In this document: positions 1 to 64,000 of the stretch, in pieces
How the letters are laid out: every line of letters begins with the position of its first letter
How positions within the stretch are numbered: position 1 is the first letter of the stretch
NCBI RefSeq assembly: GCF_026914185.1
Contig: NC_070562.1
Coordinates: 1 to 64,000, forward strand
Direction: 5' to 3'
DNA from: Puccinia triticina
Lineage: Eukaryota > Basidiomycota > Pucciniomycetes > Pucciniales > Pucciniaceae
DNA length: 64,000 bases
Notes under the pieces: generated by a model
The model's input: the letters and a program-made list of their open reading frames with translations, nothing else
What the model was told of the DNA's origin: nothing
The model's database searches: none
Made by a program: the position numbers and the translations under genes

Positions 1-371
1 AACCCTAACCTAACCCTAACCCTAACCCTAACCCTAACCCTAACCCTAACCCTAACCCTAACCCTAACCCTAACCCTAACCCTAACCCTAACCCTAACCC
101 TAACCCTAACCCTAACCCTAACCCTAACCCTAACCCTAACCCTAACCCTAACCCTAACCCTAACCCTAACCCTAACCCTAACCCTAACCCTAACCCTAAC
201 CCTAACCCTAACCCTAACCCTAACCCTAACCCTAACCCTAACCCTAACCCTAACCCTAACCCTAACCCTAACCCTAACCCTAACCCTAACCCTAACCCTA
301 ACCCTAACCCTAACCCTAACCCTAACCCTAACCCTAACCCTAACCCTAACCCTAACCCTAACCCTAACCCT
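1..371. repeat. Telomere repeat array (CCCTAA)n
   Basis: About 62 units of the 6-bp repeat CCCTAA run from the first base to 371, so the window begins at a chromosome end with the C-rich strand on top, as expected for a left end. One unit near position 7-11 is a base short. No interstitial telomere block of comparable length is seen elsewhere in the window. Confidence 0.98.
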
Positions 372-1055
372 GTGCCCTCCTTGAATATTCAATCTTTATG
401 TAATCTCACAGGCAAGGATATTGGTAGTCATTGTTTGTGCCTTTTAAATTCTACCGTGTAACATCCAATATGTGTGATATAGTTGTTTTCGATTCATGTC
501 ACATTTGCAACTGCAAAATATAACATTTCCCCAAAAGCATACGTACCTCACATGAATGAAACATGCAGTGAAGTTCATCTTGCATACCCATCTAGTTAGT
601 CTTATGGCCCTTTTCATTTTTCAAGTAGCATAATTTTCCAATATAACACAGCCTTGGAAGAAGTCACATTCATTGTGCCTGTCTGTCACAGTGGAATGGG
701 TTTTGAAGTGGATCAAAGCAATCTTTTTCACCAGGGCAGGTGACAATGAAAATCTTTTCTGGAGTTATGATTGAGTTGATCTGGTGTTCCACACAAATTC
801 AACTGGATTTACCGGTCAAATGTAGTTGATTAATGTCTCAATGTATAATCAGTTGACCTCAATTTACCCACAGGAGATCAAAGAGTTCTACATAGAATTG
901 TATTAGATCCAAATAGTTTTATGGCTGACTTGAGACCCAAAACAACCTCATTTTTTAACCTTACTGATGCATCAATTGTGAATCACTTCTGAATGAGGTT
1001 CAAATCATATCTGACTCACTTATGACCAAGTTCGCGATCATGTAGGGATAAGTTA
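372..1055. other. Subtelomeric AT-rich sequence, no gene seen
   Basis: This stretch directly abuts the telomere. It is AT-rich, has stops in all frames, and shows no recognisable transposon end or tandem repeat. Confidence 0.5.
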
Positions 1056-1700
1056 CTATTCCCATCCGGCTGACATCCGACCAAAACTCACATAAAATTC
1101 AGCGGTGGCACTCCCTGGGGAGTGGGAACATATCTCACCTGTGTCCATAGGTTTAATTTTGACTCCTCTGCTGATGGGGTCCTGGTATCTAGGGTTAGCT
1201 GTTTCTCTGTTCAAAAAGTGAGTCATAGATTTGGTAGAGTGTGTAGAGTGATCACTTTGGTGTGGGTGTCTGGGGAAGCGGACTGGAATGCCTAAATCCT
1301 CTGAATCATCTGATTGCTGATTGTTGTCCCTGTATCCACTAAACCTAGGTGCACTGGAAGAAGCCTGAGGTCTTGGAGCTGTAGAAGAAACCTGGGGCCT
1401 GGAAGTAGTGGAAGTAACTCTAGGACCTGGACCAGTGGAAGAAGCCTGAGGACCTGGAGCAGTGGAAGTAGCCTGAGGGCCTTGACCAGTGGAAGTATCT
1501 TGAGTCTGTCCAGCATTGGAAGGGATGCGGTCCTGGTTTGCAGCATTACTGGAAGGATCCACTGGAGGGTAAAGACTGGGGGCAATATTGGTACTGGAGC
1601 TTCCTTGGGCAGACATAGTTGAAGTAGGTAAGTTGAATTTTAAGTCTGGAGGTGTTGAAGGTTGATAATGGAGGTGCTGATTGTTATGAGCTGCACACAC
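1056..1700 (-). CDS. Low-complexity Ser/Pro/Thr-rich hypothetical ORF
   Basis: A 214-residue open frame with no family I recognise. Its middle (about residues 75-119) is built from five 9-residue units rich in Pro, Ser, Thr and Ala, which reflect a 27-bp minisatellite. Its last 30 residues lie in a sequence shared with a dispersed repeat: the palindrome GGCACTCCCTGGGGAGTG at 1107-1124 recurs near 54.8 and 56.2 kb, where a similar peptide could be read. This suggests that the 3' end belongs to a transposable element rather than a host gene. The repeat may simply keep the frame open. It could be a gag-like fragment, but nothing in the sequence proves expression. Confidence 0.25.
   Translation of the reverse strand: MCAAHNNQHLHYQPSTPPDLKFNLPTSTMSAQGSSSTNIAPSLYPPVDPSSNAANQDRIPSNAGQTQDTSTGQGPQATSTAPGPQASSTGPGPRVTSTTSRPQVSSTAPRPQASSSAPRFSGYRDNNQQSDDSEDLGIPVRFPRHPHQSDHSTHSTKSMTHFLNRETANPRYQDPISRGVKIKPMDTGEICSHSPGSATAEFYVSFGRMSAGWE
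1344..1478 (-). repeat. 27-bp minisatellite, five units
   Basis: Five consecutive 27-bp units read in the same frame on the minus strand as P-Q-A-S-S-T-A-P-R-like nonapeptides with small variations. It lies inside the hypothetical ORF at 1056-1700. Confidence 0.7.
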
Positions 1701-3410
1701 ACCGTACGCTATGTCACCTCTGGGACATGTTGTAGTCAGTACATGTCACAGCTCTCCACCCTAAGGGAGAGAGGAGGAGAGATCCCCAAACTCTCCTCAT
1801 CTAGCAATCTACATAGTTTGCCACACAGGACTCGACCCGGTCCTCCTTTCCTAGCTCTTCTCATGACACTGATAGTGTTACTGATGGTTGAAATAGATTA
1901 TAAAAGCAGGATGTTGGTTTATAAAGAAGGGATATGAGAAGTGTAGGTAAAGTAGTATGTAGCTGATGGTAAGAGTGTTACTAGAGCTAAAGATATCTAA
2001 GGTATAGAAGAGCCACTGCTGGGACACCACTTGTGGAACTACTCAAAGGGGAGAATAGCGCTTGGAAGGGAAATGGATAGCAACACTAGTACAAATGTAA
2101 GCTATGCAAGGGTGCTGATGAGGCTGCCTTCCTGACTAATGCTGAGGGGATTAGAGTAAAACTAAGAAAAAGAAGAAAAGGTGTGGCTGATTTCTGCTTG
2201 ATCTTAGGAGCTAGTACTATGAGCTTAACTACTGACTACTGAGGGTGAGAGGGTTGGAGCAGTGATGGAAGAGGGGAAAGCAATGGCAATGGTTCAATAG
2301 CAATGGGTTCAGGAGCAACAGCAATGGTATCAATGAGCAATGTACAAATGGGGAAGGTGATGTGAACATAGTAACAACTTGTAATGATGAGCACTACTGT
2401 AGTTATAGGCACAGATCCAATGATCTAATGTGTACAATGGGCATAGTACATAATGAGTAATGTATGTAAAGGGTTTAGTATGTGAGAAAGTATCTGTAGA
2501 AGGAATGTAATGTAATGATTTAAGTAAGTTACTAATGAAATGAGTGTTGTAACTAATGAAGACTGTAGGTTTTCTGCAAATCTTATATCCTCTATAACTA
2601 TTGAACCATTGAAGATAAAGGAGTACTATGTATGAGTGACTAATATAGGTGAAATAAGGTGTAGAATCTGAATATGCAATGATAATGAAGTATTTGTGAA
2701 TGATTATGGGGTAATAGGCAGTGTAATGATGAATATATGTAAAAGAAGATAATAAAATACTACTTATGGTTTGGAATGGAGCACCACATTGTGGAGGGTG
2801 TGGGCTTGAGCTTATGGTGTTTCTTAGGTTCTGCCCGGCTGGTCAAAATGCTTGATTGTTAGGTTGTGGTGGTGATTGGTGGGTGGGTGGGGAGGGAGTT
2901 TTGTGCAGGGACTGAAAGGAAGAAAAAACAACTTCAAGGGCTGCAGTGGTGGTATTGGTTGTTGTGAGGATGATGATGACTTTGACCTTGAGTCAATGGT
3001 GAGGCTGGGAGTCTATAGGTACATGTGTACCTGCATGTAGGTGAGATTGGGCAGGTGTTGAAAACACCAAGTTGGCGTGAATTTTGGACCAACGGAAAGA
3101 GCAACGTGGTAGTGGCCATAGTTGCCAACGCATGGCGGAGTCACACCAAAGACTGAGGCTGCTGGCAGATGTTGGACCATGGAAGATCGTGTATCTATGG
3201 ATTTTTTATGGTGGACTTAAACGCTCATCAGCCAAGTTGCGGAGGGTGAGGTGGAGCCAGCAGGGAAGAACGTACAGCGGGTGTGTGTAGGGAGTTAACG
3301 GTTACACCTGGATCGGGCGTGGGAAGAACTGTGGCGGTAGCGGTGGCAAAAGGTACAAGGTGGTGGCAATGTGCGTTACAGTCTTTGGCAGCAAGTGGTG
3401 GGTGGAATTT
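1701..3410. other. Subtelomeric non-coding sequence
   Basis: No gene is supportable. Between about 2240 and 2760 the sequence is full of short imperfect GCAATG/GTAATG/TAATGA repeats. From 2860 to 3370 it turns GT/GGT-rich, with poor similarity to 47.2-47.5 kb, which leads into the better conserved dispersed repeat at 3411. Confidence 0.4.
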
Positions 3411-3718
3411 GTGAGTATTTAAGGGAGGGAGTCAAAGCCATTTGTCCCCCCAGGGGATCCGGTTTTGTCCTACCCCCTCCCTGGGAGCCCCCTAACGGCT
3501 TGGTTGGGCCCTCCCTGGACACCTTTAACAACTGGCCACTTTTTGCTTGTTGCTTTGGCACAGCAGGGGGGGTCATCCATACGGCCTCCGGGCCTTTGGG
3601 GACTTTCAACATGCGCAGTGAGATAGAACGGCAATTTTGGACAATTTTTTGAGAAAAATACACCCCAAAACTTAGATCTGCAGATCTAGGATTTTGTGGA
3701 TTTCAGAAAGTGGGATGA
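3411..3718 (+). repeat. Dispersed direct repeat, copy A
   Basis: About 300 bp is strongly similar, in the same orientation, to 47548-47853. Shared landmarks include TATTTAAGG at the start, CCAGGGGATCCGGTTT, CCTCCCTGGGAGCCCCCTAA, CCTCCCTGGACACCTTTAAC, and an end near CACCCCAAAACTTAGATC. The TATA-like start and the long untranslatable body would fit an LTR or promoter-containing element end, but no LTR pair or target duplication is visible. Confidence 0.75.
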
Positions 3719-4290
3719 AGAACATTTGGTCACCATTCAATTTACATTTGGGCCATTTTTCCACACCAATGTGCATGCTTGCAGGCCAAATAGCAGGATT
3801 TTCACATGTTTTTGCTGTTTTGCACCAGTCTGTAATGCCACAATCAGTGAGGAAAGCATTTAGTATGGAATATTATTCAATTGGAAAAATTTGGGCACCA
3901 TTAAATTTACAGTTGCGGCATTTTTCCACCCCAATGTGCATGCTCACAGCCTAAATAGCAGGAATTTCACCTGTTTTTGCTGTTTTGCACCAGTGTGTAA
4001 TGCCAAAATCAGTGAGCAGAGTTTTTATTATGGCAGATTATTCAATGGAGAACATTTGGGCAATATTCAATTTAAATTTGCACCATTTTTCCACACCAAT
4101 GTGCATGCTTGCAGCCTAAATAGCATGATTTTCACCTGGTTTTGCTGTTTTGCACCAGTGTACGTAATGCCACAATCAGTGAGAAAAGCATTTAGTATGG
4201 AATATTATTCAATTAAGAACATTTGGGGACCATTCAATTTAAAGTTGCAGCATTTTTCCACCTCAGTGTGCACCCTTGATGAGGGAAAAT
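3715..4290 (+). repeat. 165-bp tandem repeat, about 3.5 copies
   Basis: The anchor CCAATGTGCATGCT recurs at about 3766, 3931 and 4096, with a degenerate fourth copy at 4262, giving a period of 165-166 bp. Because 165 is divisible by three, a Phe/Cys/His-rich frame stays open through it (3891-4298). I read that frame as a by-product of the period and not as a gene. Confidence 0.85.
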
Positions 4291-4570
4291 GCTACTAATG
4301 GGCCATTTTCAAAGATGCATTTTGACATGAAGATATAAATTTAATACTATACAAAGTCAACTGCTTCTTCAATTTCATAATACAATCTGGATTACTTCAA
4401 AAAAAACGCAACCGCTATATGTCAAACTGCTATACCATGACTTTGAACCGCTATACATGCATGTAAAGTACATAATGTTTGTAGTGAATGGTGATCTTGA
4501 GAAAAGGTGGTTTCAAAGGTTTTCTAGGTCACTCTTTGAGAGTAGGAGGAGCTTTGTTGAGATTTGCTGT

Positions 4571-4602
4571 AGGTACAGTGCCCCGCACCTCTTCTTGACT
4601 AC
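4571..4602 (+). repeat. Inverted repeat arm, left
   Basis: The core GTGCCCCGCACCTCTTCT and the following TGACTAC recur as the reverse complement at 7689-7722. The two arms enclose about 3.1 kb that includes both GC-rich islands. They may be terminal repeats of a decayed element. Confidence 0.55.
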
Positions 4603-4902
4603 CCCACGCCTGCAAAAAACTTTGACCTGCCATAAAATCTTTACAATTCACACAATCACCAATTAAAATAAATTTTGGAGCTCTATGGAGCTTGTAGAAG
4701 ACAATTTTATATAGCACATCCCTCTGGGATGTCTCAATCAAAAGTTGTCATTTTTTGGGTCCTCAATTTTGGGACAGTCGCTTAATTATATGCATATACC
4801 ATGGTTTTATAAAGTTTTATTTATGTACTTATGTCTTATATTATTTATATGAGTGGCTTTTAACCACATGATTATGTATATAAATAAAAATGATGCTAGT
4901 TA

Positions 4903-5313
4903 TTAATTACCAACTGACAAATACTTCTTCATAGCTTTTTTTGCAGCAGGTCCAGCAAGACCTAGGATATAATTAGCAGAGTGTTGCCGTTCAATATTTT
5001 GGAAAAAAATTTGAATGGTTGAAAGTGGGCATAAATGGCAAGATTTTTCAAACAATGCTTGGCAGTGTTTCCAACGGTGTTCACCTTCATCAGAAATCTG
5101 GCTAGCTATCTCTGAAGGTTGAATTTGATTTGGATCCAGTTTTTGTTTTTTAACAGTACAGTCTACCTTCTTCAGGATTGATTTGGAAGCTCTCCAGTCT
5201 TTTTGTGCTCTAGAAGCCTTGCTAGCAGGTGCCATTGTGAGTGGTTGTTTCCAAATTCTCTTCTGGCTAACTAAGCCAGGAGGCCAAGAAGTCTCACAAT
5301 ATGTGCCATACAT
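4903..5313 (-). CDS. Hypothetical ORF, 136 aa
   Basis: An unrecognised open frame, rich in Lys and Gln, with a coiled-coil-like central stretch. It lies between the AT-rich tract ending near 4900 and the first GC-rich island. There is no signal peptide and no known motif. It could be a fragment of a transposon-encoded protein, because it sits between the inverted arms at 4571 and 7722. Confidence 0.2.
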   Translation of the reverse strand: MYGTYCETSWPPGLVSQKRIWKQPLTMAPASKASRAQKDWRASKSILKKVDCTVKKQKLDPNQIQPSEIASQISDEGEHRWKHCQALFEKSCHLCPLSTIQIFFQNIERQHSANYILGLAGPAAKKAMKKYLSVGN

Positions 5314-5489
5314 AAATGCATAACAATATGTAAATACAAAAGGTTTGAAGGCAGTGTAAAACCATTGCCATACAGCTTTAGGATGATTTTTCCCCTAGAA
5401 GCATGAAAAACCATTGGAAAAATCAGAAAAAAGTGCCCTTCCCAAAAAATGTTTTGGATATTTTTTTTTTCAAAAATTTGGGACACCTG

Positions 5490-5995
5490 TGGGGGTACAC
5501 AGCGGGGCAGATTGGGAAAAGCCAATGCGTCTAGCTGGCGTCCCAGCACTACATGCACCATGGTGGCGTGACAGGGACCCAGAGCCGTACAGGCGCCACT
5601 CTGTCATGCAATGGGGCGCCACCGGGACTGTGGGCATAGGTGGCGCCCCTGGGGCGCCACTGAGATGCCACCAACCTGGGCGCCAGATGGCCGCCCCGGT
5701 GAGATGCCTGCGTGACACACCGGTAGGGGAGGCGTCACAGCCGGCTGTCACGGGGGCGTTGATGCCGGTCGCCTGGCTGACGCAAGGGTCCTGATGGCGC
5801 CACTGGTCATGGGGGGCCCCCACTGCCTTGTGGGGTCGCCGGAGCGGCTAGGACGCCCAATGGGTGCCCCGTCCAGGTGTGGGCAATCACAGGGCCCATG
5901 AGCCACGATCCAGTTGGCTTGGCTTCGGCCGGCTTGCGTCATGGATGAGTGTGGGCAGTGTTGGTGGTCCTTGACCCGGCTTTCCTGCCCCAGAC
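5490..5995. other. GC-rich island 1
   Basis: An abrupt switch from AT-rich flanks to visibly GC-rich sequence with many GGCGCC/GGCGCCAC and CGGCTG-type words and short self-complementary patches. Open frames occur on both strands, as expected from GC-rich composition. None resembles a known protein. Confidence 0.5.
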
Positions 5996-6262
5996 CTAAC
6001 CCTGACCTGGTGATATATATTGCATGTATCACCTTGCTCCAAGTCAGCACATCTCTTGTCTGCCCAAAAACTTTCCCCCAAATTTCCCCCCATACAAGCA
6101 ACTTCTCCGATATCATGAATAAATCCACCCCTGCCCCCTACTTCTAAGGTAAGTCCCCACACCCCCCAGGTAAGTCCGACCTAGTAACAATCCCCTCCTC
6201 AGCCTGCTTCCACCTTGCCAAGTATTAACCAACGGAGAAATTGATGCAATGTTGGGCAAAGA

Positions 6263-7055
6263 TTGCCACGTCATGCTCAAGGCCTGCTGGGCCTACATCC
6301 GACTCGCCACGCTGCAGATTCTTCACCAGATCTGCACTTGCTAGAACTCTTTAACTTGCCCACGTTGGCTTTAGCACCATTGAAATCATTGAACTGGGCC
6401 CAGATAGAAACCGATTGGACAACAAATGAGATCAAAGAGCTCTTATCACTCCATCAAACTCCTCCTCAGCCTGCATCTCTTCTTAACCATACGCCTTCCG
6501 ATCCTCAAGTTGATAATCCAGCCAATCGGTCAAAAAAGGAACCGAACAACCAATCTAAATCGAGGAAAAAGTTCCAGCATGTTCAGGCTCTCTTGAACGT
6601 TTGCCAAGAGTTCTTCAAGAGTCAATTTGAGGGGTGAGATATCTTATTCAGGCTGCTCGACTCCTTAAGAAGAGAACTCTTAGCGCTGATGGACTTGCAC
6701 ATGTCGCTCAAGGCAATCACTTGTTCGGAATATGAACCCAAGTCGATCGTCTCAAACCTGCTGGATAGGTTGATGGCCTTGTCAACGATTGTAATATACT
6801 CCTGTCACCTACGGCCCCTTTCAGACCTACAGACCCTACTGAGTACTCAAAAAATCATCAGTACCCTTGACATCCTCCTCCTCATCACTGGTTGAACAAA
6901 ATGAGCTGACCAGAAAAATGAAAGAGTCCAAAACGGAGTTTATCCAAATCACTATCTCAGAGCCGTGGCTAAGGGTCTATCAGGTTCTAGTCGGCCGCAC
7001 TCATCATGGAGGTTTTATTTTTAGTGCTATCAAAGTTATCAGCTCTTGTTCTTGA
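6263..7055 (+). pseudogene. Decayed coding remnant, unrecognised family
   Basis: Coding-like sequence spread over shifting frames: 6263-6637 (Leu/Pro-rich, then a basic Lys/Ser/Asn segment ending at a stop), a Leu-rich helical stretch from about 6640 to 6895 in another frame, and 6867-7055 in a third. Host-like codon use and helical amphipathic stretches suggest a real ancestral gene, but frame changes without clear splice sites argue for a pseudogene. I do not recognise the family. A multi-intron intact gene cannot be fully excluded. Confidence 0.35.
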
Positions 7056-7249
7056 TCTCATCACAACTCGCCCTTTTGTTCATATCCCTATATCTTCCAT
7101 GTTTCATTTTTTTTGTCTTAATCTGCCATGTCATCTGGTACCTTTGTTGAGATTGATGTTCTGCTATTGAAAATTATAAGAGATACCTCCAAACAGTTAC
7201 CCTGTGTGTTATTGCCCATGAGGTGTTGGCACCCTGGACATTCTTTGTG

Positions 7250-7700
7250 GCCTCAATAGAGTCCCCATGTGCGCGCCTGCCTGCTAGCCAATGGCGGCCC
7301 CCGAGGCATCTCGATGCATGCCCTCCTGGTGACCGCAGCGGCGCGACCATGCCGTCGAAGAGACCGCCTGCATTGCATCCCCGTAGGCGCCGTGAGGCCA
7401 TCCCCAGACATATGTCCCGAGGATCTCGGCATGGACGCCCGCGGGAAATCCAGCAATGGCGCACTGAGGTCGCCCCCCCTGCGCCTCGGTCGGGTTGGCG
7501 CCCATCTGGGCTGACCTAGGTGCGCCACCCAAGATGGTGGCAGGGTGGGGCTGGATGACGCCCTGGCGGCGTGTGGCAGAACGGCGGCATCAGGGTGTCC
7601 AACTACTGCGGGGCCCTGCTGGCGTCCGTTCAGCCGCCTTGCTGGCGTCCGTTCGGCCGCCCTCCTGACATCCCACTTGTCCCTCTGTGTAGTCAAGAAG
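7250..7700. other. GC-rich island 2
   Basis: A second GC-rich block with the same word style as island 1 (GGCGCC, GCCGCC, CGGTCG), and open frames on both strands typical of composition. It contains a short direct repeat, CTGGCGTCCGTTC, at about 7619 and 7642. It ends at the inverted arm at 7689-7722. Confidence 0.5.
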
Positions 7701-7722
7701 AGGTGCGGGGCACCGTATACCT
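7689..7722 (-). repeat. Inverted repeat arm, right
   Basis: Reverse complement of 4571-4602 with a few changes. See the left arm. Confidence 0.55.
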
Positions 7723-7739
7723 GTCAAAGAGATTTGTGA

Positions 7740-8644
7740 ATTAGGAGATTGGAAATTTAACTGCTATAAACTTTACATTAGAGAATATGTGGCGGAGGAT
7801 CTAGCAGAAACAACAAACATTTTGAAAGGACTGAAAAGTTTGTGGTGTGGAGAAAATTGATACATTGGTTAGACAACTGTTTTTAGAGTTGATTGGCTAA
7901 ATAATTTTCAATGAAGATAAGGCTTTTCACACAAGGGCTCAGGCTCTCATTATAAAATTCTTTACTGAGTTGAGGGTTTTTGCACTCAAACCTTAATACA
8001 TCATTCTTCTTTATTTCCTCACTACTCAAAAGGGAAAACATAACTCTAGTCTGATTGAATTTTCCTGTTCTTCCCCCAGAGGCCCACCTCAAGGGGAATG
8101 AGAAGAATAAGAAACATCAATTTCTTCCCACACTTAGGTAGGCTGAGGATCCCAAGTAGTTGGATGGTCCCTACCTATCCTAGAGGTGTACTTCACATAG
8201 ATGCATGCAGCGAAGAACCACAGCGCAGCAAGAGATACATTGAAGTCATCTTGACACAAGTACTAGATTACAACAGTAGTATCTGCCAAATGGATGTATG
8301 GATTAAAGAACTTTGGATGATTTCATGCAAGTCAAGTTTGAGCATATTTAATGATCTCAAGACTAGCCCAAGCTGATGAGAGTGGATATGGAGTTCAATG
8401 AATAACAAAATAGAGGTCATGGAAAAAAGTATTTACATACAAAATAGCAATAGGAATTTTGCCAACAGGTCAAATGTACATATACAAATGTATGGATGCA
8501 TAAATCTAGTCGAATGAATGGGTGGCTAATGAAGAGTTGGAGCAGATGGGGTACTGATCAGTGAGGTTGGTGATCACTTTTCCCCAAACGTAGGGCCACA
8601 TGGGTGGCATGCAGATCTCCTAGCAACGCAAAATCCCAGGCGTA
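7740..8644. other. Intergenic sequence, nothing recognised
   Basis: AT-rich, without a convincing open frame, repeat or RNA gene. It lies downstream of the minus-strand gene ending at 8645. Confidence 0.5.
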
Positions 8645-10346
8645 TTAACAAGATCCAATCAGGGCAATGAGAGGCATGGGGGTTAGAAAAGGGGGTCTCA
8701 CATTGATCTTGCAGAGCGGCTCACAGTGGGACCACGTTGACCAACCAAGCCATTGTTGGAGGGCTTCAACCTGCTGGCGCCATTCGGGTATTTTGGATCG
8801 AGCAAGAGACTCAAGAGTTGAGTTGAAGGAGAAAGAGGGCTCAAGAGGGAGAGACAACTGGATAGTTTGTGAAAAGAGAGAGTATACTGTCTCACAAACC
8901 CGCTCCAAAGTGCCCTCGATAGCCAGAACGATAAGCTGGATTGAGTGGCTGATCTCGGAGGGAAGCCGCGAGGCAGAGGTATAAGCTGTGGTGCATCTGC
9001 GAATCCCGCGAGACAACCAGTGTGACGCTTTGCGGTGCCAGTCCGAAAAGTCGAGCGAGGGCATGATGATGTCGTAGGTCAATCCGCGTGCCTCAATGGC
9101 CTGTTCAGTTGCATTCAAGTCGGCCCTGTTGAGGAGGTAATGCAGCTCGTGAAGGGACGAGCTGTATCTCTGAACAATGGTGAGGACCACAGCGCGCCAG
9201 TCCGGCTGGCCCAGATCCACCCGCCAGTTTTCGGAGTTCTTCCGCCCGAGGACTTCAATCAGCCGCCTTTGGACTGTCCTTGCGTCCTCGTTACTGATCC
9301 CGTACAAGCGGTGACGTGAGCGTGGCCCCGTGCTTGTCCCATCTCCTTGTCGCTTCAAGTCTAAACTACCAAGGTCATCATAGAAACTTATAAACCCCGT
9401 GGGATCTAAGATAACCCGAACCTCCCCAGGCGCGAAAAAATGTTGGGCACCCGACTGGAAAATGCTCCAAGAAGCCCTTGAATAAAACGGTGATTGGGGA
9501 ATTGGTCGTTTCTCTGGGAGATCAGAATTTTCTGTGGCTTGTTTTATCGTTGTGGGCATTGGTACTTTGACAGAATAGGGGTCTGTAGCGTTAATTGTAT
9601 CAAGAAGACTGCAGGAGTGTATAGGAGTGGCAAAAATGACATTGGTGGGTTAATCAGCCACAAAAGATACTGCTGCAGATGATATCCAAAAGAAACGGAA
9701 TGGAGCTTAACTGGATTCCTTTTTTGAAGTTGCACCATATCAGTTCGAACCCTGTGTTCATCCTGACTACGCCTTCGAAGCCATACCTGTCGCCGATCTT
9801 ACAGAGCTCAATAGCGCGGGCGTATTCGGCCTCGAGGTAATGGCCTTTGTCGGGAAACTGCTCGGGGACGGAAGCGTTGATGAGGACGTATTGAGCGTCC
9901 ATGAAGCCGGGAGTGCCTAGCGAAGCGCTCTGGCCATCGAGGTAGATTACCCGGAGGGCACGGTCGGCGACGAATGTGTAGAGGTCCAATTCTCCGGGCC
10001 GGTGGCTGGCAATCGAATAGCTCATCTCCGGATCGAAGGCCAGCCATTCGAGCCCCTCCGTTGGCGGCCCGCTTGGATCGTGTGTGCCATGGTAGAGTAA
10101 CGTCGAGCGCGGGATCAAGCCAGGGATGATCGAGTGGCCGCTGTAGGCAAACGTGTTTGGCCATTGTTGGAGTAGTCCCGCAAAAGACGCAAAGATCAGG
10201 TTCGGATTGTTCGTCTTCATCAGACCCGACGTGTTTGAAGATGATAGGATCAGCTGCTCTGGTCCTCGGCGGCTTGCTGCTCTGGCTAGCTGTGAGACCA
10301 TCCAGAAATAATATAAACAAATGAGTTGCCCGACTTGAATCTTCAT
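8645..10346 (-). CDS. Secreted fungal protein of unknown function, 537 aa
   Basis: Two exons, 9671-10346 and 8645-9582, are joined across an 88-nt intron (GTATCT...CTACAG on the minus strand) that keeps the frame. The start at 10346 gives a hydrophobic N-terminus of about 23 residues ending ARA, which is consistent with a signal peptide. From general knowledge, the central part resembles a conserved, unnamed fungal family. Seen here are LLYHGT near residue 87, FDPEMSYSI near 110, a GTPGFMDAQYVL patch, and FEGVVRMN followed by FELIWCNF near the end of exon 1. The spacing of YHGT, a Tyr/Ser-containing strand and a late Glu recalls the H-Y-E layout of ADP-ribosyltransferase folds, but that is inference only. 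Exon 2 is a mostly helical extension with FYDDLGSL near its start. The C-terminus may be extended by an unseen intron. Confidence 0.75.
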
Positions 10347-11259
10347 CGCACCGTTGAGTCAGTGTTGGGCTTAAAATCTTTGCGAGTTAAAAAAGAAAAA
10401 GAAAGGAAGAAAGACAAGGCAATCAGTACTATCTACTTAAGAGCCAAAGAAAGAACATACATATGCTGATGTTTGAGAGCGGATGCTTCATTTGTACATA
10501 CCAGGCTTCAAAGTTGGAAACAGGATATTTATGTATTGCTGGGTTCATGACGTTGTAGGAAAGGTTTGTCAGCAGAAGCTCCGTTAACCTGTGAGAGAGT
10601 TCGTACGTTGAGTAAAAATTTACGAGCTTTACCAGGCTTTACCTCCATTTAAGCTTATAATTTGTGACTATTTGTGAACGCTTGGAATTGGTTTGAATCT
10701 CGATCCCCAGGCTTTCGGATTGGCTAGCCGAGTCCTTATGTAGACTCGCCTGAGGGTTTACCCTCAATATCTTTTATCATTTGATGGGATCTCCGCGTCT
10801 GCACTAGTTGTTTTCGGATGAAAACAGGAGATGATCAGGTCGATTTTGCTATTGTCTTTCTTCAAGAGAATTTTTGGATGAATGATGATGAGGCTTTATT
10901 TTTTACACGCTTAGAGTCGGTACTCAGATACTTATAAATGTTTATTCGGCTCTTTCCACGGGCATTTCTCGGGAGGGGTGCTCGCAAATGTTGCGCTCAG
11001 AGCAGACCTGCAGGATAGGATGCGCCTTATCGACAAACACTGCGATGACGAAGAGATGTGATGTAGTGAAATGTACAGCTTTCAATATGGTTTCTCTGTA
11101 TATATTGCTTGAAAGGCCTTAGACTTTGAATCAAGCCGAGGTGGAAATGGTGGGGTAATTTGTTTTCATGATTGCCCAGTAAGTTATATGTGCAGTAGGT
11201 AACCATAGCAGAAAAGTATGGAGTCGAAGAACAAGGGACGAGTGATGACGGCCTTGAGC
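10347..11259. other. Intergenic region upstream of the secreted-protein gene
   Basis: About 0.9 kb between the start of the 8645-10346 gene and the stop of the SGT2 gene. It must hold the promoter of the former and the 3' UTR of the latter. No repeat, conserved motif or open frame stands out. Confidence 0.5.
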
Positions 11260-12653
11260 TTAAGGCTTCGCCTTATCATTATTCGGGCCAGCGCCTGGTG
11301 CACCTCCGCCGAGTCCGCCCATCAAGCTGGAGGCTAATTCTCGTGCGGCTGGGTCATTCATGAGCTGAGCCATCAACAAAGAAAGGATCACTAAGCACCT
11401 GTTTAGTGGGAGACGGGTGATATATAAGATCGACTTACTTGAGAGAGGTCGGGCATTCCGCCACCCCCCGCGCCACCTAAGCTATTCATCATTTGCTGAA
11501 CCATGGGGTTTTGCATCATTCGTTCCATGCCACCGTTGGCCATCAGGCTCTGGGCCCTGTTCATGCACGAAAAAAATAAGTACAGCTGCTTAGTGGACAG
11601 TGATCAGTACGTCTAACTTACATCTGGGCCATCATGGGATTGTTCATCAAGCTTGCGAGGTCAGGCATGCCACCAGGACCCCCCGCGCCGGGCATAGCGC
11701 CACGTGCAGAGCTTGAAGAACCAGGCGGATTGCCTGTCGTGTTTAGTGAAGAAGAGCTCTTGGCTTTTGACTTGGCCGTTGCCAATGAATTCCGAATGGT
11801 AGTATTCTGAGGATGAAGAATTGTCAGTGCGCATTTTTTTTTTTTTTGGTTGATGAAGGAAAACTGCCTTACGTCGGGTTCCAATTCTAAACCTTTTTCG
11901 TACGCTTCAACGGCTTTATCGTATTGACAAGAGCTGAAATAACCATGCCCCAGTCGGGAATAGGCCTTAGCAAAAGTAGGATCTACTTCTAAAGCCTTTA
12001 AGGCATCCTCGATAGCCTCGTCATGAGCACCCAATTGACTTTGCGCTGCTGCCCTGTTCGAGTAGTAGACAGGATTGGTCGGATCGAGTTGAATGGCCTC
12101 GGTGTATTTAGCGATTGCAGCCGAGAAGTCACGCTGCGAGACCAGCTGGTTGCCCGCTGCTTTCAGCAACTCGGCCTCTTGAGATTTGTTGGTTGCGGAT
12201 GTACTTTGAGTAGGTTGAGATGAAGAATCGGTTGAAGTACTCGCCTGAAGGTAAGAGTGAACCGAGATCGCATCAATATTTAGGGTCTAGTTTTGATGGG
12301 GGTAGCTTGAGCTTTTTTTGAGGGATCGAGATACGAACAATTTTTTTTTGTGTTTTGAGAAAAACCTCAAAGATGCTCAATAAACTACTAGGTTTGACTG
12401 ACAAAGCGCTGTTGGGGGAATCGGCAGACCATTCAACAGAAAACGACTCGGAGATACACTGCATTGCAACCTGATAAGAACATGAACGTCAGATGAAGCT
12501 CTTCTCTTGGAAGGATGAGAGCTAATATTTGAATTAAGCACAGACCTCCATGGATTCTTGGTCATCGCTGCGAACGGTACCATCCTTGATAGAATCGTTC
12601 AAAAATTCCAGGATGGCGTAAACGAGCTTCTTTTTGGGGTCGATTGCTGACAT
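11260..12653 (-). CDS. SGT2: SGT2/SGTA small glutamine-rich TPR co-chaperone
   Basis: Six exons on the minus strand, 12546-12653, 12366-12470, 11873-12244, 11622-11806, 11439-11556 and 11260-11364, join in frame to 330 aa, close to the family length. The N-terminal dimerisation domain (about residues 1-71) binds Get4-Get5 in the family. It is followed by a Ser/Thr/Gln linker and then three TPR motifs (about 94-210) with the typical GNxxxxxxDFxxAIxxYTxAIxLDP and YYSNRAAA signatures, which bind Hsp70/Hsp90 tails. The C-terminus is rich in Met, Asn, Gln and Gly (PMVQQMMNS and similar), the part that captures hydrophobic tail anchors. The role is handing tail-anchored proteins to the GET pathway in the cytosol. 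The donor after exon 2 (GTTTTT) is weak, and all other splice sites are canonical. The ATG at 12653 is followed by the conserved start of the dimerisation helix. Confidence 0.93.
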
Positions 12654-12895
12654 ATCCGGTTCTGGAAAGGGATGGACGGCTTCTTGATGGTATATATTTA
12701 TCAGGTGGCTGTATGTATCGGCTCGGCCTGGTCGGTTGGAAGGATTCGGTGATTGGGGAAACCCATGCCTGACCTGTCACAGCAGCCATGCACGTCCCTC
12801 CTCATGTCACGCCTCGTGGGGACCTTTCACTTGGATGGCCACATGTTTCTGGCGAAACCTGTTGAAACTTCACGCAATAACCGCGAAGCTCTCTA
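12654..12895. promoter_or_regulatory. Upstream region of SGT2, cut by the Copia insertion
   Basis: Only about 240 bp of original sequence remains between the SGT2 start and the Copia element. The TATATATTTAT-like stretch at about 12690 is the clearest AT-rich core. The retroelement therefore sits inside or just beyond the SGT2 promoter, in the same transcriptional orientation. Confidence 0.45.
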
Positions 12896-12900
12896 CCCTC

Positions 12901-13124
12901 TGTAGAACTGTGTATCCTAAAACTAGAATGAGATGAAAACTCCCCCAAGGGAAAAATGTATTTCAAGAGAGAGAGCGAGTGTTTGTATGGTTTGTAAGTA
13001 CATAGTTTGGTTGATGAGAAACTAAGAACATAACAAGCTATGTATATAGAAAATATGTAAACAAAGTGACATGAGAAAATGTAAAAATATAAAAATAGAA
13101 ATAAACACATATTTTGATATAACA
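12901..13124 (-). repeat. Copia 3' LTR
   Basis: 224 bp, starting TGTAGAACTG and ending GATATAACA on the plus strand. It differs from the other LTR by three transitions (plus-strand positions 12905, 12965 and 12981 or close to them). It is AT-rich, with a (GA)n stretch. Confidence 0.97.
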
Positions 13125-13135
13125 TTCCCCCCCTC
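13125..13135 (-). promoter_or_regulatory. Copia polypurine tract
   Basis: On the minus strand GAGGGGGGGAA directly precedes the 3' LTR, the normal position and composition of the plus-strand priming tract. Confidence 0.85.
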
Positions 13136-13387
13136 ATCAACCACAAACACAAAGAAAAATCATAACAAAAAACAGAAAACCGGGTTGAAAGAAAAAATGG
13201 ATGAGAAAAAGACAACAAAAGGACAAAAAGAATGGAAACAGTAATTGAGTTGAGAGACAAAAATAGGAGAAACAAACAAGCCAAAGAGAAAACATAAGAA
13301 TTTTGAAATAAAGAATTCCGCCATAGCCGTACGTCGCCAGAAAGCTGTGGAGTATAAGGTGTGTATGGTTAGCCACTGTGGAACCAA

Positions 13388-16300
13388 TCATACGCCATCA
13401 GGTGGTGTGGGGTGTGGAGGGAGACAAACAGATGCGGGGGGCGCATGTTCATCGCCGCCAGCGCATACTGTCCCCCCTTTACTTGCCAAAATGTTGGATT
13501 GCTTGTGCAATCCTACCCCTCTAAGAAACTCAGAAACCTTCCGCCATCCAAGTGCTTTGGTGAAGATGTCGGCTAGCTGATGATCTGTTGAAATCCACTC
13601 AAGGCGAACTTTTTTCGTGTACAGAAGCTTGTTGATGACGTGGAATTTGCGGTCTACGTGTCGGTGCTCCTTTCTTGTTCGACAATCGGAACTGATTTGC
13701 ACTGCCGCCTTGTTATCGCAAAGGAGTAAAGGAGGCGGGAGGTCGAAAAATCGAGATAAGACAGACGCCAGAACACAAGCGTCCTTCGATGCAAACGAGA
13801 GCGCCATGTATTCTGCTTGGCAAGTCGACCTAGCAACACATGTTTGTTGTTTTGATGACCATGAAACTGGAGCGCCCCAGACCGTCGAGATGAAACCATG
13901 TACAGAGCGGGACGCCTCTCCGCCCCAATTTGCGTCGACAAATGTGGTGATTCCGTCGGCGAGGGGCTTTGAGGCAATTATGGGCAGAGCTAGTCGAGCG
14001 CTGTATCTGATGTACGAGATGAGGTGATCAAGAGCCGACCAGTGGGAGGCGTCAGGAGCCATTGAGAATCGGGCTAAAAAATTGACAGCAAAAGTTATGT
14101 CCGGCCGCGATCCCATGGCGAGGTATAGAAGACAGCCAATGCGGGATAGATATTTGATGTCCATCGATCCATCCGAAGGATTGGAAAGGAGATCAGAGGA
14201 CGCTATCGGGGTCCGAGTGCAAATGGTTGAGGGTTGAAAGTTGAGGATTTTCTCAATCAGCATTGGCTGATCGATTTCAAAAACGCCGTCCACCTCGCGC
14301 ACACGCAGCCCGACAATGCTGGACAAGCATTGGTCCCACTTCAAGTCGAGAACCGATGACAGGCGTGATTTGAGAGAATCGAGAAGTGTGGATGAGCTGG
14401 CTGTAAAAAGGCCATCATCCACGTGAACCCATAGAAAGGCCCGGTCGTTGCCTGACCGATAGACATACGTCGATTGATCCTCCAGGCTTGGGAAGAAACC
14501 GATCTTTTCGAGTTGAGTTTTTAGGTGTATCCACCAACAACCACTGCAAAAATAACTTGGTCAACTGCTTGCAGTTGACATGCAGGATACTCAAGCCAAG
14601 CTGCCATTGTAACTCCACATGAATGCAGAAGTGGCTTTGTTGGCACAGTCACTGTGCAAGGTGCACAGTGACTGTGCATTGAAGCTTGGGTTGAGTCAAA
14701 CCTTGAGTAAGACTGGTGTAACACCACAAGCTTCCTCAGAGTTGCCGCATGTCAACTGCTCACAGTTGACACAGTTTTTTTTGCAGTGAACGTGCCGCTT
14801 GGCGAGTGCCATACAAAGCTTTGTGAAGCTTCAAAACACAGCCTGGCCTAGCCGATACACCAGGCGGAGGATGAATGAAGACGTCGTGGTCAATGTCACT
14901 GTGCAAGAACGCACTCTTAAGTTCATCAAATGAAGCCACCGGCCATCCAAGTCGCAATGCCATTGCCAGGAGGATTCGGAGAGAGGAAAAAGTCGGAGTA
15001 GGAGTGAAAGTTTCACCGAAATTTCGCCCGTGGATCTGCTTGAAACCTTGAGCCACGATCCTGGCCCTGAACTTCGTAATTTCCCCCTCCTGGCTACGCT
15101 TCAAAGCAAAAACCCAACAACATGTGAGAATGTCTCGGGCTTCCGCCTCAGGCACCTCCTCCCATACTCGAAGATCGACCATCATTCCTATCTCAGCGTT
15201 GATTGCCGCCTTCCACTCAGCGTGAAGAGTAGAGTTAATTGCCTGACAATACGTAAACGGGGCGTCAGATGTGAAAGGGGACTCAGCAACAGCAGACTCC
15301 AAGCAAGCGTCTTGAAGCTCTAGCTTGCGAAGTTGACTAAAGTCGCCAAGGCGGTCCACGCGAATGGAGTTGAGGATAGCATTGACTGACCCTGAGTTCG
15401 TTATTTGCGAAGGTAGATCATCTTCATGAAAGATCACAGAAACGCCGCGCTCAAGTTTCTTCAATACCGGGTTCCAGAGAAGCCAGCCGTGCGACTCATC
15501 CAAAACGCCGACATGTATCAGAGCCGTGGATCGCGGTACAAACTGTTTGGGGTAGTTGATGTCGTGAAGATACACCCAACAGCCAAAGACTCGAACCATG
15601 TCGAGAGAAGGCTGCTTGCCTAAAGACAGCTCGTAAGGTGAATTTTCTGCATCAGTATGAACAATGCGATTGAAGATGTACGCGGCCTGTTTCATAGCCA
15701 AAAACCAGAGAGAACTGGGTAACTTAGCATGTACGATGAACGTTTGTGCCATGTCAAGAAGGGTGCGATTGGTGCGCTCGACATTGCCGTTTTGGTGATG
15801 TTTGTAAGGTATGCTGAGTTCATGTCTGATGTCGAGATCCTTCAAGAACTTATTGAATTTGTTCAACGTTAGCTCTCCCGCGTTATCCGACCAAATCGCC
15901 TTCACCGTATGAGGGGTTAACCGATTGAAATCCAAAATCCAGTCGGATACTGCCTTCCCTGCCGCCGCCTTGTTCTTCAAACCAACCACTGAAGTCATTC
16001 TCGAAAAGACATCATGTAACACAAGCCCGTAAGTACTCCCATCCAGTGCCTCAAGAAAAGGACCAACCAAATCGATTGCAATTACATCTCCCAAAGCGCC
16101 GGCAATCTCACAGGACGGTGATTGTACCGGTGTGTGCGTACTTTTTGCAAGAGAACATGAATGACATTTTGACTTAGGCAAAGACAATTTTTTCATAGGG
16201 ATTCCAGAAACACATTGACAAGAAATAGTGCAATTGAAGAAACAAACAGCAATGTGGCCGAGGCGATTGTGCCAGAGAGATGATGCGGAGATACTAGACA

Positions 16301-16751
16301 GTTGGGGACTTGAAACAGAAACAACCGGAGATTTTGAATATGGGATGAACCATTGATAGGTTCGGGTGTACGTGTGAAATGCGACACCGTCCTGATGAAA
16401 TGAGAAAAGACCGCCGTCAAACTTAACTGAGCCGTCCCATTTATTGAAATAGCCAACTGAGACCACCGTGCCAGACACTTGAGGGACGAAGAGGACGTTG
16501 CTGAGCTTCAGATGTCCATACCGCGTTGGAATGACGGCATCTCCAATCCCGCCTACGGCAATGCGCTCTTGAGACGCGACGCATAGCTGCATATTAGCAG
16601 GCTGAAGGTTCACAAAAAAATTGGAGTGCGACGTTACATGATGTGTTGCTCCGGTGTCGCAGAGTACATTGTCCTGACTTTCTGGAGGCGCAGAGATCGA
16701 AGCAAGCTCGCCTGGCTTGGTGACAAGACGCTTGACTTCTGGGGTCTCCAT
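13388..16751 (-). pseudogene. Copia pol (protease, integrase, RT, RNase H), interrupted
   Basis: From 16751 downward: retroviral-type aspartic protease with CDTGATHH; GAG-pre-integrase zinc site (HNRLGH ... CHSC); integrase core with Asp in IDLVGP, Asp in WSDNAGE and Glu in NVERTNRT; then reverse transcriptase with KARL-like FRARIVAQGF and a YVDD-type VDDGLF motif. RNase H shows VDANWGG, AEYMAL and LLCDNKAA. The coding frame is broken at 14788-14542 by a CACTG element whose removal, with one copy of the 3-bp duplication, rejoins the frame without a stop. The frame of pol also differs from gag near 16740-16770, either a decay indel or a family-specific shift. The stop at 13388 lies about 260 bp before the LTR. 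Confidence 0.93.
14542..14788. mobile_element. 247-bp CACTA-superfamily MITE (CACTG ends)
   Basis: The ends are CACTGCAAAAATAACT on the left and its near inverse on the right, with about 40 bp of terminal inverted repeat that includes GTCAACTG and CAGTTGACATG. It is flanked by the 3-bp duplication AAC (14539-14541 and 14789-14791). A perfect internal palindrome around CACTGTGCA lies at 14650-14690. It has no coding capacity. It sits exactly inside the reverse transcriptase reading frame, which is restored on paper when the element and one duplication are removed, so it inserted after the Copia copy was formed. Confidence 0.93.
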
Positions 16752-17456
16752 CCCGGGTTGTTTCGTCGAGGATCTTCAAGTGGGGGCTGATTTTTCTTCA
16801 CACAAGGGCAATCCGGTCCCCAGTGACCCCATTCCCAGCAAACATGGCAGGGATAGTCGGGTGTCAGGTATTGCTTCGCCCAGTTGTCCAGAGGAGGAAC
16901 CGAAGCCGACGAAGTCAATTGTGCTCCCTGCCCCGACTGCCTTGGCATACCACGGGATCCACGAAATCTGCCTCGACCGCGCGCACCTCGAGATTGTCCG
17001 GGTGGTCCACCACAATACTCCTGAGACGACATTGCCATTGCCGAAGCCGTCCCTGCAGCCGACGCTGACTGGTGAAGTCGGGTTGCCATTTGAAGAATTT
17101 CCTCTGGGCTGATCACAAAATCCGGTTTGATTGCGATCCGAGCATCCATGGAGTCAGCGATGGCCTGCTGATATCATTGGGCAATGGAGTGGAAAGACAA
17201 AGATAATAACTTATCTTTGTTCAATCCCCCCAGCCTCTCATCCAAATCGTACCAGCTCCGCTTCAAAGCCTCATAGCTGGACGATAGCGAGTCTGATGCA
17301 TCTGGGGCCTGTGCAATGTCAGACCAACGCCAAAGGAGGAGAGACCAGGAGGTGCCTGCAAATCGTCCTTTCAAGGAGTTGTAGGCCCCATACGCTGTCA
17401 ACCCGTTGAGGGAAGGGCGTAGCGCCGAATCAATTGAGTGTTGCAAAAGCGCCAAG
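16634..17456 (-). pseudogene. Copia gag, C-terminal part
   Basis: The minus-strand frame from 17456 continues the gag N-terminal part beyond the CACTA insertion. It contains a typical helical capsid-like stretch, an in-frame TGA at about 17174, then a Gly/Arg-rich basic segment and a single zinc knuckle CxxCxxxxHxxxxC (PCHVCWEWGHWGPDC). The TGA follows an Ala-Gln pair and could be a decayed CGA codon. The frame overlaps the start of pol by about 100 bp. Confidence 0.85.
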
Positions 17457-18029
17457 CACTACCAAGATGGATGAATTTGCAATGTCGTATATTGATCAAT
17501 ATAGCGTATATTGATCAATTTATATTGATCAATTTTTTTGTATTCCTCTTTATACCTTTGTCTGTGTTCCATGTCTCCTTAATACTCTTCTATAATCTAT
17601 CTCCTTCCCCTGTATTTGCTTCAAGCCACAGGAATCTTTTTTTTTGTCTGATAACATTCATAAATTTATACATACACCATTCAATTCTACATGAAAAAAA
17701 TACACTGCAAGGTTTAGGATTAATCCAGAGTGGCTGAGGGGGATCAATTTTTTTTTCTTGTTTTTTTTACTTCAACAATTGATGTTATCAGAAGTCTCCT
17801 AATCTACTTTTGTTTCAAAAAAGGAAAAACATTGACCCCTGACCTCTATCAGTATCATGATACAATCCTGCACACATTGCTAATTTGGTTGGTTGAACTT
17901 CCTGAAGATATTGCACATCATACTTGAAGTGCTACATGCATAGAAGGCCTTTTTGAAATTAGTTTACCATGGTTTAGCATATTTTTGTCAGGTTCTTTTT
18001 TTTATCAACTTTTGTTGTCAACCACAGAT
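17457..18029 (+). repeat. CACTA left terminal inverted repeat
   Basis: Aligns base for base with the reverse complement of 22287-22858, with scattered substitutions and small indels. The outer 80 bp contain three TATTGATCAAT palindromes, likely transposase-binding subterminal motifs by analogy with the superfamily. Confidence 0.92.
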
Positions 18030-18744
18030 CCACTGTCGCCTCCGTGGCGCACAGCAAATGGATGGATAGGGGGGGGAGCAGCTGTTGCGCCTCCATGCCG
18101 CACTGCGCATCACATGTGCCTGCCGCTCCTACTGGAAGGTTTCTGCCCTGACACAGTCGGGACCAGAAGGGATGGGGCTCAACCTGTGTGAAGGGAGCCC
18201 CTTGTCTGCCGGCCTGTTGGCCGACTGTGTGTGGGACGAAAAAGGGAGGAGGAGTGTCTTTGGCGTCACCAAGAGTGGGAACTCTCTGCCAAAGCCAGGT
18301 GCCTCCTCCAAGCAGGACAGAAACCTCGTGCTCGGGGAGTGGGGTTTGAGGCGCCAAGCCCACTCCCTGTGAAAGCACGATGGGTGGGTGGGTGGAGCAA
18401 AAAAGGAAATCAGGAACTAGGTTCCTGAGTGACGTATAGTGAGCGGGGAGTAGGAGCTAGGAGTGATCCCTAGGTTCCACTCCGTTCGCCTGTGTGCCCT
18501 TCTTAAAGGAAGGCCGCTGCTCTGTTGCAGCTCTCAGGCAGTCCTGGGAGCCTACCCTCGGGCGGAGGGAAAACCAGTCCCACGCTGTCGTTGTGCTGGA
18601 CTAGTTGCTCCGCGGATCAAATGCCGTGCTAGCCCGTGGAGTTTCTCACCTCGGTGTGAGACTCCCGTGCTAAGCTGCTGGCTGGTCCTCCGGCTGCGTG
18701 GACACCAGGGTACTCGGAGCTGCGCTCTGCCGCCCCCTTCTCTT
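18030..18744 (+). other. GC-rich 715-bp segment present in only one arm
   Basis: The right arm reads straight from ACAGAT into TAATGAGGAA, whereas the left arm has 715 bp between these words. The segment is markedly GC-richer than the element, has no long frame starting with a clear gene signature, and contains several short hairpins (for example GGAGTTTCTCACC...GGTGTGAGACTCC at about 18637). No clear duplication flanks it. It may be a captured host fragment, a SINE-like insertion, or ancestral sequence lost from the right arm. Confidence 0.7.
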
Positions 18745-18834
18745 TAATGAGGAATATTTCCACATAAAATTTCATTGGACAATTTTTCTGCATAGAAAAC
18801 CCAGAAATATTGTGTTTGGGGTCACATCCATTAT

Positions 18835-21800
18835 GCAGCAGCTACAGTTTGATCAGTTTGCAAATATCACTACTTTGGTAGTTTCTTGGTGTTTCTGCCA
18901 CTATATCTCATCCCAGTGTGGGAATCTTTCTGCAATATGGTTACCAAAATGGTTGGAGGCCCCTAAAGATTCATCATGTACCTTTAATGACCACAAAACC
19001 CCCAAATGTAGCAGATACAGTCTGATCAGTTCCCAAATATCACTACTTTGGTATTTCTTGGTGTTTCTGCCACTATATCTCATCCCAGCGTGGGAATACT
19101 TCTGCCATATGGTTACCAAATGGTTACAGGCCCCCAAAGATTCATATGTACCTTCACTGACCACAAAACCTCCAAATGTAGCAGCTACCATCTGATCAGT
19201 GCCCAAATATCACTGCTTTGGTATTTCTTGGTGTTTCTGCCACTATATCTCATGCCAGCGTGAGAATAATTCTGCCATATGGTTACCAAAATATTATATA
19301 GCCCCCAAAGATTCATTATGTACCTTTACTGACCACAAAACGTCCAAATGTAGCAGCTACAATCTGATCAGTTCCCAAATATCACTGACACTACTTTGGT
19401 AGTTTCTTGGTGTTTCTGCCACTATATCTCATCCCAGCATGGGAATACTTCTGCCATATGGTTACAAAAAGGTACATAATGAATCTTTGGGGGCTTTTTA
19501 ACATTTTGGTAACGATATGGCTGAATTATTCCGACGCTGCAATGAGATATAGTGGCAGAAACACCAGGAAACTACCAAAGTAGTCATATTTGTGAACTGA
19601 TCAGACTGTAGCTGCTACATTTGGGGGTTTTGTGGTGACAAAAGGTACATAATGCATTATTGAGGGCCTGTCAAAATTTTGATAACCATATGGCAGAAGG
19701 ATTCCCACGCTGGGATGAGATATAGTGGCGGAAACACCGAGAAACTACCAAAGTAGTGATTTTGGGAACTGATCAGACTGTAGCTGCTACATTTGGGGTT
19801 TTGTGGTCAGTAAAGGTACATAATGAAGCTTTGAGGGCTTTTTAACATTTTGGTAACCATATTGCAGAATTATACCCACGCTGGGATGAAATATAGTGGC
19901 AGAAACACCAACAAATACCAAAGTAGTGATAGTTGGGAACTAATCAGACTGTAGCTGCTACATTTGGGGGTTTTGTGGTCAGTAAAGGTACATAATGGAT
20001 CTTTGGGGCCTCTAAACATTTTGGTAACAATATGGCAGAAGTATTCCCACGCTGGGATGAGATATAGTGGCAGAAACACCAAGAAACTACCAAAGTAGTG
20101 ATATTTGGGAACTGATCAGACTGTAGCTGCTACATTTGGAGTTTTTGTCGTCAGTAAAGGTATATAATGAATTTTTAGGGCCTCTGAACATTTTGGTAAC
20201 CATATGGCAGAAGGATTCCCACGCTGGCCAGAGATATAGTGGCAAAAACACCAAGAAACTACCAAAGTAGTGATATTTGCAGGGAACTGATCAGACTGTA
20301 GCTGCTACATTTGGAGGTTTTGTGGTCAGTAAAGGTATTTAATGAACGTTTGGAGGCTTTTAAACATTTTGGTAACCATATGGCAGAATGATTCCCACGC
20401 TGGGATGAGATATAGTTGCAGAAACACCAAGAAACTACCAAAGTAGTGATTTTGGGAACGGATCAGACTGTGGCTGCTACATTTGGGGGTTTTGTGGTCA
20501 GTCAAGGTACATAATGAGTCTTTGAGGGCCTGTAAACATTTTGGTAACCATATGGCGGAAGGATTTCCACGCTGGGATAAGATATAGTGGCAGAAACACC
20601 AAGAAACTACCAAAGTGGTGATATTTGGGAACTGATCAGACTGTAGCTGCTACACATGGGGGTTTTGTGGTGACTAAAGGTACATAATGAATGTTTGGGG
20701 GTCTTCCAACATTTTGATAACCATATGGCAGAAGGATTCCCACGCTGGGATGGGATATAGTGGCAGAAACACCAAGAAACTACCAAAGTAGGGATATTTG
20801 CAAACTGATCAGACTGTAGCTGCTACATTTGGAGGTTTTGTGGTCAGTAAAGGTACATAATTAATCTTTGGGGGCCTGTGAAAATTTTGGTAACCATATG
20901 GCAGAAGGATTCCCACGCTGGGATGAGATATACTGGCAGAAACAACAAGAAACTACCAAAGTAGTGATATTTGGGAACTGATCAGACTGTAGCTGCTACA
21001 TTTGGGGGTCTTGTGGTGACTTAAGGTCCAAATTGAATCCTTGGGGGCCTTCCAACATTTACGTAACCATACGTCAGAATGATTCCCACGCTGGGATGAG
21101 ATATAGTGGCAGAAACACCAAGAAACTACCAAAGTAGTGATATTTGGGAACTGATCAGACTGTAGCTGCTACATTTGGGGGCCTTGTGGTGACTTAAGCT
21201 CCATAATGAATCCTTGGGGGCCTTTCAACATTTTGGTAACCATATTGCAGAAGGATTCCCACGCTGGGATGAGATATAGTGGCAGAAACACCAAGAAACT
21301 ACCAAAGTAGTGATATTTGGGAACTGATCAGACTGTAGCTGCTACATTTGGGGGTTTTGTGTGACTAAAGAGACATAATGAATCTTTGGGGGCCTTCCAA
21401 GATATTGGTAACCATATGGCAGAAGGATTCCTACGCTGGGATGAGATATACTGGCAGAAACACCAAGAAACTACCAAAGTTGTTATATATGGGAACTGAT
21501 CAGACTGTAGCTGCTACATTTGGAGGTTTTGTGGTCATCAAAGGTACATAATGAATCTTTGGGGGCCTGTAAACATTTTGTTAACCATATGGAAGAAGGA
21601 TTCCCACGCTGGGATGAGATATAGTGGCAGAAACACCAAGAAACTACCAAAGTAGGGATATTTGTGAACTGATCAGACTGTAGCTGCTACATTTGGGGGT
21701 TTTGTGGTCAGTAAAGGTACATAATGAAACTTTGGGGCCTCTTAACATTTTGCTAACCATGTGGCAGAAGGATTTGCACACTGGGATGAGATATAGTGGC

Positions 21801-22200
21801 AGAAACACCAAGAAACTACCAAAGTAGTGATATTTGGGAACTGATCAGACTGTAGCTGCTACGTTTGGCGTTCTTGTGGTGACTTAAGGTCCATAATGAA
21901 TCCTTGGGGGCCCGTCAACATTTTGGTAACCATATGGCAGATGGATTCCCACACTGGGATGAGATATAGTGGCAGAAACTACCAAAGTAGTGATATTTGT
22001 GAACTGATCAGACTGTAGCTGCTACATTTGGCGGTTTTGTGGTGAGTAAAGGTACACGAAGAATGTTTGGGGGCATTTAAACATTTTGATAACCATATGG
22101 CAGAAGAATTCCCACACTGTGATGAGATATAGTGGCAGAAACACCAAGAAACTACAAAAGTAGTGATATTTGGCAACTGATCAGATTGTAGCTGCTGCAT
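18835..22200. repeat. 173-bp satellite in inverted orientation blocks
   Basis: The anchor CTGATCAGACTGTAGCTGC recurs at about 19599, 19771, 19942, 20114, 20289, 20461, 20634, 20807, 20980, 21153, 21326, 21498, 21671, 21843, 22006 and 22179, a period of 171-175 bp with one short unit. To the left of about 19465 roughly 3.5 units run in the opposite orientation. The array therefore forms a large hairpin with arms of unequal length. The open frames in it on either strand are by-products of the repeat. Confidence 0.95.
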
Positions 22201-22286
22201 AATGCATGTGTCCCAAAACACAATCTTTCTGGGTTTTATATGCAGAACAATTTTTGGAAGAAATTTTATGTTGAAATATTCCTCAT

Positions 22287-22858
22287 TAATCTGTGGGTGA
22301 TAACAAAAGTAGATAAAACAAAGAACCCAACAAAAATATGCTAAACCATGGTAAACTAATTTCAAAAAGGCCTTCTATGCATGTAGCACCTCAAGTATGA
22401 TGTGCAATATCTTCAGGAATTTCAACCAACCAAATTAACAATGTTTGCAGGATGGTATCATGAGAGAGGTCAGGGGTCAATGTTTTTCCTTTTTTGAAAA
22501 AAGTAGATTTGGAGACTTCTGATAACATCAATTGTTGAAGTAAAAAAGAAAAAGAAAAAAACTTTGAGACCCCTCAGCCACCCTGGATTAATCCTAAAAC
22601 TTGCAATGTCTTTTTTTCATGAAGAATCAAATGGTGTATGTAGAAATTTATGAATTTTATCAGGCAAAAAAAAAAAAAAAATTCCTGTGGCTTGAAGCTA
22701 ACACAGGTGGAAGGAGAGAGATTATAGAAGACTATTAAGGAGACATGCAACACAGAAAAAGGTATCAAGAGGAATAAAAAAAATGATCAATATAAATTGA
22801 TCAATATACGCTATATTGATCAATATACAACATCACAAATTCATCCATCTTGGTAGTG
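22287..22858 (-). repeat. CACTA right terminal inverted repeat
   Basis: Inverse of 17457-18029. It ends TGGTAGTG at 22858, directly before the AAG duplication. Confidence 0.92.
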
Positions 22859-23432
22859 AAGATGCCGTTTGAAGTAGCCGGGTCGGTTGCCGAGGTGTTG
22901 GTTTCAAAAAACTTTTCGTTATGAGTGATCCCTCTGACCATGTTGTTCACTGCCGCCGACCAAAGAGGGAAATTGCTGCCATCCAGCGATAGTTGAGGAT
23001 CGACCGACTTTCCGAGTTGCTGCCATTGGAGTTGATTGGCGGCCAGAGCATTCGAAGCAGTTGCAGCTGTCTGGTTGGATGCCGTGAGATTTTGAATGAG
23101 AAGAGTCTTGAGGAGGTTGTGGTCAATACCGCCTAGGCCAGATTTATCAAGTTCGCGGGCCAGAATGGTGTCAAGCGACTCAGGAGGCAGGGATTCATCG
23201 GATCCGGGCTGAACTGTAGGCGAAGTTTGATTTGGTGGGGGTTGGTTGGTAGAGGATGACGGAAAAGGAATTTGAGACTGGTCGTGCAACATGTTGTCAG
23301 AGGATAAGGAGGAATCGGCGGATAGGAAGGGGTTAGAGTCAAAGGACTCTTCCGGGGTTGACGGGGTGGGGTTACTCTGGCTGTGAAATCAGGAGTAACA
23401 AGGTCTGGCCGATCTGACCGTGTATTAACCAT
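22859..23432 (-). pseudogene. Copia gag, N-terminal part
   Basis: The frame starting with ATG at 23432 runs into a second frame near 23360 in a C-rich stretch, which indicates a 1-nt indel in the first 25 codons. The second frame stays open down to the CACTA insertion at 22858. The segment is Pro/Ser/Thr-rich, then helical with an L-W-S-A-A motif, as in the UBN2-type gag of Copia elements. The frame is cut by the CACTA element, and its last codons before the stop are element-encoded. Confidence 0.85.
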
Positions 23433-23590
23433 AAATCTTGAAAGTATCTGTTAATCACAGAAGGATGATATGTCGGAGATGATTCTCGGGGATGTTTTAG
23501 CTTCACGGAAGGATGAAGATATAACGATATAAGCTCCACAGAAGGATGGAGATACTTTTAATGAAGAGAGTTGACACCCCACTGGTCACA

Positions 23591-23606
23591 GCGCGGGCTC
23601 ATAACC
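23591..23606 (-). promoter_or_regulatory. Copia primer-binding site (half initiator tRNA-Met)
   Basis: The 16 bases next to the 5' LTR read GCGCGGGCTCATAACC on the plus strand. This is the anticodon stem-loop of an initiator tRNA-Met (CAT anticodon), not a tRNA 3' end. Priming by the 5' half of cleaved initiator tRNA is the known mechanism of Drosophila copia. Confidence 0.75.
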
Positions 23607-23830
23607 TGTAAAACTGTGTATCCTAAAACTAGAATGAGATGAAAACTCCCCCAAGGGAAAAATGTATTTCGAGAGAGAGAGCGAGTATTTGTATGGTTTG
23701 TAAGTACATAGTTTGGTTGATGAGAAACTAAGAACATAACAAGCTATGTATATAGAAAATATGTAAACAAAGTGACATGAGAAAATGTAAAAATATAAAA
23801 ATAGAAATAAACACATATTTTGATATAACA
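23607..23830 (-). repeat. Copia 5' LTR
   Basis: 224 bp, same length as the 3' LTR, starting TGTAAAACTG and ending GATATAACA on the plus strand. Confidence 0.97.
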
Positions 23831-23835
23831 CCCTC

Positions 23836-24750
23836 GAACAACCACCGATATTAACCCACTTTCAGGGAGATGGGAAGTGTCCCAGCCTTCAGGGTGGACG
23901 ACCAATTGGTTGGCCTTCGTTTTGTCACATACGAACCGCAGACGATTGATTGCAAGCTCCACTGGACAACACGTGTGGCCATCCAGGCAACCAATCCAAT
24001 TGCCTTCTGTTAAGCCCGTTGATTTCCAAGGTCCTCCACATCTGGTTGCCGTCAAGAACCCTATCGTTTGTACGTGGCTCTTCAGATCTTCACTTACTGC
24101 AGACTCTATTGCGGGAAGATTTCCAGAAAGTCTTTGATTTCTCTGATGAAATCCCTGAACCTGTCCCAGAACCAAGCCAGCACGCACACGATACAGCTAT
24201 AATGATAACTTATCGGCGCCGTCGTCTAGCGATCACAATAGCAACATCCCTGAATCGGACCAAAAATTTTCATGTCCAGGACCCTGTCTCCAGCCAAGTC
24301 AGGAAAATTCACCTCCGCTGACTGCGGTGCCCCACTCGCCCTGCAGCCTCAAACGTTCTCCCACAAGAGTAAATAGATCAGCCAAGGGAAGAAGATCGAC
24401 ACCCCAATTGATGGACTCGTGCCCAGTTAAAGGCCATCAGGCCGAATGCGCTTTTCTCGGGAACCTTTGTCTTTGATCGTGTATTCATACGCCGACAAAC
24501 CACTTCAATTATTGGCCCACCATCCTCGATGCACCTCCCTTGTCCGCTTAGATCTTCGAAGGTTGCCCCATGCCGAAAGGATGTTTCATGGTCTCGCTAC
24601 CTACCATCCTGATCACTCAAGGCTTCAAAGGCCTCATCTCGCTACATAAGTTCGATTTATATCAATCGAAAAACAAACAGATTTTGCTTCCTTGTATCTA
24701 TATTCGGCTTTCTTTTACTTATGTTTTGCCTGCTTTTATGATGCCAAACA
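23836..24750. pseudogene. Coding-like remnants right of the Copia insertion
   Basis: A minus-strand open frame runs from 24187 to the Copia border. On the plus strand, 24170-24475 reads openly for about 100 codons (Ser/Pro-rich, with several Cys) without a start, while neighbouring frames carry an acidic Pro-Glu-Pro stretch near 24140. The pieces look like an old multi-frame gene rather than noise. I cannot name a family or fit exons to them. The Copia insertion could have removed its other end. Confidence 0.3.
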
Positions 24751-25191
24751 AAAATAAAAAATAAACAGTTGAGTCTCAGTATTCTTTGAGTACAGCGAGC
24801 AATAAGCGAGTGTTAATTATAATGAGTGGCAGACAAAGGAAGCAGGCGGATGAAAAATTAACTGAAAGTGGGCACGGAGTTGGTGATGTCCGGGGTAAAA
24901 CATTGCCGAAATGCTGAAATAGCTGGACCTCCTGCCCATGGTTTGAGGCAAAGATATTGCCAGTTGAGTGTACACATATTTATGTAACTCGCAAATAAAT
25001 GTATTTTTTTCATTTCCCACCTCAAAGCGCTCGAGTTGCGCCTTCGACGCTCTTCGAGGGCGTCGCGCCCAGCGGCCAGGAGGACCTATGGTCGGGGCTT
25101 GTTTAAGGTCGCACGGTGCACCACCCCCTTCGCAGAACGCACACTGATTCCTCTGGATACCTTCGCTTAAATTAGAACCGAAGCAATCATT
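24751..25191. other. Upstream region of the SNF2 gene
   Basis: About 440 bp without coding potential. It holds the promoter of the plus-strand remodeller gene. A GC-rich palindromic patch (CGACGCTCTTCGAGGGCGTCG) with its core near 25045-25068 is the only structured piece. Confidence 0.4.
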
Positions 25192-28100
25192 ATGAGCTCA
25201 AAGCGACCGTTCGAAGACTTGAGTGATAGCGACACTAGCAATACCGGCCGCGTCGATGATGAGTCTGCCAATGGTCCGGTTGCAAAGCGTTTAAGGAGCC
25301 GTAACAAACCCGTGGTGGCTCAGAAGCCAAAGTCGACTGCTCGCCCGAAGCCAAGAAAGACTCGAAAGCCTGCTCACAATCCCGAATGGCAGGCCCAACA
25401 GGACGCGTTTCAATCGTCGTATCAGGCCTCCATCGTTTCGTTTCGAGCGCGTCAACGACGATATCTCAGTACGCATCGTGACCTGTTCATATCACTTTTG
25501 CCGCCAGAAAGGCGCAAACACTTTGAGAAGCACATTGAAGACCGACCTACCAACGGTGTTACCCTAGCTGACCGAGAGCCAATCCCTAACGAAGTATCGC
25601 CTTGGAAGCGCGTTCCCCAACCGGAATCAATCAAGGGCGAGTTGAAATCTTATCAAATCACCGGCCTTAGCTTTCTGGTTTATCTCCACTCAAACGGAAT
25701 GAACGGCATCTTGGGCGATGAGATGGGACTCGGAAAGACTCTGCAGACCCTCGCTTTATTGGCTCATCTAAAAGAAGGATCTGCTGAGAGCTCTCAGTTC
25801 CCACATCTAATTATCTGTCCTTTGTCGGTCCTTTCATCTTGGGGCAATGAAATCAAGCGTTGGACCAATCTCTCATTCATCAACTTCCATGGCACTCACG
25901 CTCGCAGGAAGACTCTCAAAGCTAGTTTGATCGGACTTGGTGTTCAAACCCCGGGTGAAGGCTCACCAGAACTGGTCGTGGCTTCTTATGAATCATATCA
26001 AGCCGAGGAATCCTGGTTCAAGCACCGTTCCTGGGGCTACGTGATTTTGGATGAAGGCCACCGGATCAAAAATCACGAAACCCTGATGTCTCAATCCTTA
26101 CAGACTATCAGGTCGACCCACCGTTTGATTTTGACCGGAACACCGGTACAGAATAACCTAATCGAATTATGGTGCTTATTCCATTGGCTTTTACCCGAAG
26201 TTTTCCCTGAACACACGCGTGCAAGGTTCAAGACGGCTTTCGACTTAACCGCTGGTAGTTACGACTCGCAAATGCTAAAATCAAGTCACGCGCTATTGAA
26301 ACTGCTCATGCTCAGGCGTACCAAGGACAGCGTCAAAGGCGAATTATCTGTTCCAGCCCGGGAGGAGATTGACTGTTCGTGTTCTTCTTTCCGTTCAGTC
26401 ACCTGGATATGTTTTGCTAACCTAACCGTTTATTCTGGTCAGTATACATTCCTATGTCCAGTTGTCAAAGATTCTGGACCAAGCGATTGATCATGCGTTG
26501 TGATACCAGCGCCTTAAAGTAAGCTTTTACAATTATCTTCTATGTTAGCGATGTAAAATTGAGTGTCACCTCTCCCCCAACCAAAAAACAGGGATATCTT
26601 TAACGGACCCTCAATCAAAACGGAAAATAATGAGAATCTAGCCGATAGGACCGATGCGGCATTGAAGACAGAAGGAATCCTCCCCCCTGGAACGACTTTG
26701 TCAACTTTTCAACCGGCTGCTAAGCTCTCTCAGCAAATCCAGTATGCTTTGGAAAGTGAGGAAGGCAGTACGAATTCTCAATCTTATAGAAAATTAATGA
26801 ATCTTTTGATGCAATTGAGAAAAGTTTGCAATCAGTGAGTTTTATTTCTATTTGATCTTTGTACCCGCTCTTCATTTTTTAAGCTCCCAGTCACTAATAC
26901 TTCATGTACCAATTTACAGTCCGTATCTGATGCCTAATTCGGAACCCGAGCCCTTCCAAATTGCCGAACATGTTGTCAACGCATCCTCGAAGCTCGTCAT
27001 GCTTGACAAGATGTTAAAATCTGAATTGCCCAAGGGGAAACGGTTCTTGATATTCTCCGGATTTACCTCTATGCTCGACATTTTGGAGGACTTTATGAAC
27101 TTGCGTAGTATAAATTACCTCAGATTGGATGGTTCAACTCCTGTCGCGCGACGGAACCTGGCTATTCGGATTTTCCAACAATCCAAGACAACGGATACCG
27201 TCAGATCACATGGATCTTCTTCCCCACGAGTCGTTCCCATATTCTTGATTTCTACTAAAGCGGGTGGCTTGGGTATCAACCTCACTGCTGCAGACACGGT
27301 CGTCCTCTACGACTCCTCTTGGAACCCTCAAGTCGATATCCAAGCAATAGCCCGAGCTCATCGAATCGGGCAGACCGAGAAAGTTACTGTCTACCGCTTA
27401 ATTTGTGCAGAATCAGTCGAGCAGCAGATGATCGGCCGTTTACGTAAAAAGCTTTATCTTTCGTTGAAGATCTTGGACTCCAAGGGGACTAACTCTGATA
27501 ACACATTGGGAACTAGCGATGAAACAATTGATGAGGAAACCACCATGAAAACTTCGATGTCTACTTCCGAACTTTGTGCAATACTGCGTGGCGGTGCTAG
27601 CTCCTTGCACAAGCATTGGGGACAAGCAAGCGATTCAGACGAAACACTTAAAGTTGATGATGATGAGCGCACTGGATATACCGAATTCTTGAATGCCTCC
27701 TTCGATGAAATCTTGAATAAAGCCAAGGAATTCGCCAAGATCGAGCAAACGAAACTTCAAATAGAAGTCGGCGGTTGTGAACCATCCCATTCCGATGAAG
27801 AAATCGTCAAGAAGATTGAAGAAGAAGAGCTAGGTCTCTTGCGGGGCGCTGAAGTAGTCCGCTGTCGGCTATTCGAAGGCAAGAAATACACGGCAAGCAA
27901 CAAAGACATACTCCATGAATGGGACAACCTGCAATCCAAGCGAGCCTCCAAAGCGACAATCACAATCATCGATGGACACGCGGTCCAAGCCGAGTCGGTT
28001 AACAACGCCCGATGGCAAGCAGTCAAGACGCTCACGAGTGATCCAGTCATACTCGCAAAACTGCAAGATCAAAAGCGGAAAAAGAAGGTCTTTGAACATG

Positions 28101-28546
28101 AGGAAACGTGTATGTGTTGCCATGACCCCGGAAATCTATACCTGTGCGCACAATGTCCCCGAGTTGCCCATTCCAAGTGCATGGGCTACACACCACCTGC
28201 GAACCTGAACTTTATCTGCAGTCAACACAAATGTGTGGGCTGCCAGCGAGGTGCCGCCGAAGCAGGCGGTATGCTATACAGATGTCAGACTTGTCCGGAT
28301 GCGTACTGTGAAGACTGCCTCGCTCTTGATAACTTCTATTCGATGGGCGACACTCTCCCCGAATTCATGATGCTTGGCTATGGACCAGTCTCACAGGCTC
28401 ATTACATTCGATGCATTGAATGTCTGAACCATTTTGAAGCGAATCCGGAAACCAAGGCGATCTGGGAGGCCGAAGAAGAACGCCTCAAGGAACAACTGGC
28501 TTTGAAAAATGATCTTCCATCAATTAGTGTTATCAATGAATTCTGA
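25192..28546 (+). CDS. SNF2-family chromatin-remodelling ATPase with C-terminal zinc fingers
   Basis: Four exons, 25192-26374, 26443-26518, 26592-26834 and 26920-28546, join in frame to 1042 aa. The N-terminus is basic with a KRLRSR-type nuclear signal. The DEXH ATPase lobe (about 155-440) has GDEMGLGKT at about 174 and DEGH at about 286, followed by LTGTPVQNN. The second lobe (about 510-665) has FSGF, STKAGGLGINL and QAIARAHRIGQ. An acidic linker follows. Residues 896-975 carry two Cys/His clusters (CMCCHDPG...C.QC, then CVGCQRG...CQTCPDAYCEDC) resembling paired PHD/extended-PHD fingers that read histone tails. The layout is closest to ISWI/CHD-type remodellers but has no chromodomain or SANT-SLIDE that I can see. 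It is nuclear and presumably slides nucleosomes. The exact subfamily is not settled. Confidence 0.93.
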
Positions 28547-29110
28547 ATAATGGAACTAGTCCATTTTAATCACTTCATCTTTTCTTGTACGCATAATTGT
28601 AGATAATAGTTGGTTATGGTTGTGGCATATTTATAGATGTATGAATCTCCCAGTTATCCCAAATTACTACAATAGAGTGCCTGTATGACTGATAATCAAA
28701 CCTTTTTGACATGTGATTGGGGTACCGAACTGATCCAATTGTCCACAATCAGGACACCAGTGAGTGCATTTGCTCAAACTGCTGAAGTACCTCTTTAAAT
28801 GGCCAGGTTATTGCTCGGCATCAGATGCATTCCAATTTTGACCAGTGCTGTTGTTTAATTCCCCAGCAGTAACACCGACCACAGTACCAAACAGTGCTCT
28901 GAGTAGTAAGAACCCAACAACTTGAATAAGGGTTGGTATCACAAGTATGATTGCTGTCTCGAATTCTAGTTAATCGCTATTCAAATTAGGTGGGTTTGGT
29001 GAGAGGAAGCCCTGTAGCAGAGCATCTATAGTAACCTCCGACGATCAGGATCTAAAGCAAGAATGAAAAAAACAGTGTCCAAGGTGTATTACTACGTATC
29101 ACATGATGTT
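28547..29110. other. Convergent intergenic region
   Basis: About 560 bp between two converging stops (SNF2 gene and phosphomannose isomerase), which must hold both 3' UTRs. No repeat or gene is seen. Confidence 0.5.
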
Positions 29111-30787
29111 TTAGGCCTGGCTAGTAACTTCCACAAACGCCCGATACGACACAAAGCTGGATTGTGTAGCAGAGATTTGGACCGGCATTCCAGCAGCAAT
29201 AAAATAAACTTGACCCTCGTGCTTGGATGTGACTTCTTGACCTTCCACCGAAATTGTTCCGGATCCTTGTGTGACGATCAGGATACTTGGACCATTGATG
29301 GGCGGGTGTTGGTCTTGTTCACCTGAAGATAGCTTAGTCAACAAGACCGAAAATTCCTCGATCGGTGGATCGTACAGCGTGGTATGTTTGCAAGACTTGA
29401 AAAGATCGGGCTTCATCAATTGGGACGCAGAGGGTCCGTAGGAATATGTCAACATGTCCGTCAAAGTCGGCACGTCTCGTAGCTTGGGTGTCAGACCAGC
29501 TCTGACGACATTGTCGGAGGAGGCCATGCACTCGACGATATCTGTCCGTGCACATCGAAAGCAATCATGAGTTAGACAAATCAAGAGTATCCAGGTGGAG
29601 AAGATTGCCCAACGAACCTCCAGTGAGATAAGCGTGAGGTTCGTCGGCTTGGAGAAACGCAGCTTGGCCTGGTTCGAGTCGAACAACATTTAAGACGAAG
29701 GTACAAAAGATGCCGACATCATCAGGAAACTGGTCGTTCAAGCGTAAGATCAATTCTTCGTCCGTTCCGAATGGCTTATCCCGACCGCCTTCTCCCTCGA
29801 GCCTCTTGACTAGTTTTCGGACCTGGTCGGCGACTAACTCGGTTGATGCGTTCATCAACTTTCCAAACAACTCTTTCAAGACAATCTGATGTTTCTTCAC
29901 GCTGGCTTGATCGGAAGAGGTGGAACTAGTTATCGAAGGCTGGGATGCATCGGATGGGATGGTCTCTAAAAACCGGCTGCTAGTTTCCTGGCCGATCACA
30001 GCTGCGAACTCGGGCACTTTCTCGAGGTACTGCGATATTTGATTGAGAGGCCGGAAACCGCAAAATCCAGAAAAGGAGGTGATTGCGATCGCCATTTCAG
30101 GCTGGATGGTCGTTGATAATCACCAAACCATTATGGTGAGCTCGATCAAAGACGAGGGGTAGCAACATTGGATCCGAGATGGAGTGACATACCTTGTGAT
30201 TATCATCCTTGTAGACATCGGGCCGCTCCTTGTGCAGCTTGATAGCCAATTGACGGTCAGGATGGGCTTGGATCGATAGGGCCTTGCCGATGGCTAGGAC
30301 CTTGAAGAGGAAAGGTAGGCGGCTACCATACTGGTTCGAGATTTCTTTGCCGAGTAATTGGACCGGGTCACTCGAAAGATGGTCAGAGAGTAATTTGCCA
30401 TCGATCAATTTTGATGGTAGGGAGGAATGTGTACCCATCCAAAGCTGTTTTTTTGTTTTTTTCCGTTTGCGATTTAATTTAACCGGAGATTGTGCACGAT
30501 GGGTTAGACCAAGCCTCAAGCAGTACAACGTTCAGATCTCGACTCACTTCAGCATATGGTTTGTCTTGATCGTAACAAAAGTTTGGCAAGTGCTTCGAGT
30601 ACTCGGCGACCTTGCTGCCATCCTTCCCCAGCTTACCCCAATCGTACTGGAGAGGCGGGAGGAAGATAGGATCGATCAGTTTCCGGGCATCGGTTGGCCA
30701 AGCACTCCTCAAGCGGTCGAGCTCGTTTTGGAGACTTACAGATTGGACCTGAGGGATGAGCTCGACTATCGGTGCTGGGCCTGCCAT
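29111..30787 (-). CDS. PMI40: Mannose-6-phosphate isomerase
   Basis: Five exons, 30740-30787, 30548-30646, 30193-30444, 29618-30101 and 29111-29541, give 437 aa, the usual fungal length. The enzyme interconverts mannose-6-phosphate and fructose-6-phosphate in the cytosol and feeds GDP-mannose for glycosylation and wall mannan. The type I fold signatures are present: YDWGKLG, YAELWMGTH, and the zinc ligands Gln108 and His110 in SIQAHPD, Glu135 in HKPEM, and His289 in ADEPHAY. They lie within a few residues of their positions in yeast PMI. The C-terminal cupin half (VTQGSGTISVEG) is intact. The first exon is only 16 codons, supported by the family start and by GTAAGT/CTCCAG splice sites. It is divergent from the DUF1749 gene across 171 bp. 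Confidence 0.96.
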
Positions 30788-30958
30788 GGTGCTGTGGGGT
30801 TCGGGCTGGGCTATTCCAGTGGTGCACTGCTCCGCTCACGCTGTGGCTGACATAAATATTACATTTGATGGTGATGACATCATCATCAGATGATGACGTC
30901 ATCACCACTGTATGCACTCTGTCCGCCGGCCCGGCTGAATGGCCAGCTGCCACCGACC
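30788..30958. promoter_or_regulatory. Divergent promoter of PMI and DUF1749 genes
   Basis: Only 171 bp separate the two start codons, so the promoters must overlap. The middle is AT-rich (CATAAATATTACATTTG), beside the 37-bp palindrome at 30870-30906. Confidence 0.6.
30870..30906. promoter_or_regulatory. Palindrome containing a CRE-like TGACGTCA
   Basis: A 37-bp imperfect palindrome starts GGTGATGACATCATC and ends with its inverse, GATGATGACGTCATCACC. The right half contains the canonical bZIP (ATF/CREB) site TGACGTCA at 30894-30901, and the left half a one-base variant, TGACATCA. Placement in a short shared promoter suggests a functional operator, but no expression evidence exists here. Confidence 0.5.
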
Positions 30959-32339
30959 ATGTCATCTGCCAAACTCGATCTTCTCGATCAACTGGCTATC
31001 AACCCAGCAAATTATGGCCTCATCCATCTCGTGCGTGCTGCTACCTCCTCAAGGAGAACAAGAACACCCAAAGTGCTGACTGGTCTTGTCCTTAACTTGG
31101 TCCCAATTCGGTACATCCGCGCACCTTCAGTATGATCAAGAGAACAGATTGACTGCATTCGAGTCGGGTGACTTGGAGGCTCGTTCCACCGTCATCTTCA
31201 TAGGCGGTCTTGGTAAGCACCCGGCCGGCCTCGATCACCGCACTTTTCCCGCTCTTCTCGCGGACCGTACCGTCATACTAATCCACAATCCATCACACCC
31301 GCGTCATGTGGTCTTTCTAGGTGATGGCTTATGTGCAGTCCCATACATAGACTTGCTGGCGGCAGCGCTCGAGGAAGTCAATTTCTCCCTGATCCAAGTC
31401 TTGCTCTCTTCTTCCTACGCCGGATTCGGATTCGGTAGCATTGAAAAAGATGCTCAAGAGATACGCAAATTGCTCAGATATCTCAGAACCATCGGCAAAT
31501 CCCAATTTGTCTTGCTTGGGCATTCGACTGGTGCGCACTAGTCTTGTCGGCCGATTATTATTGGTCGCCTTGATATCTTAATGATTTTGCTAACAAACAG
31601 TTGTGTAAATTTGTATGCGGTTCAAGGGTGTCAGGATATTATCAAGCTTTTCAACACCCAAAATGATTCATCAAATTCCAACTCGCTTGATGGGGTTCTT
31701 GCAATCATCCTCCAAGCTCCCGTCAGTGATCGTGAATACATATTAGACACATTGGGGGAAGAAGCATATCAGAAGTCTATACAAGAGGCCCAGAAGGTTC
31801 ATTGATATCCATTCGACTATATCTCTATCTCTATACATATTCGGGCTCCTGATCCTTTATCTTCACTGATCCTGAGACAGCTTGTCGACGCGGGCCAAAA
31901 CAATGCGGCCGTGCCCTCCGAGTTTTCCGATATGTTCTCGGGCGGACGATGTGCGATATCAGCTTCAAGGTGGCTCAGTTTGGCCAAATCACTACAAGAT
32001 CATCCAGCGGGCGAAGATTTCTTTTCTTCTGATCTGCCCACAGAACTCCTCACTGCCAACTTGGAACCTGTGGCTAAGAATGGAGTGGCAGCAATGGTCT
32101 TGATCAGTGGCAGGGACGAGACGATGCCTAGTAAGGTTGATAAGGAACTTTTACTCAAACGTTTAGTCGAAGGTCTCGCTTCCTCATCCGATCCTGATCA
32201 TGAGCATTTAAAACCAATTGCGGAAAGCTGGAGCGTCATCCTATCTGGTGCTGGACATCAAGCTGAAGAGATCAAACCAGAAATCTGTACTCGGATCGTC
32301 GATTTCATTGGTGCCGCCTTGGCTTGTTTAGAATTGTAA
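30959..32339 (+). CDS. DUF1749 (UPF0613) alpha/beta-hydrolase
   Basis: Exons 30959-31030, 31131-31530, 31627-31796 and 31881-32339 join in frame to 366 aa. Splicing the first exon to 31131 yields the conserved opening GLIHLYDQ...LTAFESG of the family. A direct reading through 31086 has no ATG and hits an upstream stop. The nucleophile elbow is GHSTGCQD (created across the second intron), with a likely acid in SGRDETMP and the His in GAGHQAE. The family comprises cytosolic serine hydrolases of uncertain substrate, sometimes linked to siderophore ester cleavage. An in-frame ATG at 30890 could extend the N-terminus by 23 residues. I chose 30959 because the extension looks non-conserved. Confidence 0.88.
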
Positions 32340-32504
32340 CATAACCTTTTCCTTTCTGCAATCCCTCTTCTCCTCTCCCTCTTCTAATTTGATTGCAACG
32401 GGTCATAGAACTGAAATACACCCAAAAGCCAAAAGACCATCGTTCCCACCTCTCTCTTTCCACCATATTCCGAAATCTATGTTTACGTGATTCAAACGAT
32501 GTAA

Positions 32505-32653
32505 GACCCCGTTTGGAGCCAATATAATTGCGCAATATAATCTGGAATTTTGTGACATCTGATCAAGTTTTGGCGGACCTGATCAGATGTCACATAAGAT
32601 GTCAGGCAAAAAACTCATATATTGCCCGGATTATATTGGCTCCAAATGGGGCC
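32505..32653. mobile_element. PIF/Harbinger-type MITE (149 bp)
   Basis: Ends GACCCCGTTTGGAGCC and GGCTCCAAATGGGGCC, about 35 bp of terminal inverted repeat, and flanking TAA (32502-32504 and 32654-32656). It lies 166 bp after the DUF1749 stop. It shares ends with the element at 39451-39834. Confidence 0.88.
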
Positions 32654-32792
32654 TAAATTTGTACTTCATTCCAGAAATCTATGAACACCTTGTAGTGAGA
32701 TTCTTGGAAGTTGGAAGAGTGCCCATGTTAGTCATCAGTTTCCCTTTCTTCAAGTATAATTTTGCCCTGAACATTGCACATCATGAATATTA

Positions 32793-33030
32793 GGGGGGTT
32801 CACATTAGCCTGATTTCAAAATCAGTCTACAAACCTTGCTAAAAATTTGATGGCTGCTCATGCAGGTCAATGCAAGGATATTCTGAAAAATAAATAGAGT
32901 TCTCAGCAAGACCTCACCTGTAAAGGCCTTGCTGAAGGGAATGCTTATGCAGCATTTTTTTTTAAGTTTATACAGGAAGCGTGCATGAGATTTGTGAAAA
33001 GCAGTTGAAATCAGGCTAACGTGAACCCCC
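32793..33030. mobile_element. Tc1/mariner-like (Stowaway-type) MITE (238 bp)
   Basis: The ends are GGGGGTTCACATTAGCC and its near inverse GGCTAACGTGAACCCCC. They are flanked by TA (32791-32792 and 33031-33032), with about 25 bp of terminal repeat and no coding capacity. Confidence 0.85.
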
Positions 33031-33032
33031 TA

Positions 33033-34400
33033 TTTAATGGTTGCTTACCGGGAGTGCAGCGGGAGGTGGGCCTACACACAGACGCACTTCCTTGCATCTT
33101 TTCTGAACGCCGTTGTGATGAACAAAGGTGGTCACTGCGTAGAAATGTCAGGACCCCGCCGCTCCAAGATGATTCCCAGGTAAAGTCGGGTGATCTGGAG
33201 AAACTCCACTCAACAGCTCCGCCGCGTTGTAGGGCTCTGAGTGGGATAAATAAAGTAAAGTACGTAAAATAATAAAGCTCCGCAAAAGTAAACAGTAAAA
33301 TGAAGCTCCGCCACATAAAGAAGATAACTCCGCAAAAACCGCAAGAAAACAGCCATAAAGCAAGCACAAAACTCTGCAAAGAACAACCGTAACACATAAA
33401 GTAAGTCCGCAATGTAAAACTCTGCTCCGCAACGTACGCAAAGTAAAAGAAGCACAACAATCCGCAAAGTAAAGTAAAACCGTAAAAGAGAGTCTGTGGG
33501 GAGTATGATGATACAGAATCCTCCCTCCACCACTGAGGTTTTATAGAGAAAAGGAAGAGAACTAAAAGATATCCTCCGCCCGCCTCCCACGCACGCCATC
33601 CGCTAACTCCGTTCACACACACACACTTGTCATCCTCCAAGTGCTATACACACACGCACGTCAACCGCCAAGCTCCTCTCTCACGCCAACTCCTGTTGTC
33701 TCCGCTGCTTGCCTTCAACCGCCGTCAAACTCCTCTCTCTAGCTTCCACCCCCCTGTCTAGCCTATGATGTCAGGATCCCACACGCCGCCCTTCTGCCTG
33801 CCACGGCTTCCCCCAATCACCACCTCTGCTATCCAGTCCGCGCTGGCCTGATTAGTCTGAGTCCAGTTCCGCTGTCAAGCTCCACACGCCGCCGCCTTCA
33901 GTTGTGTGCTCCGCTCCGCTCCGTTCCGCACCGTTTCCGCACTGTGTCTGCACCGCCTGTGCGCCGCACTGATTTCTCAGTGGACAATTTGACATGAGTT
34001 CCAGAACTGATCACCACACTGTTTGAAGTGAAGGGAAATTATCAGAAAAAATTCAAAGTGGCCCCACCTGTTGGGATTTCAAATGCTCCTTGATTTTTTT
34101 CCCAATATTTGGGAAATACTTCAAGGAATAATCAAGTGAAAACTCAATCCAGCAAATATCCGGAATATCCACGGGAGTTGCCGGATAAACTCCAGTGAAA
34201 AACTTGTTTGAGTGCCATTAAAATATCATTGGATTGCCCTCCAAACCGCTTTCAAAGTCAATTTGATTTCACTTCAACTTTCATCCCCAGCCACCAATAA
34301 TCAAACAGAAATTGAACATCACCAGCAATTTTTGAATAAAAATCAATCATCACCAGCAACATTTGATCACAAGTCAAACATCACCAACATGGATATCACC
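33033..34400. other. Intergenic sequence with CTCCGC/GCTCCGC word repeats
   Basis: From about 33170 to 33960 the words CTCCGC, CCGCAAA and CGCCGTC recur irregularly. The decamer TGTCAGGACC/TGTCAGGATCC occurs at 33148 and again near 33770, which could mark LTR starts, but no paired LTR is visible. Open frames on the minus strand here are hydrophobic low-complexity readings of these words. Confidence 0.4.
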
Positions 34401-34469
34401 CCAGTCATTTTAATTTGTCTCCCCATTTCAAACTCAGCCTCCCAGCTAGCAGACTCCGACCCACCTTGC

Positions 34470-34699
34470 ATGTTATGGAAAACCAGGAACCCAGCTCGCA
34501 CAATGGCAAACAAGAAGAAGAAGAACTAAGTAGTGACTCCAAAAAGTTGAGTCCCTCCAATATTTCCATTTATTTAAATTTGGGCCCTGACACACCCTCC
34601 CCCCACCCGGCTCAGACCCAATCACAGCCTCGCAGCAATGAGGCTCCGGCCCCTCTCTCAGAGGACAATGAGGGCTCCCCTCCCCGCCGCCTGTACTGA
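34470..34699 (+). CDS. Acidic hypothetical fragment ending at a MITE
   Basis: Starts with ATG and reads an acidic, Ser/Pro-rich 76-residue peptide that stops one base before the MITE at 34700. A second open piece starts just after the MITE in the same nominal frame. The two may be halves of one gene or gag-like ORF broken by the insertion. There is no known domain. Confidence 0.25.
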
Positions 34700-34903
34700 C
34701 AGCATATTTGGCTGGGATGAAGTCATCCCAGTTTAACTGGGATGCACTCAACCAATTTGAAATGGGTTGATCTTGACCAAGGAAATATAAATCCAAGGGG
34801 GGTACCTTGGATTTATATTTCATCAGTTGAGATCAACCAAGTTTAAATTGATTGATTTCATCCCAGTTTAACTGGGATAACCTCAACCCAGCCAATTATG
34901 CTG
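34700..34903. mobile_element. Foldback MITE (204 bp)
   Basis: Ends CAGCATATTTGGCTGGG and CCCAGCCAATTATGCTG are inverse with one mismatch. Inverted similarity continues inward (CATCCCAGTTTAACTGGGAT on both sides, TTGATC, AAATATAAATCCAAGG around the centre at about 34801). A clear target duplication is not visible, so the superfamily is open. Confidence 0.8.
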
Positions 34904-35969
34904 GCAGTGCTGCTACCACAGAAGTGCAAGTCTAGCTTTGAGAGGCTTCAGGAACTCTGCCCTGATTTGTTCAACCCGTCACGTGCCGAGTCCAAAGATT
35001 GCAAGCCTTCGCCGTCATTGCTTGTTGACCAACTTGAGTTGTTGGGCTCTTCACCCCCACCAACTCCCAAGCGCGCCAAGTCCAGCAACATTTCTCCCCC
35101 CCCTGATGGCAACCTCACAATGGAACAGCATGTGGATCTAGGGTTTACTTGTTTTGTAGTGTGGGGTGTGCAAACTCCTCATTTGGAGTGTTGAGGAGTC
35201 AAGTGGTGGGCGGGGAGGAGCAATGGAGTCTCATGGGTTTTTCCCTTTCTCACAAATAACAGATTAAGGGTCTTCACTCTACCACAACGCTAGCCTGTTT
35301 TCATCGACTTTTGGCATGCTTTGGCTTGGTTTATGGTAAAAACTTGTTGAGAACAACCGGAACTAGCAGGACCACTACCTCCACCAACACAAGCAAACAA
35401 AGGTGTACAAGGCTCTTCTAAATCTTCCTCCATTACCTCCCTTACCAGTTGAGGAAAAACCAAACCCTTTTGACAAAGACTGTTCCCCATCTCCTTTTAT
35501 ATTGGCAATCTTGTACGTTTTTTCAAAAGAAATAACATGGCACATTGACAAAGGCACACCACCATTGGCCCCAATCTCAACCCACAATTGCATAGTTAGG
35601 AACCCTTTTGGACTACCAGTTACAATTGTCATTCCAACACCAACATATTGGCCTAAAACCAACACACCTCGGGGACCATCTACTTTGGAAACATCTCCAA
35701 TACATCCTCCGTCAGAACAGTTGCCAACCATCTCAGACGTCATACTAAATCCAGAACTAACCACTACTTCCATGTCACAAACCACCACGATTGACATTTC
35801 TCCCAAAAAAAAGTTTTTGCAACAACCCAGTGTTTACAAATCTGAAATTGAACAACTTTTGGAGGACAGTTCAAACTTTACCAAGTCTTCTATACTACCA
35901 GCTACAAGAACCACAAAGCTCTGCTTGGCAAGTTTTAATAAGGTGATAGGAGTGGTATGCTCAAGATGA
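34904..35969 (+). pseudogene. Hypothetical coding pieces, unrecognised
   Basis: One open piece (to 35194) has a Ser/Pro-rich segment and a basic TPKRAKSS patch. A second (35403-35969, 188 aa) has a hydrophobic ILYVF stretch, EITWHIDKG and a Ser/Thr/Pro-rich C-terminal half. They are separated by about 200 bp with stops. I see no splice pair that joins them convincingly. Transposon-derived ORF1-type proteins are a possibility given the LINE fragment 3 kb downstream. Confidence 0.3.
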
Positions 35970-35984
35970 GTTTGCCCCTAGATG

Positions 35985-36280
35985 ACCGGCACAGACTTAT
36001 GATCATTTAGGGAAGGTGTTACTCCTCTCGATGACCCGTGTAGACCGGTCATCAAGAGATGGAAGTCCCCTTGATGACCTGGAAGGATATCAAGGGGAGA
36101 GAGGAGTAACACGTCCTGTTCATGACCGGTCTGTACCGGTCATTGAGAGGTGTGAGCCCCCTCAATGACCGGCACAATCCGGACATTGATGGACATTGAG
36201 AGGTGTGAGTCCCCTCAATGACCGGCACGGACCATTCATCAAGAGGAGGTGTGAATCTCCTTGATGCTGGTCTGTACCGG
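35985..36280. repeat. Hairpin satellite, left block
   Basis: Irregular tandem units of about 45-60 bp, each an imperfect hairpin of the form GACCGGTCATTGAGAGG...CCTCAATGACCGGC with GTGTGAGTCC loops. It continues at 37174 after the inserted element. Confidence 0.8.
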
Positions 36281-37173
36281 CAAAGACTAGCACATTGAAT
36301 CGAATCGATTCAAGTATTCGTATTTGTATTTGATTCAAGTCAAATAATGCCTGGGCAAATTTAAGCTCGAATATTTGAATAAATTCAAATAATGGCTCAA
36401 AGGGGCGCGTAGAGCGCCAATGCAAGCTTTTCTGGGGCGCAAAGGCCCCAGATGAGTTTGAAAAGGCCCAAAAGTGGGTCAGCTACGCTAACCATAGCTT
36501 TTAGTGTAGTGTAGCGCAGCGTAGATGCGCTCTTTTTTAGCGTAGCGTTATCACAATTGTGCGCATCTGCACTGCACTATGCGCACATCTGCGCTGACGC
36601 TACGCGCACAGGGTGAAATGCTATTTTATCTTTTAGCATAGCGTTAGCACAGATAAATTTTAGATTTTAGCATAGTGTTAGCACAGATATGCGCAATTGC
36701 GCCAATGCTAAGCACGCAGGGCGCAAAAGAGCGTGCGCTACGCTGCGTCTGCCACTATCAAAAGTGCGTCTGCCACTATCAAAAGTGTGTCCGCCACTAT
36801 AAAAAGTGCGTCCACCACTATCAAAAGTGTGTCTGTCACTATCAAAAGTGTGTCCGCCACTATCAAAAGTGCGTCCGCCACTATCAAAAGTGTGTCCGGC
36901 ACTCTGAATAGTGCGTCTGTCATTATGAGATATGCCTCTGGCAATATTGCAAGCCTCTTTGGCACCATGATATTTTTGACGGATGACTTCCTCAGAAATT
37001 TATGGCTCAGAAATGGGCCAAAGTAAGTCAAAAACACAAAAAATGTAATTTTTTGGTGTTTTTGATGTATTTTGGAAGTTTTTCCGTCAAATATCTCCAA
37101 GTACTCGAATATTCAATGAAACAGTATTCGAGGGGCCCAAAAAACACGTCGAATACCACTGTGCTAGTCTTTG
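36281..37173. mobile_element. hAT-like non-autonomous element (893 bp) inside the satellite
   Basis: The termini CAAAGACTAGCACA and TGTGCTAGTCTTTG are exact inverses, and both flanks carry TGTACCGG (36273-36280 and 37174-37181), an 8-bp duplication typical of hAT elements. The target itself is repetitive and contains that word, so the duplication is suggestive and not absolute. The inside has TAGCGTAGCG-type words, ATTCGAATA-type palindromes and a 21-bp minisatellite, but no transposase. Confidence 0.72.
36747..36915 (+). repeat. 21-bp minisatellite, about eight units
   Basis: Units of the form GTCYGCCACTATCAAAAGTGY follow each other at exactly 21 bp, so one frame reads a repeated heptapeptide (CHYQKCV). 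This explains the open frames on both strands here. Confidence 0.9.
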
Positions 37174-37440
37174 TGTACCGGTCATCTCATTGAGAGGAGG
37201 TGTGAATCTCCTTGATGCTGGTCTGTACCGGTCATCTCATTGAGAGGAGGTGTGAATCTCCTCCATCCTGGTCTGTACTGGTCATTGGGGGGAATAACTC
37301 CTCTCAATGACCTGTACACACTGGTCATTGAGAGGTGTGAGTCCCCTCAATTACCGGCATGGACCAGTCATCAAGAGGAGATCCCACTCCAATCACGATT
37401 TTTTTCTTTTGCCCCTGTGGTGTACCGGTGATCAAGAGGT
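37174..37440. repeat. Hairpin satellite, right block
   Basis: Continuation of the satellite at 35985-36280 with the same CATTGAGAGG...CCTCAATGACC hairpin units, including two nearly identical consecutive units at about 37181-37265. Confidence 0.8.
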
Positions 37441-37499
37441 GTCAGCGGGCATCCAGTGGGGTGGGCCAGACAGGGTGTGCACATAGTATACCCTGCTTG

Positions 37500-37810
37500 A
37501 CTGGGGTTCAACTTGAACCCCATATGCACTCCAGCTCTGGCTGGAGAGCTCTGCACTCCCCTTTCAGGGAGGAGACATATCACGAATGGAGTGTTGGGAT
37601 ATGCACTCTAATTTTATGGAGTGGGAATCACCGGCACTCATTACATTTTCTGGCCACTGCAGTTCTTGGTGGTGCACTCCAAAGACTCTTGAGTCCTTGG
37701 TTCTGCACTCCAGCCAACTTGGAGTATTCTACTCTGTACTCCAACAATCATTGGAGTGCGCACTCCATACACACACTTGTGGAGTGCTTTTGGGATTTTT
37801 TTGAAGTGTA
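37500..37810. repeat. GGAGTGC/GCACTCC word cluster
   Basis: More than ten GCACTCC or GGAGTGC words in about 300 bp, several as inverted pairs (GCACTCCAGCTCTGGCTGGAG; TTGGAGTGCGCACTCCA). The cluster resembles the dispersed GGCACTCC palindrome elsewhere in the window. Confidence 0.6.
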
Positions 37811-38380
37811 CTTAGGCTGACCCAAAAAAATACAAAAACATGCATCAGAGTAATGTACAGGGTATGGGTATACACAGAGGTAAAATAATCAGGTCAAAAC
37901 ATTCATAGATTGGGTCAACATTGTGGATCAAGTCCACCTGATCACAGTTGGGCTTAGTTTCAGCATAGGTATGGTGTATGTTCTACATGTACCTTCCACA
38001 ATACATCTCATACAATTCCAGTTAGGATCCGGTTAGATTGCGCCTGACATCTTAACCATTCTTTGAACAAAGATCAGACCAACATCAAACCAACATCAAA
38101 CCAACTTTGAACCAGTAACTAACAAGGATTGGACCAAATGTTGGCATGAATTGTGCAAAGGCACTTGTAAACAGGTGCTGAGCAAACGTCCGCGGTGATA
38201 TGTAGTCCAATATCTGCCCCTCTATGTGGGCAGAGATCGTAACGGATGCGGATGTCAAATGTCAAATATCCTGGGTGTGCAATATTGTAGCGCACTTCTG
38301 TTACGGTTAATGGTAATGGTAACAAGAGAAAAACTGTTATGATATCGGTACATTAACAATAACCATACCGTAACTACCCA

Positions 38381-38914
38381 ATGTTGCTACACGGTATCCC
38401 CTCCCTTTTTGATCCCAACAATTGTGGTCATTTAGATGCCCTCGGCACACAAAATCAGATTGATCCAAACCTAATTCAATTGGCGCGCTGGTTGAGCAAC
38501 CCAGCAGACAAAGGAAAAAAGAATGGATCAATAGTACCTCAACTCCTTGATAAAGACATTGCACTCAAGATAGAATGAACCAGCCTCTTCCTCCAAAATG
38601 AACTGTATCAAGGAGCTCATTACGCACAATCAATACCACAATGCTTCTGATGCTGGCGGATGGGCCACACAGCAAAGTGGTGCAAAGACAACCCACAATG
38701 CAGCAAATGTCATGGAAACCACAACTCAACCAAGTGTAAATCCTCTGCTCTGACTGCACAATCCTGCTGCGTCTGTATCTTGCAAGAACAGATCACCTCC
38801 AACAAGACAGTCAACCGACTAGATGAAAAGTTTGCTCATTTGCTGTGGTCAAAGACTTGCCTGACAATGGCGCACAATCTCCAAATTTGCAAGAGACGTC
38901 AATGGAACACATGA
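38381..38914 (+). pseudogene. Degenerate LINE (Tad1-like) ORF1 fragment
   Basis: A single frame from 38381 to 38914 contains two TGA stops (38576-38578 and 38648-38650) and otherwise reads a non-LTR retrotransposon gag-like protein. It shows a NPADKGKKNGSIVPQLLDKD stretch, then the zinc-knuckle region CxxC with WRMGHTAKWC and QCSKCHGNHNSTKC. The second stop falls inside the first knuckle (QCF-stop-CW). Both stops sit where Arg is plausible, so CGA to TGA changes would explain them. No ORF2 (endonuclease, reverse transcriptase) is found nearby, so the copy is truncated as well as mutated. Confidence 0.8.
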
Positions 38915-38989
38915 TGATAGCACATTTCTTTTCCACTTCTCTTCCTCCTTCAATTCCTTAATCTAAGCCAGTTTAACTTCAAGTTATAA

Positions 38990-39447
38990 ATGATGTGGGC
39001 ACTCTCCAAATATTTAGATGTGGTTTTTTTTAGCCTGTATATGCTTTTTTACCTCCAAACGGAGGGTATACACTATAGTGCACAATGTCAAATCAAATCT
39101 GCACTTAAAAAAAAAGGCCTGCATTGGACTGCAGCTCTGACTGCCTCCCGTGCAGAGTCGGCCACCAAAAACATTTGGTGGCTTTGGGGGGGTTGGGCCG
39201 ACGCATTTCCCCACGTCAACCTTGCTTCAACACCGAACCGTGGTGTACACTCTCCCGCGGGCCGCTACGTTGGCCAGCAAGAGGGTCGGCACTCTCTTGA
39301 TGGCCAGTCCCAGCCACCGAGCGGGTTTAGGAGTGTTTAGCTCTCCCGATGGGGGGCAGGTACCGCCGGTACACCGCCTGAGTACCCCCGGGGATGTCCG
39401 TCTGATTACCATCTCTCACCCACAGTGCAAGAGTTTTATTTTTTGGT
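38990..39447. other. Intergenic sequence, nothing recognised
   Basis: A moderately GC-rich stretch from 39120 to 39420 with open frames on both strands but no familiar motif. The self-complementary CCACCAAAAACATTTGGTGG lies at about 39161. Confidence 0.4.
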
Positions 39448-39450
39448 TAA

Positions 39451-39834
39451 GGCCCGTTTGGCACCAATATAAATATAAATGATATAATTGCTGATTAATT
39501 CAATAAAAAATACAAGATTCAACATAAAGCCTCCAAATTTTTTTGTAGGCAACCTAAAGTGCTGGTCTCTTCAACTGTGAACCCAGAATCAACTTATCCA
39601 GCCATCTTCAGCACCATAATGCCATTATATCGCTTCATATTGGTCAAAAGTGATATAATGGTATTATGGTGCTGAAGATGGCTGGATCAGTTGAATCTGA
39701 TTTCAAATTTGAGGAGACCAGCACTGTAGGTTGCCTACAAAAAATTTTTGGAGGCTTTATGTTGAATTTTGTCTTTTTTATTGAATTAATCAGTGATTAT
39801 ATCACCTATATTTATATTGGTGCCAAACGGGGCC
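39451..39834. mobile_element. PIF/Harbinger-type long-TIR MITE (384 bp)
   Basis: The ends GGCCCGTTTGGCACCAAT and ATTGGTGCCAAACGGGGCC, flanked by TAA (39448-39450 and 39835-39837), lie in an almost complete foldback. The arms pair along most of their length around a centre near 39645, including the CAGCCATCTTCAGCACCATAA arm. It is of the same family as 32505-32653. Confidence 0.9.
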
Positions 39835-39837
39835 TAA

Positions 39838-40352
39838 ATGTTGCCTTGGAACAGAAAACCCATCACAGATACGCTGATAAAATATTTCTAGTAAAAATGT
39901 GTTGAAGGTTATATGTATCTCTTTCTGCAAGGAGTAATATTAATCATGGCAGTCTGTGAATTTATAAAATTTGAGGATTCTCTGGCGTCTGCCACGCATA
40001 ATTACGTGATCTTGTCGAAAAGAGAAAGAATACGGCCAGGATGCTCTCTAGGAGCATTGTGCAATCCCCAGCCCATCATAATCCTCCCCGGCATGCCCCT
40101 CCCTGTACATGACTGATCCCACCGGATGAGGCAATATTATTACTGCCGGCCTCTCCCGAGCTGGATTATGTAGTGGGGTCCCACCCGGGTGGGCGTCGGA
40201 TACTCCCGGGTGCTCTGCCAACTCTTTCCTGTTGACCGTCTCGCCTTTTTCCGCCACCGACTTCTGCCCCCAACCACCTCAGCTCTCCACCCTCAGCACT
40301 CCACCGAGCTACCTCGTCAGCATACAAACATCGACAAGCCAACCCAGTCGAG
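39838..40352. promoter_or_regulatory. Upstream region of the PP2C gene
   Basis: About 500 bp. The last 180 bp are pyrimidine-rich (CTCCACCCTCAGCACTCCACC), as in many basidiomycete 5' UTRs. A Harbinger MITE borders it on the left. Confidence 0.4.
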
Positions 40353-42224
40353 ATGGGCGTCCCGAACTCAAGAGCCTCCCTGCTCAGTCTGGTCTCACTC
40401 AAGCGGCAACCCAACCAGGAATCGATTCGAACGATCAAGTTCAAACTCATTAGACCGGCCTCAACAACAACCACCAGCTCATCATCAACCACCTCGACAA
40501 ACCCCCAACTCCTTCATCATCATCATCAACACCACCAGAAAAAGAAGATTCCTATCAACCATCGGTCGCTCACCAGTCTTCCACCCAATCACCATCAACT
40601 CTCCTTCTTTGACCCCTCAGCCAGCCTCAACTCATCCGACTATCCTTCTGGTCATCAGATCTTCCAACCTATCGATCCATCCGCCTGCCACCCTTCCACT
40701 GTCCCAGCCTCATCATCCTCTTCTGCCCCTCCCCACTCTCGCTCCCCCTCATCACCCTCAAATCAATCAGGAACAAGATCTACTCACACAAACTCTTCCG
40801 GTCAGACTTCATCAACCCTCCTTAACCATTCATCCGAACCGGATCCCACCCACGATTATCATCACCTCAGTAGTAGATCAACAACCTCCCATCTGTCTCC
40901 TCACAACCAATTCAGTCCACTCAATCTCTACGGCCACTCTCAATCCAACAAGAACCATCAACTGCTAGAACCATCGAAGTCATCATTCCTACAGAAAAAG
41001 AACGTCTTCGTCTTCAGGAATGGCGCTAGTGGAATTCCCAAGAACCGTTTCCATGGTGGCGCTGGAGGTGGTGGCAACTCCAATAACAGCAACAGTAGTA
41101 CCCCCAACACTACTAGCATCAATCCTGAAGCTGAGAAGCTAAACCCGATGAGCAGTGTTCAAGTTGGAGAGGATTCTTACTTTCTGAGAAGTGACAGCCT
41201 GGGCGTCGCCGATGGTGTTGGTGGTTGGAGTGGAAAACCGGGTGCGAATCCGGGGTTGTTTTCGAGCAAGCTCATGCATCGTTGAGTCTACTTGATCCCA
41301 CCGATAAACCAAAATCCTTGGCTCGAATTGACATGAATGTTTTTTTTGTCTCTTCTGTCTTGGCCCTACCCATCTGCAATCTTCCAGATTGTTCGACAGA
41401 AATATCTCGATATGAAGACATAGATGATGTTCGCTTTCTCTCCTACAATGCAATCGACCCTGTTGAAATCCTGCAACACGCCTTCGAACGCTCCATCCAC
41501 GAATCAAAACTAGAAGGTTTATTAGGCTCCACGACTGCTTTGATTGCTATCCTTCGCGATGACGAACTGAGAATTGCCAATCTTGGAGATTGTTGTTGCT
41601 CGTGAGCTCCTTTCTTTTTTCCCAAATTAGTAGAACATTCAATCATCCATCGATTTACTTAGACTCTCCGTTTGTCCAGTGTTATTCGCGGAAACGATTT
41701 CATCTTCAGAAGCGAAGAACAGCAACATTCTTTCAACTATCCCGTTCAGATCGGTACCAACTCCAAATCCACGCCCACCAGGGATGCTCAGCGGTACAAC
41801 ATCAAAGTGCAAAAAGACGATGTAAGCTCGCATCCTGCACATACATTCCGAAACTTACTTCGATGGCCTCTTACTCTTGATCATGTTTTTCACTCGTTAC
41901 TAGATTGTCATCTTGGGATCGGATGGATTGGCGGATAATCTGTTCGATGAAGACATTTTAGAAGAAGTGCTGAAGTTCACAACGATCTCAAACGAAGACC
42001 ATGCCAATCCCGGTGGTGCCGGAGCAGCACTTCCGCGGCCGTTTACCCCACAAATGATCTCCGACTCGTTATGTCTAAAAGCTAGAACGGTAGTTGAAGA
42101 TCAGCAAGCGGTTACCTCTCCATTTTCACAACGAGCAAACGAGGAAGGGATTCATTACGTTGGTGGCAAGAATGACGATATCTCCGTCCTAGTAGCTATC
42201 GTTGGCGATCAAAATGATACTTAG
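40353..42224 (+). CDS. PP2C-type protein phosphatase (PTC7-like)
   Basis: Exons 40353-41280, 41388-41601, 41680-41821 and 41904-42224 join in frame to 534 aa. The long N-terminal part (about residues 1-260) is low complexity, rich in Ser, His, Pro and Asn, with a hydrophobic/basic start that could be a mitochondrial presequence. The catalytic domain follows. Its motifs are GEDSYFLRSDSLGVADGVGGW (first metal Asp near 287), a LFSSKLMHH region completed across intron 1, GSTTALIAIL, ANLGDCC, LGSDGLADN and GKNDDISVLVA (last metal Asp). This variant set matches the PTC7/PPTC7 branch, which in yeast acts in mitochondria on coenzyme Q biosynthesis. Targeting here is inferred. Introns have GT-AG ends. 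Confidence 0.92.
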
Positions 42225-42989
42225 CGTTAGATGCTCCTTATTTGGTTACAAGTGAGTCCAGTTCAGTTTATTCACCCGCTCGTCTTGTGTCATGTTCGTA
42301 ATAGTAACAATGTCGGATTTTATTCTTGGTGTAGATTTATTTCATCTTTCTTGGCATATTAATAAATACCGTTTCCACTTGATCTCCCTTTCGTTCTTGC
42401 CCCTTTAGCTAGAAAATTGGAACTTAAGTGAAAGTCGAACGAAAAAATAATTCTCTTGGCGTCTCATTTTCCACTCTATTTTTCTACCGCATCGTTATAA
42501 TCAGTTGCATCCGTATGCTTCCAAAACCAAAAAAAAAAAAAAGTCGTCGTAAACATCTGCAGCCACCTGATCATATCATCTCTCGTTCCCCTTAGTAGCT
42601 TCGTCAGAAATTCATGCTTGCAGACTAGCTGCTCCCCCCCCCCAAAAAAAAAAAAAAAATATATGCAAAAATGATGATCCAAATGTTTACGGTTCAGTTG
42701 ATTAGAGACTGGATTCTGCTCTAATGGAGCAGTTCGTTCTTTCCCCTACATTTTACTTTTATCTCTGTTGAACCCCTTTATCTATTGTAGGTGATTGATT
42801 ATCTTCATGAATCTGTATCTTTTTTGATGTTCTCTTGCAATTGTTGTGTTTTTCTGTAGCCTATTTTTGTCTCTTTGGGGTGCTATGTTTGTTTGTTTGT
42901 TCTGTTGCTGAGAAGTCTGCGGGCTCTGGGTGTGCAGTGCACCAAGTAGAGCAGTCCTTCAATTGCCACAACACAGCCTCCTGGAACTT
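42225..42989. other. 3' region of PP2C and intergenic sequence
   Basis: AT-rich with two A-runs (about 42529-42542 and 42644-42658). No gene. Confidence 0.5.
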
Positions 42990-43000
42990 GAGTGTGTAAC

Positions 43001-43649
43001 GAGCTTAACTAGGCCTCCGGGCGGGAGCGGTAGCGAGCAGCGGAGCTGTCCACGCCAGTGGAGGCCTATACCTTAAGTCGGGATTCCCGCGTGATGAGTT
43101 TTTCGATTTCGCGGGAAAACCCTCTTTTTTGACTTCCTCCTCCTGTACCCGCTTCTTTGATCTCATCCACCTGATTTCCTTAGCAGACAATGAAGGCCTG
43201 CTTCTTGTCTTTCTTTTGGTGTTATGTATCCTGTTGTACTGGTCCTCACTGATTTTATAAAGATTTTTGAAAACTGTCTGTTTTCAGCTCCCGAGGACTT
43301 GTTTTGGTGTGCGCGGGGTACTCGAACCGCTCGTTCGAGCAAAAAAAAGTTCAAAGTGTGATTTTATGAAAATCATTATAAAATCACAAGTTTATGTACT
43401 TGTTCTGAGTTTGGGTTGGATGAACAGGAAGATGCTGCTCTTCCATAAAACCTGCTCAGAGATCCTCAAAGTTTTGAGGACATTGTGTAATCCGAGGCTG
43501 GAGTTTTCTCCCACCAAAAGGTGGGAAACTCATCACGCGGGTTTGCCGACCTAAGGCGCAAGTCCCCCCTGCGGGGGGGTTCACTTCGCGAACCAACCAG
43601 CCAGCCAACTGGCTGGCGTACCCCGCAGCAGGGGACTTGTGTTAAGTTC
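43001..43649. mobile_element. Mutator-like foldback element (649 bp)
   Basis: The ends GAGCTTAAC and GTTAAGTTC are inverse with one mismatch. They are flanked by an exact 11-bp duplication GAGTGTGTAAC (42990-43000 and 43650-43660), in the 8-11 bp range of Mutator-type elements. Inner inverted blocks (AAGTCGGGATTCCCGCGTGATGAG near 43074 against its partner ending near 43553) extend the foldback. No transposase. Confidence 0.8.
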
Positions 43650-43700
43650 GAGTGTGTAACAAGTGTGATTTACAAAAAAAAAAAGAAGAAAAGGCCCTGT

Positions 43701-43905
43701 CCAATACCCTGATATCATCTTGATCTTCTGCACCACACCTTTTCTTGAGTTTCATGACTCTATTGGTGTTTTCTACTCTTTAGCATTTCACCCAGAGGCC
43801 AGCCTTTTCACACACTCACCCCTTCACCCAGAGGCCAGCCTTTTCACACACTCACCCCCTCCACAGCTATATCTAATAATCTATCCCACAGAGTAGTCCC
43901 CACAA
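43701..43905 (+). repeat. Dispersed direct repeat, copy A (with 36-bp internal duplication)
   Basis: Closely similar to 54611-54765, from CCCTGATATC through CTTGAGTTTCATKACTCTATT to GAGTAGTCCCCACA. Copy A repeats the stretch around CACCCAGAGGCCAGCC twice in tandem, which copy B does not. Confidence 0.85.
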
Positions 43906-45951
43906 TGCCAATTGGACCTTTTGGCTGCAAATATGAGGCCTGATCCACCTGATTGAATTTTTCAAGCACTGATGAAAATTAGCCATATAGGGAGTTAGAT
44001 TTGCTGTACAATACTGTACAAATCTATTAGCATGGAACTGCAACACTGCTTTTTGATTACATCAGCTTAAAGGACTCTCAGAAAGTGATTTTCTTTGAGA
44101 CCAGCTCCAGCTCATGGGAGGAGGGCAATGGGGAAATACCTACCACCAATTTGAAAAGGAGATGCAGGCCTTTTAACAGCTCAAGGGGCAGGAAAATATT
44201 ATTTTGGGAAGTGGGTGATTCAGGTGCACAAAGTTGGCTACCTGCAAAAAACACAAACTGTAGCAATGGGCCTCTCATGCCAGGAGTCATCACCAGGGGA
44301 GAATTTGACACACTCTCCAGAGAGTGCAAGAGTCTAATTTTATGTTGTTCTGGGTCTGATGTGAGTAAGATTTGTATTAGGAAATGATTGATAAATTCTT
44401 CAGAAGTCAATGGGAAGTCTGTCAGAAGTAATGTGGAATTATCACAGGAACTTGTGCAATTTTGTATAGAACCATTTGATTTTCTAAGTATAACTTAATT
44501 ACAATCTTTTATGAAATCACAGTTAATCAATGCCCAATTATTACTCATTTAAGGTGAATTCCTGTTGATCAATTTCTCTATGTCGAAGGGGTTCCAAACA
44601 ATGTAAATGTGACCTCCGGGGGCTTTCATGGCTACCTGACCAGTTTTTACTTGCAATGGAGCTGTGAAAGGCGCCTCCAGTGATCTGTCACCCTAATGTA
44701 CGCGCGTACACAAAGGTGACATTGGCAAAGTGGAAAAAAACTCACATGCATGTGCATGGAGAAATTAGAAAACAAAAAAACAACTCACAAACTTATATAT
44801 TTTAAGAAGCCAGGATGTCTATCTGAAATCTGGGACCACACACCTCCAAGCTTGATCAAATCATATTTTCACCCTACTTTCATCCTTTTTTGGCTCAATT
44901 CTAGATGATACCGGCCTTCTTTAGGAAAATATGCCAATTCAGATGGGCCTTTCACATCATTCTAACAGGGATGTACATTTTGTTGATCTGCGGGAGGCCC
45001 AACCTGCAATTTCTAACAAACTTACACACACGCACATGACAGTTACATTAGCAAAGTGAAAACAATTACCACCTTCATGCGCATATAAATAATATGAATT
45101 GAAACCCAATAATTCATCTTAATTACCAAACACTGCAAATTAAATTATGCTTTGATTGTGGCCATTGTGTCTTGGTGGTTTCAACCACATTCCAGCTGTG
45201 TTTGAGTTGACTTCTGCATGACTTCTGTATGGTTTATGCATGAATCCAGGATCAGTTTCAGATCATTTGTGGATTAGTTCCAGAACTAGAGGCCAAGGCG
45301 GCTGCGCCACTGCAGATTTCAGAGAACATGTCCCAACTCGCCATCTGCTAGCTTTAGCCCAAGTCTCAAGAACAGAGACATTTTGAAACCAACCACTGTG
45401 TGTGTGTATGCCTGTTGGAAGACCCACATGAAATTTCTGGTATTTTCTAATTACCATTACAATTTCAAACAGTGTGTGTTATTTCTGCTTCTGACCCTGT
45501 TCAATCCCCCTCTGGTTTTGACGTCCAGACGGAGTCCATCATCTTCATCCCTTACTTTCAAACTCATGGCTTTTCTTGCAATTCCCACACCAAATTTACT
45601 GGACACCGTCTCCACAACTCCTGTCCCTTAGAAACACCCCTTTTTTGATTTTTGGGATAGATAATCATCATGTAAAGGAAGCAAAAAATACATATGAAAA
45701 CACTAAGATAAGTGGGTGAAAAGATCAGTGTGTTTGAAAAAATTGGACCAAAACTTTCATTATCAGCTTGATTTGGTGTCTTCACCCATGTACCATTGAG
45801 CTGTGGATCATTGTTCAGCAGTTCTAATTCCAAATATGTTTCCATTGTGTCTGGTGTGTAGAGTGGAGATGTTGGAGGAGAATAATTTCAGGGACTGAGT
45901 TTGGAGGGTGGTCAGAAATGAAGTTACTGACAGATGTGTCATCTTCATCAA
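43906..45951. other. AT-rich intergenic sequence
   Basis: No supportable gene. It contains the GCACTCTC palindrome at 44310-44327 and the TGTACGCGCGTACA palindrome at 44697-44710. A repeated CACATGCATG/CACGCACATG style occurs near 44740 and 45030. Confidence 0.4.
44697..44710. repeat. Single copy of the TGTACGCGCGTACA palindrome
   Basis: A 14-bp perfect palindrome with a CACCCTAA/AAAGGTG flank, the degenerate relative of the five-copy array at 55294-55899. Confidence 0.75.
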
Positions 45952-46296
45952 CTAATTTCCATTCAATCTCAACTGTTGGCCATCCACACCAGTGATTTTT
46001 CTATTGATAGACTGGGCATAAGTCAAAGTGACAAAGGGGTGTTGACTACAGCCAGGACAGGCAAGCAAATTGACTGGAACCGTTGTACTCGGCATCTGTG
46101 AATGGGATGGAAAGCTGGAATGGTTGCAGACCTGGTCAAGGAAGTCTCTGATCTCACTTGAGGTTTTTGTTCTTAAGGGGGTGATAAGAGGCAAAGGATG
46201 GCAATTGAATGGGTGATTTGTCTGAATCTCAGCAAGACACAGTCCGCGTAATTGGCCAGCTGTTGGGTAAGTGGAGGGGGTACAAGTAGAGAGCAT
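45952..46296 (-). CDS. Hypothetical ORF, 114 aa
   Basis: An unrecognised minus-strand frame with a CPGC pair and a TYAQSINRKITGVDG stretch. A further open piece lies downstream (45564-45845) with a hydrophobic segment. The style suggests a fragment of a larger transposon-type protein, but no catalytic motif is visible. Confidence 0.2.
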   Translation of the reverse strand: MLSTCTPSTYPTAGQLRGLCLAEIQTNHPFNCHPLPLITPLRTKTSSEIRDFLDQVCNHSSFPSHSQMPSTTVPVNLLACPGCSQHPFVTLTYAQSINRKITGVDGQQLRLNGN

Positions 46297-46729
46297 TTGG
46301 AGGCCTTGGAAGGGGCTGGCTTGAACACCGGATGGATGGCCTTTTTGGGAAGCGAGAAGATCCGTGGGGCAGAGATTCAGGATGGGTGGTGCGTCATTTG
46401 CCTGCTTGACGCCGGGTGAGGGTTGAGTGTCTTGGCATGGTGCCCTTAGTCAGCCCCAACAAGGTTTGGATCGGGCTCTCATCTCACTGGCCCCATAATA
46501 TAGGCTTTCTTGTGCGAGGAGGCAGGTGAGACGTCGCTCAAAGGGCAAGTGGGGAAGCTGTGGATTTGATCGGGCGAGGCGAGTATGCTGGGGAATTTGG
46601 AGGGCAAAGCCAACACACCAAGCCAGCATGCGCGGCGCTGGATTGGTGGGAGACAAAGGAGAGGCGTGTTTGGCGCTTCAGAAGCGCCCAGTGGAGTGCG
46701 GAGGGGCAAAAACTATGAAGAAAGCAAGA

Positions 46730-47547
46730 TCAACAAATCTCTGCGATTGATCTGAAGGAATCAAAAAATCTTATTGATCCATACTTCTTACTCGGAGTTT
46801 CACGATGGAGGCCGCCGCCTCCACCGTGTCCGCCGCCGCCGACGGTCTGGTTCAAGCCGTGGAAGACCGGCTGACAGGCGCCGGTGAGCTGGGAAGAGAA
46901 GGAGCCCAGGCCTTGGCCGTTCTGGTTGACTTGGTTGGGAAAGGTCATTGGCTCAATGATCAGGCCCATTAGAATCAGCATGAGCGGAATCCCAGAAGTC
47001 AAGCTGGATCAGTTGTACATCCAGAATAAATCAAGCGCGGCTGTAAGAACAAGCAGGATGGATTACTGTAAATTTTATCAATCAAAATCAGTTTTTTGCC
47101 GGATGATTTGGGTACATGTGTAGTTACCTATGTGTATGTGTGTGTGGAGACTGACTTGATGTAATACTTCAAGGACACCGGGGGTTGCATTGTCGAACTC
47201 ATTGTCAATGTTTTAGAGGCTGTAGAGATGGATGGGGAGCGTGTAGGAGGGCAAGACGGAGACGGAGGCAACGGTTGACAGGCCAAACTGGACAAAGACA
47301 ATCCGGTTTAGCTATTCTCGCTCGTTTCTGGTCTTCAGCTTGTGGGGTGTGGGCTGTGGTCAATGGCTTGGAGGCGAGGGTGTTGGTGGCGGGTTTGTTG
47401 CAATGGGAGATGCGGTGACAGTTTCGGTGGCAAGCGGTGACGGTCAAGGAAGTGGAGACAAGCTGGAAGGTGGGCGGTGGCAGGTGATAGTCAAGCGGTA
47501 ACGGCAAGGCATTGGGGACAAGTTGGTGGGGGGGGAAGCTCCAGACA
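46730..47547. other. Intergenic sequence leading into dispersed repeat copy B
   Basis: It includes a Gly-rich minus-strand frame (46730-47002) over GGCGGCGGCCTCC-type triplets and a GGTGACGG/GGTGGCGG word-rich stretch (47380-47530). I see no convincing gene. Confidence 0.3.
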
Positions 47548-47853
47548 GCTTATTTAAGGGGGGCGGTCCATCAGATTTGAAGGCCCCAGGGGATCCGGTT
47601 TCGTCCTACCCCCTCCCTGGGAGCCCCCTAACTGCTTGGTTAGGCCCTCCCTGGACACCTTTAACAACCGGCCCACTTTTGCTCGTTGCTATGGCACAGC
47701 TGGAGGGTCATCCATAGGACCTTTGGGTCTTTGGGGATTTCAACTTGTGCTTGTGTTTAACTGTGTGTACTATTTTTTGTAGTGATTTGTAAATAAAACA
47801 CCCCAAAACTTAGATCCAGGATTCTAGGATTCTGTGGATTTAAGAAAGTGGGA
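47548..47853 (+). repeat. Dispersed direct repeat, copy B
   Basis: See copy A at 3411-3718. Same orientation, beginning at TATTTAAGG and ending after CACCCCAAAACTTAGATCC. Confidence 0.75.
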
Positions 47854-48354
47854 TTTTTCATTAATTCTTACACTACTTTCATCAAAGGCATCCAGCACAG
47901 TTACAGAAAAGGGGTACAGTATGGCACTCTCTGGAGAGTGCACCAAAATCTCCCCTGGTGCATGGACTGCATGCAATTCCCTCCCTGACAGGAGTACACA
48001 CTTTTTGCCCCTGTGTTCCAGCAGGAAAGGGAATTGTGCTGAGTGTTCTACACCTACACCTGTAGCCATTCAATTTTTACATTTCATGCAGATAGTATCA
48101 CCAGGAAAAAACAATGTTCCCTTGGCATCAAGTGAAATTTGAACAGCTCTGACCAGCTGGTACATCATAGCACAAATGCCATAGCTGAGTATAAATTTGT
48201 TTGCCTTGCACAGCCAGCAGCAGCTAGTGTAGCTCATTCTGCCATGTGCACACACAGCTTGTGATGTGCATCTGCTCAAGCAACACGTGAGTTGTTTGAC
48301 ACCCCTCTCTCTACATTGGCACTGGGACAAGGGCGTTGATACACACACACCCGT

Positions 48355-48870
48355 CCCCCTGGTGCACGCCCACACCCACACCTTTTGAAAAGGGCGCGTG
48401 GGGCCACACACCCTTCAAAAAGGGCATGTCTGTATTTTCGGAGGGTGTGCACACCCCTGTATGGGGGTGCAAGGGCATGCATGCCCCCCCTGTATGGGCG
48501 TGCATGCCCTACATGGGCAGGGGTGTGCCCCGTGCCTGCTTGCCAAGAGAGATACCTCTTGGGCAGGTGTACGTATACCTGCTCACTGAGAGCCCCTTGG
48601 CGGGCAGGTGCAAGTATACCTGCTTGCCAAGGGGATTACCTCTTGTCGAGCAGGTATACATACACCTGCCCGCCGAGCCTCTCGGCGGGCAGGCACACAT
48701 GCACCTGCCCGCCGAGGGGCTCTTGACAAGCAGGGAGGTGTATGCCTGCTCGCCAAGAGGGATACCTCTTGGCAAGCAGGCACAGTGCATGCCCTTTGCA
48801 CGCCCTTGGCAAATACAGGGCATGCGGCCCCACACACCCTTTTTGAAGGGTGTGGGTGTGGGCATGTCCC
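48355..48870. repeat. Nested palindromic (foldback) repeat, about 0.5 kb
   Basis: The outer arms are GGGCGCGTGGGGCCACACACCC...TTCAAAAAGGG on the left and the matching GCGGCCCCACACACCC...GAAGGGTGTGGGTG on the right. Inside, two hairpin types alternate: GCAGGTGTACGTATACCTGC-like 20-mers and CGCCAAGAGGGATACCTCTTGGC-like arms, with a combined period of about 45-50 bp. All the open frames here on both strands are readings of these palindromes. Confidence 0.88.
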
Positions 48871-48899
48871 CAGAGGACGTGCATGAATTTATCAACTCC

Positions 48900-49728
48900 C
48901 ATTTTGCGGATCAGGGGAAGTATTTACAATTGTGTGTAACAGCACAAAATTCCCTGCCTTTGCTGTATGTACATCTACATAGCAAGAGGCAGGCCTAGGC
49001 AGGCTTGTTGAACTTGGACCCAACACTCATAAGCTCATAGCTCAGTGGCTCACTGTTAGTGCAGAACTGTGCCAGAATGGAAAATGCTGGGTGGCACTGG
49101 AGATCCTTGAGCTGGGCCAGTGAGCACTGAGCCATGAGGATATGTGTGTACATAAACCACTAAAACACACTGAGCACCAAGGACACAGGTGGCACAGGAT
49201 CAGAGCCACTTTGGAGCTGCAACCAAAGCTGTCAAATGTCACTTTTCTCCAAGGGACTATTGTTTTTTCCTGGTGTATATTCACTCTTGCAAATTCTCAG
49301 AAAATCCAAAAATAGATCTTCAGAGCAATGGAAGATCATTCAGGATTACTTTGACATTCAAAAAATATTCCTTCAATCAGTTGTGGAGCTTTGAACTAGA
49401 GAATTTAGGGAAGATTTAGGTGAGGGTGTCTCAGTACTGCCAATAAAATTGTTTATGCAGATTTATTTTTACATGTTTTATGGATTTTCAAGTAGTGTTT
49501 CTGTGATTTTGGGATTGAAAATCCTTCATTTTTCTGCAAGCCTGCACACATTTTTCATAAGCCTCTGCTATGGAGAGCCATTTGGGCATGTTCCCCAAGA
49601 CTCTCAGTTGAAGTGGCTTAGCTAAGCTAGGTGCTGTGTGTTATAAATTTGAAGATTTCTGATGTATAATGCAACATCCAAATGGGGCCAAAGTAAATGA
49701 ATGAAGGCCATGAAGTAACAATAATAAC
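48900..49728. other. Intergenic sequence, nothing recognised
   Basis: No gene, tandem repeat or element end is found, except a Harbinger-like end word (CATCCAAATGGGGCC) at 49676-49690 that lacks a clear partner. Confidence 0.4.
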
Positions 49729-49736
49729 ACTGAGGC

Positions 49737-50132
49737 TCAGGATGATAATTGGGCGGGCCAACCCAAAGCCGACCTGAGACCCGTTGGGTTTTGGGTTGGG
49801 TTTGGGCACATTCTTGAAGAAAATGACATGACCCAAACCCGAACCAACCCGACTTGTAAAATTGCTGGGTCGGGTTCGGGCAGCCTATTTCCTAATTGGG
49901 TCAGCCTGCGACCCGACTATGACGCCTCAAACAGTCAAATTGGGGGCTTTTAGCGCCTATGAGGTTGGGTTGACCCAAGACCCAAACCGACCCGACCCAA
50001 AATAGTATGAAATTGGGTTGGGTTTGGGCAGCATATTTTAACATCTGCCCCAACCCAACCCGACCCGCGCTAAATTTTGGGTTGGGTTTGGGCGCTGTTT
50101 TTTGACCCGAACCCAACCCGTTTACATCCTGA
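49737..50132. mobile_element. hAT-type MITE filled with GGGTTGGGTTTGGG repeats (396 bp)
   Basis: Ends TCAGGATG and CATCCTGA, flanked by the exact 8-bp duplication ACTGAGGC (49729-49736 and 50133-50140). The body is a degenerate array of CCCAACCC/GGGTTGGG and CGACCCG words in both orientations. No coding capacity. The proline-rich open frames here are artefacts. Confidence 0.9.
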
Positions 50133-50139
50133 ACTGAGG

Positions 50140-50301
50140 CCCTGTTTGGATGCTTTGTTATATGTGATAAATGTGTGTTTTTATCACTGTCAACCTCTGT
50201 GGGTTCAAAATATTTGGTGGAGAGGGGGGGCAAACTTTGGGACACACTTCATGATAAATTTGCATATTTATCCTGTATACCAAGGCATCTAAATGGGGCG
50301 T
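50140..50301. mobile_element. Possible Harbinger-like MITE (about 160 bp)
   Basis: Ends GCCCTGTTTGGATGC and GCATCTAAATGGGGC are imperfect inverses, with ATATGTGATAAAT against ATTTATCCTGTAT further in. The left end abuts the hAT duplication, so the hAT element landed at its edge. A 3-bp duplication (TGA) is only weakly supported. Confidence 0.5.
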
Positions 50302-50884
50302 GAAAGTTTGTGGGGAAATAAGAAGAAAAAAATATTTTACACAAGGCACAAGTCGCTCATCTGCCGGGGAGGGGGGGTCCAGCCCAAAATGCCTTGCACA
50401 AAGTGTGAAATCCCATCAGGGAGTGACTTTTACCAAATCCCTGATTTTTATGAGAACTCCACAGATGGTTTATATATTTTGTAGGTGGCCACCAACCCTG
50501 TATGTCAGCCTGAGAGGGTCCAAAAGGCTGATTTTTATCTTCAAAGGACTCTTCCCTTTCTTTGCCTTCTGCCTCACTCTCTCATCCCAGTCTTCCTTGA
50601 TTTCTAGTATGCTCACACTCATGCTTGTTACACACACCTTGGTTTTCTTTTATTACTTGGTCATGCTGCTTTTCTTACTGATCTTGTAGACTTCTATCCC
50701 TTCCCAGAATAGACTGTTGGCTTTCCCTGATTACTGCTTTCCTTGTGTGTGCGTGTGCTCTGCCTGTGACAGATACTAGTGTCTTGTGAAATCTTGTATG
50801 AGAATTCCAGTGGTTTCTATTCATCTTTTCATATTCATTATTATTTTCTCCCACAAGTTGATCTCTTGTACTTAGTCTATATAA

Positions 50885-51053
50885 CTATGGTATTCAAAAT
50901 TGCATATGTCACTGTTTAAATAAAATCATAACACCAATTTTGCTTGGGAGATGTCAGCATGCATAAAACTTAAATTGACATCTCCCAGCCAAAATTGCAG
51001 TTTATGGTTTTATGTAAAAAGATCTTATGTAATTTTGAATACCATAAACATAG
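50885..51053. mobile_element. Short foldback MITE (about 170 bp)
   Basis: CTATGGTATTCAAAATTGCAT on the left pairs with AATTTTGAATACCATAAACATAG on the right. The inner GGGAGATGTCA pairs with TGACATCTCCC. No target duplication is certain. Confidence 0.65.
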
Positions 51054-51712
51054 CCTAGCATCAAGAAATCAAACCCATCAGTTCTCCTCATTTTTTCTCC
51101 GCGCCCTTCCTTGAGCCGCATCCATTGAGCACCTCACCTCACTGTCCCTTCTCAAGCCTCTGGCTCAATTCTTTTCTCTTTTTTGTGAGGTACACAGTCC
51201 AAATCACAACACTAATGTTAGCAAAGTGCTTCACAAAGTACAAGAGTCCATGAGATTAAAATTCACATTTGAACTATTTAATTTTTTTTGTACCAGAGTA
51301 TTCAATAGATGTAACAAATCCATTGCACTATCCAAATGTGTTGAATTATATTTTAAATATGTTACAGAAAGAAAGAGCCAGGCTCTCCAAATCTCACTTA
51401 TACTGCCCCTCCTGACTCAAGAGGATTTTCCCCCACTTCAAAATTATACCAGAACAGGATATTAAATGCTGCATCCAGAAATTCCATCCGCTACAGCCCA
51501 GAAAGGCCTTAATCCCAGTTACCCTGCTTCAAGCACATTGTACCTGCAAGTAAGTAAATTTCTGGGCAACCCAGAATATTATTTCTCTCTCATTTCTTAG
51601 TCAATCATGCCTTCTTCTTGACTCCATATTCATTAATCACCCCATTATATATGCACACAGTGTTGATAACATATATACAATGAATAAAAACTTGAATAAT
51701 CACATTATTAAG

Positions 51713-52020
51713 TGTTTGGTGGTATTACCAGAAAACCACATAGTTTTCCCCTTAAAAAACCTTAGTCAGTTTCTTTTGAAAAAATTGGGCTGATCAATGG
51801 TTGAACCTTAATCAGACCTTACTCAGTTTCTTTTGAGGAGGAGGCTAGAGCTAGAAATTCAAGCTCAAAAGATTATAAATAAATATCTTCATCTCTTAAA
51901 ACATTTAACCCACATCTTTGTACTTACTTTGTCTTGCAAATACAACTTTATTGCCCCCCACATCTTGTGTCTGCCTGTCACGTAAGAGACGCTGGCTGAA
52001 ATGTCTACTTTTATTCTACA
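51713..52020 (+). repeat. Possible solo or 5' LTR (308 bp)
   Basis: Begins TGTTTGGTGG, ends TTCTACA, and is followed by ATTTGGTGGCAGTCACAAC, whose TTGGTGGCAG looks like the primer-site region of a Gypsy-type element. No second LTR or coding sequence follows within the window, so this is inference. Confidence 0.3.
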
Positions 52021-53300
52021 ATTTGGTGGCAGTCACAACAGCACTGGGCCTCTATTTTACACTTTTCTACAGGGGACGGACCCGCTAGTGATCAGGTAGC
52101 CACCCTTGCCGCAACCATATCATACGCTAAACTACAGCGCACCTACAGGCTAAAAGGGGAAGAAAGCCACTATAAAACAAGTAGGCACTACTTTGCAGCG
52201 TGTGCATGTAGTGTCGGCATAGATCCGGCGGAAATTCATCACAATATGCTAAACCGTAGCAGATTTTTGCTCAGGTACACCCCACCAACGCCACACTTAG
52301 CGTAGCTGGCCCACTGTTGTTTCAAGCTTTAAAAGTTGAATATGGCAGCCTGAAATTTAACCTGCTGACTCTGAAAACTGTCAGAATACAGGAGATGATG
52401 CGCAACCTGCAAAGAGGCGCAGGGGAGAAACAGACTGTGATGCAAAGACATGTAAGCACAGATGTTTCATCCCTCCAAACAAAAAGCCACAAGTGTGGTA
52501 GCTAACTTCGGGTTGTTTCATTGCGACTACAGCAGATGCTACTAGCAACAACACCCCTAGGATGCAAGCCACAGCAGCAAGGCAAGCACGGTTCCAAGAC
52601 CTTCGGAATCGTGAGTATTTAAGCAGCAGACTAAGACGGACAGAACCATCAGACTAACAGCTCCATCGTCCGCATAGCTCTTTATACCACAGAATAACCA
52701 ATCACCCAGCCAGCCTCAACTCTTGTATTAGTCCGCTGACCGACGAGTGAGTGCAGACTCCATTCATAGCTAGACCGTCACATGGTTGAGACTAACCAGG
52801 ACGGTCTCTTAGCCACAGCCTTAACCAGAACGACTCATTGCGATCATAGACCGTCACTACAAGCGTGCAGATTACAAGAGGTAGAATTTCTCTCCTCCTA
52901 CAATAGATCATGCAATTAGCATTGAGTGAGCTAGCTGACTCGTAGCGTTAACATCGCAGACAACAGACTGCTCTCTTGTCTGAAGCCGATCCCTTCCTAC
53001 TTCAACCCCTCTCAAGACCTTGTGTTCTTTCAATTTCCTTTTTCTCTCTTCTACTCAAAAGCACGGCAAACCGGCCTGCTCTTAGGTGATTAGCTATTTC
53101 ACTCCATCTCCTCATCATACTCAGATAGCGGCAATATGACATTGTACATAGTTTTGATCTAAGTTTTTCTAACATGAAATTGCATCTTAGTTGTCAGAAT
53201 TCTTACAAAAACAAGTTTGACAGGTGTGTCTTAGTTCTGTTCCAGATAACATTATTCTTATGTAACTATTGCATGCAACTGATGATTCCAATGGTTGGTT
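52021..53300. other. Sequence without recognised genes
   Basis: If the LTR call at 51713-52020 is right, the first part would be a truncated internal region. There are no long frames. A CTCAGACTAACAGCTCC-type, C/A-rich style prevails to about 53050. Confidence 0.35.
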
Positions 53301-53305
53301 TTACA

Positions 53306-53424
53306 GGGTCCAGATGGCCTAGCGGTAAACATCACCCACAGAAGCTTGGTGTCTCCCCTGCAACAACGTAGTATAATCACTTTGAAGAGAGTGAAAAGTC
53401 CAGTGTTTGAATCCCAGTGGACCC
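53306..53424 (+). ncRNA. tRNA-derived pseudogene or SINE head
   Basis: A 7-bp perfect acceptor pair, GGGTCCA (53306-53312) and TGGACCC (53418-53424), encloses an A-box TGGCCTAGCGG (53315-53325) and a B-box GTTTGAATCCC (53405-53415). The 119-bp length and the damaged T-stem (3 of 5 pairs) rule out a normal tRNA gene. A decayed tRNA or the pol III head of a SINE fits. The Harbinger element starts 73 bp downstream. Confidence 0.55.
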
Positions 53425-53675
53425 AACCCCTGGCCGCTACCACTTCTGGGCTTGGACAACTACACACCACCCATTCAACCTTCAACCCACTTGTTAGAGC
53501 ATTTCCACCGCGGGCGGTAGTTTTGGGGCGCTAAAATTTGAACTCTGGGAGTGCGCAGCTAGTTTTAGCATCCCAAACTGCTGCGGCATACACCATGAGC
53601 CTCCAACGGAGTCTCTAAAAATTCCTGAAAGGCCTATCCCGTCGCCCCCGGTCCACTCCCCCGTCAACGACTATA

Positions 53676-54287
53676 ATGGATTGGCTGGCAATCATCCGGA
53701 GTGCTATCAACACTCAACAGAGAATCATTTCAACGGCAAGCCAGTCAACACAACAGATATCAGCCGTTCTTCAAGGCAGAGCCGCCGCAGCTCAAGAGAT
53801 ACTCCGACAAGAAAGAAAAAGAAGAGAACAAGCACCACCAAAACAAGGCGGCTCACAAAAAGGACAAGCACCCAACATCTGGCAAGACTTTGAAGCAGGA
53901 TACCAGCTCTTATATCATGATTACTTTTCCAAAGCACCCAGATACTCTGACTATAAGTTTTGCCAACGTTTCAGGATGCAACAAGGACTCTTTTTGAAGA
54001 TTTTTCACAATGTCGAGCAGCACAATGTTTACTTTCATCACCGCTGTGGTGAGCCTCATCAAAAGCACCTTCACTCTCCGCAGGCTCCAGGAATCAACTA
54101 TCAAGGCGACCAACCACTCAGGACAACAACACGGAACACCAGACACAGGACCCAGGCGCCTCAACATCAAACACTCCATCATCGCCAAATCCAGACATGC
54201 ATCAAACATCAATCCACATTGGTCATCAACTCAACAGCCCTTTCCTTGTCTCTTGGTTTCACACTAATGCACCTACTTTGGGATTAG
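53676..54287 (+). pseudogene. Harbinger transposase, N-terminal fragment
   Basis: 203 codons. A Gln/Arg-rich coiled-coil-like start is followed by DYFSKAPRYSDYKFCQRFRMQQGLFLKIFHNVEQHNVYF, cited here in two parts as DYFSKAPRYSDYKFCQ and RFRMQQGLFLKIFHNVEQ. This matches the conserved start of plant and fungal PIF/Harbinger transposases (Y-x-E/D-x-x-F-x-x-x-F-R-M). After about residue 120 the reading becomes His/Gln/Thr-rich and non-homologous, and no DDE triad is found. The element is therefore deleted internally or frameshifted right after this point. Confidence 0.8.
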
Positions 54288-54610
54288 TACTTGTCTCATC
54301 TTCATGCGCCTCATCCCTTTTGCTCATTTCTCTTACACTTCTCCTTGATTGAAGTTTTTCACTGTTTCATTTTTCCCACAACCACAAGTCAACCGCCCCC
54401 CAGATTGTCTATATAAACTGCCCCTTTGTCCACCCTTTTGTCCCCCATCAGCTCATCAGACAGTAGTTGTTCAATAGTTATATAGTCTCATAGTTACCTT
54501 ATAGTCAATTACAGTAGCCATTCTGCCTTGACAATTATATCATCTTGCCTGCTCAACATCCAGTAACCATTCTGTGGGAGAGCATTACTTACTTCGCCAT
54601 TTCATCACCT

Positions 54611-54765
54611 TACCCTGATATCTTCTCGATCTTCTGCGCCACACCTTTTCTTGAGTTTCATTACTCTATTGGTGTCCTCTACTCTTTAGCATTTCACCCG
54701 GAGGGCAGCCTTTTCACGCACTCATCCCCTCCACAGCTATCTCTATCCCACGGAGTAGTCCCCAC
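54611..54765 (+). repeat. Dispersed direct repeat, copy B
   Basis: Partner of 43701-43905, lying inside the Harbinger element. Confidence 0.85.
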
Positions 54766-54818
54766 ACCGCACAAACACATTGGGGAATCTAGGCTTGCAA
54801 CACCAGGGAAGCTTTGGG

Positions 54819-54838
54819 GGCACTCCCCAGGGAGTGCC
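54819..54838. repeat. GGCACTCC palindrome
   Basis: GGCACTCCCCAGGGAGTGCC, a 20-bp palindrome also found at 1107-1124, 56201-56220 and, in variant form, at 44310-44327 and 47923-47940. A CCTGGTG/CACCAGG word lies about 10-20 bp to one side in most copies. Confidence 0.8.
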
Positions 54839-55284
54839 ACAGCTGAATTTGGGGTTAGTTTGTGTCTGAACTGGGGCAGAAGTCCTTACAATGTGATGGT
54901 TAATTGTTCAATAACTGGGCAAGAACTATAGACCAATCTAATTTGGAGTGATATGTAACCGTTGGACGTGAACTATCATTCAACTCTGTTGGATTCATCT
55001 TGAAGTCAAGTTCATGTCAATCCTAACTTCAGTTCTACATTTCAAAATCAGGTAGCTCTTGCTTATCCATTTTTTTTTTTACATTGGGGTGAACTCCCTT
55101 CATCAAATATATATCACACCTGAAACGCAACTGCCTAGATTTGGATAAAGAAAATTGCAGAAGTGCAAAATGTTTTAATATTTGCACAAGAGCAATAGAA
55201 CTATATTTTGGCTGGGTACAAAAGGGTGACACAGTTCATAAATCAATCAGCTGCAAATGCCCCTCTGTTCTAAAAAATGTGTGA

Positions 55285-55905
55285 TTGGTGTGTGATTTGT
55301 CACCCTATTGTACGCGCGTACAATAGGGTGACAAATCATATTCCATCAGGGCAGTACTTACACTAATTTTTTCTTAAATTTTACCCTCATTTACTTGGCA
55401 GAAGTCCCCCTCTGGAATGAAAAGTGCCTGATTTGTCACCCTATTGTACGCGCGTACAATAGGGTGACAAATCACAAACTTTTCAGACCAGAGGGGAATT
55501 TTCGCCCAGTAAATCAGGGTGAAATGGTTTGGAAACACTTCAGCTGGACATGTCCCTCTGGTCTGAAAAGTGTGTGATTTGTCACCCTAGTACAATAGAT
55601 TGACAAATCACACACAAGTCACACACTTTCCAGACCGGAGGGACATTTCCAGCTGAATTGTTTCCAAACTGTGTCACCCTCATTTAAATGGCAAAAATTC
55701 ACCTTTGGTCTGAAAAGTGTGTGATTTGTCACCCTATTGTACGCGCGTACAATAGGGTGACAAATCAGGCACTTTTCATACCAGAGGGGGACTTCTGCCG
55801 AGTAAATGAGGGTAAAATTTAAGAAAAAATTAGTTTAACTGCCCTGATGGAATATGATTTGTCACCCTATTGTACGCGCGTACAATAGGGTGACAAATCA
55901 CACAC
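55285..55905. repeat. Nested palindrome array around TTGTACGCGCGTACAA
   Basis: Five 44-bp palindromes (55294-55337, 55430-55473, a 34-bp decayed one at 55576-55609, 55723-55766, 55856-55899) share the core CCCTATTGTACGCGCG and its inverse. They are themselves arranged as one larger imperfect palindrome centred near 55597. The spacer between copies 1 and 2 is the inverse of that between 4 and 5, and the spacer between 2 and 3 is the inverse of that between 3 and 4. Confidence 0.93.
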
Positions 55906-56200
55906 CAATCACATTCTGTTGAGGCCACAGCAATGGGTACAGGATGATGAAATGGTTCCAACACTATTCAGATTGACTTCACCCTTGGGTAAAAACAATG
56001 TGTGAGTGGTGCTTTGCACTTGAGTTAAAGTTTGGTTACAGACAATTTGTGTTCTGTGGTCCAGTTTAGTTACTACTGATTTACAGAAGAGTTCCAGCTG
56101 AGTTATGGATACTTCATATATACTTGTATATCATTTCATGTTTGATTACACATATGATGTAGTAGACATTGCGCTGAGTTATGGAAAAAATTCAACTTAA

Positions 56201-56220
56201 GGCACTCCCTGGGGAGTGCC
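56201..56220. repeat. GGCACTCC palindrome
   Basis: GGCACTCCCTGGGGAGTGCC, followed by CCCCAAGCATCCCTGGTG as in the copy at 54.8 kb (inverted). Confidence 0.8.
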
Positions 56221-56908
56221 CCCCAAGCATCCCTGGTGCGAGGCATCCAAAAAATCAGGGCATCTCTTGGAATCTTGGCATATGGTGGGTTGCCCAATGC
56301 AACCAATGAATACATTCAGATATTGTTGTTGTTTTTTTTTGGCTTTCTTCATTGATAAAATTTAAGAAAAAATAACTCAAGCATATCTCAAGGTCTCCTA
56401 CTGACCATTGGAACTAGACAGATTTCTTTTTTGCAATGCTTTCTGTGGAGCCGGAGTTAAAATTTCTATTTCATCCAAGACTGAAAGAAGCCATGCAAAA
56501 ATCAACATATCCTGCCCAACAACGTGAAAAAACAGGAAAGTATTGAAAAACTTACCGTGGTCGTTACTTGGCATGAGTGCTTGGAGCGCCGGGTCAAGAA
56601 TCATTTTGGTATTCATTGCTGGATGTTGTTATTGGTGGGTATGAGGGATATGATGTTCAGGGGTGTGGTGGATGGGAAGTTGAAGTTTGACAAGGTGTTT
56701 TTTTGTGTGAAAGGAAGTTGAGAAGGGGATGGAGCAGTTCCTAGTGAGTCCCTAGAAGTCCCTACATGTAGGGACTCAAGGTTGATATTTAGGGACGGCC
56801 ATAAATCTTTGACGCAAATAGCGCCCGCGGTGGGTTGGGTTGAGGCGGTAAACTCCTGAAATTTCCAACTAGGGCCCTGATTTAGGGCCCGCGGTGGGAA
56901 TGCTCTTA

Positions 56909-57362
56909 GTTGTCCGCTTTACATGTATAAAAACTCTTCAATTTCAATACCCGTCACCCAATTGAATCAACCTGAAAAATGGTTGCACCCCATCCACCCC
57001 ACAAACCCACATCACAACTCATTGTCCCTAGTTGTTAAGATTACCACATCCTCTACAGAACTTGGCCCCATAGAAACAAGTAGTGAAAAAAAAAACTACT
57101 ACAAACATAAATAAATAAAATTCTTGTAGGTAGATATCTTGATATTCATAGTGTGCAATGCCAAAGGCAAAATTACACTTTAAAGAAAATGGCTGGTTTC
57201 TTCATAATGGGGGTACAGCAGAAGGAGAAGAAAACCATATGTAATAGTTTTTTATCATTTTCGTCTCTCTCAACGGTCCTTCAGAAAGGATAAAATTCGA
57301 TACTTCACAGACACTCCCTTTTTTAATTTATTCCTCGAATATGATTACCTATAAAGGCTGGG
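56909..57362. other. Intergenic sequence downstream of the peptidyl-tRNA hydrolase gene
   Basis: About 450 bp, AT-rich, with an A-run near 57088. Nothing coding. Confidence 0.5.
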
Positions 57363-58226
57363 TTAGTTTCTGAGAATTTCTGAAATCTGCTGCCATACTT
57401 CCAAGACCACCGAGGCTTGATGGAGTGGATTCGCAGAGGGTGAATGTTCGACGTCCCACGAGCAGGCTTCGATTTCGGGCCGGTTGAGTGGGCTGAGAAC
57501 CCATCTTCCGACGTCCCGCGGATCCTTACTCGGGTTAGAGGCATCCCGACCGATGCCGATACCAATCGTGAACAGGCTCTGGGGTGAATGCGCCTTGAGA
57601 CTGGCAAAGACAGATCTGAGACCGTTGTGACCCTTGTGCTTTGATGACTGAGGGGGCCGTTTGAGCCGAACGGTGAGCGGTTTGAGATCAAGCTCATCGT
57701 GGATAATGATAAGTTTTGTACGTTCGCCAGACTTGGAGAGTTGTGAGTGATAAGATTGGACAATCGGACCAGAGATGTTCATTGCAGCTCGAGGTTTGAG
57801 AAGGTGGAGACTAAGGTTGTTTGGGCTAGTCCCCTGGGTGGATGATAGCTGGAAGTCGTGCCTTGCGATCCAAGCTGAATGCGGCTTGGAAAGTTTCAGG
57901 TGATTAGATAGATCCGAGCTCGACTGCATAGATTGAAGCCGAAATGGCGGTTCCTTGTCGGAAGTGGGCCAGGATGGAGAGGCTGATACATAGTTAGCTT
58001 TGTACCGATGTTGGTGATTCAGCAGGTTGTGGATATTTTCAAGTGTGAGTTGAGAAATCTGAAAAAAAGAAAAACGGAAGAACCAAAATTCAGCACATTT
58101 TTCTTGATCACCCACCCAAGACGTTAATAACCTGTGACCTCCAATGGGAGACAGACTGACTGAGTGACGAGTGAGTGGATGGGTGTAGTTGCCCAGGCCG
58201 ACGACCAACGCGTTCAGACGGGACAT
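57363..58226 (-). CDS. PTH1: Peptidyl-tRNA hydrolase (Pth1 family)
   Basis: Two exons, 58161-58226 and 57363-58058 (intron GTCAGT...TTTCAG), give 253 aa. The enzyme releases peptides from tRNAs that dropped off ribosomes. In fungi the Pth1 type is usually mitochondrial. Catalytic-site residues are visible: Asn in GLGNYTH, catalytic His in TRHS, Asn in AAMNISG, Asp in IHDELDL and Asn in GHNGLRS. The IGIGRD signature is present. There is a Ser/His-rich insertion of about 60 residues after the first exon and a longer C-terminus than in bacteria. An in-frame ATG at 58316 would add 30 residues (hydrophobic with Arg), which could be a presequence. I chose the internal start because the domain begins there. 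Confidence 0.9.
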   Translation of the reverse strand: MSRLNALVVGLGNYTHPLTRHSVSLSPIGGHRLLTSWVGDQEKCAEFWFFRFSFFQISQLTLENIHNLLNHQHRYKANYVSASPSWPTSDKEPPFRLQSMQSSSDLSNHLKLSKPHSAWIARHDFQLSSTQGTSPNNLSLHLLKPRAAMNISGPIVQSYHSQLSKSGERTKLIIIHDELDLKPLTVRLKRPPQSSKHKGHNGLRSVFASLKAHSPQSLFTIGIGIGRDASNPSKDPRDVGRWVLSPLNRPEIEACSWDVEHSPSANPLHQASVVLEVWQQISEILRN

Positions 58227-58336
58227 GCTATGTTTGCGGTCAGATGAAGCCGGCCGGCCAGCCGCGGCGAAAAACAAAGGCAGCCAGCGGACGGGGGAGT
58301 CACAATTAATCCACATGGCGTTTCAGCTCCACACCC

Positions 58337-58339
<3 letters not shown>

Positions 58340-58367
<28 letters not shown>
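58340..58367. repeat. (TC)n microsatellite
   Basis: About 14 uninterrupted TC units 114 bp upstream of the PTH1 start (24 bp upstream of the alternative start at 58316), in the likely 5' UTR or promoter. Confidence 0.95.
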
Positions 58368-58648
58368 ACATAGCTACATAGCTCAACGTTGACAACATCA
58401 GTGGCTGGCTGTCCCTTCAACGTGCAACGGTACCTGACACATTCACCAGCTCACAAGGGCTGCTTGCAACGTGTAGTGGTATGGCGTCGCCAGTGCAGAC
58501 TAAATTACCATTGCTGAATCTGAATCATCTTTATCTCGAGAAAAATGAAAGCTAAGAGTAATAATAAACATAACAAAATGAAACAATCTGAAACAGAGAT
58601 AGGTTGGAGTTGAACTTTTCTTCTTAAAAAAAATGAACGGATTGGGTT

Positions 58649-59691
58649 TCATGATGACCGATTTCCTGAGTCTTTAATTTGTAGCTCTGTCATCTTTTTG
58701 CCGTCCTTGGTGCCGGTCGAGGCCAGCATGGCTTCGTGAGCTTCAGCCTTGGGTATCAGTTCTTCTTTGATGAGTCGCTCTGCTAATGCTTTGACCGTCT
58801 CGGCCTGCGTGAGTTCGGCCTGGGCTGAAGAACCGAAACTCTGTTGTGATCGGCCTCTTGATTTTTTCCGGCCCGTGGTTGATTTTTGTTTCTCGAGTCT
58901 TTCCAATTCGAGTTCCCGTCTCGCCAATTCGTCGACCTCTTGGCCCCATCCGATCGGTCGATAGAGGAATCTCTGAGCCTTCAACGCTACATTAGTCCCT
59001 CTGACGGCATCCGTCCTGAGATAGTTGATCCACCGATTGATCACTTCCTCGTTTGCGTCATAGGCTTTGATTACCCTCCGATGGGTCAACCGCCAGAAGT
59101 TTTCTTGAGATTTCTTGTGAACGAATCCGGACCTCAGAACGGTATGTAGTTCGGTTTTGATGGGCATTGCGGCTGGTCGGGTGACGGGTATACCGAGGTG
59201 ATAGGCAGCCTGGAGCGCAAAGCCGGCGACGAGGGGTAGTTGTTCCTTTTCTGGATTGTAGGCTTCGATGACCAAGGTGGCGACATGGATCCGATGGGTC
59301 GGTTTTAGAACTGGGGGGTCGTAGAGCTCTGGATGGGCCCTCATAGCCCAGCCCGGGCTTGCTGGAACATGGATGGGTTCTTCAGCCTGGCTGGTAGATT
59401 GAGCCGGAGGAATACTAAATAGAAGGCGAGATAAAGGAAGGCAGCTATTCATTAATTTTTTTTATCAAATTAAACAAGAATAAGAAAGACTGACGGTGGA
59501 CTGATCGGAGTACTCGATCCAGCCAGTTGGGTCACATAATCCTCGATCGAGCTCGATTTTTGGCGTTCAACCTGAGTTTCCGGCGTATCGGATGATGATG
59601 GCTTGGGAGGATCACCCGGGCTTGCGACTGAGTAGGTTCTCCGAGGTATTGTTGCAGATAGCCGAAGCAGACGAAAAGATGAGGAGAGCAT
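58649..59691 (-). CDS. RSM10: Mitochondrial small-subunit ribosomal protein uS10m
   Basis: Two exons, 59495-59691 and 58649-59414 (GTCAGT...ATTTAG), join to 320 aa. The N-terminus is a typical mitochondrial presequence, with Arg, Ser and Leu and no acidic residues (RLLRLSATIPRRTYS). The uS10 domain (about 104-205) shows PTHRIHVATLVIEAY, FALQAAYHLGIPVTRP, and SGFVHKKSQENFWRLTHRRVI, the last with the HKKSQENF signature of mitochondrial uS10. A charged C-terminal extension follows. It is a component of the mitoribosome small-subunit head. It lies head to head with the pseudouridine synthase gene. Confidence 0.93.
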
Positions 59692-59877
59692 CGTTTGGGG
59701 CAGTGTGCTGGCAGCCTCGCTGTCCCCGCTGGCCCGAACATGGGCACTAGAGCGAGGCGGGGGGCGGGTGCTGCGGACGGATGGCACTCGGGGGTCCTCA
59801 CGGGGGGCTGGGACGGACTTGAGCCGGCGGTCGTGAGCAGAAATGGGCAGCGGATACTTATTGCGGATACTTTCAAG
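59692..59877. promoter_or_regulatory. 186-bp divergent promoter of uS10m and pseudouridine synthase
   Basis: GC-rich spacer between two opposite start codons. There is no TATA box. A short GGGGCGGG/GGGGGGC tract is the only notable composition. Confidence 0.55.
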
Positions 59878-61289
59878 ATGGCATCGAAAAGCCTTCATTC
59901 GACGCTCAGATCATCACTATCAAGGAAAACTTCATGCCTCCTCATCAGGCATGTTGCCATCACCTCCAGGAGCACTCAAGCTAACGCACAAGTCCCCATT
60001 GGCTCAACCCTCGTCAAGCGACCTTCGCAATCATCCCATCCTGCCACTCGATCAATCCCCTCTCAGACCCCTCCTTCGAAACTCTTGCCCGTGGGAGAAC
60101 CTGTGCAAAGAGCCTTGACTCGTAAGCATTTTTGTTTAATTATTTGGTCACCCTCTGCGTTCAAATTACAAGCTGATGATGATCTGCAAAAATTTGATTA
60201 GGGACAAAGAAAATCCAAACCAAGGAGAAACCTTTATCAGAAGAAGAGAAAGAGAATCAGCGAATTCAGAGGGAAGTAGAACTCACCGCACAACTAGAGA
60301 AATCCTTCAGACCGCCCAAGATTCTATTCGAAAATGAAAAGGTGGTCGTGATCGATAAACCAGCTGGATGTGCGCTACAGGCAGACCCTGGATCAGAGGC
60401 TTACATTCGATGGAAGTTAATCATGGATTGTCAGAAATTTTCCCATCCTTTTCTTTAACAAATAATCATCAGGAGGAAAATAACACAGGGGCGTTTTCTC
60501 ATCAAGATCTCGAAAAAAGACGAGGAAAGCTGTTCATAGTTCACAGGTTAGACAAATCAACGACTGGGCCTTTGATCCTAGCCAAATCACCCACTGCATC
60601 ACGCACGCTTTCGACTCAATTCAAGAACTCGACCATCAAGAAGATTTACTATGCGGCCATCCAGTTCTTGGGTGACAGGATAGGCCCGATTCAGGATGCT
60701 AAATCCTCCGGCCAGATCGAATGTAGGATGAGGGACCGGAATGATCGGATGGTGATTGCGGAAGGTTAGTCAAAGAAAGCGGTTTTCTTTTCTCTTTTTT
60801 TTTTTTTTTTGAGTTTTCGCGGTTTGGTTAAATATGATTTCCCAATTAGCAAATCGAACTGGTGCGGATTGTAAGCAAACTAAAACAGAATGGGAATTAG
60901 TCACAGCAACAGTTTAGCTCTCTCCGCATTTCTCCCTGATCTTCATTTCACCGAGCTCACCAATCCTATCATCTTGTCTGCTCATGCTGATCCCTTTTTT
61001 TTGGGGTTTTTTTTTTTTTTGATATCAGTCAAACCATGCAATCGTCAGATTGAGACCGCACACCGGTCGGAAACATCAACTCCGGCTACATTGTTCAAGA
61101 TTCTTGGCTGGGCCGATCGTTGGTGACTTCAAGTATGACTTCCGCTATCTTAGCCATCAATCCCAAAAAGCCATCCACAACTTCTTAAATCGGGAGGCTC
61201 CTGGAAGAATCTTGCTGCACTGTTCTGAAATCGAATTCAAAGTTTGCCATTCGACCTCTCATCGCCTCACTTATTCCAAACAGGGATAG
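59878..61289 (+). CDS. RluA-type RNA pseudouridine synthase, probably mitochondrial, with apparent frameshift
   Basis: Exons 59878-60121, 60202-60764, 60850-60911 and 61029-61289. The enzyme converts uridine to pseudouridine in rRNA or tRNA. Seen are a basic Ser-rich N-terminus consistent with mitochondrial import, VVVIDKPAG, the catalytic-loop motif LFIVHRLDKSTTG with its Asp, KIYYAA, a motif spanning exon 5 start (SNHAIVRLRPHTGRKHQLRLH), and FLAGPIVGD. Within exon 2 the frame of DKPAG (ending near 60455 at a stop) differs by one base from the frame of HRLDK, and no splice pair reconciles them, so a 1-nt deletion between about 60385 and 60460 is likely. It may be a real mutation or a homopolymer assembly error. 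Introns 3 and 4 have long T tracts. The stop at 61287 may not be the last if a further intron exists. Confidence 0.82.
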
Positions 61290-62049
61290 CTAATGTTCTC
61301 CTAATTTTATTATCGGCATGGGTTCATCCATCATCCAGCTTTACAAGAAAGAACAGCCCCGAGAGTATACAGTTCGAGTCAGCAGTCCTATTCATGACGA
61401 TTTCAGGATCGTCTGTGATCAGCTGGATCTCAGTACAACTTCGATACTCTAGCACATTCCGTCATCCTGGTAACTCGAGTCGCTCGAAGCCCAAGATTGT
61501 CAGATTAGGAGGGGGAGGGGGGCGTGAAATGATGCGGTCGACAGAAAGATGTGCTCGTCACATCAAACTTGCATCACCACCCTTGTTTCGAAAACGGAAA
61601 GTAGAAAACCACCCCCACTGCGCCCAGGATTGGTTTTCTGCCCAGCTGCACAAAGCGTCAATATCTTCTTCTGATGTAAGAGTGGGGTGATTTGATTGTT
61701 GTTGGGACGGACGGGAATGGTTTTAGGGATTGCAATCCAGCTTTCAGATTGTTTTGCCCTTGCAAAAGCGTAGTCGCTGCTTGCTTCCTTGCACTGCCTA
61801 ATTATTTACAGGCGTTGTCGGAAAAGAAACGCATGGGAGGCAACTTCATGTGGGGATGCTGTCGGCTGTCAGCGCGACACAGTAAATATGTAGAATTTGA
61901 ATTTTCGTGGAGATGGAGTGATGACCGTGGCAGTCTGGCGCCATGCGGGATGTCCCAGCCCTGTTCCCGGTCTGTGACAGCCCGCCGGGTATACATATAT
62001 CCCGCCTCCACCCACCCCCACCCAGCCACCCCCACCCACCCCCACCACC
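61290..62049. promoter_or_regulatory. Intergenic region and M36 gene promoter
   Basis: The first half is the 3' region of the synthase gene. A TATA-like TATACATATAT lies at 61990-62000, 50-60 bp before the ATG at 62050, followed by a C/A-rich leader (CCACCCCCACCC). Confidence 0.5.
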
Positions 62050-63988
62050 ATGCTCGCGCCCAAGACCATCCCCCTGCTGCTCTCCTCCCTCCTGCTCATC
62101 CAGGCCAGGGACTCCCTCCCGCCCAGCTCGCCCCGCAAGTCGCTCAACTATGGCCCCGAGCTCACCACCCACGCCGCCAGAACATCGCTCTACGCCCACA
62201 ACAGCAACAACAACATCCACAGCGAATTCCAAGCTAGCTTGATTCGCTTCAACGCTGCATCCGCCACCTCCCTCCTGCCCATCAAGGACTCCTTCCACCA
62301 GGCCGATCCATCCTCCCTCAAACAGTTCGGTGTCAAGATCGCCGCCGAGTTCCTCCACCATCTCCACCCCGCCGCAAGCCTTAGCTTCCAGCTCACCTCT
62401 GCCCATATCTCCAAACACACCAGCGTTCTCCACGCCTACTTTGTCCAGACCATCCCGCTCGGTGATCTCGATCACCACCTCAAAGTCCACAACGCTGTCG
62501 CCAACCTCAACCTGGATCTGGACCCCCGATCGCCCTCCTTTGGACATGTGCTCAGCCATAGCGACTCGTTCCATCCGATCGTCGAACATCCCTCCTCAAG
62601 CAATGCGATCAACTTCCTCAATGCCTTCGAGGATCACCAGGACTCTACCTGCGCCCACCTCAAGAATCAGTTCGATCGCGTCCTGCGATCCCTCTCCTCG
62701 AGCCATCAACTACTCAATCAGCAAGTCATGGGTCTGTTCTCTGCCCAGTCGAGTCAGCCCTCGGCCGAGGATGAGAAGAACCTTTTGACCGATTTCAGTG
62801 AGGATGAGCTCCGCCTGATTGCCGAGTGTGAGATGTCGAGCGGCGCGAAAAAGCCCATTCGCTCTGACATAGTCGATCCCAGAATCGCCCTCGTCAGCTT
62901 CCTCACCTTGGCTGCCGACCCAGAGACAGAGAACCACTTGCGCTCCCGATCTTTGGACGATTTGATCCAGTCGATCGGCATCGCCAAGAAAGCCCCCTCT
63001 TCCTCCTTCCAAGCTACCAGCGACTCGGCCGAAGGGCCTGCTAAAGATGCCCCGATCTTCGAGTTATTCAACGTGCCAGGTGCACTCGGCCCCGACTCGC
63101 TTGATGGTTCATCCGCGTCTAGAGCTACCTCAGCCGAGCTGGCTTGGTTGAGCGTTGATGACGAGCAGTCAGACTCCCAATCCTGCAAACGCGAGCTGAA
63201 GATGGTTTGGAGGTTTGAGTATCGGAGCAACTCCAACTGGTACGAATCCTACGTTGATGCCAGCTCTCCTGGCTTGGTGCCCATGGTGGTCGATTGGGTC
63301 AATGACTTCAGACCTACTAGGTTCGTACATCATACCTCTCCTTCCACTCTCACATCCTCGAGTTGTGCCGTCTGGAATGGTGCACTGATCCCTGCTATGT
63401 CTTTCCAGCGAATTGGCGCCCTCGTACTCTCAGCACATCGCTATTCAAACGGCTCTTACTGAGGAGTTTAAACGCCTCCCGACATCACTCGGATCCCTTG
63501 GTAGGAATCCCTCGCAGCCCAAGTCCGAGGCGGATCTTCCCGTCTTACCCAAAGGGGCTACCGAAGAACGACGGTCGGCTTCATATCGTGTATTCCCCTG
63601 GTCGGTCAATGACCCCACCATGGGCAAGCGCGAGATTGTTGAGGCTCCCTCCGACCCGGTCGCCTCGCCACTTGGCTGGCATACCATCCCACCCACCCAA
63701 CGTATAAGTCAACAACGCGACATCAGTCACTTGTCCGCTGGCTGGTCTCGCCATCTACCTCACCATGGGCTTCGAGCTACCGATAGCCGTGGAAACAACG
63801 TCTATGCGCAAGAAAACTGGGAGGGATTGGATAACTGGGAGGCCAACTACCGACCCAACGGTACCGATGACCTCCAGTTTCACTTTCACTTGGGCTGGAA
63901 TCATACTCATAGCCCGACTGAGACCCACATCAATCCTAAACGGTACATCGACGCTGCGATCAGTGAATTGTTTTTTACGTGTAATGAA
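62050..63988 (+). CDS. Secreted M36 (fungalysin-type) metallopeptidase, 5' part
   Basis: Exons 62050-63320 and 63409-63988 encode 617 residues, and the next intron (GTAAGT at 63989) runs off the window. Residues 1-20 form a signal peptide (TIPLLLSSLLLIQA). A long propeptide follows, with the FTP-like QLTSAHISKHTSVLHAYFVQ (given here as TSAHISKHTSV ... AYFVQ) and a KMVWRFEYRSNSNWYESYVDA-type PepSY/FTP end (MVWRFEY ... YVDA). The start of the mature enzyme shows DSRGNNVYAQEN, HLGWNHT and INPKRYIDAAISELFFTCNE, where family members have the ELFYWVN segment. The HExxH zinc motif would lie further on. These are extracellular proteases that digest host or substrate protein. The start ATG is supported by the TATA spacing and signal peptide. 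Confidence 0.9.
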
Positions 63989-64000
63989 GTAAGTGATGGC

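What the first reader, a model, noticed from the sequence alone, without database searches (positions are those of the whole stretch)
17457..22858. A CACTA transposon that is mostly a 173-bp satellite folded back on itself
The element has textbook CACTA ends and a 3-bp duplication. Instead of a transposase it carries about 20 units of a 173-bp repeat, with roughly 3.5 units in one orientation and 16 in the other, inside inverted arms of more than 570 bp. The whole 5.4 kb is one asymmetric hairpin. This is a way to mobilise and amplify satellite DNA, and a potential source of small RNA or fragile sites near a telomere.
Basis: partly seen in the sequence, partly recalled or inferred. Interest (0 to 1): 0.8.

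Follow-up and report, generated by a model that had tools for sequence, protein, structure and literature searches.

The report
Satellite-armed foldback CACTA transposon family
In what looks like a rust-fungus genome, a jumping DNA element without a gene of its own is built mostly from a 173-base repeat set as two mirror-image arrays, and its many relatives show how a mobile element can spread and resize satellite DNA.

Summary
Window 17457-22858 has CACTACCAAG ends, a 3-bp AAG duplication, arms of ~660 bp, 3.7 satellite units beside the left arm and 15.9 in opposite orientation beside the right, and no transposase.

The 23-bp end occurs 574 times in the genome (reversed-pattern control 0) and a satellite seed 8,348 times (control 0), roughly 1.2% of 122.8 Mb. 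Target duplications flank 7 of 10 copies with both ends in hand and 8 of 10 further pairs (wrongly paired flanks 4 of 90).

Window-type copies share one founder junction and two distinct arms, and their unit series correspond between elements, so arrays moved by transposition. A ten-unit duplication in one copy and a junction reversed relative to its arm in another show later resizing and rearrangement. No transposase-bearing member was found, from capped lists.

Best reading: a non-autonomous CACTA-type foldback family that disperses a satellite. Closest known: Tetris of Drosophila virilis and satellite-bearing Chenopodium CACTAs. New variant of a known kind. Elements are bunched on two of four chromosomes tested, so a centromere link stays open. 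Small-RNA and fragile-site claims are untested.

The parts
17454..17456 (.). left target-site duplication AAG
17457..18030 (+). outer left ('S') arm; tip CACTACCAAG; TGATCA at bases 37, 56 and 70 from the tip
18031..18743 (.). ~713-bp GC-rich insert in the left arm; absent from the 20 other loci (L009-L028) searched with it
   Evidence: only the window matches; relatives in the genome; edges
18744..18832 (+). inner part of the left arm
18833..19473 (-). short satellite array, 3.7 units
19455..19485 (+). inverted junction of the two arrays; 22 matches in the genome with up to 3 mismatches
19468..22200 (+). long satellite array, 15.9 units of 173 bp
22201..22858 (-). right ('L') arm, ends CTTGGTAGTG
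22859..22861 (.). right target-site duplication AAG

Best explanation
It is a non-autonomous, CACTA-type transposon with foldback architecture: two ~660-bp inverted arms, each continued inward by an array of a 173-bp satellite, the arrays meeting head to head at a junction that is fixed within a subfamily. Shown here: a dispersed family with 3-bp target duplications; arrays inherited as blocks, with conserved unit order and two conserved arm types; later resizing by multi-unit duplication; one copy whose junction is reversed relative to its outer arm. Inferred: a transposase supplied in trans cuts at the CACTA ends, probably recognising the tip and the TGATCA-centred subterminal repeats; unequal exchange or slippage changes unit number; recombination between the inverted arrays flips centres and makes new junctions. 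Net effect: transposition seeds satellite arrays across the genome, which then grow, shrink and receive nested insertions.
For: Ends: 285 forward + 289 reverse matches to the 23-bp tip with up to 2 mismatches, control 0 and 0. Satellite seed: 4292 + 4056 with up to 3 mismatches, control 0 and 0. Satellite inward of the end: 19 of 20 fetched loci (L009-L028, 18 of them picked for a + end and 2 for a - end from the 40 matches; L021 is the miss, L026 has half a unit, in some the satellite comes after a nested insertion); 6 of 7 smaller loci (L002-L008), L008 the miss. Two arrays in - then + order: 9 of the 10 copies with both ends in hand, L018 being the exception. Duplications: 7 of 10 and 8 of 10 further pairs, control 4 of 90. 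Shared junction: seven of eight aligned loci directly, the eighth (L024) exactly on the other strand; 22 matches genome-wide, two of them 471 bp apart. Arms, 7 S and 7 L, L024 left out: S-S mean 0.968 (min 0.951), L-L mean 0.964 (min 0.945), S-L max 0.920. Unit order over seven elements: 165 of 876 adjacent unit pairs keep adjacent best matches in another element; 200 shuffles mean 77.6, sd 12.0, max 113. L009 units 13-22 repeat as 23-32 at 95-100%, nine of ten pairs above 98%.
Against: No transposase-bearing member was found. Of 38 end pairs one encloses a listed PF02992 match (I compared 45 of the 150 listed matches, those on C1-C4 and the first part of C5). It seems to lie in nested DNA, but 20 sparse probes gave satellite at only 3 places, all in one orientation, whereas the usual layout has opposite orientations at the two ends. 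A 271-aa Transposase_21 frame lies about 1.4 kb outside the right end of L011; a link was neither shown nor excluded. The tip's first 13 bp with another 14th base occur 7 times, control 1, one of them in the family itself (L028). TSD missing in L018, L028 and, at the inner of its two right tips, L024, and in 2 of 10 of the second set. With L024 included, S-S min is 0.905 and S-L max 0.980; its other arm fits neither type well, so the flip is not fully reconstructed. L037 has + then - arrays and no end in the stretch read, so some satellite lies outside the standard structure.
Confidence: 0.82

Rival explanations
1. Internal-deletion derivatives: a transposase-bearing CACTA with satellite subterminal arrays on both sides existed (or exists elsewhere) and lost its middle several times, leaving the two arrays fused.
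For: Junction phases differ between subfamilies: window -96/+67, L036 -14/+1, L019 -58/+12, L023 -5/+148. The genome holds at least 150 Transposase_21 matches (150 scored of 179 candidates).
Against: No copy with a transposase between its arrays was seen in what I read. One frame each from L018, L023 and L024 had no Pfam match; the frames with matches inside L013, L017, L022, L025 and L027 are retroelement frames. Different junctions could equally arise by recombination between inverted arrays.
Confidence: 0.35
2. A pre-existing satellite was captured by a CACTA, as in Chenopodium, and the satellite is primary.
For: CACTA elements with a 171-bp satellite array near the 3' end are described in Chenopodium quinoa (PMC8978399, section 10). 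The satellite shows no significant similarity to the arm.
Against: Both sides carry the satellite in inverted orientation in the window type and in L019, L023 and L036, which have other junctions. On C1, 8 of the 10 satellite clusters visible in the capped list have an exact family end beside them (my reading, for one).
Confidence: 0.2
3. A centromeric or pericentromeric satellite with a chromosomal function, the transposon being incidental or centromere-targeting.
For: On C1, 8 of 12 elements lie within 750 kb (about 6.1-6.85 Mb), reached by 0 of 5000 uniform placements; on C4, 7 of 14 within 750 kb, 38 of 5000. [quoted passage not shown] whether these are the same is unknown.
Against: No bunching on C2 (17 elements) or C3 (11 elements) at any of three window widths. 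Pooled nearest-neighbour test on C1-C3: 15 of 40 within 100 kb, uniform mean 9.9, max 22. 3-bp duplications show dispersal by insertion. Window widths were chosen after seeing the positions, and the C4 length used was a guess.
Confidence: 0.12
4. Assembly artefact or collapsed repeat.
For: Long inverted tandem arrays are hard to assemble; no reads were available.
Against: 574 end matches, exact 3-bp duplications at separate sites, and copy-specific nested insertions and unit series.
Confidence: 0.03

Closest known systems
Tetris, foldback transposon of Drosophila virilis (PMC4079207; passages and section 17 read)
   Different: Authors report 8-10 bp target duplications and suggest Mutator; three structurally complete copies. 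Here: CACTA ends, 3-bp duplications, several hundred ends, junction subfamilies.
CACTA element Jozin with a 171-bp satDNA array, Chenopodium quinoa (PMC8978399; passages and section 10 read)
   Same: CACTA element carrying 32.5 units of a satellite of nearly the same length.
   Different: There the array is near one end (3') of an element that has a Transposase_21 domain; here arrays are on both sides, inverted, with no coding region found between them.
Galileo and FB-type foldback elements (Galileo as cited in PMC4079207; FB recalled)
   Same: Long arms with internal tandem repeats; in Galileo these hold additional transposase binding sites.
   [quoted passage not shown] animal host.
24-kb CACTA with an 814-aa Transposase_21 frame nested in one of these arrays (L033-L035)
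   Same: Same genome, CACTA-type ends, 3-bp duplication (ATA).
   Different: Ends CACCAGAGATG...CATCCCTGGTG; self-comparison shows only two short direct repeats, so it is not an obvious partner.

Membership tests
CACTA (En/Spm) superfamily | ends begin CACTA and end TAGTG | tested here: met
CACTA (En/Spm) superfamily | 3-bp target-site duplication | tested here: met
   7 of 10 and 8 of 10; control 4 of 90
CACTA (En/Spm) superfamily | subterminal repeats near the tip | tested here: met
   TGATCA at 37, 56 and 70 in both arms of the window element; extra ~33-bp subterminal repeats in L011 and L018
CACTA (En/Spm) superfamily | mobilised by a Transposase_21 (tnp2) transposase recognising the same ends | tested here: inconclusive
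   at least 150 PF02992 matches in the genome but none tied to these ends in the capped lists
Foldback elements | long inverted arms containing tandem repeats, able to form a hairpin | tested here: met
   hairpin by computed folding only
Foldback elements | usually no transposase gene | tested here: met
   no open frame over 173 aa in the window element
Foldback elements | arm and array length vary between copies | tested here: met
   long arrays about 10 to 35 units in six window-type copies
Mutator superfamily (suggested for Tetris) | 8-10 bp target duplication | tested here: not met
   3 bp
Satellite DNA | long head-to-tail arrays of one unit | tested here: met

The most novel reading that the evidence does not exclude
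A whole satellite family (about 1.2% of the genome) lives as the arms of a transposon because each unit works as an extra transposase docking site: it carries TGATCA, the core of the subterminal repeats, and ACTACCAA, bases 2-9 of the transposon tip. Arrays would then be bait that lets a gene-less element outcompete its autonomous partner, recombination between inverted arrays would keep generating new satellite subfamilies, and dense stretches of such elements could become satellite-rich chromosome regions.
Probability: 0.2. Interest if true: 0.78.

Novelty: new variant of a known kind. Interest (0 to 1): 0.56.

Why it matters
How satellite DNA spreads to many sites is an old question. Here several steps can be read in one genome: block inheritance of arrays by transposition, one founder junction with 22 matches, later tandem duplication, and a copy with a reversed junction. 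It would add CACTA to the lineages that have evolved foldback form. My seven searches listed no paper whose title or abstract start describes such an element in a rust; one listed paper mentions unexplained long inverted structures in Puccinia triticina (PMC11656428), which this may or may not explain.

Tried and rejected
A 956-bp segment shared by the interiors of several copies looked like a core but is the LTR of a nested retroelement: copies ~8.55 kb apart in the same orientation. An 814-aa Transposase_21 gene between two satellite arrays looked like the autonomous partner but belongs to a nested CACTA with other ends. The 12.4-kb copy C1:6110667-6123033 looked long enough for a gene; the 9.0 kb of its interior that I read is satellite apart from ~0.95 kb. 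The 40-kb pair C3:576069-616381 encloses a PF02992 match; 3 of 20 probes were satellite, two near the left end and one near the right, all in the same orientation, which I read as a gene nested in a long array, though two separate elements would fit too. Homology of the satellite unit to the tip: the best alignment starts at tip base 2 in all three units tried, but 64, 433 and 416 of 1000 shuffles scored as well, so it is a lead only. TGATCA is well kept in units but not uniquely so: rank 15 of 169 and 10 of 169 hexamers in two subfamilies. My first clustering test was not significant; a scan by window after the report check was, on C1 and C4 only, so I raised the centromere rival from 0.05 to 0.12. 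Rfam over the element: no match at gathering scores. My notebook entry that 7 of 7 of L002-L008 show satellite was wrong; it is 6 of 7.
Full report
What is there. The window begins with (AACCCT)62 and is the first 64 kb of contig C5 of a genome of 122.8 Mb in 18 contigs. Copia proteins of Puccinia striiformis and P. coronata are among the nearest relatives of a window frame, and a passage of PMC12210899 gives 3.2 Mb as 2.6% of a P. triticina haplotype, i.e. about 123 Mb. I therefore take it to be a Puccinia haplotype, perhaps P. triticina; this is inference. The element spans 17457-22858 with AAG on both sides.

Anatomy. Left arm 663 bp, interrupted by a ~713-bp GC-rich insert at 18031-18743. 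Then 3.7 satellite units, a head-to-head junction at 19455-19485, 15.9 units in the other orientation, and a right arm of 658 bp. The insert was absent from the 20 other loci searched with it. It has two near-full relatives at 84%, a third covering 563 of 700 bases at 83%, and further partial ones. The element's longest open frame is 173 aa, and nothing in it reaches an Rfam gathering score.

A family, not a curiosity. The 23-bp tip with up to 2 mismatches occurs 285 times forward and 289 reverse, against 0 and 0 for the reversed pattern, so about 285 elements if all were paired. The satellite seed with up to 3 mismatches occurs 8,348 times, control 0; at 173 bp each that is about 1.44 Mb or 1.2% of the genome, about 14.5 units per end. 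Of 20 loci that I fetched out of the 40 best matches to the window's right end, 19 show satellite inward of the end; of seven loci brought in by the left tip, six do. Among the 100 tips listed (exact matches on C1 to part of C5) I could pair 38 by position: 3.5 to 52.6 kb, median 7.4 kb, 25 of them at most 10 kb.

It transposes. Three-base duplications flank 7 of 10 copies with both ends in fetched loci. L024 has a second tip 47 bp further out, beyond which the flank is CAT, as on its left side, which by my reading makes it an eighth. In ten further pairs of under 9 kb on C1 and C2, 8 show the duplication, and wrongly paired flanks match in 4 of 90.

Arrays travel as blocks. In window-type copies the head-to-head junction is the same: seven of the eight loci aligned show it directly, and L024 has it exactly on the other strand. 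It has 22 matches in the genome with up to 3 mismatches, two of them 471 bp apart. The arm next to the short array and the arm next to the long array are two distinct types: 0.968 and 0.964 mean identity within type, at most 0.920 between types, L024 excluded; with L024 in, the between-type maximum is 0.980. Units correspond by position between elements; for instance the last five units of the window's long array match the last five of L028 and L024. Adjacent units keep adjacent best matches in 165 of 876 cases against 77.6 (sd 12.0, max 113) in 200 shuffles. This is what transposition of a finished array predicts.

Arrays then change. L009 carries a ten-unit duplication (units 13-22 and 23-32 at 95-100%, nine of ten pairs above 98%), and L012 a two-unit one. 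Long arrays of six window-type copies run from about 10 to 35 units; short ones are 3.6 to 4.7 in five and 1.7 in L011; L024 has about 9 and 14. In L024 an L-type arm with L-type outer units sits on the side of the junction where other copies have the S arm. Its other arm fits neither type well. I read this as recombination between the inverted arrays, not fully reconstructed. Other copies have other junction phases, and the units of L036 are on average 78.8% identical to the window's. L037 has two arrays in the reverse order, without an end in the stretch read.

Who moves it. The genome has many Transposase_21 matches (150 scored of 179 candidates), so a trans-acting enzyme is plausible, but none was tied to these ends. 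Only one of 38 end pairs encloses one of the 45 matches compared, apparently in nested DNA, though the probes are sparse and their orientation is unusual. A 271-aa Transposase_21 frame lies about 1.4 kb outside L011. The tip's first 13 bp with a different 14th base occur 7 times, control 1. A 24-kb CACTA with an 814-aa frame and other ends is nested in one array. Both lists were capped, so a rare autonomous member could have been missed.

Where it sits. Elements are spread over C1 to C4, but not evenly: 8 of 12 on C1 lie within 750 kb (0 of 5000 uniform placements reach that) and 7 of 14 on C4 (38 of 5000), while C2 and C3 show no bunching (window widths chosen afterwards, C4 length guessed). 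A paper on a repeat-finding tool remarks on very long inverted structures in two putative centromeric regions of P. triticina chromosome 1A (PMC11656428, one passage). I cannot tell whether these are this family.

Comparison. It works like a foldback element and has the ends, duplication length and subterminal repeats of CACTA. Tetris is the closest foldback and Chenopodium Jozin the closest satellite-bearing CACTA. Seven literature searches listed no paper whose title or abstract start describes a CACTA foldback with satellite arms in a rust. I looked into six papers by passage or section and opened no other listed paper; the library lacks most subscription journals.

Untested. Small RNA, methylation, fragility, recombination rate, and insertion polymorphism between isolates. 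A study of stem rust (PMC8444563, passages only) links small RNAs to methylation of young transposable elements, which makes the small-RNA idea reasonable, but nothing here tests it.

Noticed in passing
window 18031-18743: GC-rich repeated segment inserted in the left arm; relatives at C15:2201187 and C6:6760116 (84%, near full length) and many partial matches; no clear target duplication by eye; nature unknown.
   Followed up: partly
L037 (C1:2735901-2745500): About 36 satellite units in + then about 18 in - orientation, the reverse of the usual order, with no transposon end in the stretch: perhaps two elements fused by a deletion, or a free satellite.
   Followed up: partly
G000 C1 about 6.1-6.85 Mb and C4 about 5.84-6.5 Mb: Dense stretches of these elements; possibly centromeric or heterochromatic.
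   Followed up: partly
L006 (C18:3273651-3276733) around 1501: One family member appears to abut or sit about 50 bp inside the tip of another, next to its TGATCAATATA repeats.
   Followed up: no
L011 4998-5162 and L018 8019-8216: The subterminal TGATCA-bearing piece is itself tandemly repeated in ~33-bp steps.
   Followed up: no
L033-L035: 24-kb CACTA with an 814-aa Transposase_21 frame, ends CACCAGAGATG/CATCCCTGGTG and ATA duplication, nested in a satellite array.
   Followed up: yes
L011 6607-7419: 271-aa Transposase_21 frame about 1.4 kb outside the right end of a family member.
   Followed up: no
window 17177-17455 and 22861-23388, - strand: Open frames run up to the element from both sides (93 and 176 aa, no Pfam match), so the insertion may split a gene; flanks were not joined.
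   Followed up: partly
window 3721-4272: A different subtelomeric tandem repeat, 165 bp x 3.3.
   Followed up: no
window 25171-28543: Frames with SNF2-related and Helicase_C domains in the subtelomere, probably one helicase gene.
   Followed up: no
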